Below are positions 1-64,000 of a stretch of DNA of 64,000 bases, piece by piece. Source of the DNA: Streptomyces sp. NBC_00271 (lineage in GTDB: Bacteria > Actinomycetota > Actinomycetes > Streptomycetales > Streptomycetaceae); NCBI RefSeq assembly GCF_036178845.1, contig NZ_CP108070.1, positions 372,001 through 436,000 on the forward strand, in the 5' to 3' direction. How positions within the stretch are numbered: the stretch's first letter is position 1; each line of letters starts with the position of its first letter. Made by a program: the position numbers and the translations under genes. Under the pieces are notes generated by a model. That model did no database searches and was not told the DNA's origin. It saw only the letters and a program-made list of their open reading frames with translations.

Positions 1-389
1 GGCTGACCAGACTGGCGCATCCCAGGCCGGGCCTTCGCACTCTGTTCGCCGACGAGGCCGCCCACCGAGGGCCGGACCGGCTCGTCACTGCTCAATGAGC
101 GGCGGCGTCGGAACTGCGCGCGGCGCCACCGCTGGACGGCGCGGACGACGCCGAAGCCCTGGGACTGGAGCCGGGGCTGTGACGCCGGCTGGAACCAGAA
201 CTGGTGTCCGGCGCCGCGCTCGCGTCCCGCGAGACAGAGCTGCCCGTCCGCGGCGCCGCGCCACTGGACGCACCCGGGATGGGTGTCCGGCTGTCGGCGG
301 AGTTGACGGCAACCGCAGCAAAGGGCGGGAAACGCCCTCTTCCGCTCGCGGGTTTCGTACGGTGAGAGCCGGTCGGCGAGGCAGAACGG
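1..389. other. no recognisable gene
   Basis: I see no convincing coding region here. Open frames on both strands are rich in Arg, Pro and Gly, which is typical of non-coding or shadow frames in high-GC DNA. The stretch lies downstream of the leftward ubiA-like gene and may hold its 3' flank. Confidence 0.5.
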
Positions 390-1289
390 TCAGGCGATCC
401 CGGTGCCGCGCAGCAGCAACAACGCCACGTCCACCACCGCCACGGCGACCGCTGCCGCGAACGCCGTCCGCTCCCAGCGGCGTCCCAGCACCGTCCCCGC
501 CACCGCGACCAGGCCGGCCACCGCGAGCGCCGCCGCTCCCCATCTGCCGGGTGGTCCGGCGGGCCCCAGCGCCAGAACAGCGGACGCGGTCACCAGCGGA
601 ACCGGCAGCAGCAGCCGCGCGCCGTCCTGGCCAAGCCGGTGCGGAAATCCCCGTACGCCCGTCGCCAGATCCCCGCGGATATCCGGCAGCACATCACCCA
701 GATGGGCTCCGACCCCCAGTAGCGCGCCAGAGGTGACAACCCACCAGGCCGGCCACGGCTGCCCCGGCAGCCCCAGCGCCACGAACGCCGGGAGCGCGGC
801 GAAACCCACCGCGTACGGCGCCCAGGACCATGCAGTCGCCTTGATCCGCAGGTCGTACGCCCACGCCGCCGCCACCCCGGCCAGGTGAACGACGCCCGCC
901 CACAGGCCACAGGCGAGCGACAACGGCACGCACAGCGCCAGGGCGGCATACGCCGCCACCCACACCTCCGTCACACCCACCGCGCCGTCGACGACGGGTT
1001 TGCCACGGCGGCCGGCGGCGATGTCCCGGCGCGCATCGAACGCGTCGTTGCACCAGCCGACGGACAACTGCCCGGTCAGAACTGCGGCTGTGGTCAGGAC
1101 GCAACGTGCGGCGCCCTGTCCGGCGGACGCGGCCAGCGCGGCGATCAAGGCGGTGACCGCCACGACAGGCCCAGGGTGGCACGACCCGGCCAGGCCGCCC
1201 ACCCGGCCGGCCCAACTCGCGGCCGCGCCGACGGTCGTCGACTGCTCAGGAGTGCCCACCCGGCCGATCGTAGGCGCCCCGGCCCCCAC
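390..1289 (-). CDS. UbiA-family prenyltransferase
   Basis: This is an integral membrane protein of about 299 residues with eight or so hydrophobic segments. Two Asp-rich motifs define the UbiA family: NDAFDARRD in the N-terminal half and DVLPDIRGD in the C-terminal half. They bind the Mg-diphosphate of the isoprenoid donor. Family members attach prenyl chains to aromatic acceptors or related molecules. The gene diverges from a type III PKS operon 119 bp away, which suggests that it prenylates the phenolic or quinone product of that operon; this is inference. The start used is GTG at 1289; GTG at 1259 is also possible, and neither has a strong ribosome binding site. Confidence 0.85.
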   Translation of the reverse strand: MGAGAPTIGRVGTPEQSTTVGAAASWAGRVGGLAGSCHPGPVVAVTALIAALAASAGQGAARCVLTTAAVLTGQLSVGWCNDAFDARRDIAAGRRGKPVVDGAVGVTEVWVAAYAALALCVPLSLACGLWAGVVHLAGVAAAWAYDLRIKATAWSWAPYAVGFAALPAFVALGLPGQPWPAWWVVTSGALLGVGAHLGDVLPDIRGDLATGVRGFPHRLGQDGARLLLPVPLVTASAVLALGPAGPPGRWGAAALAVAGLVAVAGTVLGRRWERTAFAAAVAVAVVDVALLLLRGTGIA

Positions 1290-1408
1290 CCGGCTGGAGC
1301 ACGCACCCCTGGGCTAACGGCCGGACGGGCGATCCGTGGTGTCGAGGCCCGGGTCCGGGGAACACGTCCAGAGCAACGCACTCCAATCGATAGCCGGACG
1401 GGAACCAT
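1290..1408. promoter_or_regulatory. divergent intergenic region, ubiA-like / type III PKS
   Basis: These 119 bp separate two divergently read genes and must hold promoters for both. I could not place a clear -10/-35 pair or operator. Confidence 0.4.
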
Positions 1409-2476
1409 ATGACGCGGATCGCCGCCGTTCACGGTGCCCTCGCACCGCACCGTCGCACCCAGTCCGAGATCACCGACATGGTGGCCCGCATCTGTCTGCC
1501 CGAGGGCACCGACCGCCGGGTCCTGGACCGGCTGCACCGCAGCGCGAAGGTCGGCTCGCGCCACATGACGCTGCCGCTGGAACGGTACGAGGAACTGGAC
1601 GGATTCGGCGCCGCCAACGACGTCTTCATCGCCGCCGCCACCGACCTGGGCGCCAAGGCAGTGAGAGCCGCACTGCACATGGCCGGTCTGTCCGCCGCCG
1701 ACGTGGACCTGCTGATCTTCACGTCCGTCACCGGCATCGCCGCCCCCTCGATCGACGCACGGCTGGCAGGCCGCCTCGGTCTGCGGCCGGACGTCAAACG
1801 GCTGCCCCTGTTCGGCCTGGGCTGCGCCGGCGGCGCAGCCGGACTGGCCCGTATGCACGACTACCTGCTGGGCCGGCCCGACCACGTGGCGGTACTGCTG
1901 TCCGTCGAACTGTGCTCGCTCACCTTCCAGCGCAACGACGCCTCCATGGCCAACCTGGTCGCCACCGGACTGTTCGGCGACGGCGCCGCCGCGGTCGTCG
2001 CGTGCGGCGCGAACCGCCCGGGCCGCCCTGACGAGACCGCCGGCCCGACGATCGTGGACACCCGCAGCCATCTGTATCCGGACACCGGGCGCGTCATGGG
2101 CTGGGACGTCAGGAGCTCCGGCTTCCAGGTCGTCCTCGACCCACAGGTCCCCGATGTCGTACGCCGTTACCTCGCCGATGACGTCGAGGGGTTCCTCGGC
2201 GACCACGGCCTGAAGCCGAAGGACGTAACTGCCTGGGTGTGCCACCCGGGTGGCCCCAAGGTCCTGGAGGCCGTCACCGAAGCCCTCGACCTGCCCGCCG
2301 ACGCGCTCGAGGTGACCTGGCGTCACCTGGCCGACGTGGGCAACCTGTCCTCGTCATCGGTGCTCCACGTACTGCGCGACACCCTGGCCGAACACCGGCC
2401 GCCGCCGGGCACCCCGGGTGTACTGCTGGCGATGGGGCCCGGGTTCGCCTGCGAACTCGTCCTGCTGCGCTGGTAG
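1409..2476 (+). CDS. type III polyketide synthase (chalcone synthase-like)
   Basis: This 355-residue protein has the usual length for the chalcone/stilbene synthase fold. The catalytic triad is visible: Cys139 in FGLGCAGGAAG, His279 in VCHPGGPK and Asn312 in VGNLSSSS. The enzyme condenses an acyl-CoA starter with malonyl-CoA units and cyclises the product to a resorcinol, pyrone or naphthol. It is followed by an ICMT-like methyltransferase and an FAD oxygenase, the same order as srsA-srsB-srsC of Streptomyces griseus, which make methylated alkylresorcinol and quinone lipids. An alkylresorcinol-type product is therefore the best guess. Starter and chain length cannot be read from the sequence. 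Confidence 0.88.
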   Translation: MTRIAAVHGALAPHRRTQSEITDMVARICLPEGTDRRVLDRLHRSAKVGSRHMTLPLERYEELDGFGAANDVFIAAATDLGAKAVRAALHMAGLSAADVDLLIFTSVTGIAAPSIDARLAGRLGLRPDVKRLPLFGLGCAGGAAGLARMHDYLLGRPDHVAVLLSVELCSLTFQRNDASMANLVATGLFGDGAAAVVACGANRPGRPDETAGPTIVDTRSHLYPDTGRVMGWDVRSSGFQVVLDPQVPDVVRRYLADDVEGFLGDHGLKPKDVTAWVCHPGGPKVLEAVTEALDLPADALEVTWRHLADVGNLSSSSVLHVLRDTLAEHRPPPGTPGVLLAMGPGFACELVLLRW

Positions 2477-2502
2477 TCGAACCCTCGAAGGACACAGGAC
2501 AC

Positions 2503-3036
2503 ATGATCTGGTACGGACTGCTGATGGCCGCCGTCGCCGTCGAGCGCGTCGCCGAACTCGTCGTCGCCCGCCGCAACGAGCGGTGGAGCACCGCCCGCGG
2601 CGCGATCGTGACCGGGCAAGGCCACTACCCGGCGATGGTCGCCCTTCACACCGGCCTGCTGGTCGGCTGCCCGGCCGAGGTGTGGCTGGCCGACCGGCCC
2701 TTCGTACCCGCCCTGGCCTGGCCCATGCTGGCCGCGCTGGCAGGCGCCCAGGCGTTGCGGTGGTGGTGCGTCGGGACCCTGGGACCCCGTTGGAACACCC
2801 GGGTGATGGTCGTACCCGGCCTGCCGCTGGTGACGAGCGGCCCCTACCGTCTGCTGCGGCATCCGAATTATGTGGCCGTCGTCGCCGAGGGTGCGGCCCT
2901 GCCACTCGTCCACACCGCCTGGGTCACCGCAGCCGTGTTCACGGCACTCAACGCTGCCCTGCTCACCGTGCGCATCCGCTGCGAGAACCGTGCGCTGGCC
3001 ACAGCTACCGCCCCGACCACGCCCGCACCGGCGTGA
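2503..3036 (+). CDS. isoprenylcysteine carboxyl methyltransferase (ICMT)-like membrane methyltransferase
   Basis: The protein has about 177 residues and four or five hydrophobic segments. The ICMT signature is present near the C-terminus (SGPYRLLRHPNYVAV), where RHPNY binds S-adenosylmethionine. In Streptomyces such proteins next to type III PKSs act as O-methyltransferases on phenolic lipids (srsB-like). The ATG at 2503 is preceded by GAAGGA about 10 nt upstream, which favours it over upstream in-frame starts inside the PKS gene. Its stop overlaps the next start by three bases (GTGA), so the genes are translationally coupled. Confidence 0.82.
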   Translation: MIWYGLLMAAVAVERVAELVVARRNERWSTARGAIVTGQGHYPAMVALHTGLLVGCPAEVWLADRPFVPALAWPMLAALAGAQALRWWCVGTLGPRWNTRVMVVPGLPLVTSGPYRLLRHPNYVAVVAEGAALPLVHTAWVTAAVFTALNAALLTVRIRCENRALATATAPTTPAPA

Positions 3037-4046
3037 TCGACGTACTCGTGGCCGGCGGCGGGCCGGCCGGTCTGACCGCCGCCATCCACGCCGCGCTCGC
3101 CGGCCTGGAGGCCGTCATCGTCGAACCCCGGACCGCGCCCGTCGACAAGGCCTGCGGAGAAGGCGTCATGCCGGGCGGTGTCGCCGCGCTGCGAGCCCTG
3201 GGCGTCGAGGTCACCGGCCGCGAACTGCGCGGCATCCGCTACGTGGACGGCGCCTCCCGCGCCGAAGCGTCTTTCCGCGGCCGGAGCGGGCTGGGGATCC
3301 GCCGTACAACGCTGCACTCCGCACTGCACCAGCGCGCTCTCAGCCTCGGCGTGCGGATGCTGACGGGCAAGGTCGGCGAGGTGCACCAGAGCCCGGACAC
3401 GGTCACCGCCGCCGGAATCACGGCCCGTTGGCTGATCGCCGCCGACGGCCTGCACTCCCCCGTGCGCCGCAGCCTGAGTCTGGAACTGCCGGGCCGCCCC
3501 CACGGCCGCTACGGACTGCGCCGGCACTACCGCGTCGAGCCGTGGACTGACTTCGTGGAGGTCCACTGGTCCCGGCACGGCGAGGCCTATGTGACACCGG
3601 TCGGCGACGACCTGGTGGGCGTCGCGGTCCTCAGCCGCAGCCGTCGCGGGTACGACGAGCACCTGGCCGGCTTCCCGGCCCTCACCGCGTCGCTGCCCGG
3701 CCCGGCCGCGACGGAGGTACGCGGCGCCGGACCACTGCTCCAGCGGGTGCGGCGCAGAGTCGCCGGCCGTGTCCTGCTCGTCGGCGACGCCGCGGGCTAC
3801 CTCGATGCCCTCACCGGCGAGGGCATCGCCCTCGCGCTGGCGACGGCCGGGGCTGCCGTCCGCTGCCTGGCCGCCGGGCGACCGGACGCGTACGAGCGGG
3901 CCTGGGTCCAGTTGACCCGGCGCCACCGGCTGCTGACCGGAGCTCTGCTGGCCGCGAGCCGCCGTCCTGGCACCGCCCGCCTCATCGTGCCCGCAGCGTC
4001 TCGGATGCCCCCGGTGTTCTCAGCCGCGGTTCACGCACTGCAGTAG
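3033..4046 (+). CDS. FAD-dependent oxidoreductase (geranylgeranyl-reductase / aromatic hydroxylase type)
   Basis: This 337-residue flavoprotein starts at a GTG that overlaps the methyltransferase stop. The N-terminal dinucleotide-binding motif is VAGGGPAGLTAA. A CGEGVMPGG segment follows, and the second FAD motif GDAAGYLDALTGEGIALA lies at about residues 250-270. The family includes srsC-like hydroxylases that convert methylated alkylresorcinols to hydroquinones or quinones, and geranylgeranyl reductases. From its operon position I infer hydroxylation of the aromatic ring made by the upstream PKS. No membrane segment is seen. Confidence 0.82.
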   Translation: MIDVLVAGGGPAGLTAAIHAALAGLEAVIVEPRTAPVDKACGEGVMPGGVAALRALGVEVTGRELRGIRYVDGASRAEASFRGRSGLGIRRTTLHSALHQRALSLGVRMLTGKVGEVHQSPDTVTAAGITARWLIAADGLHSPVRRSLSLELPGRPHGRYGLRRHYRVEPWTDFVEVHWSRHGEAYVTPVGDDLVGVAVLSRSRRGYDEHLAGFPALTASLPGPAATEVRGAGPLLQRVRRRVAGRVLLVGDAAGYLDALTGEGIALALATAGAAVRCLAAGRPDAYERAWVQLTRRHRLLTGALLAASRRPGTARLIVPAASRMPPVFSAAVHALQ

Positions 4047-4149
4047 TGGCCTGGCCCTGTGCACGCCGAAAGTGAACGAAGCCAACCGTCTTCTCTCTGT
4101 GCTCTGTGCTGGTAGAGGTGGGTCACCACACCAGGGGGTCGAGTAATCT

Positions 4150-4417
4150 CTCGGGTCTCGTCGAGCTTGCTGATGTTGCGGCGGCTCAGCATCCACCGTT
4201 GCCGGGCCTGCTCGCCGCCGTCGAACTCGTCCACGGCGGGCGGACGGGCGGCGGCCCAGTCGCAGAACCGTTCGCCCTTGGCCCCTGTCCCCGCCGACAA
4301 ACGCTGCCACACCTCACGCGGGGCCTGAGTGGTGAGATGGTCGATGCGCGGGCTGTTCACCTGCTGCGATCTGGGGACGGCAGCAACGTAGGAGAGCTGC
4401 GGGTCGACGATCAGCAT
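4150..4417 (-). pseudogene. IS701-like transposase fragment
   Basis: The reverse strand encodes YVAAVPRSQQV and then EVWQRLSAGTGAKGERF followed by CDWA, a stretch typical of the middle of actinomycete IS701-family DDE transposases. Both ends are missing and no inverted repeats were found. It lies just downstream of the PKS operon and has no coding capacity for an active enzyme. Confidence 0.6.
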
Positions 4418-4611
4418 CGTAGCCTCACTAACGGGGTATCGGCCTCGGCCCAATCCGCCTGACGGGTTGTGACATGCCACTGATGGCGTAATGGGGGTGC
4501 CGCGCTGTCGCCCGGGGTAACTCTGTGTTGCGCCGGATGACGGGCACAGCCCGTGGGTGCACCCGTCGCGCGAGTGGATCTTTGAGTGGATCCGGCCGAG
4601 AGGAACCGGGG

Positions 4612-5778
4612 ATGGCTGAAGGATCTGCAGTGCTGCCCGGACTGCTTGCTGCGGCGGAGGCTCGGATGCCTGTCGAGTCGGCCGAGGTGGTCGCCTGCGA
4701 GCTGGCTAGGAGCCTGGACGCCCGAACCGTGTCCTTCTTGATCACCGACTTCACCGGCAACGCCGTTGTGCGTCTGAGCAACGCCGACGCCGGCGAGGAC
4801 CGGGAGCACATCGGGTTGCCCGGCACCGTCTATGAGCAAGTCCTACGCGACCAGCGGGTGTTCGTGCGAGAGGGGCACCCTGGCGGGCAGGTTCAGATCG
4901 TGGCTCCGGTGACCAACCGGGGGGATGCCATCGGGCTTCTCGAGGTCTTCCTCCCTCAGGCCCCCACATCCGCAGCTGTGCAGGCGATCGTGGAATCGGC
5001 CCATGCTCTGGCCTACATCCTCATCGCCAACCGCCGCTTCACCGACTTGTACCAGTGGGGCCGACGCACCCTCCCCGCAGTCCTGGCCGCTGAGATCCAG
5101 AACACTCTCCTCCCCGACTGCCTCACCTGTGAGGCACCGCAGTTCACGGTCTCCGGCGAGCTGATCCCAGCCGAAACGGTCGCCGGCGACACCTTCGACC
5201 ACTCCCTCGACCGCCACACCCTGCACGTGTCCATCACCGACGCCATGGGCCACGACGTCCGGGCCGCCCTTCTGGCCACCCTGTTTGTCGGCGCTCTGCG
5301 CATGGCTCGTCGCAGTGGCGCTGACTTGGCCGAACAAGCCCGACAAGCCCATCAGGCCCTGCTCGACCACGGCACATACGGCTCCTTGGTCACCGGCCAG
5401 CTCTTGCGCATCGATCTGCGGACGGGATGTGTCGGTCTCATCAACGCCGGCCACCCATGGCCCTGGCTCCTGCGCGAGGGACATCTCCACCGCATCACTC
5501 CCGAGATCGATCCGCCCTTCGGCGCTCCCCTGCCGCACCCACACCGCGTCCAGTCCCGCCAACTGCAACCGGGAGACCGCCTCATCCTGGTCACTGATGG
5601 CATGCTCGAACGCAACGCCATCGCCGAGGAACTTCCCGCCCTGATCGAGGGCACCCGCGACCTGCACCCTCGCGACACCGTTCACGTGCTGACGCAGGCC
5701 GTCCTGCGCGCCCAACAAGGTGTCCTGCACGACGACGCCACCGTGGTCTGCCTGGACTGGCGAGGCACCCGGGACTAA
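4612..5778 (+). CDS. PP2C-type (SpoIIE) protein phosphatase with GAF-like sensor
   Basis: The protein has about 388 residues. Its N-terminal half (residues 20-170) looks like a GAF-type domain. The C-terminal half is a SpoIIE/PP2C serine phosphatase with metal-binding acidic residues in GDTFDHS, DAMGHDVRAAL, the NAGHPWPWLL loop and the final DDATVVCLDW. In Streptomyces such proteins dephosphorylate anti-sigma-factor antagonists in stress or development circuits; the partner here is unknown. The start ATG at 4612 has AGAGGAA upstream. The TAA stop (5776-5778) is also the left copy of the target duplication of the adjoining IS5-type element, so the reading frame was left intact by the insertion. 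Confidence 0.85.
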   Translation: MAEGSAVLPGLLAAAEARMPVESAEVVACELARSLDARTVSFLITDFTGNAVVRLSNADAGEDREHIGLPGTVYEQVLRDQRVFVREGHPGGQVQIVAPVTNRGDAIGLLEVFLPQAPTSAAVQAIVESAHALAYILIANRRFTDLYQWGRRTLPAVLAAEIQNTLLPDCLTCEAPQFTVSGELIPAETVAGDTFDHSLDRHTLHVSITDAMGHDVRAALLATLFVGALRMARRSGADLAEQARQAHQALLDHGTYGSLVTGQLLRIDLRTGCVGLINAGHPWPWLLREGHLHRITPEIDPPFGAPLPHPHRVQSRQLQPGDRLILVTDGMLERNAIAEELPALIEGTRDLHPRDTVHVLTQAVLRAQQGVLHDDATVVCLDWRGTRD

Positions 5779-5794
5779 CGAGGTTGTGAGCGAT
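5779..5794 (+). repeat. left terminal inverted repeat of the IS5-type element
   Basis: CGAGGTTGTGAGCGAT is a perfect inverted copy of 7473-7488. It is directly preceded by TAA, which serves both as the target duplication and as the stop codon of the phosphatase gene. Confidence 0.85.
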
Positions 5795-5836
5795 TGAGGT
5801 CGGGGCAAGTCGTCCTGATGGTTCGGTTGGGGGCGA

Positions 5837-6818
5837 TCAGCAGGCGGCCGGGCTGGCGGGGACGAGTTCGGCGCTCGTTTGTCGCCTCGTGGGCCGGGCG
5901 GCGGCGCGGTCGGAGACCAAGCCGGCGAACGCACGGTGGGTCTGGGCGTAATGTTCGTGGCGGCCGACGTACCGCTGCAGGGGGCGCCACTGTTTGTGCT
6001 CAGCGTTGGCGTGCTCCACGCAGATACGGCGGGAGGACTGCCGTCGGCGTGCCTCGCGCCAGGCGTGTCTCTCGCCATCCGGGCGTGGTCCTTCGGCTTC
6101 CTCGGTGGGGCGCTGACCTGCTCGGGGAACTCGTTGGCCAGGCCCCGGTAGCCCTCGTCGACTTCGGCCTTCACACCTGGGCGGAGGCGGAACTGCTCCG
6201 CGATGCCCTCGGTGCGCATCGCGGTCTGGTCGTGCATGCGGCCGGGCCAGTCGGCTCCGGACCACAGGGTGCGGCCCTGTCCGTCGCTGATCGTGGTGGT
6301 CTTGATGGTGTTCTGCTTCTTCTTCCCGGAGATGAAGGCCGTCCGTCCCCGACGGTGGGCTTGTGGTCGGCGGACCTGGGTCTCGGTGCCGTCGATCCGT
6401 AAGGTCGCGGCCTCCGCCTCGGCGTAGGCGAACACGTCCGCCAGGGTGTGCAGCCGGATGCCAGGGGGGCACGGACAGCGAAGCGTCGCTGGGCCAGCAG
6501 GGGGCGGATCTCCCCGATCGCTCGCGTGATGGTGGAGCGCTCCATGCCGTACAGCTCGGCGAGGGCGGCGTGCGGAAGCTGAAGCCGCAGATAGACCAGC
6601 GTGACCACGACCTGGTCGGTGAAGAGCAGTTCATGCTTCGGCCCGGCTCCGGCCTGTCGCTTTCGCTTTCTGCCGCGCCGGTGGTGCAGCGCGGACTCGC
6701 AGCTTGCGGTCCAAGGACCGGCCAACTCCTCGATCAGATCGGCGAGATGGGCGCGAAGGATCCCGGTGAAGGCAGGATGGGACAAGGCCGCACGGGCCCA
6801 CTTCAAGGTCACGCTCAA
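5837..6818 (-). pseudogene. IS5-family transposase (HTH_Tnp_4 + DDE_Tnp_4), frameshifted
   Basis: Read leftward, the N-terminal part (6818 to about 6470) contains the helix-turn-helix region (ELYGMERSTITRAIGEIRPL). After a frameshift near 6440-6470 the core continues with the first Asp (RIDGTETQV) and second Asp (VDEGYRGLA). A second frameshift near 6050 precedes the Glu segment (CVEHANAEHKQW). All parts of a DDE enzyme of about 300 residues are present, but in three frames, so it is probably inactive unless supplied in trans. Confidence 0.8.
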
Positions 6819-6909
6819 AGAACTCGTGCGGCCGTCCCCACGTCATGGCTTGGGCCCTGAAGTCTCGTAAATCGCAGTAGCAGAGAGAATGAGCCGAAGT
6901 CGATGAGGG

Positions 6910-7419
6910 GTGAGGCGTGTGTCGCTGAGGACGGAATCGGCCTGGCGGTGGGGGTACGTCGCGTGTGTGTGGGCGGTGATCTTTGCCGGATCACACTTTT
7001 ACTGGGCCGTCGGCGGCGATGTGGGGTTAAGCGTGTCCGCTGGACGGCAGCTCGCCGACGCACGCCCGCTCTGGTTCGTACTGGTGGGTCTGTGGGGCGT
7101 GGGGGCTCTCTGCCTGGTCGGCGCCTTGCTGGCATGGCTGCTCGCTCAGTCACGTCCCCCTTCCAAGCCAGCGAGGCGCATCCTGAGGTATTTGGGTTGG
7201 GGGGTCAGCTGCATCCTGCTGACGAGAGGCATTGTCGTTGAGTTCTTGCTGCTGACAGACGTGACGCACCTGGATACCAGCGTGAGTGCAAGGCAACGGT
7301 TTTGGACCCTGGCGCTCTGGAACCCCTGGTTCATCGCAGGTGGGCTGGCCTTTGGAATGTCCGCGGTTGAAGCCCGCAGGCGCGATCGCTCTTCGTTGCT
7401 TCGGAGCGATCCGCGCTGA
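6910..7419 (+). CDS. DUF3995-like small membrane protein, passenger of the IS5-type element
   Basis: The product is about 169 residues with four predicted membrane segments: AWRWGYVACVWAVIFAGSHF, WFVLVGLWGVGALCLVGALL, ILRYLGWGVSCILLTRGIVV and WFIAGGLAFGMSA. The GSHFYWAVGGD segment matches what I recall of DUF3995 proteins of actinomycetes, whose function is unknown. It is read opposite to the transposase and ends 53 bp before the right inverted repeat. The frame is intact while the transposase is broken, which suggests selection on the passenger or recent capture. The exact start among nearby ATG/GTG codons is uncertain. Confidence 0.6.
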   Translation: MRRVSLRTESAWRWGYVACVWAVIFAGSHFYWAVGGDVGLSVSAGRQLADARPLWFVLVGLWGVGALCLVGALLAWLLAQSRPPSKPARRILRYLGWGVSCILLTRGIVVEFLLLTDVTHLDTSVSARQRFWTLALWNPWFIAGGLAFGMSAVEARRRDRSSLLRSDPR

Positions 7420-7472
7420 CGCACGGCGTGCTCGCGCTGAAGCCGGACAACGCGCAAGGGCGACACGCGCCT

Positions 7473-7488
7473 ATCGCTCACAACCTCG
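7473..7488 (-). repeat. right terminal inverted repeat of the IS5-type element
   Basis: This is the exact inverted copy of 5779-5794. It is followed by TAA at 7489-7491, the second copy of the target duplication. Confidence 0.85.
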
Positions 7489-7530
7489 TAAGAAGCCGGG
7501 CCGAGAAGGTAGAGGAGTTCAGTGGCTTGG

Positions 7531-7848
7531 TCAGATCGCTTGAGCAGCCATCGGGGAGCGGGTTGCGGCGGAGATGAGAATTTCGCGGGGTACCCCCGCT
7601 GCGGTGGCGAAGGCGCGGCCCACCGGGTAGGCGTGGGCGACGGCTGGGAGATTTCCGCGGCGACCGCTGAGTACCACGTCGATGGAGCCCGTGATGCTGT
7701 GCGATTCCGTGGTTCGGTCCAACCGCCGAAGTGTTTGGCGGGCGACTGCCTCCGCGCTGTCGTACAGGGTGGTGCCAGTGGGCAGACTCTGCAGAATCTC
7801 AATTTGCTTCCAGAGTGGTTCCGTCGGCCATGACGGCAGTACAGGCAC
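7531..7848 (-). pseudogene. 5' relic of an IS transposase joined to unknown sequence
   Basis: The reverse-strand frame starts with MPVLPSWPTEPLWKQ, close to the conserved first residues (M-PALPSWLTEPLW) of a Streptomyces IS5-like transposase. A second copy of the same start lies at 22263-22310. The remaining 85 or so residues are not transposase-like and I do not recognise them. It may be a short hypothetical gene fused to an IS end. Confidence 0.35.
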
Positions 7849-7981
7849 AGGTCTCCCCGGTGATCACAGAGCGTCGCAACTCCGTGATCGCCAAGACCTG
7901 AGCCTGCCTTGCTACCGGGCTACCACCACCGTGCCTATCTGCGCGGCCTCAAGGCAGCTTCGTTTGGATCCCCCCTCGGCA

Positions 7982-8180
7982 ATGCCGAGGGATGACTACC
8001 GTGAAGGCAAGGAGAACGTGATCGCCCACGCCCGGCCGGTGTCGCAAAGGCGCGCTCGACTTCGATGTCGAGCGCAACATGCTCACCGTCAACGTCGAGC
8101 GCCGCCCGGCCGTGAAGGCCAACGACGTACAGACGGAGCTCTCCGAGCGGTCTCTTCACCAAGCTCCCGTCCGGATACAC
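7982..8180 (+). pseudogene. Hsp20 small heat-shock protein relic
   Basis: The forward strand encodes MPRDDYREGKENVIAHARP, then after a frameshift near 8038 ALDFDVERNMLTVNVERRPA and VKANDVQTELSER. Together these match the start of the alpha-crystallin domain of Streptomyces Hsp20 proteins. The C-terminal strands and the I-x-I tail are missing. The MerR gene that follows on the other strand is in a position often seen for regulators of hsp operons. Confidence 0.6.
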
Positions 8181-8414
8181 GCTGCTGTTTCGGCCGCGCC
8201 GAACTCCCCCAGGCCTCCCGACCGTTGCGGGCTGGGAACAGGCGGGACAGCTGCAGTGGCTGATGACGCGGTGGGAACGTGAAGGGGCTCCGGCGATGAC
8301 ATCGTCGGAGCTCTGCCTTCGCGCTGCTGTTGCCCGGTCGGGCAGGCCGTCATTGCGCCGGCGGCCGTGTGAAGCGCACTGGGAATCCTGTCGTCGGCTT
8401 CCATGCCTGGCGGG

Positions 8415-8750
8415 TCAGGCGTCCGCCGTGCGGCGCGGTTCGGCACCGGCCTGGTGTTCTTCGTTGATGCGCCGGGCCTCTTCGAGCTGGTCTTCGAGGA
8501 TGACGATGCGGCAGGCAGCCTCGACCGGAGTGCCCTGGTCGACGAGTTCGCGAGCGCGAGCGGCGATCTTCAACTGGTAGCGGGAGTAGCGGCGGTGGCC
8601 GCCCTCCGAGCGCAGGGGCGTGATCAGGCGGGCTTCACCGAGCGCCCGCAGGAAGGCGGGTGTGGTGCCGAGCATTTCGGCGGCCCGGCCCATGGTGTAG
8701 GCGGGGTAGTCGTCGTCATCGAGACGACGCAGAGAGTTTTCTGCGGTCAT
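8415..8750 (-). CDS. MerR-family transcriptional regulator
   Basis: The 111-residue product has a winged-helix MerR DNA-binding domain: YTMGRAAEMLGTTPAFLRAL, then a wing with SEGGHRRYSRYQL. A coiled C-terminal helix (VILEDQLEEARRINEEHQ) probably dimerises. No metal- or drug-binding cysteine cluster is present. The ATG at 8750 is chosen because the domain begins directly after it. A 32-nt perfect palindrome lies 28 bp upstream (8778-8809) and could be its operator. The neighbouring hsp20 relic suggests a former stress-related role. Confidence 0.8.
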   Translation of the reverse strand: MTAENSLRRLDDDDYPAYTMGRAAEMLGTTPAFLRALGEARLITPLRSEGGHRRYSRYQLKIAARARELVDQGTPVEAACRIVILEDQLEEARRINEEHQAGAEPRRTADA

Positions 8751-8777
8751 TCGCACCTCTGTCGTGGGAACGCATCG

Positions 8778-8809
8778 GGGGCCCTGGTGCCGTACGGCAC
8801 CAGGGCCCC
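8778..8809. promoter_or_regulatory. 32-nt perfect palindrome upstream of merR-like gene
   Basis: Each arm is 16 nt (GGGGCCCTGGTGCCGT and its exact complement) with no loop, centred at 8793.5. It could be a MerR-type dimer operator, or a transcript hairpin. No T-run follows on either strand, so a simple rho-independent terminator is less likely. Confidence 0.45.
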
Positions 8810-8810
8810 G

Positions 8811-9492
8811 AGGGATTTGAACACCATCTGCCGGCCTACTGCGGTGCCGGCCTTCTGTTTCCGCTCGCTCTCCCGGGAGAGGGGGATGCGTGCGGGGATC
8901 GCGTATGCGTGACCGTGGGACCACCTTCCGTTCCGGGGCCTGCGGTACCCGGGCCGACTACGGCCTTGCCCGGGCGATCCTGATGGCGTCTGCCTCCTTC
9001 TCCTCTTCCTGATCCATCTCCTTGCACCTACGTACTGCTGGCGGCCCCTGTGAGCCGCCCAGCCCGGCAGCCAGCGAGAGGACCCCGAGAATCCGCCGGC
9101 CCCGCCGCTCTACTGCCGTGCCAATACCTGCTGGTGCGCGGCGGGTTCGTGTCTGCCGCGCCTTCCTGACTTCCTGGCTACGGGCAAGACATTAACCCCC
9201 GTGATCTCGAATATCTACTCCCGCCATGACAGATTTTCTGCACGCAGCAATGACGGTGTTCTGTCGTCCAGGCATGTCGAAAAGCTGTACCGAGACGGAT
9301 GGATGCGGTGAGCAGGGGGTATACCGCCTGACACTGCAAAGCAGCGCAAACCAGTACAACCGACACACCAGGACACGGGTGTCGCCGTAGCTGCCCTCAA
9401 TCGCCGCAACCCCTGGCCGACATGGGCACGTGTGCGGACATGGCAAGCGGGAAGCCGGTCGTGAGAAGCACAACACGAGAGGCGCTACTGCG
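8811..9492. other. no recognisable gene; upstream region of DUF5133 gene
   Basis: No coding region could be supported. The part at 9190-9420 has lower G+C than its surroundings and probably carries the promoter of the gene starting at 9493. A short leftward frame around 8980-9020 has no recognisable product. Confidence 0.4.
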
Positions 9493-9741
9493 ATGCTCGA
9501 ACCTCACCCCAAGGTCCTGCGAACACTCCTTGCACACTATGCGGAGGCTCGCTTCGCGCACGCGCACAGCAGCGATTCGCGCACGGCCAGGGACCTTGAC
9601 AATGTCGCCTACACGCTGTGCGTGACGACCGCGACGGCTACCGTCGAGGATGCCATCGCCGCTGCGGACGTGCTTCTGGAAAGTGCTCGGAGCGGCCAGA
9701 GGCTCCGTGTAGCCGGGGCACGAGCGAAGATCACAGCGTAG
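9493..9741 (+). CDS. DUF5133 domain protein
   Basis: This 82-residue protein begins MLEPHPKVLRTLLAHYAEAR and contains LDNVAYTLCVTTATATVEDA. The pattern matches the short Streptomyces DUF5133 family as I recall it. These proteins are often linked to stress or ANTAR-type regulatory genes; their function is unknown. The ATG at 9493 places the conserved motif at the N-terminus, so upstream in-frame starts are disfavoured. Its C-terminal tail (LRVAGARAKITA) is short. Confidence 0.65.
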   Translation: MLEPHPKVLRTLLAHYAEARFAHAHSSDSRTARDLDNVAYTLCVTTATATVEDAIAAADVLLESARSGQRLRVAGARAKITA

Positions 9742-10409
9742 ACCCGCCACCACAGCTCGGCGCCGCGCAGTTCGAGCCTGAGGCTCGCACGAGCGGGCTG
9801 GCCAGGAGCCTGCATGCTGAATGGCGGCGCGTCTCCCCGTGGCGGGAGTCCTGGACGCCACGCAGACCGTACTCCCGACCGGTGCCAGGGCCTGTCGTGG
9901 CTGATGGACCACCGGGCCCCAGTTCGGGCACCTGGTCCGCGACCGACTCGGGGCCACGGCCGCGCCCCAGGCGCTCTGGAGCGAACCCAGATCTGCGTGG
10001 TCGGCGTCCTCACCCGCTAGGACGTGCACCCCGTACGGGAGCACCGACACACCATCGACCTGGTCCGCTACCGCTTCATCGGCACAGCGCACATCGGCCT
10101 TGAGACCGTGGCCTCCACCGCGATGCAGACGACCGTCCCGAGGACCGCCTGGCCATGCCGCACTGCCGAAGCGGCACGTGCACGCGCGGTGGGCAGGGCG
10201 ACATCGGCATGGGGGTCGTTGCGACAACGGGCATGGACGATGCCATCAACGACCCCCGTCTATGTCCCGTCCGGGGCGGACATCGGTGAGACGCGCTGTC
10301 CAGTCACAGTCGGTGGCCGACGAGGCGGCCCTCCACTCCAGCTCGACCTCGCCGCTCACCTTGAGCGGCGGGGATGTCGTAGACCACGACGAGAGACTGG
10401 GTGCGCAGG
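9742..10409. other. no recognisable gene
   Basis: Both strands were read. A rightward segment near 9995-10020 encodes VVGVLTR, reminiscent of a CBS-domain turn, but no flanking domain is readable. If it is a relic it is too decayed to name. Confidence 0.35.
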
Positions 10410-10811
10410 TCAGCGGGCCCGGCGGTTGCCGGGCGGGTCCTGCGGGTCCTGGGGGTCGACGCCGGTGGTGGCGGATGCGTCCCTGGTTCCGCTGGGGCGC
10501 TGGGAGCGGCCCTTGGGGCCGGTGTCGTGCATGCCCTTCTCGTCACTGCGGGCCTTGCTCTGTTCCTCTCCGCGGTCGCTCGTGCTCTTCACGGGCCTGC
10601 CGTGCGGATTCCCGGCCTCTTCTTTGGAGACCGTGCGCCCGGGGCCCTTGTCGGGAGCGTGCTGATCAGGGTGGAACGAGCGGTGCGCGCTCGGGTTGTC
10701 CTGTTGGCGGGTCTCGTCGACGTCCGGAGACCAACCGTGCTGCTGGGTGCCCTTGTGCCGGCTGGGGCCCTCACCGCGCGGGGGCTGGGATGACTTCGGC
10801 TCCTTGGCCAT
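10410..10811 (-). CDS. small hydrophilic low-complexity protein
   Basis: The product is about 133 residues and almost wholly charged and polar (MAKEPKSSQPPRGEG at the start, many Lys, Arg, Asp, Gln, Pro and Gly). There are no hydrophobic segments and it is probably disordered. Similar short proteins occur beside stress genes in Streptomyces, with no known function. The start at 10811 is preferred to 10838 because GGAAGG lies at the right distance upstream. It is followed leftward by no clear partner and preceded by the small membrane gene at 10896-11051. Confidence 0.55.
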   Translation of the reverse strand: MAKEPKSSQPPRGEGPSRHKGTQQHGWSPDVDETRQQDNPSAHRSFHPDQHAPDKGPGRTVSKEEAGNPHGRPVKSTSDRGEEQSKARSDEKGMHDTGPKGRSQRPSGTRDASATTGVDPQDPQDPPGNRRAR

Positions 10812-10895
10812 GGCCTGGCCTGCCTTCCGTTCTTGCATGGGGTACGGACTGTGTAAGGTCCACGGATTGCGGAGCTCCCTGAGCCGATGTGGTTG

Positions 10896-11051
10896 CTACC
10901 AGTAGTGCTTGCGTCCGCCGACACCGTGGCCGAGGGCGCCCACAATCCACAGGACGACTCCGATGACGACGAGAATCACGCCGATGGTCCACAGGATGCT
11001 GATTCCGGCGACGAGGCCGATGACGAGCAGAATGACGCCGAGGACGATCAT
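10896..11051 (-). CDS. 51-residue membrane protein (DUF6131-like)
   Basis: I translated this short reverse-strand gene by hand. The product starts MIVLGVILLVIGLVAGISIL and ends GGRKHYW. It has two hydrophobic helices separated by TIG, followed by a Gly/His/Lys tail (ALGHGVGGRKHYW). That is the pattern of the short DUF6131-type proteins common in Streptomyces stress clusters. Function unknown. Confidence 0.7.
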   Translation of the reverse strand: MIVLGVILLVIGLVAGISILWTIGVILVVIGVVLWIVGALGHGVGGRKHYW

Positions 11052-11339
11052 GGTGTCCTCCGATTTCGCTGTGATGCCTCTTCCAGATTAGGCACATCGG
11101 CGCCCCCACCGCTCTCTCGTCCCACACGGGACTGGCGATCGGCGACGCGGCCTGGTCCAGGCGCGGTACAGAAGAACGAACCGCTGGTGGTGCGCCGCTA
11201 CTGACTGGCGGACGGCTCAGCTCGGGTCATCGTTCCGAGTCACACGGGCGTCGTCTGTGACAGGTATGTGGCCGCAGTGGGTACCCGGTTCCCCTGGGCG
11301 GCACGGGCCGTCCGGGAAAACCGATGCGGAGGGATAGCT

Positions 11340-11813
11340 GTGGACGGGATTGTGCTGCTCAAGGAAGATCACAAGACAGTGGAGAAGCTGTTCAAGCAGT
11401 TCGAGAAGGCCGGCGACGGCGCCCACGCCGAGAAGCGGAAGATCGCCGACCAGGTGATCGAAGAACTCACCACCCATACTTGGATCGAGGAGAAGATCTT
11501 CTACCCGGCCGCCCGCCAGGCGGACCCCGACACCAAGGACGACGTCCTGGAAAGCGTCGAGGAACACCACGTCGTGCTGTGGATGCTCTCCGAGCTCAAG
11601 GACCTCGACCCGGCCGATGAGCGGTTCGACGCCAAGATGACCGTCCTCATGGAGAACGTCCGCCACCACGTCGAGGAAGAGGAGAAGGAATGGTTCCCCG
11701 ATGTCCACAAAGCCATGGGCCGCAACCGACTCACCGAACTCGGCGAACAGATGGAAGCGGCCAAGAAGAAGGCCCCCGGTGATCCCCTCGCGGTTCCCAG
11801 CGCCGACCAGTAG
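11340..11813 (+). CDS. hemerythrin HHE-domain protein
   Basis: The 157-residue helical protein carries the metal-binding pattern of HHE hemerythrin-like domains: LLKEDHKTVEKLF, then THTWIEEKIFYP, EEHHVVLWML and VRHHVEEEEKEWFP. Such proteins bind a di-iron centre and are linked to oxygen or nitric-oxide sensing and to oxidative stress. The GTG at 11340 follows GGAGGGA with good spacing; the upstream in-frame extension has no family similarity. It is probably cytoplasmic and monocistronic. Confidence 0.85.
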   Translation: MDGIVLLKEDHKTVEKLFKQFEKAGDGAHAEKRKIADQVIEELTTHTWIEEKIFYPAARQADPDTKDDVLESVEEHHVVLWMLSELKDLDPADERFDAKMTVLMENVRHHVEEEEKEWFPDVHKAMGRNRLTELGEQMEAAKKKAPGDPLAVPSADQ

Positions 11814-12299
11814 ACCGCCCACGGCGGGTGCGCCTGCCACACGACGGAACCACCGCCGGCCTGCCTCCGTACCTCCCCGCTGCTGCCCCCGTCGCCGGCC
11901 TCCGGCGGGCAATCCCACCATGGACCAGCTCTAGCAGGAGGCGCGGCAGCGCGGGGAGATGAGACCGCTTGACCATGACCAGGCAGCAGCTCAAAGTGCC
12001 CTCGGCCGCTGGTCCGGGGCACCGGGGTGCCGCAGCCATCGCGCGCCCGGCCGGGCGCCACCTCAGATAGCTCCACCCGCTCCGATGGACGCTCCACATC
12101 TCCTGGGGAAGGTGGGTGAACAGGACGTCCGCGCCTTCGCGCGCATAGGCGAGCGCCACCGCAGGGCCTGCGCCTCCCGGCAGGACAATCCGAGGACCCA
12201 GCCGGTCATCGCTGAGACCCGCGCCACGCCGAACGTGGCGCGGGGTTCAAGCCCCTTGGCCCCGGCCACCGGCTGCCGTGTCCCCTGCCGTGGCCCTGT
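11814..12299. other. non-coding stretch with a possible short-chain dehydrogenase relic
   Basis: No intact gene. On the reverse strand around 12090-12170 the words VALAYAREGADVLFTHLPQE resemble the NAD-binding start of short-chain dehydrogenases (usually AIAFAREGADVLISYLPEE), but the Gly-rich motif is out of frame and the rest is gone. The remainder shows nothing I recognise. Confidence 0.3.
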
Positions 12300-12783
12300 C
12301 TCTGGTGTCGGATGCCGTCGAGGCCACGCGCTCCACGGTTTGCGCGGGGCAGCATGCTGCGGTGCCTCAGCTGAATCAAGAGATCGAGAGGCGCGGCGTG
12401 CAGAGCTCCTCCCGGTCCGCGCAGCGGGTGTTCATCCACGAGGACCAACGCCTGTCCGCCCCCAGAGGCGTACCTCGATGGCGATGCGCGCCGTACCCAA
12501 GCGACCGACCGCTGTCGGCCTCGAGCTCCAGCCAGCGGGGCGGTTCCACCCGACGAACCACCGTCCGCCCTTCGTACGTCCATGGGCCCAGGCCGACGCG
12601 ATACGCCAACGCCGCATCGACCTGCGGCCATCGAGCGTCCAGTGGCCATGACGCGGAGGTCCCCACGACCCCGTCGGCGTAGAGCTTAGAATGCGCCAGA
12701 ACCGCCCAGACTGCGTCGAGAGGCCGCTCGATCACTTGGTGTCGAATGGGTTGAGATCGTCGAGTACCCGTCGGTATCTGCAT
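12300..12783 (-). pseudogene. SRPBCC (START-like) family protein, frameshifted
   Basis: Reading leftward, the first frame gives VIERPLDAVWAVLAHSKLYA, then WPQVDAALAYRVGLGPWTYE and VEPPRWLELEAD. After frameshifts near 12500 and 12470 the fold continues in other frames (TARIAIEV, then LVLVDEHPLRGPGGALHAAP). This is the usual course of a polyketide-cyclase/SRPBCC ligand-binding protein of about 150 residues. Two indels break it, so no full product is expected. Confidence 0.6.
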
Positions 12784-13007
12784 CATGCGCAGAACGACAA
12801 CAGGTGATCATCTCGATCTGCGCGGCTCCGGCGGCTCCACAGTCCCGCGAACCCTGCTGCCCTGCCGACCTGCCGCCCGCCCGGGAGGCATCGAGCCGCG
12901 GCGCACGGCCGGCCCAGCGGCCTGACATCGGAATCGTGCAGGGCAGCCGTTCGGGTTCAGTCGAGGCCACCGTGGGATGGTGGCCTGATGCCGGGTAGTC
13001 GTTGTGC

Positions 13008-13589
13008 ATGAACACTCACGCCCTCGACACCTCTACGAAGGCCAGAAAGACCTCGGCCTTCGACACCGCGTCGACGTGGTGGCTGACGGCTCTGGACCGT
13101 ATCGAACGGTCGGTAGTAGCGGATCCGGCGATCCGGGTTCTCCAGCGGGGAATCCGCTCGGTCCCGCTGGGCGAGGTACGCGATCTGCTGCGCGGCAGGC
13201 CGCTGGGCCATCCGGTGCATCCCGTTCTGGTACAGGTACCGATCGGCTGCTGGCTGTCGGCCGCAGTACTGGACATCGTGCCGGCAGGGCAGCGTGCGCC
13301 TACAACCCTCACGGCCGTCGGGTTGGCCGGTGTCGCCCCGGCAGCGGTCGCCGGCTGGGCTGACTGGGCGGACCTGCCGCCCGAGCAGGCCCGGGTCGGA
13401 CTGGCCCACGCGGTCTCGAACGTGGCTGCGGTGGCCTTCTACACCGCGTCCCTGACGGCGCGGCTCCGCGGTCGCTCGACGAAGGGCAGGCTGTGGTCGT
13501 TGGGCGGACTGACGGCGGTCGCTGTGAGCGGTGCGCTGGGCGGGCACGTGGCCTATCGGCAGGCCGTCGGAGCGCATCCCTCAACCTGA
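13008..13589 (+). CDS. DUF2231 membrane protein
   Basis: The 193-residue product has a polar N-terminus and four membrane helices in the C-terminal two-thirds. The segment GRPLGHPVHPVLVQVPIGCW is the signature of DUF2231, with a conserved H-P-x-H-P pair that may bind haem or metal. In Streptomyces the family sits with Rieske or oxidoreductase genes; the function is not established. The ATG at 13008 is preferred over TTG at 13002. Confidence 0.78.
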   Translation: MNTHALDTSTKARKTSAFDTASTWWLTALDRIERSVVADPAIRVLQRGIRSVPLGEVRDLLRGRPLGHPVHPVLVQVPIGCWLSAAVLDIVPAGQRAPTTLTAVGLAGVAPAAVAGWADWADLPPEQARVGLAHAVSNVAAVAFYTASLTARLRGRSTKGRLWSLGGLTAVAVSGALGGHVAYRQAVGAHPST

Positions 13590-13869
13590 GCAAAGTGCAT
13601 GACGACCATGCCGAATGGGTGTGAAGGTCTAGGCGTCGCCGTGTCCGCGAAACGGCAGGGGCCAGACGCCCATCCGGCATGTTGCGCTGATAGGGCGCAC
13701 CCACTCCGGCGGCCGTCACCGCTGGTAGCGCCCGGCAGCGGCGACCTTTTGCGCACAGCCGGGCTGGTCGCTTCCGGACGGCCAGGAACCCCGGGCCGAG
13801 CAGCTGGGCCCTGGATCGGGCCCGCTCCCCGCGGATCGCGCACGCGCTCTGGCTTCCACGGGTTTCGGT

Positions 13870-14313
13870 TCAGGAGGTGGGGGGCGTCGCGGTGTGGTCG
13901 GGATGGTATTGGGTGCGGCGGGTCGCCTTGAGGCGGGCCTCGTGCAGGTGGTCGCGTCCGGCGGCCAGCTCTTCCACGATCCCGCGTTCCATCGCGGCGA
14001 AGGGCTGGTAGTAGGTGGAGTTGTAGGCCTCGATGATCTCGAAGGTCCAGTGTCCCGGGATGACGTTGCGGCCCACGATGTCACGCTCGACCCGTGCGGC
14101 CTGCTCGTCGTGGCCCGCCTCGCGCAGGAGCCGGACGGCGTCGCCGAGCTCGAAGTCCGCCGACCCGGTCAGCTGGTGGAACCCATAGAGGTGGCCGCGG
14201 GCCCGCTCCGTGGTCTCCAACGCTTTCGAGAGCGCGCCCAGCGCGAACACCGTCTTGACGTCAACACCGTCGGGTACCTGGTGCGCCGCATCCGACTCGC
14301 GATTGTTTTCCAT
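13870..14313 (-). CDS. conserved hypothetical protein
   Basis: The 147-residue soluble protein is mostly helical (ALGALSKALETTERARGHLY, then DAVRLLREAGHDEQAARVER). It is rich in conserved-looking aromatic positions (HWTFEIIEAYNSTYYQPF). I recall similar proteins in Streptomyces stress islands near DUF2231 and SPW genes but know no function. The ATG at 14313 has GGGAACC upstream, and the upstream in-frame region is not protein-like. Confidence 0.6.
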   Translation of the reverse strand: MENNRESDAAHQVPDGVDVKTVFALGALSKALETTERARGHLYGFHQLTGSADFELGDAVRLLREAGHDEQAARVERDIVGRNVIPGHWTFEIIEAYNSTYYQPFAAMERGIVEELAAGRDHLHEARLKATRRTQYHPDHTATPPTS

Positions 14314-14598
14314 GGTGGTTCCCTGCCCGGAGGGTGTCTTGCCGAGCGGTCGATTGCGCCATGCGGCGTACGCACTTCCACCGGGCACAGGGCCCGAGCT
14401 AGAAGGTCGGTAATGCCTATCTGGTCGTGGGCACCGGTGTGCGATCAGCCGACCCGCCATCCCCGCGGGCGGCGTGCGCCAGCCGCCACATCCAGCACCG
14501 GCGCACGCCGCCACAACCAGAAACATGCCCTGTTTGACTATTTATGTCGGCTTTACGGGGGTAGACGGTGGGTGAATATCTCTCCCTTGGAGGCCATC

Positions 14599-15093
14599 AT
14601 GGCGTCAACCCATCACGTGCCCATCGAAGAACACCCCGACCTGATGGAACTGCGCGCCCGACACGACCGCGCCGCCGCCACCCCACGCGCCCAGATGATC
14701 GAAGCCCTCGCGCTCATCACCGGGCTGTACCTCGCCGCGTCCCCCTGGATAGTCGGCTTCAACGGCTTCACCACCCTCGCCGTCACCAACCTCATCGCCG
14801 GCATCGCCTACATGCTGCTCCTGGGCGGCCTCGGCAGCTCCTACGAGCGCACCCACTCCATGGCCTGGGCCGCCGCCGCCATCGGCATCTGGACCTGCGT
14901 CGCCCCCTGGGTCGTCGCAGGCGACGTCGCCCACACCCGCTCCATCACCAGCAACCTCATCACGGGCGCCATCGCCACCCTCCTCGCCCTCGCCGCCGCC
15001 TCCGCCGCCCGCGACCACACCGACAACCGCCGCAGCAGCACCGGCAACTACAACGACCGCCGCACCATGTCCCAGGGGCGCGACGACCGCTGA
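14599..15093 (+). CDS. SPW-repeat membrane protein
   Basis: The 164-residue product has a polar N-terminus and four hydrophobic helices. Two SPW-type repeats are visible: ALITGLYLAASPWIVGF and AIGIWTCVAPWVVAG. The family is described as a vitamin-K-epoxide-reductase-like or unknown four-helix membrane fold. The ATG at 14599 follows GGAGG by 6 nt. A strong hairpin at 15116-15153 probably ends the transcript. Confidence 0.8.
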   Translation: MASTHHVPIEEHPDLMELRARHDRAAATPRAQMIEALALITGLYLAASPWIVGFNGFTTLAVTNLIAGIAYMLLLGGLGSSYERTHSMAWAAAAIGIWTCVAPWVVAGDVAHTRSITSNLITGAIATLLALAAASAARDHTDNRRSSTGNYNDRRTMSQGRDDR

Positions 15094-15115
15094 CCCTTTG
15101 AACCCCGGCGGGAAC

Positions 15116-15153
15116 GCCGCCAGGAGGACCGCGCCCCTTCACCTCCTGGCGGC
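15116..15153 (+). terminator. hairpin terminator downstream of SPW gene
   Basis: Perfect 12-bp stem GCCGCCAGGAGG / CCTCCTGGCGGC with a 14-nt loop, starting 22 bp after the stop codon. It has no T-run, which is common for high-GC terminators. Confidence 0.55.
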
Positions 15154-15421
15154 CCCGCATGCCGCCAGCAGCTCAGCACCAAGATGTCTGCCAGAGCCTC
15201 TCCCAGGAAGTCCTGACGGCAGCCCCCTGGACACCGCGGTCAGGGTGAACTCGCACGGAAGTCTGACCGTTCATTGAGGTGCAAGACATGCACCGGCACC
15301 TGCGTCATGAAGCCGCTGCACAACCTCGTCGACGAGAGGACCTTCACCGGTTGCGACCGACTTTCGGTGTTCCCTGGACGGCTGGGTAGGGTCGCGGTAC
15401 TCGAGCTGAAGAGGTAGTTGC

Positions 15422-15646
15422 ATGGCCCACGAGATTGTGATCGCGCAGCCGACCGGCAAGGGAAAGGTCGAGACGGGACAGGAGTGGCGGATCTCGTACA
15501 TGACTACGACGGACCGTCTCCCGGCACTGGAGGCGTGGCTGCACGAGAAGCACCCGTATGACGTCCCCCAGTGGATCACGCTGCCCGTGACCGGAGGGTC
15601 GGAGGCGTACCTGTCCTGGGTTGTCGAGGAGACGGCACAGGACTGA
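15422..15646 (+). pseudogene. CutA-like protein with internal deletion
   Basis: The 74-residue frame ends with a clear CutA C-terminus (GKVETGQEWRISYMTTTDRL, HPYDVPQWITLPVTGG and YLSWVVEET). CutA normally has 105-115 residues. Here the first strand (MAHEIVIAQPT) is joined directly to the GKVETG segment, so about 35-40 residues covering the first helix and the central strand are missing. The frame is open, so a short product could be made, but the trimeric fold would be incomplete. A GAAGAGG site lies upstream of the ATG. Confidence 0.6.
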
Positions 15647-15717
15647 GGAGCGACGGGCCGGCCGTACGACGACGTTCGCGTCCTAGGCTTGCCCGCGTAC
15701 CGCGCGAGGGGGCTCAG

Positions 15718-16580
15718 GATGCGAACTGCCGTAGGTGAACGGCGAGTTCCTGCTGGCTGTCGGGGAGCGAGGCTGCGATAGTCGCTGCGCGCTCCTTACC
15801 CATCGTGTTGGGCTTGGCCTGTACCGCCGACGCGAACTACCGTGACACGTAGACGCCTTGGTCGACGTCACCTCCACGCAGTAGGGCCGAAGCAAGATCT
15901 CCGAGGACCACGACGCCTCCGTCCGGGAGTTCGTCTCCGAGGCGGTCGACTGCGGTGTCGGCTGTAGCGGTGAGTTCGGGACGCCACAACTGCCGCATAC
16001 GGAGAGGGCCAACGAGTCCATGCGGTACGGGGTCACGAACCGGACCCACGCCTGCTCGCTGGTGTGATCCGCGAAGTCGTAGGCGAAGCGCGCTCGGTCC
16101 AACGCCCGGAGCGCCCCCGTCTCGTCGCCGGCCGCCGGAGCTTCCTCCGCGTGCCTGCCGAGGGCCCAGACGGCAGCAGTAGCGTTGCCGTGGCCTCGCA
16201 CGTCGTTGGCCGCTTGAGAAAGGAACTCCAACTTCGCCTTCGGCGTCGAAGCGCCGTAGCTGGTGTAGGTCAGGGCCAGGGCTCGGAGTGGAGGGTGCCC
16301 GGCGGTCGCCGCGCACTGCGACGTGACCTCGTAGTAGGCATCGGCTTTGTCGAGCTCGCCCAGGTCCCAAGCCACCCAACCGGCCAGGGCAGCCGCTTCT
16401 CCGGCGGCGATGGTGAGAGCCCGTTCGTGCTCGCCGGCACGAGGCAGAGCCGCGGTGATCGCGTCAAGAGAGGTAGGTCATCTCTGCCACGGCCGAGTAC
16501 GTGTCGCGGCGGAGCTGTTCCGTGCGGAATCTACTGCCGAGCAGGGGCACTACTTCGTCGCGAAGGTGGCCCGCGAGGGC
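15718..16580 (-). pseudogene. TPR-type regulator, C-terminal part, frameshifted
   Basis: Reverse-strand pieces read SALAGHLRDEVVPLLGSRFR, AVAEMTYLS, VAWDLGELDKADAYYEVTSQ and LPDSQQELAVHLRQF at the end. These resemble the TPR half of the large Streptomyces family of XRE-type regulators with TPR tails. At least two frameshifts are present (near 16465 and in 15840-16000). Its missing middle part lies inverted on the other strand at 16575-16815. Confidence 0.55.
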
Positions 16581-16815
16581 CGAGCGCCACGACCTCGACA
16601 TATACCAACGCAAGCTGCTGGCGACCGCCGCGTACTCGGCCGCCGGCCTCGCCTTGCCCACCGCCTCGTGGTGAGCAGCCGCCCCTGCCGCAGCGGCGAA
16701 GCGCCCAGCGGTCTCCCTCCGGCTGGTGGCCCAGGCCGACATCGACGACGTCCGCGACCTGACGACCTTCTACTCCGCGCGCGACCAGCAGCGCGGCGGA
16801 GCCTCCCCTCCAGGA
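16575..16815 (+). pseudogene. inverted middle segment of the TPR-type regulator
   Basis: The forward strand encodes AERHDLDIYQRKLLATAAYS, AAGLALPTASW, a stop, and then VSLRLVAQADIDDVRDLTTF followed by YSARDQQRGGA. This is the segment that should precede HLRDEVVPLL, which is found on the opposite strand next to it. Flipping 16575-16815 joins RDQQRGGA to SALAGHLRDEVV in the order expected for the family. Confidence 0.5.
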
Positions 16816-17536
16816 GTTGGGGCCCGTTGTTGCGGACGTTGTTGACGGTCGTGGAGACCGGCCGGGCGTCCAGGTGGCCGTCGGCGGGCTGGGTGAGCAG
16901 CGCCCGCAGTTCGTCGGGGTCCTGGCGGTGGGGGTCGAGCCAGGAGTCGTAGTGGTCCGCCGTGAGGGCGAGCGGCATGCGGGGGTGAACGCGGCCGGCC
17001 GTGTCGGTGGCTTCGGTGGTGATGATGGTGCAGGTCGTCAGCCAGGCGGCGGGGTCGTCGTCCTGCTTGACCTCCGGGTTGCGCCAGTACTCGTACAGGC
17101 CGGCGAGCGCCATCACCTGCTGGTCCTCGGGATGGATGAAGTACGGCTGCTTGTGGGCCTTGCCCGTGTCGGGGTCCTTGCCCTGCTCCCATTCGTAGAA
17201 GCCGTTGGCCGGCAGCAGGCAGCGGTGTTTGGCGAATGCGCGGCGGTAGGCGGGATTCTCATGCACGGTCTCCACGCGCGCGTTGATCATCCGCGCGCCG
17301 ATTTTCATGTCCTTCGCCCAGGACGGCACCAGGCCCCAGCGCAGCGGACGCAACTCCCGCTCCACCGCGGTGGCATCGGTCTGGTCGCGCGGCATGCGCT
17401 CGAGGACGGCCCACACGTTGTTGGTCGGGGCGACGTTCCAGTTCGGCGCCAGCGCCTCCTCGGCACGCCAGTCGGTGACCTGGAAAAGCTGGACCAGGTC
17501 CTCGGGACTGCGGGTGGAGACATAGCGGCCGCGCGT
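16815..17536 (-). pseudogene. SOS response-associated peptidase (SRAP/YedK/HMCES) lacking its catalytic Met-Cys start
   Basis: SRAP proteins shield abasic sites in single-stranded DNA through Cys2, which follows the removed Met. The normal start M-C-G-R-Y-V is here T-R-G-R-Y-V: the two codons at 17531-17536 read ACG CGC instead of ATG TGC, both T-to-C changes. The rest is well preserved (NWNVAPTNNVWAVLER, MINARVETVHENPAYR, RCLLPANGFYEWEQGKDP, RMPLALTADHYDSWL, STTVNNVRNNGP). The last residues after NNGPQLLE are replaced by unrelated sequence at the inversion breakpoint near 16815. An upstream ATG at 17602 could start a longer product, but Cys could not be N-terminal. Confidence 0.75.
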
Positions 17537-18619
17537 GGCACCACTGTGCCACCGGCGGCGCCGACCGCAGCGCCGTTCGCTGGCCCGTGTCGGGCCGTGC
17601 ACGTCGGCGTGGCAAGGCAGTCCCGAGGCTGACTCCAGCGGTTGCTTGAGTAGCCCGCCGATGCGGTATCGGGTAGCCGTTCACAAGGCGGCCGTGGCAG
17701 AGCCCGCTCGGGCAATCGACTCGCTAGTGCCACTTCGAGGCCCACCCAGGTTTCGATCTGCGGAGAATTCGCAGGTCAACACCCTCGGATGAAGGGCCAG
17801 TCAGTGGCCGAGTCCTCCCGGTCCCGCAGTTGCGCGGATAACCGTCGGCTGCCTCATCGTGCTCTTGGCCTGCCAGTGGCAGCCCGCTTCCTGTTTCCTC
17901 TGCGCGTCCGTCCGCGCAGCCAATCCCCTCCAGAGTCCTCCTGTGATCACACCCGCTCAGGGCTGCCCCCCTCAACAGCTCTGCCAGCTCCTGCAGGGTG
18001 TCGGCTCACCGAAGACCGGTGCCTATGTTCTGAATATGCCGTCTGCAAAAGGCACGGCGCGCTCCGGCACCAGCGCGCTGGCGGTCGTCGATCGGGGTGT
18101 CCGGGGAAGCTCATGCCAAGCGGCGGGGGGAACGGCATGCGGGATGCTCAGTACGTTGGCAGGACGTCACCTTCGGGCGGGGCTTTCAGCTCATCAGGGA
18201 CGTTCTCACCGCAGAGAGCCGTATGGCCGACCGCGCGGCGCGCTCCCCCGCGGACGACACCAGGCAGGTGTCCGCCATCATCTTCCTCCGCATCCGAGGA
18301 GCCCTGAGGTGTTCTCGCGTCCACTCTCCGTGTGCCGCGAAGGCGGCGCAGGCCGGCTCTGCAGCCGTTGCACCGCCCGGAGCGTGGCATGAACGCTTCC
18401 GCAGTCACCAGCGTCATCACGGGCGGCCTGCTCGGGGCAGTGGCCGACGCACCCTGGTGGGGCAGCTGTGCCGTCGTTCTCATCGTCTTTGGGATCGGCT
18501 CACAGAGACATCCGCAGTGGATCAACCACCCGATGCGGGGACGACATGAAGGCGCAGGAGCTGCCGCAATCCACCCTGGGCGGGCGGAGATCCGGTTCGA
18601 ACAGACGTACCGTAGGGGC
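17537..18619. other. no recognisable gene
   Basis: About 1.1 kb without a supported gene. An in-frame ATG at 18389 would extend the following gene upstream with a hydrophobic stretch (SVITGGLLGAVADAPWWGSC), but the conserved part of that protein begins at 18620. The rest has only Arg/Pro-rich shadow frames. Confidence 0.4.
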
Positions 18620-18961
18620 GTGGCAACGTACGAATTTCCCCCGATGCTGATCGACGCCCAGAACGAGCTTGATCAGGTCCGCGCCGACCTCCGAGCTCTC
18701 TTCGCAAAGGTGCCGTGGTCGGTGGAGCCGATGGACGCGTGGGAGACGCACGAGAACGCGTGGCGGCCGGCGTCCCGTCCCGCCTCGCCCGGCTGGGACC
18801 CGGAGGACGCCGCGGAGATCGCCCGGCTGCGGGCGAGGGAACTCGAACTCGCTGAGGTTCTCGTGTGCCACCCGGCCGAGTTCGCTCCCGGCGATGTACA
18901 GGCCGCCCGCGATGCGCTCAAGCACCACCGCGAGCAGGAGTCGGCCAGCGCGGCAAGCTGA
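18620..18961 (+). CDS. conserved hypothetical protein of Streptomyces
   Basis: The 113-residue product starts VATYEFPPMLIDAQNELDQV and includes WSVEPMDAWE, ASPGWDPEDAAEIARLRARE and VCHPAEF. The alternation of an amphipathic helix, a W-S-x-E-P-M segment and a helical A-R-E-L-E-L segment is a recurrent Streptomyces pattern that I recall without a function. It is cytoplasmic. GTG at 18620 has a weak site (TAGGGGC). An ATG at 18389 in frame is an alternative start. Confidence 0.6.
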   Translation: MATYEFPPMLIDAQNELDQVRADLRALFAKVPWSVEPMDAWETHENAWRPASRPASPGWDPEDAAEIARLRARELELAEVLVCHPAEFAPGDVQAARDALKHHREQESASAAS

Positions 18962-19089
18962 CCAGGCGGCCGAGCAGCTGCGCAGAATCCTCTTGAGCAG
19001 GAGTTCAGACGGCACTTCACCGCGCAGCGGGGGGCTCCGTCCTGGACGACGGACTTGTTTGGGCCGGGCGTCGTGCCGTCGGACACTCC

Positions 19090-19992
19090 GGGCTGCGGCA
19101 TCCCGACGGAACGTCGTCCTAGGCGCCCCGCTGCCGCCGGGCCCGACTTCTTTGCCGCCGCGGTCTTCTTCGCGGTCTTCCTGACGGGCGTCTTCTTCGC
19201 CGGCTTCCTGGCCGCTGGCTTTTTCGGCATCTCGTGGACCTCGGCATCACCCACGTCCTCGCCGCGCGCTGCCTGGGCCTTGCGGACGCTCTCCTGCAGG
19301 GCGGCCATCAGGTCGACGACCTTGCCGCCCGGTTCCTCGGCCTCAGTGCTCGGCTTGGGTGGCTGTCGGCCCTCGGCCTTCGCCTCGAGCACCGCTTCCA
19401 GGGCCTTCCGGTACTCGTCCTGGTAGCCGGAGATGTCGTCCGTCGTCATCGAGTCGATCAGCTGAAGGACTTCGTCGATCTCGGAGTCGTCGACCTTGGC
19501 CTCCTTCGGTGCGAGCTCGGAGGGGTCACGCACCTCGTCGTCCCACTTGAGCACGTGCGCGACCAGCGCCCCGTCCCGCACCCGCAGCAGCACCAGGCGC
19601 TCACGCCCATGCCACGCCAGCTTCGCGACGGCCACCTTCGTGTTGCGGGCCAGCGCCCGGGCGATCAGGGCGTACGGCTTCGCTGCGACTTGGCCGTCGT
19701 ACTGCAGGAAGTAGCTGTCGCCGCTGAGCCGCACCGGGTCGATCGACGCGGCCGGCACGAACGCGACGATCTCTATCGCTTTCGCGGTCGGCAGCGGCAT
19801 CTGTTCCAGCTCTTCGTCCGTGACGGCGACCAGCGTGTCCTTGGAGACCTCGTACCCCTTGCCGATCTCGGCCGCGGACACTTCGCGGTCCTCCGCCTCG
19901 CAGTACTTGCGCACCCGCACCCGGCCCAGGTCCTCAGTATGGACCTGATGGAAACGGACCGAACGGTCCTCGGTGGCGCTCATCAGCTTCAC
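19090..19992 (-). pseudogene. Ku protein (non-homologous end joining), N-terminally truncated
   Basis: The core is well conserved: KLMSATEDRSVRFHQVHTED, RVRVRKYCEAEDREV, EIVAFVPAASIDPVRLSGDS and LIDSMTTDDI. A Lys/Ala-rich tail follows (PAKKTPVRKTAKKTAAAKKS). Bacterial Ku normally starts with 16-18 further residues of the type M-P-R-T-V-W-S-G-A-I-S-F-G-L-V. Here the gene begins at IPVKLM, just after a 10-bp tandem repeat and an integrase relic, without a ribosome binding site at GTG 19992. The frame runs on leftward past 19090 into the neighbouring gene, so the natural C-terminus is also uncertain. Confidence 0.7.
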
Positions 19993-20001
19993 CGGAATGG
20001 T

Positions 20002-20021
20002 TATCTAGAGGTATCTAGAGG
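20002..20021. repeat. 10-bp tandem repeat at the Ku truncation point
   Basis: TATCTAGAGG occurs twice in direct tandem, directly upstream of the truncated ku. It may mark the recombination junction. Confidence 0.6.
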
Positions 20022-20067
20022 TGGTTTCTCGGCGTAGGGCATGTGAGGTCAGGGCTCATTCGGCTGT

Positions 20068-20760
20068 GTGGCTGACGGGTATCTGATAGGTCACTGGCAG
20101 GTCTGGCACGTTAGACCTTTCGTGATCTTTCATGCCGAGCGAGCGACGGTGGCTGGCCCTTCGGGAGTGGCATGGGTGGTGGTGGACGAGCAGTTCCGCC
20201 TGCATCCGGAGTCGACTGCGTACCTGGATGCTGTACGCGGTATGGGTCGGTCGGTGAACACCGAACGGAACTACGCGTACGGTCTGGCTCTCTACCTGAC
20301 CTGGTGTGATGAACGAGCGTTCTCGTGGTCGGACCCAGGTTTCGAGAATCTGCTGAGGCTCCGGAACTGGCTCGTCAGCACGCCGCTGCCGGTGCGGGGC
20401 CGAAGAGTTCAGCCCGTCATCCGGTATCGCAAGGACGGCTAGGCGAACGCCGTGCTGGGGACGATGACGCAGTTCCTTCGGTTCGGGGTTGGCCCAGGCT
20501 GGGTGTCGGAGCGTGTCGCCGCGTCGCTGTCTCAGCCCAAGTACATGCGGTTCCTGCCGGCCGGAGTCGGCGGTTGAGGGTCGGGGCCTTCGCGTGGTTC
20601 AGGAAAGGATGCTGAGGTTCGCCACGACCGACCCCGGGATCGAGTGCGGTTACTCCAGAGCAGGTCGAGTTGATGATCCGGCTGGCCACCGTGCGTAGCC
20701 TCATCCGCCGAGCCTGGACCACCCACCGCTGGGAGGGACGCCCCCGGCGCCGACCCTGAA
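20068..20760 (+). pseudogene. tyrosine recombinase/integrase, N-terminal relic
   Basis: The SAM-like core-binding domain is readable (TAYLDAVRGMGRSVNTERNY and YGLALYLTWCDER), followed by NAVLGTMTQFLRFGVG and SQPKYMRFLPAGV. A TAG codon at about 20441 and a frameshift near 20570 interrupt it. Then TPEQVELMIRLATVR leads into the catalytic domain, which is missing with its R-H-R-Y residues. It adjoins the truncated ku gene and may be what remains of an element inserted there. Confidence 0.55.
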
Positions 20761-20836
20761 CGACCACGTACCTTCCCCCGAGGTGTGGATCGAGCTGCTG
20801 GATGGCCTCAGCGTAGTCCGCTCCGCTTGATCTCCT

Positions 20837-21706
20837 TCAAACCGCGCCCGGGGCGGCTTGCTTCTCCTGCTTGTCTGCAAGGAAGTCGGTGATCCGGTGG
20901 TTCGTCTGGGTGGGCATGGCGGTGGGCATAGCAAAGTGGGTGAGTTCGGCGAGGATCTCGATCCGGGCGTCCGGTACGGCTTTGCGGGCGCAGGCTGCGA
21001 CTTTCGCGGCGTCGTGGGCGTCGCTGCGGCCGGCGAGTAGGACCAGCAGCGGAACGCTCAGTGCCGTCGGGTCCGGGCGACGGCCGACGACCAGTTTCCG
21101 GTTCGCGAAGCCCGAGACCGCCAAGGCATAGAGCCGCTTCCAGCCCAGGTCGGTGTCGGTCCCTGCGGTCTCGCGGTCCAGGTAGACGCGTGCGCGGGCT
21201 TGCGTCGGGCGGAGCAGTATCGGCAGCGAGCGCAGCAGGAAACCCGGGCGGAAGTTGGCGAAACACTGGGTCGGGTCGAGCAGTACCAGCCGATCGACCC
21301 GCCACGCGGCGTGCAGGGCATAGGTCAGGGCGATCCAACCGCCGTAGGAGTGGCCCAGCAGGTGCATGCGGGACACGGTGAGGCCGTCGAGCAGCGCGTC
21401 CAACCAGGCCATCAGGTCGGTGGTGGTGCGCAGCGGGCGTCCACCGGGGATGCTGTGTCCGGCATCGCCCAGGATGTCGACGGCCAGCACCCGGTGGTGC
21501 GTGCCAAGAGCTGGGGCATTGGCGAACCAGACCGCGCCGGTGGAACCGCCACCGTGTAGAAGGAGGACTGGAGTGGCGTCAGCGGGGCCGTAGGCGTGGA
21601 CACGGGTGGTCCCATACGGGGTGGGAACGTCGATCTCGGCGGTACCGGTGGGCCAGCGGGCGAGCAGTGCGTCGTAAGCGGCGAAGAACTCTTGGGATGA
21701 GGACAC
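20837..21706 (-). CDS. alpha/beta hydrolase
   Basis: The product has about 289 residues. The oxyanion segment is VLLLHGGGSTGAVWF, the nucleophile elbow is LLGHSYGGW (Ser), and the likely catalytic His is in LAELTHFAMP near the C-terminus, with an acid in LAGRSDAHD. The substrate is unknown. GTG at 21706 (VSSSQEFFAAYD) is preferred because a TTG at 21739 would start inside the palindromic operator. It is divergent from a marR gene with the operator between, so it is probably repressed by that regulator. Confidence 0.8.
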   Translation of the reverse strand: MSSSQEFFAAYDALLARWPTGTAEIDVPTPYGTTRVHAYGPADATPVLLLHGGGSTGAVWFANAPALGTHHRVLAVDILGDAGHSIPGGRPLRTTTDLMAWLDALLDGLTVSRMHLLGHSYGGWIALTYALHAAWRVDRLVLLDPTQCFANFRPGFLLRSLPILLRPTQARARVYLDRETAGTDTDLGWKRLYALAVSGFANRKLVVGRRPDPTALSVPLLVLLAGRSDAHDAAKVAACARKAVPDARIEILAELTHFAMPTAMPTQTNHRITDFLADKQEKQAAPGAV

Positions 21707-21738
21707 AGTGAACCCCCGGAGAATCGTCTCGTTGACCA

Positions 21739-21761
21739 AGTATCTCGCTTAGCGAGATACT
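21739..21761. promoter_or_regulatory. MarR-type operator palindrome
   Basis: AGTATCTCGCT and its exact complement AGCGAGATACT are separated by one T, between the divergent hydrolase and marR starts. The palindrome covers the likely promoters and ends 6 bp before the marR GTG, as expected for an autorepressed MarR pair. Confidence 0.7.
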
Positions 21762-21767
21762 AGCCCG

Positions 21768-22295
21768 GTGAGTGATGACATCAACCCCGCGATGCGGCTG
21801 GTCCATCTACTGCGCGCAGTGACCGTGGAACTCGATCTGCGCGGCGCCGAGTTCGCCGCGAAAAACGGCCTGCACCCGACCGATCTGCGGGCCCTCATCC
21901 ACCTGCTTGACGCCGACCGGGCGTGCACCGATGTCACCCCGGGACGACTCGGTGCGGCGCTGCGGCTCAACTCGGCCGGCACCACTGCCCTGCTCGACCG
22001 GCTGGAGCGCCTGGGGCTCGTCCGCCGCAGGCGCGATGAAAACGACCGACGGCGCGTCGTACTGACGGTGGAGCAGAAAGCCGTGGAGCTGGGTCGGTCC
22101 TTCTTCGGCCCGCTCATCGCCAACCTGGTCGAGGCGACCGAGGACTTCACCCCGGGCGAACTGGACATCGTTCACCGCTACCTGACCGCCGCCCTTCGAG
22201 CAGCCGCTCCCGGCTACGACGCGTCGACGCCCGCAGCCACCGCCGCGATGCCGCCAACACCACAGCCGTTCCCACAGCGGTTCGGTCAGCCATGA
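21768..22295 (+). CDS. MarR-family transcriptional regulator
   Basis: The product has about 175 residues. The winged helix spans roughly residues 45-105: VTPGRLGAALRLNSAGTTAL, LLDRLERLGLVRRRRDENDR, RRVVLTVEQKA. Flanking helices dimerise. It is divergent from the alpha/beta hydrolase across a palindrome, so it probably represses both. No Shine-Dalgarno is visible before GTG 21768, so the mRNA may be leaderless. The last 15 residues (PPTPQPFPQRFGQP) run into an IS-end relic and may not be original. Confidence 0.82.
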   Translation: MSDDINPAMRLVHLLRAVTVELDLRGAEFAAKNGLHPTDLRALIHLLDADRACTDVTPGRLGAALRLNSAGTTALLDRLERLGLVRRRRDENDRRRVVLTVEQKAVELGRSFFGPLIANLVEATEDFTPGELDIVHRYLTAALRAAAPGYDASTPAATAAMPPTPQPFPQRFGQP

Positions 22296-22310
22296 TGGCA
22301 GCGCAGGCAC
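22263..22310 (-). mobile_element. 5' tip of an IS transposase gene
   Basis: Sixteen codons (VPALPSWLTEPLWERL) match the conserved start of a Streptomyces IS5-like transposase. Related sequence lies at 7800-7848. Nothing else of the element remains. Confidence 0.4.
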
Positions 22311-22420
22311 ATGATCTGGCAGTGGCGTGAGATGCCGCGGGAGTTCGGTGCCTGGTCGACCGTTTCGAACCGCTTCCGGCAGTGGCAACCGCTGCGAGGC
22401 TACCGTCCTCGTTGCCGCCA

Positions 22421-22963
22421 TCAACGAGTGGTTGTGACGAACTGGTCCGACGACAGCTCGAACACCCGGACTCGCCGACCGCCGGTGGGATTGACGGTCT
22501 CACGGACCGGATGCATCCCCAGTTTGGTCATGATCCGTTCGGAGGCGTCGTTGCCCACTTGAGTGATGCTGACGATCCGCTCCAGCCCTCGCTCTTCGAA
22601 CCCGAACCGTACAGCGGCCGCAGCGGCCTCGGTGGCCAAGCCCTGCCCCCAATGGGAACGTCCTAGCCGCCAGCCGACCTCAACCGCCGGCAGTACCTCC
22701 GGCAAGAAGTGGGGCACCGAAAGGCCGGTAAACCCGGCCAGCTCGCCAGTGGACCGGATCTCCACGGCGAACAGGCCGAAGCCCTGTGACTCCCACTCGC
22801 TCTCCCATGCCTCGATCCGGCTGCGAGTCTGTTGTTCGTCACGGACACTGCCGTCACGGATCCACCGCATGACCTCAGGGTCGGCATTGATGGCAGCCAT
22901 GGGCGCAACGTCTTCCTCGCGCCAGCGACGCAGGATCAAACGGGGAGTTTCAAGCGTGGCCAT
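22421..22963 (-). CDS. GNAT N-acetyltransferase (RimJ/RimL type)
   Basis: The 180-residue product has the GNAT_3 layout: LETPRLILRRWREEDVAPMA at the start, VGWRLGRSHWGQGLATEAAA as the acetyl-CoA motif A, then ERIVSITQVGNDASERIMTK and LGMHPVRET. It acetylates an amino group of an unknown substrate. ATG 22963 is chosen since family similarity begins there. It lies in tandem with a second GNAT gene 63 bp upstream. Confidence 0.82.
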   Translation of the reverse strand: MATLETPRLILRRWREEDVAPMAAINADPEVMRWIRDGSVRDEQQTRSRIEAWESEWESQGFGLFAVEIRSTGELAGFTGLSVPHFLPEVLPAVEVGWRLGRSHWGQGLATEAAAAAVRFGFEERGLERIVSITQVGNDASERIMTKLGMHPVRETVNPTGGRRVRVFELSSDQFVTTTR

Positions 22964-23026
22964 CGAATCATTCTGGATCACAAATGGACTCTCCGTCATC
23001 CTCACCAGGCACTTTCGATGCCCGCC

Positions 23027-23542
23027 CTAGGGGATGGCCACCGGCTCCGCGCAAAGGTCGATGGTGAACGCCACCCGGTCGAGTCCGGGACCGTCGTAGT
23101 CCGGCTTCACGGCTGAGGCCATGAAGCCGAGTCGGGTGTGAAATGCCCGTGACGCAGTGTTCTCCGGGCTGGTGATGCAGTGCACGTAACGGCGCCCGTG
23201 TGACCGAGCGAGCGCGAAGAAGGCCCGGTAAAGAGCACGCCCGACACCCTGCCCGTGCAGCGGCGGGTCTACGCCGACGAAGTGCACATAGGCGGTTTCG
23301 GGCTCTGTCTGCGACAGGAAGCCGACCAGGAAGGCGGCAACTTCTCCACTGCCGCGTTCGACCAGAAAACTGGTGGTGGTGAAGTGCTGGAAATACAGCC
23401 GGGGCAGAAGCAGCGCACGTTCCGTCGCCCCGGCCTCCCCCTTCAAGCCACCCCACCACGTGTCCAGTACGGCGAGCACGCGGAGATGGTCTTCGTCGGC
23501 AAGGTGTCGGACCCTCAGGCCAGCGGGAAGATCGTCGATCAT
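23027..23542 (-). CDS. GNAT N-acetyltransferase
   Basis: The 171-residue product contains a clear acetyl-CoA-binding motif (VGVDPPLHGQGVGRALYRAF) and the C-terminal part HCITSPENTASRAFHTRLGF. The beta strands before it (VAAFLVGFLSQ and ETAYVHFVGV) fit the GNAT fold. The substrate is unknown. It is transcribed in the same direction as the GNAT gene downstream, probably as one unit. Confidence 0.82.
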   Translation of the reverse strand: MIDDLPAGLRVRHLADEDHLRVLAVLDTWWGGLKGEAGATERALLLPRLYFQHFTTTSFLVERGSGEVAAFLVGFLSQTEPETAYVHFVGVDPPLHGQGVGRALYRAFFALARSHGRRYVHCITSPENTASRAFHTRLGFMASAVKPDYDGPGLDRVAFTIDLCAEPVAIP

Positions 23543-23846
23543 CTGTGCAGTCTGTCAGCCGCGCGAGGCGGATCGCGAACTTGGCCGCTGCTGGCCGCGA
23601 CGACTCAAAGGTGCGCACGACAAGCCGACAGCGGCCACGTTCAGTTACCTCAGTAACTGGCCGTACTTAGAGGTCGCACAGATAGGCGGTCGACAGACGG
23701 GGACAGACACGGTTCCGTGATCATGGAGTTGCGACGCCCTGTGAGCCGACCTCTGTCTTGTGACAGCGAATCTCGTTCGATTGCCACTGAACTTTGACCA
23801 CCGGTACTCATCAGCCCCCTTGGAATCGATCATCTAGGCTGACGCG
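23543..23846. other. intergenic region without recognisable gene
   Basis: Lies between divergent genes (GNAT leftward, methyltransferase rightward) and should contain both promoters. No operator-like palindrome was found. Confidence 0.4.
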
Positions 23847-24698
23847 GTGACTGATGAGCAGGAGCGGGTGCAGCCGTCGGGAGTGTGGGCCACAGCGGTC
23901 GGGGTGGCCAGGGTGCGGGCGCTGGAGACCGAGCGGGAGAACGCGTTGTTCCGCGACCCACTGGCACAGGCCTTCGCCACCGCCGGTGGCCTATGGCCCT
24001 CCTCGCCGCCGCTGCCCGATGACGAGGCCGCGCGCCGCCGCCGGCTGGCGGTGTCGTTCTCCATTGTCATCAGGACGAAGTTCCTCGACGACCTGTTGCA
24101 GCAGGCCTCCGCGTCCGGGGTCCGGCAGGTCGTGCTGCTCGGCGCTGGCATGGACAGCCGGGCCTTCCGGATGGAGTGGCCCGAGGGCACCCGGCTGTTC
24201 GAGGTCGACACCGCCGCACCACTGGACTTCAAGGCTTCGGTGTTACGCCAGGAGCGGGCCGTCGCATGCTGCGAGCGGATCACCGTCGCGGTGGATCTGC
24301 ATGAGGACTGGCCAGGCGAGCTGGCCGCCGCAGGGCACGACCCGGCCGTGCCGACCGCGTGGATCGCCGAAGGACTGCTGATCTATCTGCCCGAGGACGC
24401 GGTGGAGCTGCTGCTGGCCCGGATCAGCGCGCAGTCGGCGGCAGGAAGTTGGATGGGGCTGACATTGGGCTCGCGCGGCGTGATCGAGCGTTTTGGCGGG
24501 GACGCCGAGCCGGGATCGCCGGCGTCCATGTGGGTCTCGGAGATGCCCGACGACCCGGTGGGCTGGCTGGCCGGGCACGGCTGGGAGGCTGACAGCCACA
24601 CCCTGCGCGAGCGCGCTGCCGCCTACGGCCGCCCGATCAGCACCCCGCCGCAGCGTGAGGAGCGGCCCGGCGGACTGATCTCGGCGGTCCGCTGGTAA
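23847..24698 (+). CDS. class I SAM-dependent methyltransferase (TIGR00027/LCM-like)
   Basis: The 283-residue product starts with TAVGVARVRALETERENALF and RDPLAQAF, typical of the leucine carboxyl methyltransferase-like actinobacterial family. The SAM motif is VVLLGAGMDSRAFRMEWPEG and the acidic residue after strand 2 is FEVDTAAPL. TAWIAEGLLIYLPEDAVELL is the conserved post-motif segment. These enzymes are often annotated as putative O-methyltransferases; the substrate is unknown. Confidence 0.85.
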   Translation: MTDEQERVQPSGVWATAVGVARVRALETERENALFRDPLAQAFATAGGLWPSSPPLPDDEAARRRRLAVSFSIVIRTKFLDDLLQQASASGVRQVVLLGAGMDSRAFRMEWPEGTRLFEVDTAAPLDFKASVLRQERAVACCERITVAVDLHEDWPGELAAAGHDPAVPTAWIAEGLLIYLPEDAVELLLARISAQSAAGSWMGLTLGSRGVIERFGGDAEPGSPASMWVSEMPDDPVGWLAGHGWEADSHTLRERAAAYGRPISTPPQREERPGGLISAVRW

Positions 24699-24878
24699 AC
24701 GCCTCCAGGCGGTCAAACTTCAGTGGCAATCGGTCAAGGTCACTGTCACAGGACACAGTCCAGCCCCACCGAGAGGGGCGAATCCCACAGATTGATCACG
24801 ACTCGATATGGGCCCTAGGATCCCGCAGCCGATACTCGAGTTGACGACCTACGTTGACGAGACTGACCTTACGTCCTT

Positions 24879-25322
24879 TCAGCTCATGTCCCCGTCTGGT
24901 GTCTCAGGCTCGTGGCATTTCTTCCGGGTCGGTTTCGGCAGTCGACCAGCTGCTTCTGCCCACGCACGCTGGGCTGGTGCCCGCTCCATGCGGCTTGCGA
25001 TGTCCGTCTTGAACGTGGCGTCCAAGGTCTCCGGGAGCTTGCTGAAGGTGGCGGGGAGCACGTCGAGCAGGCTCAAGAACTGTTCGCCGCTCGGGGCCGT
25101 CAGCAGCAGTTCGCATCTCCAGTGCGGCGACACCTCGGGGCGATGGCTGAGGTGATGGACGAGTGCGGGGAACAAGTAGTGCGTCGCTCCGGGAACGAGG
25201 TGGTCCCGAAGCCAGTCGACCGGAAGCCGCTGGCTGAAGCCGTATGCACCGGCCTCCCTCTCCAGGTCGAGGAGCTGTTCGGTGTCGACTGCCCGGATCG
25301 TGCGGGGAAGGGTTGGGGCCAT
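24879..25322 (-). CDS. hypothetical protein
   Basis: The 147-residue soluble product starts MAPTLPRTIRAVDTEQLLDL and contains LPVDWLRDHLVPGATHYLFP, SPHWRCELLLTAPSGEQFLS and LLDVLPATF. Codon use is normal for the window. I do not recognise the family. No signal peptide or membrane segment. No partner gene is adjacent. Confidence 0.5.
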   Translation of the reverse strand: MAPTLPRTIRAVDTEQLLDLEREAGAYGFSQRLPVDWLRDHLVPGATHYLFPALVHHLSHRPEVSPHWRCELLLTAPSGEQFLSLLDVLPATFSKLPETLDATFKTDIASRMERAPAQRAWAEAAGRLPKPTRKKCHEPETPDGDMS

Positions 25323-25853
25323 GCGGTGATGATGCCAAGAAGCCGCCGCGGGGCCGAGAGGTCAGCGGAGCCGGGCTATAGCCAAGGTGCCAACGCTGGC
25401 TCCCCGCGTTGAGGGATCTCCCCTTCCGCCACTCGGAAGAGTGAACGCTCCGAGCTGCAAGTCTTGCAGGGTCTCGCGGTTGGTGTCGGAGACCGCCCTC
25501 GTGACCTGCTGTTCTTCCGTCGCCTCATGGCGTGTCGGACATGGGAGCCTCAGCTTTGTGTCGCTTCCTCGGCGGTCTGTCTTGATCGGAGCAGACCGCC
25601 GGGCTTGTGACCTGGGCTGTCGCGCACCTTCCGAGTCAGCAGCCCGCAGGTCTCCCACCTGTGCGGGTGCCAGGTGGTTTGGGGACGAGCGCAGTGTCGG
25701 GGCGGAAGTGCGGGCAGGCGTCGACGCCGTCGGCGAGGGCCTGGACGCGGGCTGCCGGAGCGGAACTCGCGTGGACAAGCCTCCGGGTGTGTGACCCGCT
25801 CGATCGCGCCGTGCGGTCAATGAGCTTTCCCAGACCCCCGTCGGACGGGTGGA
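25323..25853. other. no recognisable gene
   Basis: About 530 bp downstream of the PIG-L gene. Neither strand shows a coherent protein; frames are short or Arg/Pro-rich. Confidence 0.4.
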
Positions 25854-26687
25854 TCAGCGCAGTCCGGCGAAGAGATCGTTCTCGGGTATGGCCGCGCCGG
25901 TGGCGTCCTGGACACGTACGAAGGTCTCCATGCCCATCAACTCGCCGAACCTCTCCTTGCCCATCTTGAGGAAGAAGATGTTCTCGCCCTGACTGGCGTG
26001 CGCGGCCAACGCGTCGAACTTCTGACCGCTGAACGCGGTGGCGTCCACCCACGTGGTGATCTCATCGTCGGGGAGGCCGATCTTGGCCATCGCGGCGGCC
26101 TCGGCGGGATCCGGCTCCGGCATGTCCTCATGAAACTCGCGCATGATCTCGCCGAACCGCTGCATCATCGAGCGGGGCATCGTGGTCCAGTACACCTTTG
26201 GTGTCAGCGCGGTCATCTCCAGTGCCGCCATCGTGATGCGGTGGGCCTGGATGTGGTCGGGGTGGCCGTAGAAGCCGTTCTCGTCGTAGGTGACGACCAC
26301 ATCAGGTCGGTAGTGCCGCATGAGTTCCGCGAGTCGGGCCGCGCCTTCCTGCACGGGGGTCTGCCAGAAGGATCCGGGGGCGTCGTTGCTCGGCCAGCCC
26401 GTCATCCCGGAGTCGGCATAGTCCAGCATCTCCAGATCGCTGACCTTCAGGACGTCACAGCTCGCCTCAAGTTCTTGACGGCGCATCAAGGCGACCGCCG
26501 CCGTATCGTGCCCGGGATCGCCCGGCTTGACACCTCCCGGTCCGTCACCGCAACCGCCGTCGGTACACGTCACGAGAACCGTGCGGATGCCTTCCGCCGC
26601 GTACCGCGCGAGGACCCCTCCGGTTCCGGTGGCCTCGTCGTCGGGGTGGGCGTGTACTGCCATGAGCGTCAAGGGCCGGTCAGTCAT
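25854..26687 (-). CDS. PIG-L family deacetylase
   Basis: The 277-residue product has the zinc-binding motifs of PIG-L/MshB-type N-acetyl-hexosamine deacetylases: AVHAHPDDEATG at residues 11-22 and GFYGHPDHIQAHR near residue 145. VVVTYDENG precedes the second motif. Known family members act in mycothiol, glycolipid or antibiotic pathways; the substrate here is open. The start at 26687 follows AGGAGGA with 8-nt spacing, which rules out the longer upstream frame. Confidence 0.87.
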   Translation of the reverse strand: MTDRPLTLMAVHAHPDDEATGTGGVLARYAAEGIRTVLVTCTDGGCGDGPGGVKPGDPGHDTAAVALMRRQELEASCDVLKVSDLEMLDYADSGMTGWPSNDAPGSFWQTPVQEGAARLAELMRHYRPDVVVTYDENGFYGHPDHIQAHRITMAALEMTALTPKVYWTTMPRSMMQRFGEIMREFHEDMPEPDPAEAAAMAKIGLPDDEITTWVDATAFSGQKFDALAAHASQGENIFFLKMGKERFGELMGMETFVRVQDATGAAIPENDLFAGLR

Positions 26688-27009
26688 GAAACAGTCCTCC
26701 TGCAGAAATACGTCGTGGTCCGAGTGCGCGGCGGGCGTACCGCGACCCTGGGGCCCGGATCCTGGTGGGGCGGACGACCTTGTGGTCTCCGTGTTCCCCG
26801 CCCGTGCGGCGCCGGTCCCTCGGTCGATGCAACCGCGCCGGACGGACCGGCTGTTCCCGGCGCGGCCGCTTGGCCTTCCAGGCGTCGGCGTTTCAACGCG
26901 AACGAGGTACAGGCGCGACCTGCATGTCTCAGCGCCACATCGGATCCGACTTCCATCCGGCACCAGTCGTGAGATTCCGACACGTAATTTGAGACCCTAC
27001 AAGTCTGCT
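26688..27009. other. intergenic region without recognisable gene
   Basis: Upstream of the PIG-L gene; presumably holds its promoter. No coherent frame seen on either strand. Confidence 0.4.
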
Positions 27010-27650
27010 TTATGGCTGGGCCATGTCGACGAAGCGGGAGTAGTGGCCCAAGGCGACCGTGACGGTCGCGGTGGGCCCGTGACGGTGCTTGGCGACGATG
27101 AAGTCGGCCTCGCCGGCCCTGGGCGAGTCTTTCTCGTACGCGTCCTCGCGGTGCAGGAGGATCACGACGTCGGCGTTGTCCTCGAGGGCTCCGGAGTCCC
27201 GCAGATCGTTGATCATCGGCTTCCTGTCGACGCGCTGCTCGGGACTGCGGTTGAGGGTGGAGATCACGACGATCGGGAGGCGGAGCTCCTTAGCGAGGAG
27301 TTTCAGGCAGCGGGCGATCTCGGAGATCTCCTCATAGCGGGGGCCGAGCGGCCTGGTGCCGTAGTGAGCAGGTGCACGGCATCGACGACGATGAGCCGCA
27401 CGCCTGCCCGGGCCTGCAGGTAGCGGCAGTGGGCGCGCAGGTCGTGGACGTTGGAGTAGGAGCCGTCCTGGATGTAGACCGGGGCGGCGCAGACGTCCGG
27501 CATTCGCCGGGCAAGGCGGGTCCAGTCCTCGTCGGTCATGGTGCCGGAGCGCATGTGGTGCAGCGCGACGCGGGCTTCGGCGGACAGGATCCGCATGCCG
27601 ATCTCGTTGCGGTCGGCTTCGAGAGAGAACACGGCGCTGGGCACGATGAC
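27010..27650 (-). pseudogene. DnaB-like replicative helicase, C-terminal fragment with frameshift
   Basis: The frame from 27644 reads FSLEADRNEIGMRILSAEAR, MTDEDWTRLARRMPD and RLIVVDAVHLL. After a frameshift near 27340-27360 it continues with EISEIARCLKLLAKELRLPI, VVISTLNRSPEQR, LEDNADVVILLHREDAYEKD and RFVDMAQ. This is the RecA-like core of DnaB, but the N-terminal domain and the Walker A P-loop are missing. It cannot be functional. The 5' end is joined to an IS6-like fragment. Confidence 0.72.
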
Positions 27651-27654
27651 CCCG

Positions 27655-27730
27655 CGCTGAGCAGCAGCTCCTCCACCTCATACAGCCACACCGCATGGGC
27701 GGTGATCTCCGCCGGGAACCTGAACCCCTT
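27655..27730 (-). pseudogene. IS6-family transposase fragment
   Basis: The reverse strand encodes KGFRFPAEITAHAVWLYEVE followed by ELLL, matching the N-terminus of IS6/IS26-type transposases (Y-R-F-P-x-E-x-I-x-H-x-V-W-L-Y) with a short internal deletion. It abuts the truncated DnaB fragment, suggesting IS-mediated truncation. Confidence 0.45.
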
Positions 27731-27817
27731 CTACGACACCGCCGCCCCGGTCCCCACAGCCAGCCCTCCCCGGTGATCAACAAACCCGGCGATCATCCCA
27801 GCCCCAAGGCCACCAGC

Positions 27818-28504
27818 TCAAGTTGACAATGCCCGACCATTGGTACGCTCCTCGGTCTGAAGCGGCGCTGCGCGTAACGTCAGTCGGTGCAGGTAGCGGT
27901 GGCGGGCGTCGGACGGCCGGGGACCCCATGCCAGCAGCATCCCGGTGGACAGTGCTGTCACGTGGCCGACGGGAGTGACCCCCAGCGCGGTCAGGCCGCT
28001 CGTGATGTGCGGTGCGCGCACCGCGAGCGCGGCGAGCGCGGTCCATCGGTGCCACCGCCTGGCCCCCGCTACCGCCACAGCGGCCAGGGCCGAGACGATC
28101 ACGTAGGACGGGCCGACGTCCAGCGTCGTACGCAGCGCCGGGTCTGCTTGGCCCGCCGCGATCCGTGCTGCCAGCAGCCCTTCGCTCACCAGTGTGCCGA
28201 GGACTTGGCCGGCCGCGATCAGCGCGACCGCCCGCATGTTGCCGAACCGGATGACGAGAAACGCCAGTATGGCCCCGGCGAGGGCGATGCTGCGCAGACA
28301 GGCCCAGGGATCGGCGCCGAACAGGAAGGCGGAGGTGATGAGCGCCTCCACAGGATGATCACCCATATTGGCCAGGTTGGTCGATGCCCAGGCGTTCACC
28401 GCGTGATCACCGCCGTACGTCAGGGACGACGCGGCGGCGAGCAGGGCGAAGCGCCAGGGCACAGGGGAAAGCCATCGGCGGGCGGGCGTCCGGGAGAGAT
28501 CCAT
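27818..28504 (-). CDS. rhomboid-like integral membrane protein
   Basis: The 228-residue product has about six membrane segments. LTYGGDHAVNAWASTNLANM is the first loop, and TSAFLFGADPWACLRSIALA followed by GAILAFLVIRFGNM comes next. Then come AALIAAGQVLGTLVSEGLLA-type helices and GHVTALSTGMLLAW at the end. It matches the Streptomyces rhomboid-like family, which usually lacks the full protease Ser-His pair, so protease activity is doubtful. ATG 28504 is chosen since the hydrophobic protein begins there. It is divergent from the two-component operon at 28588. Confidence 0.65.
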   Translation of the reverse strand: MDLSRTPARRWLSPVPWRFALLAAASSLTYGGDHAVNAWASTNLANMGDHPVEALITSAFLFGADPWACLRSIALAGAILAFLVIRFGNMRAVALIAAGQVLGTLVSEGLLAARIAAGQADPALRTTLDVGPSYVIVSALAAVAVAGARRWHRWTALAALAVRAPHITSGLTALGVTPVGHVTALSTGMLLAWGPRPSDARHRYLHRLTLRAAPLQTEERTNGRALST

Positions 28505-28587
28505 GTGGCCGACCCTGGCAGAGGGTGCCCGCCCCGCGGATCTGACCACGGAATGACCGGCTGATCTCTATCCCTGGACAGAGGCGG

Positions 28588-29823
28588 ATGATCGCCCTCC
28601 CGGCTAGGGTCGGATGCATGCGAGGCATGATGGTGAGGCATGACGTGGCGTCCCATGCCGGGAAGCTGACGCCGACTCAGCTGATCGCGCTGGATGTGCT
28701 TTTCGCCGTGGTCCTGATGGCGTCGAACGTCGTGTGGTGGACGCTTGGCACGCACCGCACGGGCTGGCCGGCATGGCAGACCGTGCTGACGTGCTCGTTG
28801 GGCGCGGCCGTCGCCGTCCGGCGGCTGCTGCCACTGCCTGCACTGGCGGTGGCGTCGGTGGTGATGGCCACCGACGGCGCGCTCAGCCTGACGGGGGTGC
28901 TGGCGACTGCCTTGCTGGTGTACGGGGTGGCGGTCGCCCGACCCACGCGTGTCGCGGCGTACGCGTGCGTGGTGGCAGGCGCCGCACAACTCGCCTTGAT
29001 GATCCCTATGCAGGGCATAACAGGGCACGACTACTGGGGGTGGCCGGGGATGAGCCAAAGCCTCATTGTCGAGGCCGCCGCCTGGGCGATCGGATGGTCC
29101 ACCAGACGGGGCCGCGCCTACACCCGAGGCCTGGTCGAGCAGGCCGAAGAGCGGGCACAACTCCTCCTCGTCGAGGAACGCATGCGTATCGCCCGGGAGT
29201 TGCATGATGTCGTCGCGCACAGCCTGAGCATCGTCGCGGTCCAGGCGGGCGTCGGCCACCACGTGATCGGCAGCCGACCTGACGAGGCCGCGAAGTCCCT
29301 CTCCGCAATCGAGACGACGAGCAGGGATGCCCTGGGAGAGCTGCGTTCGCTGCTGGGTGTCCTGCGCGATGACGACGGTGCCGAATGGCTGCCCGGCGGC
29401 CTGGACGGCCTCAACGCGCTCCTCGAGCAGATCCGACGGGCCGGTGTACAGGTCGAGTTGACGATCAGCGGTCACCCGCACGCCGTGCCCCGAGGTCTGG
29501 ACCGCGCCGCCTACCGCATCGTGCAGGAAGCCCTGACCAACGTCGTCAAGCATGCCCGCACCAGCCACGCCCGGGCGACGGTCGCCTACGCGCCGGGCGA
29601 GGTCGCGCTCACGGTCGTCGATACCGGAGCCGGCCGCACGTCCACCCCGATCACCGAGGGCCACGGCCTGACCGGCATGAAGGAACGCGCCGCCCTTTAC
29701 GGCGGCGAGGTTCACGCGGGCCCGCTCTCGCCGCACGGCTTTCGCGTCGCCGCCCGGCTGCCGTACGCCGCGGACGAGCGAACAGCCCAGTTCCCCGTGG
29801 GCGCCGATCTGGAGGGCGCATGA
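28588..29823 (+). CDS. two-component sensor histidine kinase (HisKA_3, DesK-like)
   Basis: The 411-residue product has four to five N-terminal membrane helices. A cytoplasmic HisKA_3 dimerisation domain has its phosphorylated His in [20 protein letters not shown]. The C-terminal HATPase has an N-box ([16 protein letters not shown]) and a G-box ([18 protein letters not shown]). The signal is unknown. ATG 28618 with AGGGTCGG upstream is an alternative start. The stop overlaps the response regulator start (ATGA), so the pair is co-translated. Confidence 0.88.
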
Positions 29824-30497
29824 CGGTGCGGGTCGTCGTGGTGGACGACGAGACGCTGGTGCGTGCCGGGTTCCGGGTGCTGCTCGAGTCGGAAAACGAT
29901 CTCCAGGTCGTCGGCGAGGCGGCCGACGGGACCGAGGCGGTCAGGGTGATCCGCGAACTGCGCCCCGACGTAGCCCTGATGGACATCCGGATGCCCGGGA
30001 TCAATGGCATCGAGGCCATCCGCACGCTGTTCGGCGGCCCGTCTCCGGTGCCCGTCCACGTCCTGGTGCTCACCACCTTCGACCTGGACGAGTACGTCTT
30101 CGAGGCGCTCCGCGCAGGCGCCGCGGGCTTCCTCCTCAAGGACACTCCACCCGCACGCCTGATCGACGCCGTGCGGGTGATCGCCACCGGGGAGTCGTTG
30201 CTGTCACCCGGCGTCACTCGCAGGCTCATCGAGACCTACGTCCGCCGCCCCGGCTACACAGGCCCGGTCACCCATGCCCTGGACGGGGTGACCGGCCGCG
30301 AGCGTGACGTGCTGGGTCTGATCGCACGTGGCCTGTCCAACAACGAAATCGCAGCCGAGCTGTATCTGACCGTTGGCACGGTCAAGACCCACGTCAGCCG
30401 TCTGCTGACAAAGCTGGGGGCCAGGGACCGGGCCCAACTCGTCATCGCCGCCTACGAAAGCGGACTGGCCAGTACTTGGCGTGCACGCGGGACGTGA
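29820..30497 (+). CDS. NarL/LuxR-type response regulator
   Basis: The 225-residue product has a receiver domain with an acidic pocket (VVVDDETLV), a phosphoacceptor Asp in [16 protein letters not shown], and Thr/Lys in LTTFDLDEY and FLLKDTPP. The C-terminal LuxR helix-turn-helix is [19 protein letters not shown] ([20 protein letters not shown]), followed by [20 protein letters not shown]. It is phosphorylated by the overlapping histidine kinase. Likely targets include its own operon or the neighbouring membrane gene; no binding site was identified. Confidence 0.9.
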
Positions 30498-30955
30498 GGG
30501 AAGCCCATATTGCCCGTCTCATCCGGCAGAGCCTGTCGCGTTCCAAGGGGAGCTGATATCGGTGATTGCTCCCGCCGCCTTATGCCGGAACCCGACACAT
30601 CAGAGGCACAAGCATCCACCTGTGGCGCGTGAAGCGACACAAAGCAGATGAAAACGACCTACCTTCTCGCATGTCGCGAAAACCGTCGGGCGTGCCCCAC
30701 TTCACACGATGCATGATGCCAACGACGGAACAACCAGGGGTGGTTGACCGTTCATCATTATGTGGCTGCGGAGGGGACAGTGTCCCCGGGCCTCACCTTT
30801 AGCCCATGGGGACGATCGTCCGGCTGAAGCCCCATGGAGCCTTTCGCCGAGAGGCGACCGCCCTCCGCACACCACCACCCACGGCCCCGGCTGGTCTCCC
30901 CCGTCCAGCCGGGGCTTTCACGCTCTGATCACCGGCACGGGCCGTCAGGGCGCAC
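30498..30955. other. intergenic region with inverted repeats, no gene
   Basis: Two structured sites are present: an 8-bp inverted repeat CCATGGGG (30804-30811 with 30830-30837) and the terminator-like hairpin listed separately. No coherent coding frame was found. Confidence 0.45.
30885..30914. terminator. hairpin terminator
   Basis: Perfect 10-bp stem CCCCGGCTGG / CCAGCCGGGG with a 10-nt loop, followed by CTTTC. It lies between the response regulator (rightward) and the hypothetical gene at 30956 (leftward), so it could serve both. Confidence 0.5.
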
Positions 30956-31501
30956 CTACGAATCCACGAGGTACGCCTTCTCACCGATCATCAGCGGTGC
31001 GCCGGCAGGCCCCTTGATGTACGGGCCTCGCCAGATCACCCGGTGTTCCTGGTGGCTGGGATACCACTGCCGAACCTTGTGTATCCGCACCGGCCGCCGG
31101 TGGTGGTACACCCGCTTCGTCTCCCCATCCAGATCCGACGGGCGGGGCGAGGGCGCAGCAAGCCGGATAACCCGTACGTCGGAGTCCCGCGGCACAGAGC
31201 CGTCATCACCGCCGGCGGCGGTGCGCACGGATGCGGCCGGGGACGGGTCGACGGCCGTGACGCCCTGGGCGATGAGCCGCCAGAAGGCGAACATGTAGCG
31301 GCCCACGAAGTCGTCGTACGGGTCGTCCACGCGGCCGCCGCCCCACTCCCCGGTCTCGGGGACCGGCTCGGAGCGCCACTGGGAGGCCTGGTTGAGGGCC
31401 TTCTGGAACTGGCGGTGGCGCTCGGACAGATCCGCGAGCATCTCGGTACTCTCCTCCGCCAGGCACGCATCGCCCCGCATCCCGTACATGCCGTCCGGCA
31501 T
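30956..31501 (-). CDS. hypothetical protein
   Basis: The 181-residue frame has an N-terminal helical part (ADLSERHRQFQKALNQASQW), a middle WRLIAQGVTAVD segment, and a C-terminus RQWYPSHQEHRVIWRGPYIK ending in GPAGAPLMIGEKAYLV. I recall the last motif from actinomycete accessory-region proteins of unknown function. Just upstream (31570-31650, same strand, another frame) is HIHDLYDELNLQERGR, which resembles the start of MazG-like proteins, so the gene may have lost or changed its true N-terminus. Confidence 0.45.
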   Translation of the reverse strand: MPDGMYGMRGDACLAEESTEMLADLSERHRQFQKALNQASQWRSEPVPETGEWGGGRVDDPYDDFVGRYMFAFWRLIAQGVTAVDPSPAASVRTAAGGDDGSVPRDSDVRVIRLAAPSPRPSDLDGETKRVYHHRRPVRIHKVRQWYPSHQEHRVIWRGPYIKGPAGAPLMIGEKAYLVDS

Positions 31502-31692
31502 CAGCAGAGGAAGCGGACTTCCGGACGCGCGCGCCTGGGAGACCGCTTGTCGCCATCATCCGGCCGCGCTCCTGCAAATTCAGCTCGTCGTAAAGATCGT
31601 GTATGTGCATTGCGTGCTGCAGCAGGTCTTCGAGGCTCAGCAGGCCCCGGCCGGGCGTCGTCCGGCCGGGGCCTGCTTGGGTGTCAGCGGAT

Positions 31693-32295
31693 TCAGGGCT
31701 GACGCGCTGCCTCGTGCAGTCGGTCACGTGCGGCCCTCAGCAAGCCCTGCGACCATTCCGCACGGGTGACTCCCTCGGGCAGTCTGGTCAACTCGGCGTG
31801 GCTGGCGCCCAGCGCGCGGGCGATCGCCTCCACTGCGAGACCCTGCATAAGATCGTCGTTGTACTCACCGCGGCCTTCCTCGGCGAGCTTCAGCAGGGCG
31901 CGGAGGAGTTCGGCGTCGAACCCGTCGTGCAGGATCCACCCAGCCCCCGAGACTGCGGCCATGAACACGTCGTCATCCAGGTCCCACTCGGGGGATCCCA
32001 GCAACTCGAGGATCTGCTTCGTGTACTTCGCTCCGACTCTCCAGTGCGCCGTGAGCACCTGCACGGCAAGCGCCGAGACCGCGGGATCCTGGGGGTAGAT
32101 CAGATACGTGGCGATCAGCGGCTCGTAGGCCGGGCCGCCCGCACGGGCCACCGCGTACAGCCGCTGGTAGAGCTCCCTGCCGGCCTGGCACTCGGTGACG
32201 GCTTGGGCGATCTGCTTCACCTCCTGCGGCGGGATGGTGCCGTCCTTCGCCCGTGCGATCAGCTGCCGCACATATGCATCATGCGCCACGGTCAT
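31693..32295 (-). CDS. HEAT-repeat-like protein
   Basis: The 200-residue all-helical product begins MTVAHDAYVRQLIARAKDGT and repeats helix pairs (PAYEPLIATYLIYPQDPAVS, ALAVQVLTAHWR, KYTKQILELL, VFMAAVSGAGWIL, LMQGLAVEAIARALG). It fits an alpha-solenoid (HEAT-like) scaffold. The function is unknown. ATG 32295 is chosen for AGTGGAG upstream and because the repeats begin there. Confidence 0.55.
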   Translation of the reverse strand: MTVAHDAYVRQLIARAKDGTIPPQEVKQIAQAVTECQAGRELYQRLYAVARAGGPAYEPLIATYLIYPQDPAVSALAVQVLTAHWRVGAKYTKQILELLGSPEWDLDDDVFMAAVSGAGWILHDGFDAELLRALLKLAEEGRGEYNDDLMQGLAVEAIARALGASHAELTRLPEGVTRAEWSQGLLRAARDRLHEAARQP

Positions 32296-32429
32296 GCTCC
32301 ACTCACTTGATTCTGGGGACGAACTGCTCGGAGAAGTCCAGCATTCTGCTGGCCCGCCCCAGGTCGGCGACGAGAAGGTCTCGCATGGCGCCACTCGTCC
32401 CAGGATGGGCCAGCTTCCTGTTGATGGCT

Positions 32430-32605
32430 GCGATTTGACGCGGTGGTCGAAACCCCTGACGTCGACCCGGAACAGGCCCGTGCCTACCGGGATGCGGGGT
32501 ATCGCGTCGAGGCGGTGGTGGTGGCCGAGTACCTGTGGCCGGCCCTCCATCCCCTCGAACCCCTCGAACCGAGCCTGTCCGCCGGTCCCGCAGCGGCCCG
32601 CTGAC
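32430..32605 (+). pseudogene. zeta-toxin-like fragment
   Basis: The forward strand reads FDAVVETPDVDPEQARAYRD and AGYRVEAVVVAEYL. This matches the strand-helix-strand after the P-loop of zeta-toxin/UDP-GlcNAc kinase family proteins (V-L-E-T, then A-A-G-Y-R-V-E-A-V-V-V-A). The P-loop and the C-terminus are missing. Short and low confidence. Confidence 0.4.
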
Positions 32606-32940
32606 TTCCCAACGAGGCGCCCCGCAACCGGACCGCTTCTGCAGGCAGGTCCCCGCTCGGCTCCGCAGTCCGACTTCCAGGCGAGTTAGCTCGAAGCGTG
32701 CCCGAGATGGTGTGCGTCATGCCAGTTCAAGACTTGCGCTATCCGGCGATGCGTCTCTTCGGCCACCACGCGAGCTTCCGCCACGGCATCACCGTGTTCA
32801 CGCACCAGGCGTTCGTAAACCGGCAGGTGATCATTTTCGGCCGGGTCGGATGTCACAGGGCTCGTCCTCCTTGGTGTCGTACTTCTGTGCCGCCTGAACG
32901 GACCCCGAAATCCATGGTGACTTCAAGGGCAGCAATGAGG
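32606..32940. other. no recognisable gene
   Basis: Short frames only; none resembles a protein family known to me. Confidence 0.4.
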
Positions 32941-33297
32941 TCATTCGCGGCTGAGCCGCACAGCTATCCCATGGCCGACGAGCACATAAAGCAGGGCGGG
33001 CAGGCCGTAGTTGAGGAGAACCCGAAGGGCCTCTGCGTCCATGGTGAAAATGTCCTGTGACCACCAGGCCAACAAGTCGGCCGTTCCGTGCACGAACTCG
33101 ACGAAGACGTTGCCCTCATTGGCTCCGAGCAAGTGGAGCAGGATCCACAGGCACAGGAAGCCGGCAGCAATGTCGGCGACCGTCTGGATGGCCAGGGCCG
33201 TCCGTCGGGCAGCGCCCTGGTTCCGCTGGTAGCGGCGTGGTTCGCCCGGGGTTTGGCCGTAGGAGCCGTATCCGGGCATCGGGTCGGGATTGCTCAC
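32941..33297 (-). CDS. small membrane protein
   Basis: The 118-residue product has a polar Pro/Gly/Tyr-rich N-terminus (PMPGYGSYGQTPGEPRRYQ) and two or three membrane helices: TVADIAAGFLCLWILLHLLG and YGLPALLYVLVGHGIAVRL. An amphipathic stretch (VFVEFVHGTADLLAWW) lies between them. This type is widespread in Streptomyces and uncharacterised. GTG at 33297 (VSNPDP) is the likely start; the ORF continues upstream without protein-like content. Confidence 0.6.
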   Translation of the reverse strand: MSNPDPMPGYGSYGQTPGEPRRYQRNQGAARRTALAIQTVADIAAGFLCLWILLHLLGANEGNVFVEFVHGTADLLAWWSQDIFTMDAEALRVLLNYGLPALLYVLVGHGIAVRLSRE

Positions 33298-33787
33298 TGG
33301 GATCCAATCTGACGCATCATCTTGCGAACCGGGGCGCGGAAACCGCCTCCCGGGTCGCCTCTCACGAGAGTCTCCTGACGGTCCCGCCTGCAAATCGTCG
33401 CGGGCCCGTATAGGTCTGCGCCATGCAGCCGTCGCCGCGTTACACGCCGCCCGGGATATTCCACATTTGGGCACACATTCTGCAACTTTCCCAAATATGC
33501 GGGCGAGTGATTCCTTTTGCCGACCGCCAAGGGCCGACCAGTATTTACCTCTAGGACTGCCCGGCGTGATCACGGGGCGACTGCGGACACTCAGACGCGG
33601 ACGACGCACACATGGAATTCCCGAGTATCCCCGCAGGAGCATCACATGGGCTGCACATAGCCTTTCGAAAGCGTCGTTAGTGTTATTGGCCGCTCGATTC
33701 CGTGTGCGAAAGTGACCGGGACGCAGCCCAGCGGGTCGACGTGCGCCCCGGCTGCGGTACCTACGCTCCGGAGCCAGGCATGCCGGC
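33298..33787. other. no recognisable gene; lower-GC patch
   Basis: The part at 33460-33560 has A/T-rich words (CCCAAATATG, CAGTATTTAC) that are rare in this window and may be promoter DNA. No gene could be supported. Confidence 0.4.
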
Positions 33788-34000
33788 ATGGACGCCTGCG
33801 AGAGGACGACCGTCCTGGCCGCAGGTGCCACCCGACGGGTCACGGAAATGTCGGCGACTGGTATCGCAGTGCAGACGGCCGAGTTCGTCGACGCCGCTCG
33901 ACTGGAAGGTCAGGCCGTTGCTCTGAGTCACACCCTGACCCTTCTCGCACAGCCGTATGCGCGGCATCCCGGCTACCGGCAGGAGTGGCGTCCACGATGA
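33788..34000 (+). pseudogene. DUF6221-like C-terminal fragment
   Basis: The end of this frame (LTLLAQPYARHPGYRQEWRP) matches the conserved C-terminus of DUF6221 proteins (L-A-x-P-Y-A-D-H-P-D-Y-R-E-E-W). The first 40 residues do not match. These are phage- or accessory-type proteins of unknown function. Confidence 0.4.
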
Positions 34001-34550
34001 CGAGGGGCCACGGACAGCGGGCCGGGCGGAGACTGTCTCGGCCACGCCGTCGTCGGCAACGGCAGCCCAGGTGCCCATGCCACTGAGATACCCGGGCTGC
34101 CGCATGCGCGCAGGAGCGGGCCGGCACGGGGGGAGCCTGCCCACTCCTGCGGTCGGCACCCGCATGCCTCCCCATGAGGGCGGGCGCCTCGACCCGCATG
34201 ATCGGGTCACTATCTCCAGCGCACCGTGCGCCTGGAGTGTCACGGGTGCCCGCGGATGGTTGCGATTCCAACGCTCTTGTGGAGAGCTGGACTTGAGGTG
34301 CTCACAGATCGTCTTCGAACCCTGCACATCTCCTCGTCCCATGGTGAGCCTCTTCGTAACAGCCGGGCGCTGCCGCGCCTATGGAAGGCCGCATCGGTCC
34401 GGAAGGCCGTCGTTGCAGGCCGGGTACGCTGCGGCACCCTCCACTGCCATCCGCGCCGGCGCGGTGAATCATGGCCTGCGGCGATCACGACGTCTTCGGG
34501 TTCCCCACCCGCGACACCAGGTGCCCGAGCACAGGTGGCCGAGAAGAACT
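34001..34550. other. no recognisable gene
   Basis: Read on both strands without finding a family. It leads up to the inverted CRISPR repeat at 34551. Confidence 0.4.
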
Positions 34551-34676
34551 CGGCTCACCCCCGCCCGCGCGGGGTCCTCCCCGCGTGAGCGGGGGTGTCG
34601 AGAGGGGGTGAGCCGTCAACGCGCCAGTTTTCAATAGAGTGTTGACAGTGCTCCCCGCGCAGGCGGGGGTGAGCCG
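34551..34676 (+). CRISPR. degenerate CRISPR remnant with inverted repeat copy and one spacer
   Basis: 34551-34574 is an inverted partial copy of the I-E-like repeat (CGGCTCACCCCCGCC...). It is directly followed by a forward repeat from 34574 whose 3' half is stretched (GGGGGTGTCGAGA, then GGGGGTGAGCCG to 34615). A 32-nt spacer occupies 34616-34647 and a full 29-nt repeat 34648-34676. The spacer and the stretched repeat recur at 41339-41412. Confidence 0.7.
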
Positions 34677-34825
34677 CTCGGCGGGGGTGTCCTTCGACAC
34701 TGAAGTCAGTCGACGTCGTCGCTCTGATCTGGGGCGACTGACTTCACTGTCAAGGCGTCTGCCATGTGGCCACCCGCCACAGGGAGGCGAGGAGTCCTCG
34801 GCTTCGCCAGGCACGATGGACCAGC

Positions 34826-34942
34826 CCGTCGCGACATCAATCCCACCGTTGTGGCAGACGTACTCGGCCCCGGGAAACTCATGCAGCCACGCGGCCAGGG
34901 TCTGGGCGGTGCGGTCGGGCAGGACGTCAATCCGCTCACTTG
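34826..34942 (-). pseudogene. ISL3-family transposase fragment
   Basis: The reverse strand encodes ERIDVLPDRTAQTLAAWLHE followed by FPGAEYVCHNGG. This matches the ISL3 DDE segment (I-D-V-L-P-D-R-x-A-x-T-x-x-x-W-L, then G-x-E-V-V-C-R-D) but the second Asp is replaced by Asn. Only about 40 codons remain. Confidence 0.5.
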
Positions 34943-35030
34943 CCGGCGTCGATGCCGAGGAGCTTCGCCACCCCGGCGGCCTGCCGGCCGGAGGCGCAGT
35001 TGCCCGGCGGTCGTCATCCGGGGATCGCGT

Positions 35031-35849
35031 CTAGGCTTTCCGGGCCAGTCCGGCGGCGATGAGGTGTTCCCAGACCGTGAGCTCTCGTCTTTCGCCGCTG
35101 TTCCACGAGTTGTCGCTCTCGTCGGGACGCCACAGGGACGCGGGGACGATCCCGGGGTCGAGGAGCTCCAGGCCGTCCAGCAGGGAGGCGATCTCCGCGT
35201 CGGTGCGCCACCGGCCGCGGCCGAACGTCTGCTGGAGGACCTTCTCGGCCTCTGCGGTCTCCGGGTTGTTGCCGGAGCGGAAGTGGCTGATGAAGAAGTA
35301 GCTTCCGGAGGGGACGTGGTCTCGCCAGTAGCGGACGATGCCAGCCGGGTCCTCGTCATCGTTGACGTGGTGGAGGATGGCGCTGAGGATGACGGCGACG
35401 GGACGAGTGAAGTCGATGATTTCCAGGGTGTCGGGGTGAGTGTGGATGCCTTCGGGGTTGCGCACATCGACCGCGACGACGCGGGTCCGGTCGTTGTTCT
35501 CCAGCAGTGCGCGGCCGTGGACCAGCACTTGGGGGTCGATGTCGACGTAGACGACCTGGGACTCGGGGGCGTGCCGTTGCGCGACCTGGTGGACGTTGTC
35601 CGCGGTCGGCAGGCCACTGCCCAGGTCGATGAACTGCCGAATGCCGGTGGTCTTCGCGATCTCCCTGACTGCCCGGGTCAGGGCCGCGCGGTTGGCGAAG
35701 GCGATGGCCACCGAACCGGGCAGGTCGCGCTTGAACACGTCGCCGATGTCACGGTCCACGGCGTAGTTGTCCTTGCCGCCGAGCAGGTAGTCGTAGACGC
35801 GGGCGATGCTGGGCTTGGTCGGGTCGATGGAGGAGCCTTCGTACGTCAT
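35031..35849 (-). CDS. SAM-dependent methyltransferase (DUF574/Methyltransf_19)
   Basis: The 272-residue product has the hallmark start IDPTKPSIARVYDYLLGGKD and NYAVDRD of actinobacterial DUF574 proteins. The SAM motif is QFIDLGSGLPTADNVHQVAQ, the acidic loop VVYVDIDPQVLVHG, and LSAILHHVNDDEDPAGIV is the motif-IV region. Function unknown; these genes often sit near regulatory or morphological genes. ATG 35849 is supported by GGGAGAG at proper spacing, rather than ATG 35858. Downstream TGA at 35031. Confidence 0.85.
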   Translation of the reverse strand: MTYEGSSIDPTKPSIARVYDYLLGGKDNYAVDRDIGDVFKRDLPGSVAIAFANRAALTRAVREIAKTTGIRQFIDLGSGLPTADNVHQVAQRHAPESQVVYVDIDPQVLVHGRALLENNDRTRVVAVDVRNPEGIHTHPDTLEIIDFTRPVAVILSAILHHVNDDEDPAGIVRYWRDHVPSGSYFFISHFRSGNNPETAEAEKVLQQTFGRGRWRTDAEIASLLDGLELLDPGIVPASLWRPDESDNSWNSGERRELTVWEHLIAAGLARKA

Positions 35850-36082
35850 GACTGCCATTCTCTCCCGCAACGCCGCCTGCCGACCCTCGATTTGGGATCC
35901 TCCGGCCGGTCGGGGGCGGCGCGAGGGCATGGATGCCTGGGCTCGCTGTCAAACGTCCGCATCCTTCAAGCAGGCTCGATCGGGCATGAGTGGCAGCCCC
36001 GGGACACCGGTGCCCTCGGGCGTGAACGCCAGGGATTTGTCCTCCCCGCGCAGGCAGGGGGGCAGCCGCTCACGTCGACCGG

Positions 36083-36127
36083 TGTCCTGTCTGACTGAAG
36101 GTTGACCGATCTCACCGAAGATTGATC
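36083..36127 (+). repeat. left inverted repeat of the 576-bp element
   Basis: Begins TGTCCTGTCTGACTGAAGG. Aligned with the complement of 36614-36658 it differs at only about four positions. Confidence 0.75.
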
Positions 36128-36139
36128 AGTGCCTTCCGA

Positions 36140-36619
36140 TCAGCGCAGGCGTGTAAGTCGCGATAGGGCTTCGTTGCGGACATCGGGGTCTCTGTCCGCT
36201 GCCAACGTCCGAAGCTGCACGATCAGCTCGTCGCCGTCCTGTCCGGTCGCCCAGCGTGGGTCACAGTCCAGCTCCGCAGCGAGCTGATCGGCGGTTCCCC
36301 GGTCAGAGGCGACTGTACGGGCAGCGAGCACGGCACGCAGGCCAGCCAGATCTCTCCGAGCCAAGAGAGCTGACGCAGTATCTGAGGTTACGCCGGTGTC
36401 CTGAGCGTCTAGCAACAGACGGTGCAGGACATCGGCGACACCCTCAATCTGCGGTGTTGCCGCCAGACGTCGTCCCACGGCAGCCCTCACAGACCAGGCC
36501 GGCGATTCCGCTGCCGCGATCGCGTCGCGAAGCCCTTGCTCGGTGAAGTCGTACACACTACCAGGCTGCCAGCGGGATATCTCGATCACGCTTCGTTGAG
36601 ACAACACCGCAGCGGTCAA
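36140..36619 (-). CDS. HEAT-repeat protein carried by the 576-bp element
   Basis: The product of about 150-159 residues is an alpha-solenoid. LRDAIAAAESPAWSVRAAVG and RRLAATPQIEGVADVLHRLL form one pair, DTASALLARRDLAGLRAVLA another, and ELIVQLRTLAADRDPDVRNE with ALSRLTRLR the last. Charged and aromatic residues near the start (SRWQPGSVYDFTEQG) recur in Streptomyces homologues I recall. The start is uncertain: TTG at 36619 lies within the right inverted repeat, GTG at 36589 just inside it. The element has no other gene, so this is its cargo. The role is unknown. Confidence 0.65.
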   Translation of the reverse strand: MTAAVLSQRSVIEISRWQPGSVYDFTEQGLRDAIAAAESPAWSVRAAVGRRLAATPQIEGVADVLHRLLLDAQDTGVTSDTASALLARRDLAGLRAVLAARTVASDRGTADQLAAELDCDPRWATGQDGDELIVQLRTLAADRDPDVRNEALSRLTRLR

Positions 36620-36658
36620 CCTTCGGTGAGATTGGTCAACCTTCAGTGAGACAGGACA
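36614..36658 (-). repeat. right inverted repeat of the 576-bp element
   Basis: Ends AGTGAGACAGGACA. It holds two direct copies of GGTCAACCTTC spaced 18-20 bp apart, as often seen at IS21-type ends. Confidence 0.75.
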
Positions 36659-36780
36659 ACCGGTGCAGGCACCGTGCCCGCGTCCTCCCCGCGCAGGCGG
36701 GATACCGACAGAATTCTTTGACCTGCGAAAACGTGGCTCGCCTTGCGTTCAATTTCCGCGCTGAGGCGTGTGGGTTCCCG

Positions 36781-37377
36781 TCAGAACTTGCCCATGTGCT
36801 CCACAGTGCGATGCCCCAGCTGCTGGCTGAACGTCGCACAGAAGCCGACGGAGAGTGGCGGCCAGCCCCAGAAGTCGAAGGCGAGGGCACCCACCGCGAA
36901 ATTGGACTCCCATTGCCACTCTGTGACCGAGACCGAGGCACCGCAGGCGGGGCAGGGGGCACTCCCCTCGCCCGTTTCCTTCCAGGCCGCGATGCCGTCC
37001 TTGAACGGCTGCCAGACATCCTCGTCTGCCTCGAACTCCTCGGGATAGTTGATGATCACGGTCTTGTTTTCGCACCGTGGACAGACGGCGTACTCCGCAT
37101 CGTCCGCTCCCTGACCGCCCACGTGGTAGTCGCGCCCAACGACGACGGCCACCGGGCCCGGCAGCCAGTCCGGGTCCGATGAGTCGGCAACGGCCCGCGC
37201 CCAGTTAGGTCCTGGCACATAGCCCTCGTCCACGGTCAGGCTGTACACCCCGTCGCTGGAAACCTCACGCGTGATCAGGCCCTCAGTGACCATCCAGGTG
37301 ACCATCCGCTCCGCCAGCGGCCCGGCCTCCTCGCCGGTCACCTCGACGTCGACGATCCGCTCAAAGAAGTCACCCAT
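36781..37377 (-). CDS. conserved hypothetical protein with zinc ribbon
   Basis: The 198-residue soluble product begins MGDFFERIVDVEVTGEEAGP. Two Cys pairs, CPRCENK near residue 99 and CPACGAS near residue 141, should form a zinc ribbon. The C-terminus FDFWGWPPLSVGF...GHRTVEHMGKF is well preserved and known to me from Streptomyces proteins without assigned function. It is probably cytoplasmic. It lies between two CRISPR pieces and faces no clear operon partner. Confidence 0.65.
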   Translation of the reverse strand: MGDFFERIVDVEVTGEEAGPLAERMVTWMVTEGLITREVSSDGVYSLTVDEGYVPGPNWARAVADSSDPDWLPGPVAVVVGRDYHVGGQGADDAEYAVCPRCENKTVIINYPEEFEADEDVWQPFKDGIAAWKETGEGSAPCPACGASVSVTEWQWESNFAVGALAFDFWGWPPLSVGFCATFSQQLGHRTVEHMGKF

Positions 37378-37522
37378 CGCCTCCCCCTCCTATTCATCAG
37401 TCCCGGATACTGTGTCACCACGCTCTGACACCAGCCCCGGCACCGGTGAGGGAATCAGGCGCGGGAGGTGCTCGCAGCTCCTGACCCCGCGACTGCCATT
37501 CCGTCACCTCACGAGCCGCATT

Positions 37523-37917
37523 TCGTGGTAGCCCCAGGCGGGGGTGAGCCGGCGATCACCGAACTCGGCGGCGCGTTCGGTGAGTCTTCCCCGCACAGGC
37601 GGGGGTGAACCGGTCGACACCGCGTTCGAGGAGCAGCGCGGCCCGTCCTCCCCGCGCAGGCGGGGGTGAACCGGTCTGGCCGTAGCCCCAGACCTCCCAT
37701 ATGCGGTCCTCCCCGCGCAGGCGTGGGTGAGCCGTCGTGGAGCACGCCCGCGCCGACGCCAGCGACGTCATACCCGCGCAGGCGTGGGTGAGCCGTCGCC
37801 ATCGCCCTCCGCGAATCCGACGCGACCGTCCTCCCCGCGCAGGCAGGGGTGAGCCGTAGCCGGTGACGTAGTCGCTGCGGCGGGCGTGGTCCTCCCTGCG
37901 CAGGCGGGGGTGAGCCG
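37523..37917 (+). CRISPR. type I-E-like CRISPR array, 7 repeats, 6 spacers of 32 nt
   Basis: Repeats of 29 nt start at 37523 (5' half degenerate), 37584, 37645, 37706, 37767, 37828 and 37889, each followed by a 32-nt spacer. The consensus begins GTCCTCCCCGCGCAGGCG and ends GGGTGAGCCG, with a palindromic core (CCCCGC/GCGGGG) as in actinobacterial I-E repeats. Nearly every repeat carries its own substitutions, so the array is decaying. After the last repeat, unrelated DNA and the IS30 element begin near 37950-37985. No cas gene lies in the window. Confidence 0.88.
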
Positions 37918-39044
37918 CCGGACGACCTCGTGCTGGCTCTGACAACTCGAGCTGGCCCCGGTCGTCAGCTTGGGTTCTATAGGTCGTTGCAACACCTGCC
38001 CTGAGGGATGTTGCGATGACCAAGCCGCGCCGGAAGCCCAAGAAGCCTGGACCTGCCCCGCTCGCCGAGAGGCGTGATCAATACCTTCGGCTCATGGCGC
38101 AGGGAATGAGTAACTCGGCCGCGTGCCGCGAGGTGGGTATCAACCGTAGGACCGGGACCCGGTGGAGGTACGGACGGAAGGTCGTTGACCGGGCAGGCCG
38201 CGAACGCGTCTACTCGCCGATCGCCGAACAGCGGGACATCGTCGAGGTGTCGCCGCGCTATCTGTCCGAGGACGAGCGGATCGTCATCGCCGACCTGCTC
38301 CGGGCCAAGAAGTCCCTGCGCGCCATCGCCCGCGACCCCGCCACGATCAGCCGCAACCGCGACCCGCGCACCGGCAAGTACCACCCGTTTCAGGCCCAGC
38401 GGCGAGCTGCCGTGCGCCGCACCCGCTCGAAGGAGGGAAAGATACGGCGCGATCCGGAGCTGAAGGAGTTCATCCAGCAGCACCTGGACCGCCGTTGGAG
38501 CCCGGAGCAGATCAGCCAGATCCTGCGTGCCGCCTTCCCGGACGAACCGGACCGCCACCTGGCGCACGAAACCATCTACCAGGCGATCTACCTGCCGCAC
38601 CGCGGCGGCCTGGAACACAAGCCTGGCCTGCTGCGATCCGGCCGCCGCGCCCGACGCCGCATTGATGAGCGCGCCACCCGCTTCATCGCCCCAGGCACCC
38701 TGATCAACCAGCGCCCGGCCGAAGCCACAGACCGCCAGATCGCCGGTCATTGGGAGGGCGACCTCATAGTCGGCCAGGGCAATAGATCGGCCATCGGCAC
38801 TCTGGTCGACCGCGCCACCCGCTACGTCAAGCTCCTGCACCTGCCCGACGGCCGGGGAGCCGAGCACGTCCGCGACGCCCTCCTGCACGCCTTCGCCGAA
38901 CTCCCCGCCGAGCTCGCCCGCTCGCTGACCTGGGATCAGGGCAGCGAAATGGGCTGACACGACGAGTTCACCCGCGCCACTGACATACCGATCTACTTCT
39001 GCGAGCCGGCCAGCCCATGGCAGCGCGGCTCCAACGAGAACACC

Positions 39045-39293
39045 TATTGGTGCAGCCTTGGCAGGCCGGGCTTCTTCGACGGGAGGGGTTCGGCGGGACC
39101 GCTGGGTGACTCGGAGAACACGTGCCGGAAGGCTTTCCGTTGAGATGTCCACGGCGGTCCACAGGACGAGGGCCCTGGCCGGGAGTGACTTGATAGAAGC
39201 CTGCTGAGCCGTCAACTCGCAATAGGTCTGTCCCCTGGCCGGGGCCCTCGCATCTGTCCCGTCATCCGCGGCAGCAGACAAGAGGACAACTCG
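39045..39293 (+). other. left end (LE) of the IS110-family element
   Basis: This 249-bp non-coding region lies between the left junction and the transposase start. The other end after the transposase is only 11 bp. In the IS110 subgroup the long left end encodes the guide (bridge) RNA. Confidence 0.75.
39061..39255 (+). ncRNA. candidate bridge RNA (seekRNA) of the IS110 element
   Basis: Two hairpin loops hold guide sequences. Target loop: outer stem GGACCGC/GCGGTCC (39096-39102 with 39154-39160), left guide GAGAACAC (39114-39121), inner hairpin GCC-GGAA-GGC (39124-39133), right guide CCGTTG (39137-39142). Left guide equals the left flank of the insertion; right guide is complementary to CAACGG of the right flank. 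Donor loop: outer stem CGAGGGCCC/GGGCCCTCG (39167-39175 with 39242-39250), guide ATAGAAGC (39193-39200) equals the right element end (40354-40361), and CAATAGG (39220-39226) is complementary to CCTATTG at the left end (39043-39049). RNA ends are approximate. Confidence 0.75.
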
Positions 39294-40352
39294 ATGGCGA
39301 CAGTGGGGATCGACCCGCACAAGCACGTCCATGTCGCAGTGGCGATCGGTGCAGACGGTCGGCGAGTCAGCCGGCCCCTGACCATCAAGAACGACGCGAC
39401 GATGATCGGCGTGCTGCTCAAGTGGATCCGCTCGATCGCCGACGGCATGCCCGTCACCTGGGCGATCGAGGACGGCCGTGGCTTCGCCCGCCGACTGGCC
39501 GACGGTCTGCTGCTGGCCGGCCACGAGGTGGTCTGGGTTCCCACCCGTCTGATGGCCGCGCACCGCAAACTGCACGCCGCCACCGGTTCCAAGTCCGACC
39601 CCGTCGACGCCGTCGCGGTCGCCCACGCCGCCATGGCCACCTCCGGCCTGGACCGTCACCGCATTGATGAGCGCGTGCGCGAGCTGCGCGTTCTGGTCGA
39701 CTCCCGCGGCGACCTCGTCCGACGCCGCACCATGGTGATCAACCAGACCAAGGCATACACGCACCTGTGGCTCGACCACGCCCCGGGCGACCTCACCCGC
39801 CGGCCTGGCATGACCTCGCTGACGGCACTGCTGGAGACCACGGAAATGAGCGCCCACGTCCGCCGGGTGCTGGCCGAGATGATCACGGAGATAGACGAGC
39901 TGAACAAACGCGTCCGCGGACTCGAGGCCACGATCCGGGAACTGGTCGCCCCGCTGGCACCCGCGTTGCTGGAGATCACGGGGATCAGCCACGTCTCCGC
40001 GGCGGTCCTGCTCGCCGAGATCGGCGACATCACCCGCTTCACCAGCTCAGCAAAGCTCGCCCGCTACACCGGAACCGCACCGATCCCGGTCTACTCCTCC
40101 GACAAGGAACGCTACCGACTGCACCGAGGCGGCAACCGGCGACTCAACAGCGTGCTCTACACGACGTCCATCGTCCAGCAGCGATTCCACCCGGGCGCAC
40201 GAGCACTCCTGGCCCGTCACGAGCCCGCCAAGGGAGCCCGCGGAGCCCGACGCATCCTCAAACGCCACCTGATCGACGTCATCCACCGCGCCATGACCCA
40301 AGACCGAGCCTCCTGGCAGCACCACATCACCCAACACCAGATCACCGCTTGA
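39294..40352 (+). CDS. IS110-family transposase (DEDD recombinase)
   Basis: The intact 352-residue protein starts MATVGIDPHKHVHVAVAIGA, the first Asp of the RuvC-like DEDD domain. WAIEDGRGFARRL carries the Glu, and GSKSDPVDAVAVAHAA holds the two later Asp residues. The C-terminal Transposase_20 domain has EITGISHVSAAVLLAEIGDI and TGTAPIPVYSSDKERYRLHR, with the catalytic-type Ser region SSDK and a following RGGNRRLNSVLY. The enzyme recombines DNA guided by a bridge RNA made from the element. The frame is complete, with AAGAGGA before the ATG, so the element may be active. Confidence 0.9.
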   Translation: MATVGIDPHKHVHVAVAIGADGRRVSRPLTIKNDATMIGVLLKWIRSIADGMPVTWAIEDGRGFARRLADGLLLAGHEVVWVPTRLMAAHRKLHAATGSKSDPVDAVAVAHAAMATSGLDRHRIDERVRELRVLVDSRGDLVRRRTMVINQTKAYTHLWLDHAPGDLTRRPGMTSLTALLETTEMSAHVRRVLAEMITEIDELNKRVRGLEATIRELVAPLAPALLEITGISHVSAAVLLAEIGDITRFTSSAKLARYTGTAPIPVYSSDKERYRLHRGGNRRLNSVLYTTSIVQQRFHPGARALLARHEPAKGARGARRILKRHLIDVIHRAMTQDRASWQHHITQHQITA

Positions 40353-40710
40353 CATAGAAGCGTCAACGGCCTGCTCCGGCAGTACTTCCCCATGGGCACA
40401 GACCTGTCGATCTACAGCGCCGAGGACCTGGGCTACGTCGCCGCCGAACTCAACGACCGCCCCCGCAAGATCCTCGGCTGGCGGACACCCGCCGAGCTCT
40501 TCACTAAGCTCGTCGCAACACTGGAGTGATCACGTGTTGCGACGCTCTCTGGAATCCGCCCAGCGGGATTCGGCCCCACTGAGCGACCTTCTGGGCTTGA
40601 TCTGGCAACGAGATTTGGCCCCACCCGCGGGAGGGGCTGCTGGCCGTGGGTTCGACTGCTCGCGGCGATAATCGGTCGCTGCCCTCTGGGCCTGCTGATA
40701 GACATGTGAG

Positions 40711-41247
40711 ATGGCGGGTGACGATTCCAGCGAATCTCAAGCAGGGTGGTCGGGACTGATCGTGAGGGTTCCGGAGGCGGAACCTGCTGTTCGAGCATGG
40801 CGGGACCGGCTGGACCCCTCGGCTCGTGGGGGTGTCCCGGCGCATGTCACCGTGCTCTTCCCGTTCCTCGACGAAAGCCGCATCGACAGGGACACCTGCG
40901 CTGCCATCGGTGAGGTAATCGGGCATCACAGGTCCTTCGAGGCCCGGTTCGAGCACTGCGGGCGGTTCCCCGGGATTCTGTATCTCACCCCCGAGCCGGA
41001 CGCATCGTTCCGCCGGCTCACGGAGGCGATCGCGGACCGGTGGCCGGAGGCCCCGCCCTTCGGTGGGCAGTTCGACGACATCGTCCCGCATCTGACTATC
41101 GCCCAGGGCCAAGACGATGCCGTCCTGGAGGAAGCTGAGGCCGACCTTCGCGGCAGGCTTCCCGTCACTGCCCGCGTATCGTCGGTCGATCTCTTGGTCC
41201 ATGACGGATTGCGCTGGCAGCGGCGGGCGTCGTTTGCGCTCGGTTGA
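40711..41247 (+). CDS. 2'-5' RNA ligase / 2H phosphoesterase family protein
   Basis: The 178-residue product has the two H-x-T motifs of the 2H superfamily: VPAHVTVLFPF at residues 42-52 and IVPHLTIAQG at about residues 129-138. Strands around them (GWSGLIVRVPEAEPAVRAWR and SSVDLLVHDGLRWQ) fit the bilobal fold. Members hydrolyse or join 2'-5' or cyclic phosphates in RNA or nucleotides. It lies between the IS30/IS110 nest and a CRISPR remnant; no functional link is shown. Confidence 0.82.
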   Translation: MAGDDSSESQAGWSGLIVRVPEAEPAVRAWRDRLDPSARGGVPAHVTVLFPFLDESRIDRDTCAAIGEVIGHHRSFEARFEHCGRFPGILYLTPEPDASFRRLTEAIADRWPEAPPFGGQFDDIVPHLTIAQGQDDAVLEEAEADLRGRLPVTARVSSVDLLVHDGLRWQRRASFALG

Positions 41248-41338
41248 CGCCGCCGCCAACACCGGTGGAGCCACCCCTGACCGTCAAGTGGAGCCACGAA
41301 CCGCTGTCAAATCCACTGGTGCCATTCGCCAACCTCAA

Positions 41339-41555
41339 GTCCTCCCCGCGCAGGCGGGGGTGTCGAGAGGGGATGAGCCGTCAACGTGCCAGTTCTCAAT
41401 GGAGTGTTGACAGTCCTTCCCAGGGGGTGAGCCGGTGGAGCCGTTGTCGTCTCGCTGCTCGCGCCGGTCCTCCCCGCGCAGGCGGGGGTCAGCCGAACGC
41501 GCCGTTCTGCCGCGGGTGTTCCTTGACATCCTCCCCGCGCGGGCAGGGTGAGCCG
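41339..41555 (+). CRISPR. second CRISPR remnant, 4 repeats, 3 spacers of 32 nt
   Basis: Repeat 1 (41339-41380) is stretched in the same way as at 34574-34615. Spacer 41381-41412 matches 34616-34647 at 29 of 32 positions. Repeat 2 (41413-41434) has lost 7 nt. Spacer 41435-41466, repeat 41467-41495, spacer 41496-41527 and a shortened repeat 41528-41555 follow. Same repeat family and orientation as the main array. Confidence 0.8.
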
Positions 41556-41616
41556 GCGTAAGTTCGTCAGCTCGAACGGCTCAGCCCGTCCTCCCCTCGG
41601 AGGCCCCGACCGTGGG

Positions 41617-42030
41617 TCAGATCGGGGGCTGCGTGTCGGAGGATTCACGTGCTGGGCGCCCGGCTCGTACGAAGTCGATGTATTCGTCTTGTGCCAGGCC
41701 GGTGTTGACCCATCGGCCGCTGACCGCCCCCGCGCGACTCGCAGCCTCGGCTAGGGCGGTCAGCGGGTCGTCCGCAGTGGTGACCAGGCGACCGAACTCT
41801 TCCTCTTCGTCGTCCAGGTCGAGCGGTGGGAACTCGACGAGGTCCATGAAGCCCTGGTGGCCGACATCCTGGGCGGTGTGGAGGAAGACCTCGTAACGTC
41901 CGGAAGCTGGTCTGACCTCGACCCAGCGGACACCAGGCCGTTCTGGCCAGCCGGTGGGGCCCAGAAACTGCTCGACGGACCGACCTCGCCTCAGTGCTCC
42001 AACGGCGAAGGCGTCTAACAAATAGCGCAT
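41617..42030 (-). CDS. hypothetical protein
   Basis: The 137-residue soluble product starts MRYLLDAFAVGALRRGRSVE and includes GVRWVEVRPASGRYEVFLHT, DLVEFPPLDLDDEEEEFGRL and WVNTGLAQDEYIDFVRAGRP. It is acidic in the middle. I recall such proteins as uncharacterised, perhaps immunity-type, next to SUKH genes in Streptomyces. It is directly downstream of the SUKH-like gene in the same direction. Confidence 0.55.
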   Translation of the reverse strand: MRYLLDAFAVGALRRGRSVEQFLGPTGWPERPGVRWVEVRPASGRYEVFLHTAQDVGHQGFMDLVEFPPLDLDDEEEEFGRLVTTADDPLTALAEAASRAGAVSGRWVNTGLAQDEYIDFVRAGRPARESSDTQPPI

Positions 42031-42162
42031 CTGTGCACCGTAGAGGATGGTCTCGTGCTGTCTGAAGCCGACCAGGGCAAAGGGCTAGGCACGGGTGAAA
42101 TCCGGCTCCTGAGGATCCGAATCCTCACCCGGCTTCGAGTCAGCTCGCCCTTCGACCAGCCG

Positions 42163-42666
42163 TCAGAGCCGGCCGCTGATCTGCCGAGAGAGCCCCTCGA
42201 AGAACTCCTGAAGACTGGCCGCGGCAAGGTCGAACTGATCGAACCACGAGGATGTGGTCGACCTCCAGACCCGCCCGGAGCCCGCCAGTGCGAACAGGTG
42301 CCCGCCCCCGTCGCTGGCGAATACCAGGGCGGGCTCTTCCCCGTCGATCTGGATGGCCCCGTACTCGCGGAAGTGGTCCGCGACCAGCAAGGCCGGGTGG
42401 ACGAAGTAGCCGTTCTCCACATCGGGCAAGGAGACCTCGTCGATCACCCAGTACATCGTGGTCAGGTCCGAGGGAATCGGCGTCAGCTCCACGAGCACGT
42501 CGGTGGCCTGATGGCTCGCCTCCGAAGCGTGCACGACCACGTTGCTTCCCGGCTCGAAGCCAAACCGTGCCTGGAACGACTCCATCAGCTTCGCGAGCGC
42601 CGCACCCGCCTGCTCACACCAGCCGCGAAGCCACTCGGCATCAAGCCGTTCGTCAGCCACGGTCAC
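42163..42666 (-). CDS. SUKH (SMI1/KNR4)-like protein
   Basis: The 167-residue product ends with a SUKH-like core: ALVFASDGGGHLFALAGSGR, VWRSTTSSWFDQFDLAAASL and QEFFEGLSRQISGRL. The N-terminal helices (WCEQAGAALAKLMESFQARF) precede a strand-rich part. SUKH proteins act as immunity proteins against polymorphic toxins or as general interaction modules. No toxin gene is adjacent, so it may be an orphan immunity gene. Confidence 0.6.
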   Translation of the reverse strand: MTVADERLDAEWLRGWCEQAGAALAKLMESFQARFGFEPGSNVVVHASEASHQATDVLVELTPIPSDLTTMYWVIDEVSLPDVENGYFVHPALLVADHFREYGAIQIDGEEPALVFASDGGGHLFALAGSGRVWRSTTSSWFDQFDLAAASLQEFFEGLSRQISGRL

Positions 42667-42916
42667 CCCCTCTTTCCTTCACCGAGGGCCCGCCCACACG
42701 AGTCCGGAAGAACCTACAGGAGCGTTCACGCCGATCCGGTCAGAGCCTTGAAATCGGCCACCTCCTGCTCGAGGGTGCCCCCAAACCTGCTCGATGGATC
42801 TCCCCACGTGGAAAGGCCATCGGACGGGCGCGAGGCGCACTTCTGAAGTGGGTGTATTTCGTTTGCCGCGCAGCGTAACCGCCACATAGGGTCACCGCGT
42901 CCCAGGAGGTGAGGCC

Positions 42917-43223
42917 GTGACCTCGTACGGCACGATCTTGATTCCCGTGCCGCTCGAACAGGCGGCCTCCGTCCTGCGCGAGGTCTGCACGGCCGGCTAC
43001 GCGACCCCCGCCGGGCCGAGATTCTGCCTCGCCCATCCGGACCGGTTCGTCGACGGCAATGGTGTCTTCGCGCTCGCCGGGCCGATCAGCACCGAGTTGG
43101 GCGTCCCGGTGCTGGCGGCCTTCCAGTACGACGGTGACCGACTGGAGTTGGAGGTCTGGCGGGACGGAGCTCGCGCCCACCGCTACGACTCCTGGCCGGA
43201 CTGCGACGATGAGAGCGCGCCGC
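42917..43223 (+). CDS. hypothetical protein, 3' end fused to a repeat-protein relic
   Basis: The protein-like part reads MTSYGTILIPVPLEQAASVL, REVCTAGYATPAGPRFCLAH, FALAGPISTELGVPVLAAFQ and LELEVWRDGARAHRYDSWPD. From about 43224 the frame turns into Ser/Pro-rich shadow sequence because the region codes for another protein in a different frame. GGAGG lies 6-7 nt before the GTG. I do not recognise the family. It may have lost its C-terminus. Confidence 0.45.
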
Positions 43224-43790
43224 TGCGCATGCCTTCGCGTGGCTCGACCTGCACAGCGGCCTCGGCGAGGCCCGCTTCGTCCTCACCTCCCTCCTCAAGC
43301 GGCCCGAACTCGCCCCCGAGCAGACCCGCCAGGCCCTCTCCACGGCCCTCACTTGGCTGAACGACAACGCCACCGCCCCGGGCGCACCCCTCCTCCTGCG
43401 CCCTCTCCTCTCCCACACCGGCCTCACCACTGTGGACGCCGCCTCGGTCATCTCCGTCGCCTTCGCCTGCCTCGACCGGTACGGCGCCCGCGCCCGCTTC
43501 GTCCTCGCCCCCTCCTCACCCACCCTGAACTCACTCCGGTCGACACCCACCGAGCGGTCACAGGCGCCCTGACCTGGCTCCAGGCCCACAGCACGACAGG
43601 CAAGGCAGACCTCGTCCTCACGGCTCTCCGCTCCCGCCTGTATCTCACGCCGGACGCGGCGGCACGACTGCGCGGCTATGACAACGCCGGGGAGGAGGGA
43701 TCGTCTGCGCCGTCGGCGTAGGGGTCTGATGTCACCGCCCTCGACGCTCTGCTGCGGGCTGGCGTCGACCCGGGCATGGGACATCACTGG
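43224..43790 (+). pseudogene. alpha-helical repeat protein fragment, frameshifted
   Basis: In two frames the forward strand shows repeats of about 35 residues: AFAWLDLHSGLGEARFVLTS, LLKRPELAPEQTRQALSTAL, TWLNDNATAPGAPLLLRPLL, FACLDRYGARARFVLAP, then after a frameshift near 43515 THPELTPVDTHRAVTGALTW. The pattern A-x-x-W-L-x-x-H, F-V-L-x-x-L-L resembles the tail repeats of Streptomyces NACHT/STAND-like ATPases. The N-terminal effector and ATPase parts are absent. Confidence 0.45.
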
Positions 43791-43820
43791 CCCTCAGCAG
43801 CAGTGGACTGGAAAGGCTTC

Positions 43821-43880
43821 CTAGTTCAGAGAAGTCACCAAACCAAAGCTGATGGCGCCCGACCAGACGGTTCGAGGCAT
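43821..43880 (-). pseudogene. N-terminal fragment of a Ku gene
   Basis: The reverse strand encodes MPRTVWSGAISFGLVTSLN and a stop. The first 16 residues are the invariant start of bacterial Ku. The rest of Ku is missing here. The truncated ku at 19090-19992 begins exactly with the residues that should follow (IPVKLM). Confidence 0.6.
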
Positions 43881-44177
43881 GCAGACCTCCGTGACGTGCC
43901 CCGAGAAGGCCAGCGTATGGGCGGCGGTGCGGTCCGGCATGCGCACAGGGAGGGAATGCGCACAGGCCAGCGCGGGGCGGAGAAGTGGTGTGCGGATGTC
44001 GTATGGCGGGCCGCGATGTCCGCAGGCCGGGGCGAGATAGCTGCCCCGGCCGGTCACACCGCGTACGGGAGCGACACCCGGGGTAGAAGAGTCGCATTGT
44101 TCGAATTATGTTCGATGCATTAGCGACAGTTCTGGCCATGTGGCTTGAACTGAGGCGCGTGTGATCGGAGGTGGACT

Positions 44178-44562
44178 GTGTCGGCCTCCGGGATTGCGCA
44201 CCTGCACGTCGCCTCCGGTTACTCGGCCCGCTACGGCGCCTCTCTCCCGCACACCCTCGTGCGCCGGGTCGCCGAGCGCGGCGTCACCGCGCTCGCGCTG
44301 ACCGACCGGGACACCGTGGCCGGCACGGTCCGCTTCGCGAAGGCCGCGGCCGCCGCTGGCATCCGGCCCGTCTTCGGGGTCGACCTCGCGGTCGCTCCGG
44401 CCGCCGAGCCCGCCCCGGGCAGTGGGCGGCGTCGGACACCGGTCCGCGGCGGCGCCCATGTCACCGAGCCGCGGTGGCGGATCACGCTGCTCGCGCAGAC
44501 CGCGGGCGGCTGGGCGCGGTTGTGCCGGATCGTGTCGGCCGCGCACGGAAGTCCGGTGGACG
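44178..44562 (+). pseudogene. DnaE2 (error-prone DNA polymerase III alpha) N-terminal fragment
   Basis: The frame reads IAHLHVASGYSARYGASLPH, VTALALTDRDTVAGTVRFAK, IRPVFGVDLAVAP, RRRTPVRGGAHVTEPRWRIT and ARLCRIVSAAHG. This is the PHP domain of DnaE2/ImuC-type polymerases with His and Asp metal-site residues. After about 128 residues it is joined to a CocE-type hydrolase in another frame. The start GTG at 44178 has GGAGG upstream. The full enzyme has over 1000 residues. Confidence 0.75.
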
Positions 44563-45879
44563 GCGTGACGGCCTGGACGTTCTGGACTGGGTGGCCAAGC
44601 AGCCGTGGGCCGGTGAGTCGATCGTGCTCGTCGGCGCCAGCTACGTCGGCTACACGCAGTGGTCGGTGGCGGACGCCGTACCGCCGCAGGTCAAGGCCAT
44701 GGTTCCGGTGGTGTCCAACGCCACCTTCACCATGGCGTTCAACCGCGAGGGCGGCTTCGCCCTGGAGACCCCGTTCACCTGGGCGGTCCAGGTCGAACGG
44801 CAGGAACGCCGGTTCGCCAACGTGCGCAACGCGCTGGAGGAGCGGGAGATCCTGCGGGCCATGGGCACCTTGCCGCTGAGCCAGGCCGACGTCGGGCTCC
44901 TGGGGCACCGCAACAGCTAATTCCAGAACGTCCTCCATCACGACGGCGACGGCCCGTTCTGACAGGCGGCCGACCATGTCGACAAGGTCGCCGACATCAC
45001 CGTCCCGTCGAGTCTGGTGTGCGGCTGGTACGACCTGTTCCTGCCCAACCAGCTGCGCGACTTCCAGACTCTGCCCCGGACCGGACCGGCCACGCCGCAC
45101 AGGGTCACGATCGGCCCCTGGGCGCACTGGGCGACGGCGACGGACGGGCTGGCCACCCGCGAGGCGCTGGAATGGGGCCTGGCCCTCGCCAGGGGCGAGG
45201 CATACCGGAGCGCGCCCCGGTGCGCCTGTTCGTCATGGGCGAGGACAAGTGGCGCGACTTCCCCGCCTGGCCGCCCCCGGGATACGAGCCGCAGCGCTTC
45301 CACCTCCAGCCCGGAGGTGCCCTGGCCGGCGATCTACCTGTCGAGTCCACTCCGGACGAGTACCACTACGACCCGGCCGACCCGACCCCCGCGCTCGGCG
45401 GCGTACGGATGTGGACCCTGCAGAAGTACGGCCGTGTGGACAACGCCAAGCTGGAGGCGCGCTCCGACGTCCTCACCTACACAACTCCCGCTCTGGACCA
45501 GGACGTCGAGGTCATCGGCGAGGTGAGCGCCGAGATCTTCTTCCGCTCCAGCGTGCCGTACGCCGACGTGTTCGTCCGCCTGTGCGACGTCGACGAGAAG
45601 GGGCGCTCAACGAACGTCTGCGACGGTCTGATCAGCCTCACCGACGCTGACGACACGACGTGCGCGACGGTGCAACTCTGGCCGACGGCCTACCGCTTCA
45701 AGCGCGGCCACCGCATCCGCGTCCAAGTCTCCAGTGGTGCCTTCCCCCGCTTCAACCGCAATACCGGAACCGGTGACCAGCGCGCCACGGCCGTCACCCT
45801 CCGCGCCGACAACCAGCAGGTCTTCCACGACCCCGCACGCCCTTCCGCGATCGTCCTGCCGGTGCGGCAGGCCTCCTGA
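44563..45879 (+). pseudogene. CocE/NonD-family hydrolase, C-terminal two-thirds, interrupted
   Basis: The readable part starts DGLDVLDWVAKQPWAGESIV with the nucleophile motif VGASYVGYTQW (Ser). It continues TVPSSLVCGWYDLFLPNQLR, TIGPWAHWATATDG and a jelly-roll domain (DVEVIGEVSAEIFFRSSVPY, DVFVRLCDVDEKGRS). In-frame stops at 44918-44920 and about 44960 and a frameshift near 45215 break it. It is an X-Pro dipeptidyl-peptidase/cocaine esterase type. The N-terminal third was lost at the DnaE2 junction. Confidence 0.75.
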
Positions 45880-45890
45880 AGCAACGCCTT

Positions 45891-45927
45891 CGATGGGGAG
45901 AGGCAGTTCAACCGCCCCTCCCCATCG
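45891..45927. terminator. bidirectional hairpin terminator
   Basis: Ten-bp stem CGATGGGGAG / CTCCCCATCG between the convergent ends of the CocE relic and the glycosidase frame. Confidence 0.55.
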
Positions 45928-45943
45928 TCGTACGTGACGGCGG

Positions 45944-47480
45944 TCAGCTCTTGCCGAGCAGCCGCCAGATCTGGTTCTTCTTGGTGTTCAGTACGCTTGC
46001 CGCGTCGCAGGTCCACTGGTGGATCTGCGCGCCGGCCGCGGTCGAGACGTTGCTCACGTCGACGCACTTGCCGCTGTGGACGGCGACGAGCTGGTAGTCG
46101 TGGCTGTTGCCGAGCGCGGTGACGGGATTGAGCGTGAACTGCTGGTTGGTGGCGTTGTTGCAGGTGTACTGGATGACGGCAGCGCCGTCGGCGGTCGACG
46201 CTCCCGAGACGTCCAGGCACTTGCTGCTCAGCTCGTCGACCACGCTGTAGGTGTTGGTCTTGCCGCTCACCGGCTTGAGGTCGAGCATCTGCTGGTAGCC
46301 GCCCTCGCAGTAGTACTGCTGGTACTGCGTGCTGTTGGCGGTGGAGCGGTTGGTGTCGTCCAGGCACTGGCCGCTGTTCTGGCTGACGGCGACCGTGGAG
46401 ACGGTGGTGTTGGACGGGGGCAGCAGGGTGACGGTGTAGCCGTCCTTGGCGTTCGTCCACGGCAGGCTCACCGAGGGGGCATTGCCGCTGACTGTGAGGG
46501 TGGTGTCGGCGATGGTCTCCGGGCCGGTCACCGCGGCCCCGCTGTTGTAGGGGATGCGCTGGACGACGACGCGGACCTGGCTGTTCGCCACGACCGACGT
46601 GGTGTTGAGTCCCGTCAGGTTGAGGGTGACGGTGCCGGTGCCGGTGTTGCCGCTGCTGCCGAGCAGCACCTTGGCGTTGCCCGCGGAGTTGTCCTTGGTG
46701 GCCAGGCCGTCGGTGCCGGTGCCGGGTATCAGGTTGACGATGTTGCCGGTCTGGGAGCCGTAGTAGCGGTACATGAACCACTCGCCGAGCGGCAGGTACT
46801 GTCCGGCGCTGTTCTTGGTGAGGAGGTTGGCCTCGTCGTCGTGCAGGCCGGTGCCCGAGGCCCAGTTGCCGCGCAGGCCGTCCGCGCCGGCGCGTTCGAG
46901 GCGGCCGATGAACCAGGCTCCGCCGCCCGGGGACTGCATGGACAGGGTGGCGTACTCGTTGATCTGGTACGGCCGCGTGTTGGTCAACCCGGCCGCAGTA
47001 AGCGTGGAGTTGGCGCGGCCGACGTCGGTGACCGGGTCGCCGGGCTCGTCGTGCCAGCTGTAGATGTCGGGGGCCAGGTTGTTCGCCTTGATGTAAGCCA
47101 GGTACGTCGTCCACCAGGTGTTGGAGGAGTTGGGCTGGCCGGCGATGCTGGGGCCGACGATGAGTTGCGCGGGGAGCGCGGCGCGCACTTTGGCGTAGAA
47201 GCGGGACCACATCTGGAGGTACTGCGTCTGCGAGGCGCCCCAGAAGCCGCTGCCGTCGGGCTCGTTCCACAGGTCCCATTGGACCGTCATGTTGTTGGCC
47301 TTGACGTCACTGATGAGCTGGGTGACGAAGGCATCGAACTGCGTCCAGTCGCCGTTGTCACCGGGCCAGCCCTGGCTGGTGGTGCCATCCGCGCCCCACA
47401 GGTCGTGCGGGAGGAGGACGAAGGTGCCGCCCAGTGCGGCGGTCCGCTTGTACTGGGCGAGCGTCGAGGCCCAGCGGGTT
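45944..47480 (-). pseudogene. secreted glycosidase with ricin-type CBM13, fused in frame to a transposase
   Basis: The C-terminal 510 residues of a single 809-codon frame are a glycoside hydrolase of a GH39-like type. [20 protein letters not shown] carries the likely acid/base Glu, and [20 protein letters not shown] the likely nucleophile Glu. A beta-sandwich follows, then a ricin B (CBM13) domain with Q-x-W-like repeats ([39 protein letters not shown]). The signal peptide and first barrel strands are missing, replaced by IS1182 transposase sequence near 47480. A secreted active enzyme is therefore unlikely. Confidence 0.7.
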
Positions 47481-48535
47481 CGTTCCAGGTGGACCAGGGA
47501 GATGTAGCCGCCGTCGACCAGGTGCTCGGCGGGCAGCAGTCCACGACGCGCCAGGCGGGTGTGGATGCCGGGCAGGGACTGAGCGTCGTTCGTGGCGGCC
47601 GAGGTGGTGGCCACATCCGTGATCACGTTGACGCTGCCGGAGGCACACGTCTCGGTGAGATGGGCCGCGAACCCCTTCCAGCGGATGATGTGCCAGCGAC
47701 GGACATAGCGTGCCGTGGTGTCGTAGGGAGAGACGACCGCCAAGGAGTAGGGCGGCAGGCCGCCTTCATCAGCGGTGCGCCAGCGCAGGCGGCCCGCCGT
47801 GTCGCGGTAGTAGTTCTGCACGACGATCTGCCGCAGGGCCTCTGCCTGCGGGCCGGGCCGGCGGCCCGGTCCGTGCCGGTGGAGATGCTCCAGCAGCCGA
47901 CAGGCGTCGTCGCCGGCGGCGAGGATCCTGGTCTTGGGCCGAGTGGGGTTCTTGCCCAAACGGACCGGACGGCCGTAGCGGCGCCCCCAGTCCTCGTCGG
48001 CCAGGCCGACCAGCAGATGCCCGGCCGTGCGTGCTACTTCTTCCAGCGCGGCACGGACCGCCTCGGTGACCAGTTCCAGCCGGGTCAGGTCGCGCACCGC
48101 GGCCAGCACATGGGTGGAGTCGGTGCGCCGCGTGGTGCGTTCACGCACGAGCCCGGCATCCTTGAGTCGAACCAGCGCGAGGTCCAGGAGGCGGTCGGCA
48201 CGGTCGTCCTCGGCGAGGCGCTCTCGCAAGTCGGACAGCACGCTGTGGTGGAAGCCGGGATCATCGAGCTCCAGCGCGAGGGCGTACTTGAAGTCGATGC
48301 GGCAGCGCACCGCCTCGGCGGCCTGCCGGTCCGACAAGCCGAGCAGAAACTGCAGCACACAGACGGCGGCCAATTGGGCAGGCGAGAGGCTCGAACGACC
48401 GTGACGTGGATACCAGTCGGCGAAGTCCTCGTCGTTCTACAGCCCGTCGAGGCGGTCACGTACCCATATCGCCGTCGTGCCACCCGGGTTGCTCGCCCGC
48501 GCGACCTGCGCGGTGAGAGACGGGACCTGCGCACC
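47481..48535 (-). pseudogene. IS1182-family transposase, truncated and with nonsense codon
   Basis: The upstream part reads VARASNPGGTTAIWVRDRLD and GL, then a TAG (48437-48439) where Trp is expected. It continues [60 protein letters not shown] (first Asp) and [13 protein letters not shown] (second Asp). There the gene stops and the frame passes directly into a glycosidase. The C-terminal Glu region is lost. The frame downstream of the TAG is open from 48373 to 45944. Confidence 0.75.
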
Positions 48536-48833
48536 GGGACGGGGGCGGACGGACAACGGACACCTCGACAACTGATTCAGCCTTCGGAACAGCCCGAGCA
48601 TGCCCGATGATCAGGCTGCAGCACCGGGGACCACCAAGATCACCGGCAGTCCTTCGCAGCGGAACGATGTCGGGGCTTGCCGGCGGCTAATTCCGTACGG
48701 AGGACGTGGGGGGATACGAAAGTCGGGGGTCGGGTTCCTCGTCCAGGGCGACGATCGGCGCGGAGTGCCGGAACAGACTGCTTGGGCGACGTCAAAGGAC
48801 GTCGGTACCCCCCCATAGCCAAGGAGTTCTGCC

Positions 48834-49226
48834 GTGAGCCTTGCCGGAAAGATCCTGCTCGGAATTCTGGGACTCGCCGTGCTCGCCGGAGTCGGTCTCT
48901 GGTTGAGCATCAGGCACGCCGCGAGCGACATCACCTCGCACATGATCACCACGGTCCAGTTCAAGGGCGTTCACGTCGGCGAGAACCGGGACGCCGTGCG
49001 CGACCGCCTCGGCGAGCCCGGCGGTCTCCAGCCGCAGGACAAGCCAAAGCCGCCGGCCGGCACCACTTGTGACTACTACCTGCAGAAGCACGTGTCCCTG
49101 GAGAAGAAGCAGACCTTTCAGATCTGCTACCGGGACGGGAAGGTCACCGCCACCCAGGCCCTGCCGTCCGCCGAAGACGAGGCCGCCCAGGACAACGACA
49201 AGAGCAGTGAGAGCACCACGCCCTGA
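48834..49226 (+). CDS. small membrane-anchored protein
   Basis: The 130-residue product has one N-terminal membrane helix (GKILLGILGLAVLAGVGLWL) followed by an extracytoplasmic part with GVHVGENRDAVRDRLGEP, CDYYLQKHVSLEKKQTFQIC and YRDGKVTATQAL. Two Cys could form a disulfide. The layout recalls BamE/SmpA-like small exported proteins, but I would not name it so. GTG 48834 is preceded by AAGGAG. It lies directly upstream of a two-component pair. Confidence 0.6.
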   Translation: MSLAGKILLGILGLAVLAGVGLWLSIRHAASDITSHMITTVQFKGVHVGENRDAVRDRLGEPGGLQPQDKPKPPAGTTCDYYLQKHVSLEKKQTFQICYRDGKVTATQALPSAEDEAAQDNDKSSESTTP

Positions 49227-49347
49227 GCCACTCGGTCTCACGCCGGCCCACCGGGGCACGCTCCGTCCCGGCGGGACGCGGCCACGGTGCGCGGGTCGGC
49301 GGCGGTTCCCGGAACGATCAACCGAAGGGCCCTTTACCTTGGAACAC

Positions 49348-50568
49348 GTGTCCGTTTCCTCTGCGCCTGCCTCGGTGGCAGCTCGTCCTGCCCGGATCCA
49401 GTGGCCCTCCGAGCCGATTGCCTGGGTGCTGGCAGGGCTGATCGCCTCTGGAGGACTCCTGCCGGCCGCCGCACCGCGGTCCCTGCTGCCACTGCCGCTC
49501 GCGGTCTCCCTTGTCCTGGAGTGCGCCACCGGGCTCCTGCTGGCCTGGCGGCGCGATCGGCCCACTCTGGTGGCGGCCGTGGTCGCCGGAGCGAGCCTGC
49601 TGACCGTTCAGCCGGCCCTGCCGTTTGCGATGTACTCGCTGGCCAAACGGCGGGCAGCGAGCCCTCTGCGGTACGGCGTCTACGCCGCCGCGGTGCTCAG
49701 CCAGTTCACCTTGGGCGCCCCGGTGGTGGGCGTCATGGGGTCAGCCCTGCTGGTCGGCGCGCCCGTCTGGCGCGGCACGGTGATCCGGTACCGGCATGCC
49801 AGGCTGGAGCAGCTAGCCGAGCGCGCCGAGCGGGCCGAGCGGGAGGCGCTGCTGATCGCCCGCCGGGTCCGTGCGGAGGAGCGGGCCGCGCTGGCGCGTG
49901 AGATGCACGACGTGGTGGCTCACGAGGTGAGCCTGATCACGCTGCACGCGGGTGCGCTGAGTGTGGACCCGCAGGAGTCGGAGCGAGCCCGCGAGACCGG
50001 CGAGTTGATCAGAGTCACCGGCAGGCGCGCGCTGGCTCAGCTCCGCCAAATTCTCGATGTGCTGCGTGACCCGGAGACCGTCGAGAGTTCCTTCCAACCA
50101 GGCCCGGCACTGCGGGATCTGCCCCAGTTGCTGGCCGACTCGGCGGTGGCGGGCGTGCCCGTCGACTGGGCGCCGTGGTCCGCGAGGGTGACGGAACTCC
50201 GGGCCGGGGAACGGCCGTTGCCGCCGGCGGTGGAGCACACGGTCTACCGAATCGTCCAGGAGGCGTTGACCAACATCCGCAAACACGCCCACGGCGCCCG
50301 CGCCACGCTGGGGCTGGGGGTGGACGGGGAGTACCTGGAGTGCGAGGTGACCAATCCGGTGACCGGCCTGCCCGGTGAGGCGGCCGGCGAGGGCGCGGGC
50401 CTGGGCCTGCGCGGTCTGCGGGAGCGGGCCGCGCTCCTCGGCGGCACCCTGGACACCGGGAACCGGGACGGCGTGTTCCGCCTCCTGCTCCGGCTGCCCG
50501 TCCCCCCGCCCGCACCGAATCGGGAGCAGGAGACGATGAGGGCAGAACCCGCCGGGGAGGCTCAGTGA
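49348..50568 (+). CDS. two-component sensor histidine kinase (HisKA_3, DesK-like)
   Basis: The 406-residue product has four or more N-terminal membrane helices, a coiled linker (ARLEQLAERAERAEREALLI), and the phospho-His in ALAREMHDVVAHEVSLITLH. The HATPase N-box is [20 protein letters not shown] and the G-box GAGLGLRGLRERAALLGGTL. The signal is unknown. GTG at 49348 (VSVSSAPAS) is chosen because the upstream frame overlaps the preceding gene. The stop overlaps the regulator's start (GTGA). Confidence 0.87.
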   Translation: MSVSSAPASVAARPARIQWPSEPIAWVLAGLIASGGLLPAAAPRSLLPLPLAVSLVLECATGLLLAWRRDRPTLVAAVVAGASLLTVQPALPFAMYSLAKRRAASPLRYGVYAAAVLSQFTLGAPVVGVMGSALLVGAPVWRGTVIRYRHARLEQLAERAERAEREALLIARRVRAEERAALAREMHDVVAHEVSLITLHAGALSVDPQESERARETGELIRVTGRRALAQLRQILDVLRDPETVESSFQPGPALRDLPQLLADSAVAGVPVDWAPWSARVTELRAGERPLPPAVEHTVYRIVQEALTNIRKHAHGARATLGLGVDGEYLECEVTNPVTGLPGEAAGEGAGLGLRGLRERAALLGGTLDTGNRDGVFRLLLRLPVPPPAPNREQETMRAEPAGEAQ

Positions 50569-51230
50569 TCCGGGTCCTGCTCGCCGACGACGAGGCCCTG
50601 GTCCGCACCGGGTTGCGCCTGCTGCTGCAGACCGCTCCCGACATCACGGTGGTCGCCGAGGCCGACGACGGGCGGGCCGCGGTCGAGGCCTGTGCTCGTG
50701 TGACCCCTGACGTGGTGCTGCTGGACGTGCAGATGCCCGGCCTGGACGGAGTGGGCGCCGCCAGGGAACTGTCCGCGTTGCCCGTACCGCCGCGGATCCT
50801 GATGCTGACCACGTTCGACGCCGAAACCTATCTGCTGCCGGCGCTTCGGGCCGGCGCCCATGGCTTCCTGCTCAAGGACGCCCAGCCGGGTCAGGTCCTC
50901 GACGCGGTACGGAACACCGCGGCCGGCCTCCATGCCCTCGCCCCCGAGGCGGTGAACCACCTGGTGGCCCGGGCGGCCGCCGAGCCACCGCCGGCCGTGC
51001 CGCCCCAGTTGCCCTCGCTCACACCACGCGAGCGGGAGGTGCTGGTGGCGATAGCGGACGGGCTGAGCAACGCCCAGATCGGCCGGCGGCTGGGCCTGCG
51101 CGTGCCGACCGTGAAGGCCCATGTCTCTCGGATCATGGAGAAACTGCACTGCGAGAGCCGGGTACAGGCCGGGCTGCTCGCCATGCGCGCAGGGCTGAGC
51201 GGAGAGGCGAGTCCCCGGGACAAGGTGTGA
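50565..51230 (+). CDS. NarL/LuxR-type response regulator
   Basis: The 221-residue product has a receiver domain (VLLADDEALVRTGLRLLLQT, phosphoacceptor Asp in VVLLDVQMPGLDGVGAA, Thr/Lys in LTTFDAETY and FLLKDAQPG). The LuxR HTH is LTPREREVLVAIADGLSNAQ followed by IGRRLGLRVPTVKAHVSRIM. It pairs with the overlapping kinase. Related in type, not sequence copy, to the system at 28.6-30.5 kb. Confidence 0.9.
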   Translation: MIRVLLADDEALVRTGLRLLLQTAPDITVVAEADDGRAAVEACARVTPDVVLLDVQMPGLDGVGAARELSALPVPPRILMLTTFDAETYLLPALRAGAHGFLLKDAQPGQVLDAVRNTAAGLHALAPEAVNHLVARAAAEPPPAVPPQLPSLTPREREVLVAIADGLSNAQIGRRLGLRVPTVKAHVSRIMEKLHCESRVQAGLLAMRAGLSGEASPRDKV

Positions 51231-51271
51231 CCTCGCGGCGGGTGCCCGTTGTGGCTCTGTCCGGCATGCGC

Positions 51272-51306
51272 GTGGGCGCCGCCGGGCAGTATCCGCCCGC
51301 GCCCAC
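51272..51306. terminator. hairpin terminator
   Basis: Eight-bp perfect stem GTGGGCGC / GCGCCCAC, 42 bp after the response regulator stop and just before the end of the convergent ricin-type relic. Confidence 0.45.
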
Positions 51307-51318
51307 AGGACTACCAGA

Positions 51319-51640
51319 TCAACTCTGACTCAACTGCTGGCTGGTCCCGCCGTTGCAGGTCCACAGCACCAGCGACGTCCCGTTGTTCGTCGTCGCGTTG
51401 CACGCGTACAGGCACAACCCGGCGTTGACGTTCGTGATGGTCCCGTCCGAGTTGATGTTCCACTTCTGGTTGTTCTGCCCGTTGCACTCCCAGATCAGGA
51501 CCTTGGTGCCGTTGGCGGTGCCCAGGTTGTACGCGTTGGCACTTGTTGCCGTACACCACGAACCCCTGGCGGGACGTGTACGTCCAGGCCTGGTTCTGGC
51601 CGTCGTTGCAGTCCCGGATCTTCGCCTGGGTGCCGTTGGT
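51319..51640 (-). pseudogene. ricin-type beta-trefoil (CBM13) fragment
   Basis: The reverse strand gives ANAYNLGTANGTKVLIWECN, GQNNQKWNINSDGTITNVNA, GLCLYACNATTNNGTSLVLW and TCNGGTSQQL. Q-x-W-like repeats and Cys pairs mark the C-terminal trefoil of a secreted carbohydrate-binding enzyme. A frameshift near 51545 breaks it, and the catalytic domain is absent. Confidence 0.6.
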
Positions 51641-52032
51641 TTCGGGTATCGGCTCACCGTGATCGAACCGAGCCTCGGGAACGAACTGCGGCTCTCGCAG
51701 GCTCTCCACGACACTCCCGAGCCAACTCACACGCCGGAGAAGATCACGCAAAGAGACCGCACAAGGTCACACGAAGGGTGAGGGGATCAACAGAGCAGGT
51801 TTGCCCCGTCCATCAAGGGTTGTCCCGCAACTGATCTTGGCCTGAAGGTGGTTGGTCAGGACTGGATCCTGGGGACTACTGTGGCGCTCCGCCGCCACGG
51901 TCGCGTCGTTCTCGTGGCCTGTCCGGTTTGATCACTTGGTTTCCAAGGCGCCCCAGGATGCGACGGGTGACGGGCGGATCCGCCCGGGGAAATGAGCGGC
52001 GGGGTCCCCCTGGTACGCGGTACGGTGCGCCG
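51641..52032. other. no recognisable gene
   Basis: Lies between the ricin-type relic and the VOC gene. No coherent frame was seen. Confidence 0.4.
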
Positions 52033-52467
52033 ATGTCAGAGATCAAGAAGTTCCAAGTCACCTTTGACTGCGCAGAACCTGAGCGCCTCGCTCGCTTCTG
52101 GTGTGAAGTGTTGGGGTACGTCATACCGCCGCCACCGGAGGGGTTCACCACCTGGGATGATTTCAACCGCACCCTGCCTCCTGAGAAGCAGGGATCATGG
52201 TCCGCCTGCAGTGATCCCTCAGGCGCGGGCCCGCGCCTGTACTTCCAGCGCATCCCCGAAGGGAAAATCGTTAAAAACCGGGTGCATCTCGACGTCCGGG
52301 TCGGCACCGGGCTCGTGGGGGACGAGCGCCTCGCCACGCTCGAAGCCGAGTGCGCACGACTGGTCGCGCTCGGTGCGACCCACGTGCAAACGCTGTACGC
52401 CGATGAGGAAAACGAGTCGTGCATCCCGATGCTGGACATCGAGGGCAACGAGTTCTGTATCGACTGA
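52033..52467 (+). CDS. VOC (glyoxalase/bleomycin-resistance) family protein
   Basis: The 144-residue product starts MSEIKKFQVTFDCAEPERLA and includes RFWCEVLGYVIPPPPEGF, RLYFQRIPEGKIVKNRVHLD, VRVGTGLVG and IPMLDIEGNEFCID. The repeated beta-alpha-beta-beta-beta modules with a Glu near the C-terminus fit the Glyoxalase_6-type VOC family. Substrate unknown. ATG 52033 begins the conserved domain; the longer upstream frame is not protein-like. Confidence 0.82.
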   Translation: MSEIKKFQVTFDCAEPERLARFWCEVLGYVIPPPPEGFTTWDDFNRTLPPEKQGSWSACSDPSGAGPRLYFQRIPEGKIVKNRVHLDVRVGTGLVGDERLATLEAECARLVALGATHVQTLYADEENESCIPMLDIEGNEFCID

Positions 52468-52536
52468 ACATTCTCCGAGCCGGGGAGGTGGGGAACCACC
52501 TCCCTTGGACCTCTCTGGTCCCGTATGGGGCGGGAG

Positions 52537-52893
52537 TTACCCCGCGAGGGCGAGGTTGTGCAGCCGGGCGATGCCGAGCATGGCGGTGTGAACGCCGTCG
52601 CCTTTCAGGCGGCAGTCACGAAGGATCTTCCATGCCTTCATCCGCTCGACGACGTGCTCGACGCGGGCCCGGACCTTGCGGTGGGAGGTATCGTGCTCCT
52701 CTTTCCAAGCTGGCAGTTCGGTCTGGCCGCGTTCACGGCGGTGCGGAATGAGCAGGCCGGTGCTCCGATAGCCCCGTCCGCGATGACCGTGGCCCGGCCG
52801 ACGGCGGCCTTCGCACCGGAAAGTTCCCACGCCTTGCAACCGTTGCGGTTGCCCGTGACCGGTCGGGAACCGGCGTGGGGTCCAACTCGTCAA
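52537..52893 (-). pseudogene. IS5-family transposase, C-terminal fragment
   Basis: The reverse strand reads GLLIPHRRERGQTELPAWKE, VRARVEHVVERMKAWKILRD and GVHTAMLGIARLHNLALAG. This is the Glu-containing C-terminus of DDE_Tnp_4 transposases. The N-terminal two-thirds are missing or frameshifted. Confidence 0.65.
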
Positions 52894-52935
52894 GTGGCAG
52901 CGGGCTTCGGGTGGTTCAGTCGAACATGACGGTGG

Positions 52936-53247
52936 TCAGATGCTGAAGAATGCGGTCAGGAGGGTGTCGGTCCGAAGTCGGAGTTCGGGGCTCTCAGCCC
53001 CCGCGACGCGGATGGACATCACCTCGCTGCCGACGGAATGGGCCAGGCTGACCTCCAGCGTGGCACTCGAGCCCACCAGTGGATACGCGTACCAGCCGTC
53101 GGGCTTCTCGTCGTCGGTGTCGAAAATGCCGAGTTCGATCGTGTCCCAGTCGGTCTCGTCGAAGGCGTAGTCCGCGTAGCTGGACAGCAGTTCCAGGAAG
53201 GCGCGCAGGTTTCGGCCCATGATCAATCCGGCGATCGGCTCAGTCAC
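52936..53247 (-). CDS. hypothetical protein
   Basis: The 103-residue acidic product starts with GTG (VTEPIAGLIMGRNLRAFLEL) and contains DETDWDTIELGIFDTDDEKP, GWYAYPLVGSSATLEVSLAH and MSIRVAGAESPELRLRTDTL. The layout of a helix followed by strands with acidic loops resembles small immunity-type proteins, but I do not recognise the family. Neighbours are transposase relics. Confidence 0.5.
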   Translation of the reverse strand: MTEPIAGLIMGRNLRAFLELLSSYADYAFDETDWDTIELGIFDTDDEKPDGWYAYPLVGSSATLEVSLAHSVGSEVMSIRVAGAESPELRLRTDTLLTAFFSI

Positions 53248-53298
53248 GTCTCTCCCGCCCTTGCGAGATGGCCAGCATGGCAGAGGTGCCGCCCGCGG

Positions 53299-53705
53299 TT
53301 ATGCGGCGGCGGCCGCGTGGACAGGGAAGGCGGTGTTTTCGTCAAACAGCTTGCGGTGCTGGAGGCAGTGGTAGAGCTGACCGATCATGCGGTTGAGAAG
53401 GTTGCGCTGTGCAGCGGCGTGCCAGTCGCCGCGCTCATCGCGACGGTGGCGGTAGTGGGCCTTGGCGCCCGGTGTGGCGGTGATCGCGGAGAAGGCCCAG
53501 GGGTAGCCGACGTGGTTGAGGCGGTCGTTCTTCACCCACCGGCGGATGATGGACGACTTCTTGCCGGAGGCCCTGGTGATGGGTGAGGAGCCGGTGTATG
53601 CCTTCAGGCCGCGGGAGTCGGCGCATCGGTTACAGTCGTCGCCGATCTCGGCGAGCACCCGAGCGCCGAGCTGAACGCTGAGACCGGGGAAGCTGAGGAT
53701 GGTCT
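53299..53705 (-). pseudogene. IS110-family transposase, C-terminal part (split by group II intron)
   Basis: The reverse strand gives TILSFPGLSVQLGARVLAEI, GDDCNRCADSRGLKAYTGSS and VGYPWAFSAITATPGAKAHY. This is the Transposase_20 domain. The upstream part of the same gene lies beyond the intron at 56123-56838. It is a different IS110 from the one at 39.3 kb. Confidence 0.72.
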
Positions 53706-54243
53706 GTGCGCCGTGAGGCGCTTCGTTGTATCCCCGACGCAGTTGGGAGGAACTCAGAGGAATGTTCTTGGGTCACCTGGCTTACCTGGACGCGAAAGCG
53801 CGAGGGGACAATCGCATGCCAGGAAAGCGGTGGTCACCTGGAGGCGTTCAGGGTGAGGTGCCGCGAGACCCGCGCGATATGGCCAAGGCTGGATTGCTTG
53901 AAGTCCAATCTCCAAAGAGGTGTAAAGCTGTCACGCCCGCCGGAACAACGCCTGTTACCGACGCCGCGCCATGCCCCGGCATAGAGATCAGGCTGAGGCA
54001 GCCTCTGTGGCGCGGGGCGCCGCCCAACGAGGGTGGTCAAGGAGATGAGTGGGCGGCCTACGTCGTGCTCGACACGTACAGCGAAGACGTACCACGGGAT
54101 CACCTACAGGGCGCGCGCCCCATGGTGACGGAGTGCCCGTAGTAGTCGCGGAAGTTTCGATCCGCCAAGGAGCCCGGGAAAGCCGGAGCACAAGGCGAAG
54201 GGGCACAGGTGAAAGGGATGTCCAGTGAAGGGAGGTATGCGTA

Positions 54244-56055
54244 ATGCAGAATGCCGAAACGGTACTGGACGTCATTCGAGAGCGTGGCAGGAAGGGACTG
54301 CCACTGGAAAGGCTGTATAGGAAGCTGTTCAACCCGCAGCTATTCCTGATGGCTTACGGGCGCATCTACTCGAACAGAGGGGCGATGACGCCGGGAGTCA
54401 CCGGAGAAACCGTGGACGGCATGTCGCTGGCCAAAATAGACGCGATCATCGGGCGCCTACGCTCGGAGTCGTATCGCTGGTCGGCGGTGAAGCGGGTTTA
54501 TATACCGAAGAAAGTCGGGAGGCGGCCTCTGGGCCTACCTCCATGGTCGGACAAGCTGGTCGCCGAGGTTGTGCGGCTCCTGCTGGACGCCTACTACGAC
54601 GTCCAGTTCTCCGATCATTCCCACGGATTCCGCTCCGGCCGGGGATGCCACACCGCGTTACGCGAGGTGGTCAATACCTGGAAGGGGACGCACTGGTTCA
54701 TCGAAGGGGACATCTCCGACTGCTTCGGCAGCCTGGACCACGAGGTCATGCTCGCGATCCTGGCGGAGAAGATCCACGATGGCCGGTTCCTGCGGCTGGT
54801 CGGTCACATGCTGAAGGCCGGGTATCTGGAGGACTGGAAGTGGAACGCCACCTTGAGTGGCGCCCCACAGGGCGGGGTGGCCTCGCCTGTCCTGTGCAAC
54901 ATCTACCTGGACCGACTTGACCAGTTCGTGGAACAGCATCTGATCCCGGACTACACCCGCGGGAGGCGTCGTCGTCCCTATCCGCCCTACCGAGACATCG
55001 AGAACCGGATCGACACGGCGAAACGGCGTGGGGACCTGGGAACGTTGCACGCGCTTCGGCGTGAGCGCCGTCTCCTGCCCAGCCAGGACCCGGACGATCC
55101 CGGCTACCGGCGCCTTCGGTACGTGCGGTACTGCGATGACTTTCTCCTGGGGTTTGCCGGTCCCAAGCACGAGGCCGAGGAGATCAAGTCCCAGATCCGT
55201 ACGTTCCTGCGTGACGAACTCAGGCTGGAACTTTCTGAGTCGAAGACGCTGATCACGCATGCCTCCAGCCAGGCGGCACACTTCCTCGGCTATGAGGTCA
55301 AATCCCAGCATGCCGACACGAAGATCACCGCCGGACGCCGAGCGGTGAACGGCGAAATTGGGCTCTACGTGCCGATGGCCGTCATCCGGGATCGGTGTGC
55401 TCGCTATATGCAGCGGGGCAAGCCCTGGCACCGCAACATGCTCCTGCACGATGCCGACTTCACCATCGTCGACAAGTACGGAGCGGAGTATCGGGGCATC
55501 GTCCAGTACTACCTGATGGCACAGAACGTGTGCCGCCTGAGCCGCCTGCGCTGGGTCATGACAGTTTCCTTACTCAGGACCCTGGCTGCGAAACACGACT
55601 CCACCGTCAACAAGATGGTGCGCAAGTACAAGGCGACCGTCGATACTCCTGACGGACCGAGAAGGTGCTTCGCAGTCGTGGTGCAGCGCGAGGACGGCAG
55701 GAAGCCACTGGTCGCCCGCTTCGGCGGAGTCACTCTGCGGCGGCAACACACCACCGTTATGTCCGACGTCCAGCCGGTCATGGGGAATCGGAAAAACGAG
55801 CTGATTCGTCGGCTCCTTGCCGGACGCTGTGAGATGTGCGAGGCAACGACAGGGCTGCAAGTCCACCACGTCAGGAAGCTCGCAGACCTCAAGCGACCAG
55901 GCCGACCGGACCCGGGTCCGTGGATTCGCCAGATGGCAGAACGCAGGCGCAAAACCCTCGTGGTTTGCCAAAAATGCCACCAGCGCATCCACGCGGGACG
56001 GGCCACAGTCTCCACTCGGAATCGATCACCGGAGAGCCGTGTACTGGGAAACTAG
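54244..56055 (+). CDS. group II intron reverse transcriptase/maturase with HNH endonuclease
   Basis: The intact 603-residue protein contains RT blocks: KRVYIPKKVGRRPLGLPPWS, SHGFRSGRGCHTALREV, IEGDISDCFGSLDH (Asp of the active site), LSGAPQGGVASPVLCNIYLD, and RYVRYCDDFLLGF with YCDD at residues 296-299 instead of the usual YADD. The maturase X domain follows (about 390-480), then a zinc/HNH endonuclease (RCEMCEATTGLQVHHVRKLA and TLVVCQKCHQRIHAG). It should splice and mobilise its intron. GGGAGG precedes ATG 54244. The last codons overlap domain V. Confidence 0.92.
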   Translation: MQNAETVLDVIRERGRKGLPLERLYRKLFNPQLFLMAYGRIYSNRGAMTPGVTGETVDGMSLAKIDAIIGRLRSESYRWSAVKRVYIPKKVGRRPLGLPPWSDKLVAEVVRLLLDAYYDVQFSDHSHGFRSGRGCHTALREVVNTWKGTHWFIEGDISDCFGSLDHEVMLAILAEKIHDGRFLRLVGHMLKAGYLEDWKWNATLSGAPQGGVASPVLCNIYLDRLDQFVEQHLIPDYTRGRRRRPYPPYRDIENRIDTAKRRGDLGTLHALRRERRLLPSQDPDDPGYRRLRYVRYCDDFLLGFAGPKHEAEEIKSQIRTFLRDELRLELSESKTLITHASSQAAHFLGYEVKSQHADTKITAGRRAVNGEIGLYVPMAVIRDRCARYMQRGKPWHRNMLLHDADFTIVDKYGAEYRGIVQYYLMAQNVCRLSRLRWVMTVSLLRTLAAKHDSTVNKMVRKYKATVDTPDGPRRCFAVVVQREDGRKPLVARFGGVTLRRQHTTVMSDVQPVMGNRKNELIRRLLAGRCEMCEATTGLQVHHVRKLADLKRPGRPDPGPWIRQMAERRRKTLVVCQKCHQRIHAGRATVSTRNRSPESRVLGN

Positions 56056-56067
56056 TCCGCACGGTTC
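56034..56067 (+). ncRNA. group II intron domain V
   Basis: This 34-nt hairpin starts GAGCCGTG and ends CACGGTTC, contains the AGC catalytic triad, and is capped by a GAAA tetraloop within CTGGGAAACTAG. It is the catalytic core of the intron RNA. Confidence 0.85.
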
Positions 56068-56122
56068 GGGAAGGGGCCGTCGGAAAAGGACCCGAGCCAT
56101 GGGTACCTCGTCGGCGGCCTAC

Positions 56123-56838
56123 TTCACCAGCGTCCGGGTGCTGAGGGAAAGCCTCTTCGACCGCCTCAGCCAGGTTATCGGCAGCAGTGCAGGCGGCTTC
56201 CATCTGGATGAGGAGAGCGAGCATCTGTTTGCCGAGCGCGTCCTCGACGGGCAGAGGCTGATGGGCCCAGTCAGCCCGGAAGATGTCGCGAAGCCGTTCG
56301 GCTTCGGCCTCGACCCCGCGCTGTCGGCCAGCCCGCTTGAGGGCGGCCTGGAGCTGGGTGCGGGTCAGCCGGGCCGCGCGGGTCGGGGTCGGAGCCGTCC
56401 GGAGGACCTCGCGAACCTCGGTCCGGCACAGACCGTTCTTCCACCCGTCGGCCGCTGCCAGGGCGGAGGGGTAGTACTCGCGCAGCAGGGAGCGGAGCTG
56501 GTTGGCAATCTGTCGGGTAGCCGGTTCCAGGTGGCATCCTGCTGGGCCCGGGCGAGGACGGCGACCGCCTGGGCAAGGTCGTCGCTGTCGTTCGGGAGCG
56601 GCCGGGGGGCGCGCATATCGGTGCGAAGAATGTTCGCCAGAACCAGGGCGTCGCCGGGGTCGGACTTCTTGCGCGAAACGGAGTGACGGTCGCGATAGCG
56701 GGAGGCGGCCATCGGGTTGATCGCGAACCCCTGCCGCTTGCCGGTCCGTAGCACGGCGACCAGCTGGCCGCGGGAGGTCTCGAACGCGACGGGAATCGGG
56801 GTCTCTTCGGTGTCGCCGCACTCGGCGAGCAGGTCCAC
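56123..56838 (-). pseudogene. IS110-family transposase, N-terminal/middle part, truncated and frameshifted
   Basis: The reverse strand reads LLAECGDTEETPIPVAFETS, RGQLVAVLRTGKRQGFAINP and KKSDPGDALVLANILRTDMR. After a frameshift near 56510 it continues ANQLRSLLREYYPSALAAAD and NLAEAVEEAFPQHPDAGE. There the group II intron interrupts it; the rest is at 53299-53705. The first residues with the leading Asp are missing because a cation-efflux fragment joins at about 56840. Confidence 0.72.
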
Positions 56839-56852
56839 CAGGCCTGTCCCCC

Positions 56853-57086
56853 GTGCTTCTGATCGGCCTGGTCCTCAACGCCACCCTCGGATGGTCCTGG
56901 GCCGACCCCATCGCCGCCCTGGTCATCGCCGCCATCGCCATCAAGGAAGGCCGAGACGCCTGGCAGGGCAAAGGCTGCTGCGCGACCCCGGCCACCGCGA
57001 CGGCCCCGGCCGCCGGCGCCGAGGCGGACGCTTGTGGCTGCCGTTCCGGCTGCGACTGCCGCAACTGGCCGACCACCAATTGCTGA
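56853..57086 (+). pseudogene. cation diffusion facilitator C-terminal fragment
   Basis: The frame reads LIGLVLNATLGWSWADPIAA, LVIAAIAIKEGRDAWQGKGC and a Cys-rich tail CGCRSGCDCRNWPTTNC. It is the last membrane helix pair of a CDF-type metal transporter, with W-W/S-A-D-P as the conserved helix-5 metal-site word. The first four helices are missing. The Cys-rich tail could bind metal. Confidence 0.6.
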
Positions 57087-57434
57087 GCGGTGATGAGGCT
57101 CCTTGAATCTCGCCACCCCTGCTCGGGGTACTCCGCAGAGTTGCTCACTTTGGTTCCCCACCCGCGGGCGACCGCCGGCCGGATACCACTCGGGAGGGAC
57201 GCCTGATCGCCGGCCGCAGGGCTGCGTCCTTTCCGGGACCAGGACGCCTTCGACGACAACTGAGCGTCGGCCGGCGACTGCCTCTGAACTGAAACGGCGT
57301 TCGGACGCCGTCCATGGGCGTCGAGGCCATCACGGGCGAGTCGCCTGCATTCTCGTGTCGGTGCTGGGGCTGCCGCCTTGAATCGGAGCAAGCCGGACCA
57401 CCGCCCGTCAACGCGACCTTGCGAAAAGCCCAGG
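57087..57434. other. no recognisable gene
   Basis: Nothing coherent on either strand between the CDF fragment and the VOC fragment. Confidence 0.4.
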
Positions 57435-57750
57435 TCAGTCCTTGGAGTGCTGCCACGCCTTGTACGTGAACTCAAGGCTGTACCCATCAGGATCGAAGAC
57501 GCTGGCCGCGTAGTACCCAGGAGCGTAGTAGGGACGGTCCGCGGGTGCGCCGTTGTCGGTCGCGCCCGCCGCCATGGCCGCCGCGTACGCCGCGTCGACC
57601 GCCTCCTTCGACGGCGCGGTGAAACCGACGTGCGCGGCACGCCCCTCACTGACCCCGTCGCGCAACCAGAACACAAAAGCCGTGTCGGTACCGAACCCCT
57701 TGAGGTCGGGGTGGCCCTCCGGACCGGTCGAGCCGTCGAAGTCGATCACG
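57435..57750 (-). pseudogene. VOC-family protein, C-terminal fragment
   Basis: The reverse strand reads IDFDGSTGPEGHPDLKGFGT, DTAFVFWLRDGVSEGRAAHV, GFTAPSKEAVDAAYAAAMAA and GYYAASVFDPDGYSLEFTYK. This is the second half of a glyoxalase/dioxygenase-type protein with the terminal Glu. The first half is missing because the DNA passes into a TetR gene at about 57750. Confidence 0.62.
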
Positions 57751-58193
57751 CTTACTTCGGCAACAAGGAGCAACTGTTCGACGCCGTGATCGACCGGGTG
57801 CTCGACGTGGGCGCGGAGACAGTGCCCTTCGACGCCGAGGACATCCCCGGAGTCGCGGGACAGATCTTCGACAACCTGATCGCCCACCCCGACCTGATGC
57901 GGCTGCTCTCCTGGAAGCTGCTGGAACGCCCCGGCGCCACCGACCAGGAGGTCGCCACCTACACCGCCAAGACCACAGCCGTGGCGGCGGCCCAGGAGCA
58001 GGGTCGAGTCGAGCCGGAGCTCGGCCCGGAGGACCTGGTGGCTTTCGTGCTGGCGCTGACCCAAGCCTGGTTCAGCCTCACAGGCGGCATGAGCCCAACC
58101 AGCGGAAGCGACCCATGGTCAACGCGACGATTGGCCCGGCACCGCGACGCCGTCGTCGACGCAGTACGGCAGATCACCACACCGCACAGATAG
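57750..58193 (+). pseudogene. TetR-family regulator lacking its DNA-binding domain
   Basis: The forward frame starts within the end of the HTH (YFGNKEQLFDAVIDRVLDVG) and continues with the ligand-binding helices (IPGVAGQIFDNLIAHPDLMR, LLSWKLLERPGATDQEVATY and DLVAFVLALTQAWFSLTGGM). The first 45 or so residues, including most of the helix-turn-helix, are absent. It meets the truncated VOC gene head to tail, so one deletion probably removed both N-termini. Confidence 0.65.
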
Positions 58194-58392
58194 AACAAGT
58201 GGCGGATCACTCACACTGGCTGCCCAAGCTCGTCGACGACGGCACTGTCGAAGCTCTCGGCCATGTTCACCAGGCCGTCGACTTGCTGCCGCCGGGGTGA
58301 CCGAGCACGGACTGGACGACATGGTCGCAGCCGTGCTTCGCGCCAACCGACCGAAGTAGGCCTAGGACCGCGAGAGGCCGGCGCGGCGGGCC

Positions 58393-58540
58393 TCAACCGG
58401 CGACTGCCGCCAGGGGCGAGAGGCTGGCGACCTCGGCGATCGCCTCCGCCGAGGGATGGAAGTAGTGGCGGACGTTGTCCGCCTTGCGGTGCCTCGACTT
58501 GGCCTCGCGGGTGCGGCTCAGCAAGCCGGAAACCGTCCGG
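58393..58540 (-). pseudogene. possible tyrosine recombinase C-terminal tail
   Basis: The reverse strand gives TREAKSRHRKADNVRHYFHP and SAEAIAEVASLSPLAAVAG. This resembles the last helix of Streptomyces integrases, where the catalytic Tyr precedes a tail ending A-x-V-T-x-L-L. Short and uncertain. Confidence 0.35.
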
Positions 58541-58671
58541 CCTGATGCTGACCATGTGCTGACGCGAGCACGGCGGCCATGGCTCTGACCTGCGGAAACG
58601 CTCAGACGCTAGGCCTTGTATGCGGCATCACGCCGGGTGCCCGCTCTGCTTCACGAGCCCGTGGACGGGAC

Positions 58672-59210
58672 TCAGACCTTGCGCATCACGGCCGTGACGA
58701 TGCCAAGGATCGTGGCGCCGTTGCCGCAGATCGGTTCGGAGCTCACTGTAGCTTCGCCTTCCAGCATGGCCGCCACCACGTCCCCCTGGTCTGCGGTTGG
58801 TTGAGCCCACACGACGACGAGGTCGCCCATGCGGGCCCCCTTGATCCAGGCACTGGGCACTGGCATTCGATCGGAGGCTGCGGGCCTCAATGGGACGGTG
58901 CGTCCCTTACCTGATCGAGTGATAGCGCCACACCTGTTGCGCGCGGTAGCGCCCTCCACACCACTGCTGAGCTGCACCGATCCTCATCGGATCACGCTGC
59001 ACGACGGTTGCCCCCGCTGGAAGTGACGATGTCGCCGTGGTCGGCACTGTCCTGCCTCCTCACGGTCACGATGTCGCCGTCGCAGATCGCCGCGTCGATC
59101 ACGCTGTCACCGGAGACCGGAAACCGACGAGTTCGCCGAATCTCGGAGGGCTCTGCCTGGGAACTGGTGGCGATCCTGCCTCTACGGCGTTGAGCCTGAC
59201 GTGGGTTCAC
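58672..59210 (-). pseudogene. LexA-like peptidase domain fragments (two overlapping pieces)
   Basis: The upstream piece (59210-59030) reads [20 protein letters not shown] and [14 protein letters not shown], with the Ser of the S24/LexA protease in GDSVIDAAI. The downstream piece (about 58860-58672) reads [28 protein letters not shown] and [15 protein letters not shown]. The two overlap in content (the GD-I/L-V segment occurs in both), so this is either a decayed tandem or two lexA relics. No HTH domain remains. Confidence 0.6.
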
Positions 59211-59372
59211 TCGCTACGACTGTGGGGTCGGCGGGCTCTCGGCCCCCCCTACGGCCGGCCGTCAAGGCGCGACGGGGCTACGACGTCGTCAAACGGCCCC
59301 GGCATGACGACTCGAAGCGGCCCCGTGCCAGCGTGGCCCGGTCTCTGCCGTAGCCAGCGAAAGCCGCTGCTG

Positions 59373-59403
59373 CACTAGTGGGGCCAACTCGAGCCGCCCG
59401 GGC
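59373..59403 (+). repeat. left inverted repeat (with CTAG duplication) of the LRV-carrying element
   Basis: TGGGGCCAACTCGAGCC and following bases up to 59403 are a perfect inverted match to 61506-61530. CTAG at 59375-59378 precedes it. Confidence 0.8.
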
Positions 59404-61530
59404 GGGGGTGCGCCGGAGTTCAGGGTCAGACCGCCACGGCCGCCCGGCGGGGTGGCGGTGTTCAGCGCCGGGCTGCCACGGCTGCCGCGGCCGCGGCCGC
59501 GGCCGCGGCCAGGATGCGGTACAGGACCGGGACCGGGATCGCCGGATTGGTGACCGCCTCGCATGCCGTGTCGCGGTCGTGCAGCAGCCCGGCAAGGACG
59601 CGGGCCGGCAGCTGCGGATTGCGTATCGCGGTCCCGCGGACGTAGTCCGCTGGGTCGTTCAGCAGCCGCACCGCGTCGGCCGGTGACAGCCGGGGGTCCT
59701 CGGCCGCGCGGCGGCGCACCTCGGCTTCTGGGTCGCGGGCGAGACGTGCGACGTCGGCAGGCGTGGACTCCGGATCGTCCAGGGCCAGGCGGCGCATCCG
59801 CCCACCGGGGTCGCCGGCGTAGCGCAGCAGGCCCGTACGGGGGAAGTTGGGGTGGCTGCGGGGGCGGTCGGGGTGACTGAAGCTGCCGTCCCACCAGCTC
59901 CAGACCTCCAGCAGCATCTCGGCCGGCGGGCCGGCGCGTCATCGCACGATTCGGCGAGGAACAGGCGGACCGTCCGGTCCTCGTCCCGCGCCAGACGCTC
60001 CACGACGTCCGGTGGAAGATGCCGGGCACGGGCCACGCTTCGGCGGATGAGCGGATGGGACGATACGGCGAGGCGGCGCATCGCGTCGGCGTCACCGTGC
60101 AGGCCCTCGACCCAGGGCACAGTGCGCGACATCGACGTCGGGTCGAAGTCGTAGCGCACCGCGGCACGCTGCTCCTCGTTGAGGTCGGGCCGCAGTGCCA
60201 CCGCCGAGCGGATGTCGTCGTATGGGTCCTGCGCCAGGACGGCGACGCTGTGTGCACTGAGCAGCGGGTTGGTGGCCAGCGCTCGGCGTACCTCCGCGTC
60301 CCCGTCCCGGACCAGATCCGCCTCCAACCCGGGTGCGAGACGGCACTGTTCGAGCGCGCGCCGGGGCGTGGGCAGCGCGGTGAAGACCTCGCGAGGCATG
60401 GGGACGCTGGTGTGGTGGGCGAGCAGCGCCGCCGTTCGCACCGCGTCGTCGGTGTCGGCGAGCAGTCGCGCCCGCAGCGGCGCGGCGAGGTCTTCCCACC
60501 GGGCGCAGGCAGTCGCCCGCACCTCGGGATCGGCGTCGGCCGTGAGGCTGGGGAGGTGGTGTGCGGGGAGCCCCGGGAGTTCGGCGGCCTGAGCGCGGGA
60601 CGGGCCGGCGAGGAGGTCGTCGTACAGGTCCCCGGGGAGTTCGACCCCCCAGGCGCAGGCATGCTCGGCCCAGAGCACGCGCCGGCTCGGCGACGGTTCG
60701 GCGCGGACCAGGCGTATCCACTGATCGGATGTGAGCTTGGGCCGGAAGGTGTCGGCGGGCGTTGAGCGCACCCGCGGATCGGGATGCGCCACGGCGGCGT
60801 CGAGTACGGCGGGCCGGTCGCAGCCGTGCAGGAAGCCCTCCGCCACATCCAGCAGCCGGATCAGCAGCTCGTCCGGCGCGGCCGGATTGGACCCGATCCC
60901 CTCCGCCCAGTGCAAAGGCCATGCTGGCTGGCCGGGCACCGCCGCCCACACCTCGGCACGCTCGACCTCCGTCTCGCGCCCGGCGGCCGCGGCGGCCTCC
61001 TCCAGCCGCTCCGGCAGTCGGTCGAGGGCCGTCACCCGAGGCCCGTCCGCGCCCGGTACCTCCGCCAGCAGCACCTGCCCGTCGAGGGAGAGCGCCACGA
61101 ACCCGGGGTCGCCGGTCAGCCCCGGCACACCGCCGCCGGCGTAGCGGACCCGCGTCCACCAGGAGTCGTTGCCGCCGATCCGATGTCCGAGGACAGCCAC
61201 CAGGAACTCGCCGTCGGCATCTGCAAGGCGGCGCCACCACGCGGTGTCGAGCGCTTCCCGGACCGCGCCGTCCGGCGCCGCGATCCCCCGCGCGATCCGC
61301 CAGCCGGCCTCCGGCGGGAACAGGCTGCCAGGGGGCATCTCCTCGACGACCGTGAGTCCGGCGCATGGGAGCAGTTCGTGGAGTTCCTCTCGGTGTTGCA
61401 CGCGGTCATGATCCCCGCCGACTCACGGTGGGACAAGGCCCTCAGCCCAGGCGCAACCGGCCCTCACCCGCGTACACGTCATTGGCTGCGATGTCGTTCG
61501 GCCCAGCCCGGGCGGCTCGAGTTGGCCCCA
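59379..61530. mobile_element. 2152-bp transposase-free element carrying an LRV/HEAT-type gene
   Basis: Perfect 25-bp inverted repeats (59379-59403 and 61506-61530) with TG...CA ends are flanked by a 4-bp CTAG duplication (59375-59378 and 61531-61534). The symmetry extends to 31 bp if the duplication is counted. YTAR-type targets are used by IS701- and IS5-type transposases, so one of those may mobilise it in trans; this is inference. The only gene inside is the repeat protein. Confidence 0.75.
59462..61401 (-). CDS. variant leucine-rich/HEAT-type repeat protein, one frameshift
   Basis: The main frame (61401 leftward) gives an N-terminal domain (VEEMPPGSLFPPEAGWRIAR, WTRVRYAGGGVPGLTGDPGF) and then many LRV/HEAT-like repeats of about 24 residues (LLIRLLDVAEGFLHGCDRPA, VLDAAVAHPDPRVRST, AVLAQDPYDDIRSAVALRPD). 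Near 59920 the frame shifts, and the repeats continue (MRRLALDDPESTPADVARLA, RDPEAEVRRRAAEDP) to an Ala run encoded by GCGGCC repeats at the end. A sequencing error or a real mutation could cause the shift. The full protein would have about 645 residues. It is soluble; the function is unknown. The start is GTG 61401. Confidence 0.65.
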
Positions 61531-61536
61531 CTAGTG
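61506..61536 (-). repeat. right inverted repeat of the LRV-carrying element
   Basis: Exact inverted copy of 59373-59403 (GCCCGGGCGGCTCGAGTT...). CTAG at 61531-61534 is the second duplication copy. Confidence 0.8.
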
Positions 61537-61550
61537 TCCTGCGCCAGTAG

Positions 61551-62513
61551 TTGATCGTCAGTAGTTGCGTGACTTCTGCTGCTGGTGCGTCAGTTCCTCG
61601 TCGGGGCCCAAAGCTGGAACCGTTGCTGCTGTCTGATGATGAGCGGGCGGTGTTGGAACGGTGGACGCGTCGGGCGACATCGGTCCAGGCCCTGGCCCTG
61701 CGCGCGCGGATCGTGCTGGCGTGCGCGGGCCCGGAGGTACCGCCGATCGTCGCGGTCGCCCGGGATCTGCGGGTGACCGCGGACACCGTCCGCAAATGGC
61801 GCCGACGCTTCCTCGCCGAGCGGCTGGACGGGCTCCGGCCGGGCCGACCGCCCACAGCTCCCGAAGAACGCCATCCACTGGTCACGGACATCGATGGCGC
61901 GGCACAGTGGTCTGTCGAAGTCGACCGTGGGCCGGATCTGGCGGCAGTTCCAACCCAAGCCGCATCTGGCGGACACCTTCAAGCTGTCGACGGACCCGTT
62001 GTTCGTGGAGAAGGTCTACGACGTCGTGGGCCTGTACTTCAACCCGCCCGAAGGGGCGGTGGTGCTCTCGGTGGACGAGAAGTCGCAGATCCAGGCCCTG
62101 GACCGGTCCCAGCCGGTGCTGCCGATAATGCCGGGCATGCCCGAGCGGCGCACCCACGACTACGTGCGCAACGGCCTGACCACGCTGTTCGCCGCGTTCG
62201 ATGCCGCCACGGGTGAGGTCATCACTGCCCTGCACCGCCGGCACCGGGCCGCGGAGTTCAAGAAGTTCCTGATCCGGATCGACAAGGAGGTGCCCGCTCA
62301 CCTGCAGATCCATCTGATCGTGGACAATTACGGCACTCACAAGACTCCAGTGATCAAGTCCTGGCTGGCCAAACACCCGCGGTTCGAGCTGCACTTCACC
62401 CCGACCGGCTCCTCCTGGATCAACCAGGTCGAGCGGTGGTTCGGCTACCTGGCCCACCAGATGATCCGCCGAGGCGCACACAAGAACATCCAGGCCCTCG
62501 AAGCCGACATCCG
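61551..62513 (+). pseudogene. IS630-family transposase, frameshifted and 3'-truncated
   Basis: The first frame holds the HTH part (LEPLLLSDDERAVLERWTRR, VARDLRVTADTVRKWRRRFL). A frameshift near 61890 leads to STVGRIWRQFQPKPHLADTF, VVLSVDEKSQIQALDRSQPV (first Asp), HLIVDNYGTHKTPVIKSWLA (second Asp) and WINQVERWFGYLAHQMIRRG (Glu). The gene stops at EADIR, where the IS21 left end begins, so the last 40 or so residues are lost. Confidence 0.78.
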
Positions 62514-62616
62514 TGTCGGCGACGGGTGAATCGTGACCCTCTGACGGCGGATCAAAACTGACCCACTTCGTGGTCTTCTGACCAACCTGATCTTGATCGA
62601 AGGTCAGGAGAAGAGG

Positions 62617-63897
62617 GTGATTTCCGTGGAGGACTGGGCAGAGATCCGCAGGCTGCACCGGGCCGAGCAGATGCCGATCCGGGCGATCGCCCGGCAGCTG
62701 GGCATCTCGAAGAACACCGTGAAGCGGGCCCTGGCCACGGACCGGCCGCCGGTCTACTCGCGGCCGCCGAAGGGCTCGGCGGTCGACGCGGTCGAGCCGC
62801 AGATCCGGGAACTGCTGAAGCAGACCCCGACGATGCCGGCGACCGTGATCGCCGAGCGGATCGGCTGGGAGCGCGGGATGACCGTCCTCAAAGAACGCGT
62901 ACGCGAGCTGCGGCCGGCCTATCTGCCCGTCGATCCGGTCTCGCGCACGACGTATCAGCCCGGCGAGCTGGCTCAGTGCGACCTGTGGTTCCCGCCCGTC
63001 GACATCCCGCTCGGATACGGGCAGAGCGGCCGGCCTCCGGTGCTCGTGATGGTGTCCGGCTACTCGCGGATCATCGCCGCGCGGATGCTGCCCACCCGCA
63101 CCACCGGCGACCTGATCGACGGGCACTGGAAGCTTCTGACCGGCTGGGATGCAGTGCCGCGGATGCTGGTCTGGGACAACGAGGCCGGGATCGGCCGGGG
63201 CAAGGTGACCGGGGACTTCGCTGCGTTCGCGGGCCTGCTCGCCACCCGGATCTATCTCTGCCGGCCTCGCGATCCCGAAGCGAAAGGGCTGGTGGAGAGG
63301 GCGAATGGCTATCTGGAGACCAGCTTCCTTCCCGGCCGCACCTTCACCGGGGCCGATGACTTCAACACCCAGCTGACTGCCTGGCTGGCCGTCGCCAACC
63401 GGCGCCAGCACCGCACCCTGGGCGCCCGTCCGGTTGACCGGTGGGAGGCCGACCGGGCCCAGATGCTCGCCCTGCCGCCGGTCGACCCGCCACGCTGGTG
63501 GCGTTTCGCGACCCGCATCGGCCGCGACCACTACATCCGCGTCGACACCTGCGACTATTCCGTGCACCCCTTGGCCATCGGCAAGAAAGTCCAGGTCCGC
63601 ACCGACACCGACGAAGTCATCGTCACTCTCACCCCCGGCGGGGCGGAAGTCGCGCGCCATCCGCGGTGCTGGGCCAAGCAGCAGACCATCACCGACCCGG
63701 ACCATGCCCGCGCCGCCGCCCTCCTGCGCGGCGACTATCGCCACCACCAAGCCTCCCAGGCCCTCGCCGCCCGTGGGCAAAACGCTGCGACAGCCAGTGA
63801 TCTCGTCGAGGTCGAGCAGCGCCAACTCGACTCCTATGACCGCATGTTCACCCTCATCGAGGGTGGCGGCGGACACGACGAGCCGGAGGTCTCCTGA
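62617..63897 (+). CDS. istA: IS21-family transposase IstA
   Basis: The product has about 426 residues. The N-terminal HTH is MPIRAIARQLGISKNTVKRA. The DDE core shows Asp in GELAQCDLWFPPVD, Asp in MLVWDNEAGIGRG and Glu in DPEAKGLVERANGYLETSFL. The C-terminal part has a beta-barrel domain (HYIRVDTCDYSVHPLAIGKK). GTG 62617 with GGAG upstream is favoured over TTG 62593. The stop overlaps the istB start by one base. Confidence 0.9.
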   Translation: MISVEDWAEIRRLHRAEQMPIRAIARQLGISKNTVKRALATDRPPVYSRPPKGSAVDAVEPQIRELLKQTPTMPATVIAERIGWERGMTVLKERVRELRPAYLPVDPVSRTTYQPGELAQCDLWFPPVDIPLGYGQSGRPPVLVMVSGYSRIIAARMLPTRTTGDLIDGHWKLLTGWDAVPRMLVWDNEAGIGRGKVTGDFAAFAGLLATRIYLCRPRDPEAKGLVERANGYLETSFLPGRTFTGADDFNTQLTAWLAVANRRQHRTLGARPVDRWEADRAQMLALPPVDPPRWWRFATRIGRDHYIRVDTCDYSVHPLAIGKKVQVRTDTDEVIVTLTPGGAEVARHPRCWAKQQTITDPDHARAAALLRGDYRHHQASQALAARGQNAATASDLVEVEQRQLDSYDRMFTLIEGGGGHDEPEVS

Positions 63898-64000
63898 TGC
63901 CCGCCACCACCAAGACCGCCGCCGCGGACAAGCCCAGGACGGGCCGTCAGACCGCCGCCGACCTGTCCTTCCTCGCCCGGGCGATGAAGGCCCCGGCCCT
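63897..64000 (+). CDS. istB: IS21-family helper ATPase IstB, 5' part
   Basis: ATG 63897 overlaps the istA stop. The visible residues (MPATTKTAAADKPRTGRQTA and ADLSFLARAMKAPA) match the N-terminal domain of actinomycete IstB (F-L-A-R-A-L-K-A-P). The AAA+ domain lies beyond the window end. Confidence 0.8.
   Translation, partial: MPATTKTAAADKPRTGRQTAADLSFLARAMKAPA

Follow-up and report, generated by a model that had tools for sequence, protein, structure and literature searches.

An IS110-group element of Streptomyces sp. NBC_00271 with a predicted bridge RNA whose guides match the codons around the IS30 catalytic glutamate

The window analysed here is a stretch of 64,000 nucleotides from Streptomyces sp. 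NBC_00271, and all positions without a locus number refer to it; related loci are given by L numbers. The window contains an IS30 transposase gene that is interrupted by an IS110-group element (Table 1). The bounds of the element are refined ones, with 40365-40369 belonging to IS30; the IS30 frame resumes at 40365, and relatives with the same ends were found. An in-frame TGA (38955-38957) is present in the IS30 transposase gene, separate from the IS110 insertion. Probable terminal inverted repeats of IS30 are located at 37969-37994 and 40535-40560 (12/14 matched automatically); their extension was judged by eye against the ISLxc3 ends printed in the available part of PMC2516522. CRISPR-like repeats with a spacing of 61 nt occur at 37535-37920 and 41339-41548 and flank IS30 on both sides; the IS30 carrying the IS110 element sits beside or between pieces of a CRISPR-like array. 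A group II intron match was identified at 56032-56127 (Rfam RF00029, 61.4 bits).

Table 1. Features of the IS110-group element, its predicted RNA and the interrupted IS30 gene (positions within the window)
Feature	Positions	Strand	Remarks
IS30 transposase gene, 5' part	38016..39044	+	NCBIfam NF033563, 161.5 bits (cut-off 80)
Left half of target in IS30	39036..39044	+	GAG AAC ACC = Glu-Asn-Thr
IS110-group element	39045-40364	+	left end begins TATTGG; right end ...ATAGAAGCGTC
Predicted bridge RNA core	39095..39254	+	covariance model R1, 185.6 bits; own sequence (L001) in training set
Predicted target-binding loop with small inner hairpin	39096..39160	+	outer stem GGACCGC 39096-39102 with GCGGTCC 39154-39160
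Left target guide GAGAACACG	39114..39122	+	8/9 match to left flank
Right target guide CCGTTGA	39137..39143	+	reverse complement TCAACGG = 40363-40369 (donor core TC + IS30 AACGG)
Target-loop handshake guide position, GA	39144..39145	+	defined per section 11 of PMC11208158
Predicted donor-binding stem-loop	39167..39251	+	helices 3 and 4: 91.7% and 100% of cells paired
Left donor guide ATAGAAGC	39193..39200	+	= right end 40354-40361
Right donor guide CAATAGG + handshake letter T	39220..39227	+	reverse complement ACCTATTG = left junction 39042-39049
DEDD recombinase, 352 aa	39294..40352	+	D7, E59, D102, D105; Pfam, NCBIfam, alignment
IS30 transposase gene, 3' part	40365..40529	+	frame continues past element
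Right half of target in IS30	40365..40369	+	AACGG

The recombinase matches Pfam PF01548 and PF02371 with 77.5 bits (cut-off 29) and 65.7 bits (cut-off 21.3), respectively, and NCBIfam NF033542 'IS110 family RNA-guided transposase' with 167.2 bits (cut-off 140). D7, D102, D105 and S268 are invariant in an alignment of 18 relatives and E59 is conserved in at least 90%; this bears out the claim of an earlier note on this DNA that the transposase has complete DEDD residues. Judging by its segment, we infer that S268 is the counterpart of S241 in the Tnp domain of IS621. Noncoding sequence amounts to 249 nt ahead of the ATG and 12 nt past the stop codon, which places the element in the IS110 group rather than in the IS1111 group. 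Besides one full copy of the element, the source genome contains a single 155-bp match (70%). No sigma-70-type promoter or terminator was found in a simple scan of 38950-40450. The word TTGACA was seen by eye in the right end (40349-40354), which in a circle would lie just upstream of the left end; no -10 partner was found.

The IS30 flanks read GAGAACAC on the left (39036-39043) and CAACGG on the right (40364-40369). Target positions 1-14 are GAGAACA-CC-AACGG, in the IS30 frame Glu-Asn-Thr-Asn-Gly, where GAG is the codon of the glutamate of the IS30 DD(33)E motif, with 33 residues between it and the second Asp (spacing as given in the available part of PMC2516522). The earlier note had taken an empty 14-nt target from the interrupted frame, and real empty sites agree with it: 26 of 30 empty IS30 loci read GAGAACAC[C/G]AACGG (C in 14, G in 12), and the remaining four differ by 1-2 letters. 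Of 150 Streptomyces genomes, 36 gave a match, the source genome among them, and the best 29 loci from these were read; the thirtieth locus is an IS30 remnant located on contig C2 in the source genome. With the target carried by 26 of the 30 loci, at the codon of the catalytic Glu, the guide would thus spell a site kept constant by the IS30 protein.

A coordinate check found all of the words previously read as guides where they had been placed, namely the target-guide words GAGAACAC (39114-39121) and CCGTTG (39137-39142) and the donor-guide words ATAGAAGC (39193-39200 and 40354-40361) and CAATAGG (39220-39226), the last with CCTATTG at 39043-39049. The ninth letter of the left target guide, G at 39122, mismatches C39044. 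When the 249-nt left end was shuffled 20,000 times (mononucleotide shuffles), GAGAACAC was found in 34 shuffles, CCGTTG in 1681, ATAGAAGC in 24 and CAATAGG in 195; all four together were found in none. Donor guides and element ends were also compared with the window in single examples: they agree in L020, L162 and L163 and only partly in L031, and L020 carries GG for GC in both guide and end.

Both target guides lie inside the 7-bp stem, as claimed before, and GGACCGC and GCGGTCC were read at its two sides. When a hand-written two-stem structure was applied to 22 left ends, 95.3% of cells were paired vs 89.3% in shuffles, and double-sided changes were present in 13 of 36 pairs (mean of 4.8 in shuffles; a value as high was not reached in any of 500). 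Controls slid by 1-3 columns were 33.3-46.0% paired; the structure was read from the same sequences and is hence favoured over its slid versions. Compensatory change in the 22 left ends argues for a two-loop fold conserved among homologues, as expected from the earlier note. Taken alone, the minimum-energy fold has only a modest advantage over shuffles (z -2.45), and in part of it one target guide is paired to the other; the alignment was therefore relied on for the structure. The covariance model gave a match at 1e-5 in 23 of 345 genomes of the class, beside more distant IS110 genes, some of these matches being in the training set; at the level of the order 1 of 293 genomes matched, the source genome itself. 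A scan of viral contigs gave four remote relatives, which were of no use. As the only match in an Rfam scan of the whole window at gathering scores was the group II intron, with none at the element, no Rfam family covers the RNA of the element.

Ends of the element were sought by pattern in 30 loci of its clade, among which L008/L009 are one genome, L019/L087 have identical ends and L005/L006 are two copies in one strain; a spurious reverse-strand pattern match in L123 was disregarded. In the IS30 frame 16 of 17 left ends read ...NENT or NENA. All 23 right ends resume with an Asn codon, 22 of them with an NGLL-like frame of IS30; in L015 the contig ends there. Neither end was found by this search in L010, L011, L036 and L039. 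The same loops at unrelated sites were not seen as a pattern, L011 and L021 being exceptional. L011 (recorded as Streptomyces sporangiiformans), the same sequence as L089, keeps the loop GAGAACAC; its left flank GCCGCT is joined to CATTGG, with the first element base changed, and it has no right end. Given the missing right end and the altered first base, this copy may be rearranged. L021 has the flank GAGAATACC, in a frame that is only partly IS30-like. Going by record titles, confirmed sites come from ten genera: Streptomyces, Saccharopolyspora, Amycolatopsis, Mycobacterium, Mycolicibacterium, Nocardia, Nocardioides, Prauserella, Actinoplanes and Actinoalloteichus. The element is uncommon, the protein being found at E 1e-80 in 5 of 392 Streptomyces genomes, source genome included.

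Across actinobacteria, guides and flanks were compared in 64 covariance-model matches. Of these, 14 were dropped (duplicates, or without a nine-letter guide or upstream sequence) and 50 kept, with 29 distinct left guides, each scored as a single row. The mean score of a left guide was 6.76/9 on its own flank vs 4.77 on the flanks of other loci, a value reached in none of 100,000 permutations, and scores of at least 8/9 were obtained on 11 of 29 own flanks vs 1 of 812 others. Within the scanned distance 16 of the 29 guides score at least 7/9 and eight score at most 5/9 on their own flank; L107, one of these eight, and L120 (6/9) have a 9/9 match beyond that distance, and seven guides remain at 5/9 or below after L107 is set aside. 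For right guides, 46 of the 64 matches qualified by having a single right-end motif together with a usable guide (17 were without motif, one without guide); the 13 distinct guides averaged 4.54/5 on their own flank vs 1.38 on others, again with none of 100,000 permutations as high. Loop and flank differ together in L020, L094/L162, L095/L163, L099/L165 and others. L020 and L162 have the left guide TACAAGATC in common and different right guides, and their right flanks differ to match. The target guides covary with the insertion sites. The earlier reading of the IS110 left end as a bridge RNA is supported by the conserved fold and by guides that change with their flanks.

A shared site would say nothing on targeting if a single ancestral insertion into IS30 had been followed by movement of the IS30-IS110 pair as a unit. 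Orientation and site are identical in nearly all copies, as such a history would have it, and L003 and L004 share 92.5% of their IS30 left flank. It is nevertheless very improbable, since in the other close pairs the elements are 89.9-94.5% identical and the IS30 left flanks only 64.0-80.0%, and since retargeted relatives have guides that fit their own flanks outside IS30. Over the 11 of 91 pairs with an element identity of at least 88%, elements average 91.8% and IS30 left flanks 73.2% (64.0-92.5); from this difference the insertions at the IS30 site are largely independent and repeated. That the recombinase protein itself reads the site, with the guide-like words being chance or relics, would agree with the similarity of the clade recombinases, all on one site. 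The joint change of guide and flank letters in 29 left and 13 right guides, and the shuffles, none of which held the four words together, make this very improbable as well. The element is very probably an insertion sequence of the IS110 group whose left end holds a bridge RNA, and its clade is specialised on the codons around the IS30 catalytic Glu.

The core dinucleotides of the window are TC in the donor (40363-40364) and CC in the target (39043-39044); position 8 differs and position 9 is C in both. The register of the core is fixed by L020, L162 and L163, which have TC at both ends. Of the 23 right ends in the clade, 21 have the donor core TC and the other two, L008 and L009 (one genome), have CC; of the 17 left ends, 16 have the target core CC, and L003 has CT. 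A G in position 9 is found in none of the inserted copies and in 12 of the 30 empty sites (Fisher p 0.0035 for 16 vs 0 and 18 vs 12, with L005/L006 counted once; the value is optimistic, as related copies are not independent). IS621 strongly favours a matched CT core (PMC11208160, section 8) and reads the second core base more strictly than the first, with position 8 being laxer (PMC11208158, section 8). This laxity and the CC right ends of L008 and L009 would be in line with a later mutation or mis-set ends as the source of the unequal cores, which would then be no feature of the reaction. Such an origin is rather unlikely, however, as the TC donor and the CC target recur across ten genera and as relatives aimed elsewhere, the three loci that fix the register, have TC on both sides. 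At L008:1304-1330 and in the right end of L009 the sequence is ATAGAAGCACC followed by AACGG, and the target letters CACC replace the donor letters. Going by the cut positions of IS621, this right end would resemble a product fixed from the bottom strand.

After exchange of the top strands, each right guide of IS621 pairs with the core brought in from the other DNA, the right target guide with that of the donor and the right donor guide with that of the target, as described in parts of PMC11208160 and PMC11208158. In the window the core letters of the right target guide, GA, pair with the donor TC and not with the target CC, and those of the right donor guide, GG, pair fully with the target CC and only by wobble with the donor TC. 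Of 18 distinct combinations, 15 have a pair between donor position 7 and the target-loop letter adjoining the core, one has a wobble and two have neither. One of the two failing combinations is that of the window's own subclade (six loci), where the first letter of the handshake guide GA is unpaired with the G at donor position 7. The second target-loop handshake letter pairs in only 7 of 18 combinations, and in L163 and L165 a TC target is found together with GG. The core letters of the right-hand guides are suggestive of a fit to the exchanged product, as the handshake model of IS621 would want, with exceptions in the window's subclade, in the second letter (7/18) and in the GG of L163 and L165.

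In L004 the interrupted IS30 gene carries a second IS110 element (L004:3140-4466), inserted about 25 bp beyond the first, with a protein 32% identical to that of the window. All nine letters of the left guide AGTACTTCC of this second element match its left flank, the codons of the RQYFP motif. The guide AGTACTTCC also matches the RQYFP flank 9/9 in L190, on a plasmid of Rhodococcus opacus, and the guide of L197 matches its flank, which is only degraded IS30, 8/9. IS30 or IS30-like flanks are thus present in three of 11 second-lineage loci read (L004, L190, L197); L191-L195, L198 and L199 have other guides with 7-9 of 9 letters matching their own flanks, and no guide was found in L196. Matches in L192, L197 and L198 were scored by eye. 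Going by guide and flank letters, this second IS110 lineage can apparently aim about 25 bp further on in IS30.

For the window element, the target loop would pair with both strands of the 14-nt site in IS30 transposase genes, and the DEDD recombinase would swap top strands just past the core dinucleotide and then resolve the junction, as in IS621. Selection on the IS30 protein would keep the codons round the catalytic Glu constant, and these are widespread among genomes, so that the guide would still be useful after transfer to a new host. Bridge-RNA targeting would in this way extend to a coding site that another transposon must keep for catalysis, and this would let one guide serve ten genera. 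As a wider and tentative proposal, IS30 could possibly be a standing target of RNA-guided hyperparasites, with at least two IS110 lineages separately aimed at NENTNG and RQYFP, two conserved stretches that adjoin each other in the IS30 catalytic domain, and with unequal cores and right-hand guides in both loops of the NENTNG clade written for the exchanged strands, so that exchange gains pairs. If true, handshake pairing would be put to natural use throughout a clade, driving insertion forward. A set of natural guide-target pairs whose cores are unequal would make the handshake model of strand exchange testable without design work, and guide-directed parasitism of one transposon on another is a suggested niche worth a survey.

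The bridge RNA or seekRNA machinery of IS110 elements has been known since 2024 (PMC11208160, PMC11208158, PMC11187229). No account of an IS110 element aimed at IS30 was retrieved in a literature search whose coverage excluded preprint servers, most subscription journals and ISfinder; within the literature searched, the IS30 catalytic-Glu niche of the clade, the second IS110 lineage in IS30 and the unequal cores appear to be new. Likeness to ISEc21 and the seekRNAs is seen in the noncoding region upstream of tnp, which in IS110 types sets the target-selecting RNA; IS1111 types have it downstream of tnp, with longer subterminal repeats, and in the available part of PMC11187229, from which this is taken, the targets named are attC and REP sites, with no mention of IS30. 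With IS621, as described in parts of PMC11208160 and PMC11208158, the element shares an RNA in the left end in which the target loop precedes the donor loop, left guides of 8-9 nt that copy the top strand and complementary right guides, a 14-bp target whose core occupies positions 8-9, and a recombinase with DEDD and Tnp domains. The core of IS621 is CT in both target and donor (PMC11208160, PMC11208158), whereas here it is [C/T]C and unequal. A matched core, which the window element lacks, is a trait of IS621 and no condition of the IS110 family. The recombinase is only remotely similar to that of IS621 (phmmer E 0.0084). IS621 targets REP sequences, whereas the target in the window is a coding site of IS30. 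Elements homing to conserved coding motifs, homing endonucleases for example, also exploit sites kept constant by protein function; here, in contrast, a guide RNA would read the site, and the gene struck belongs to another transposon.
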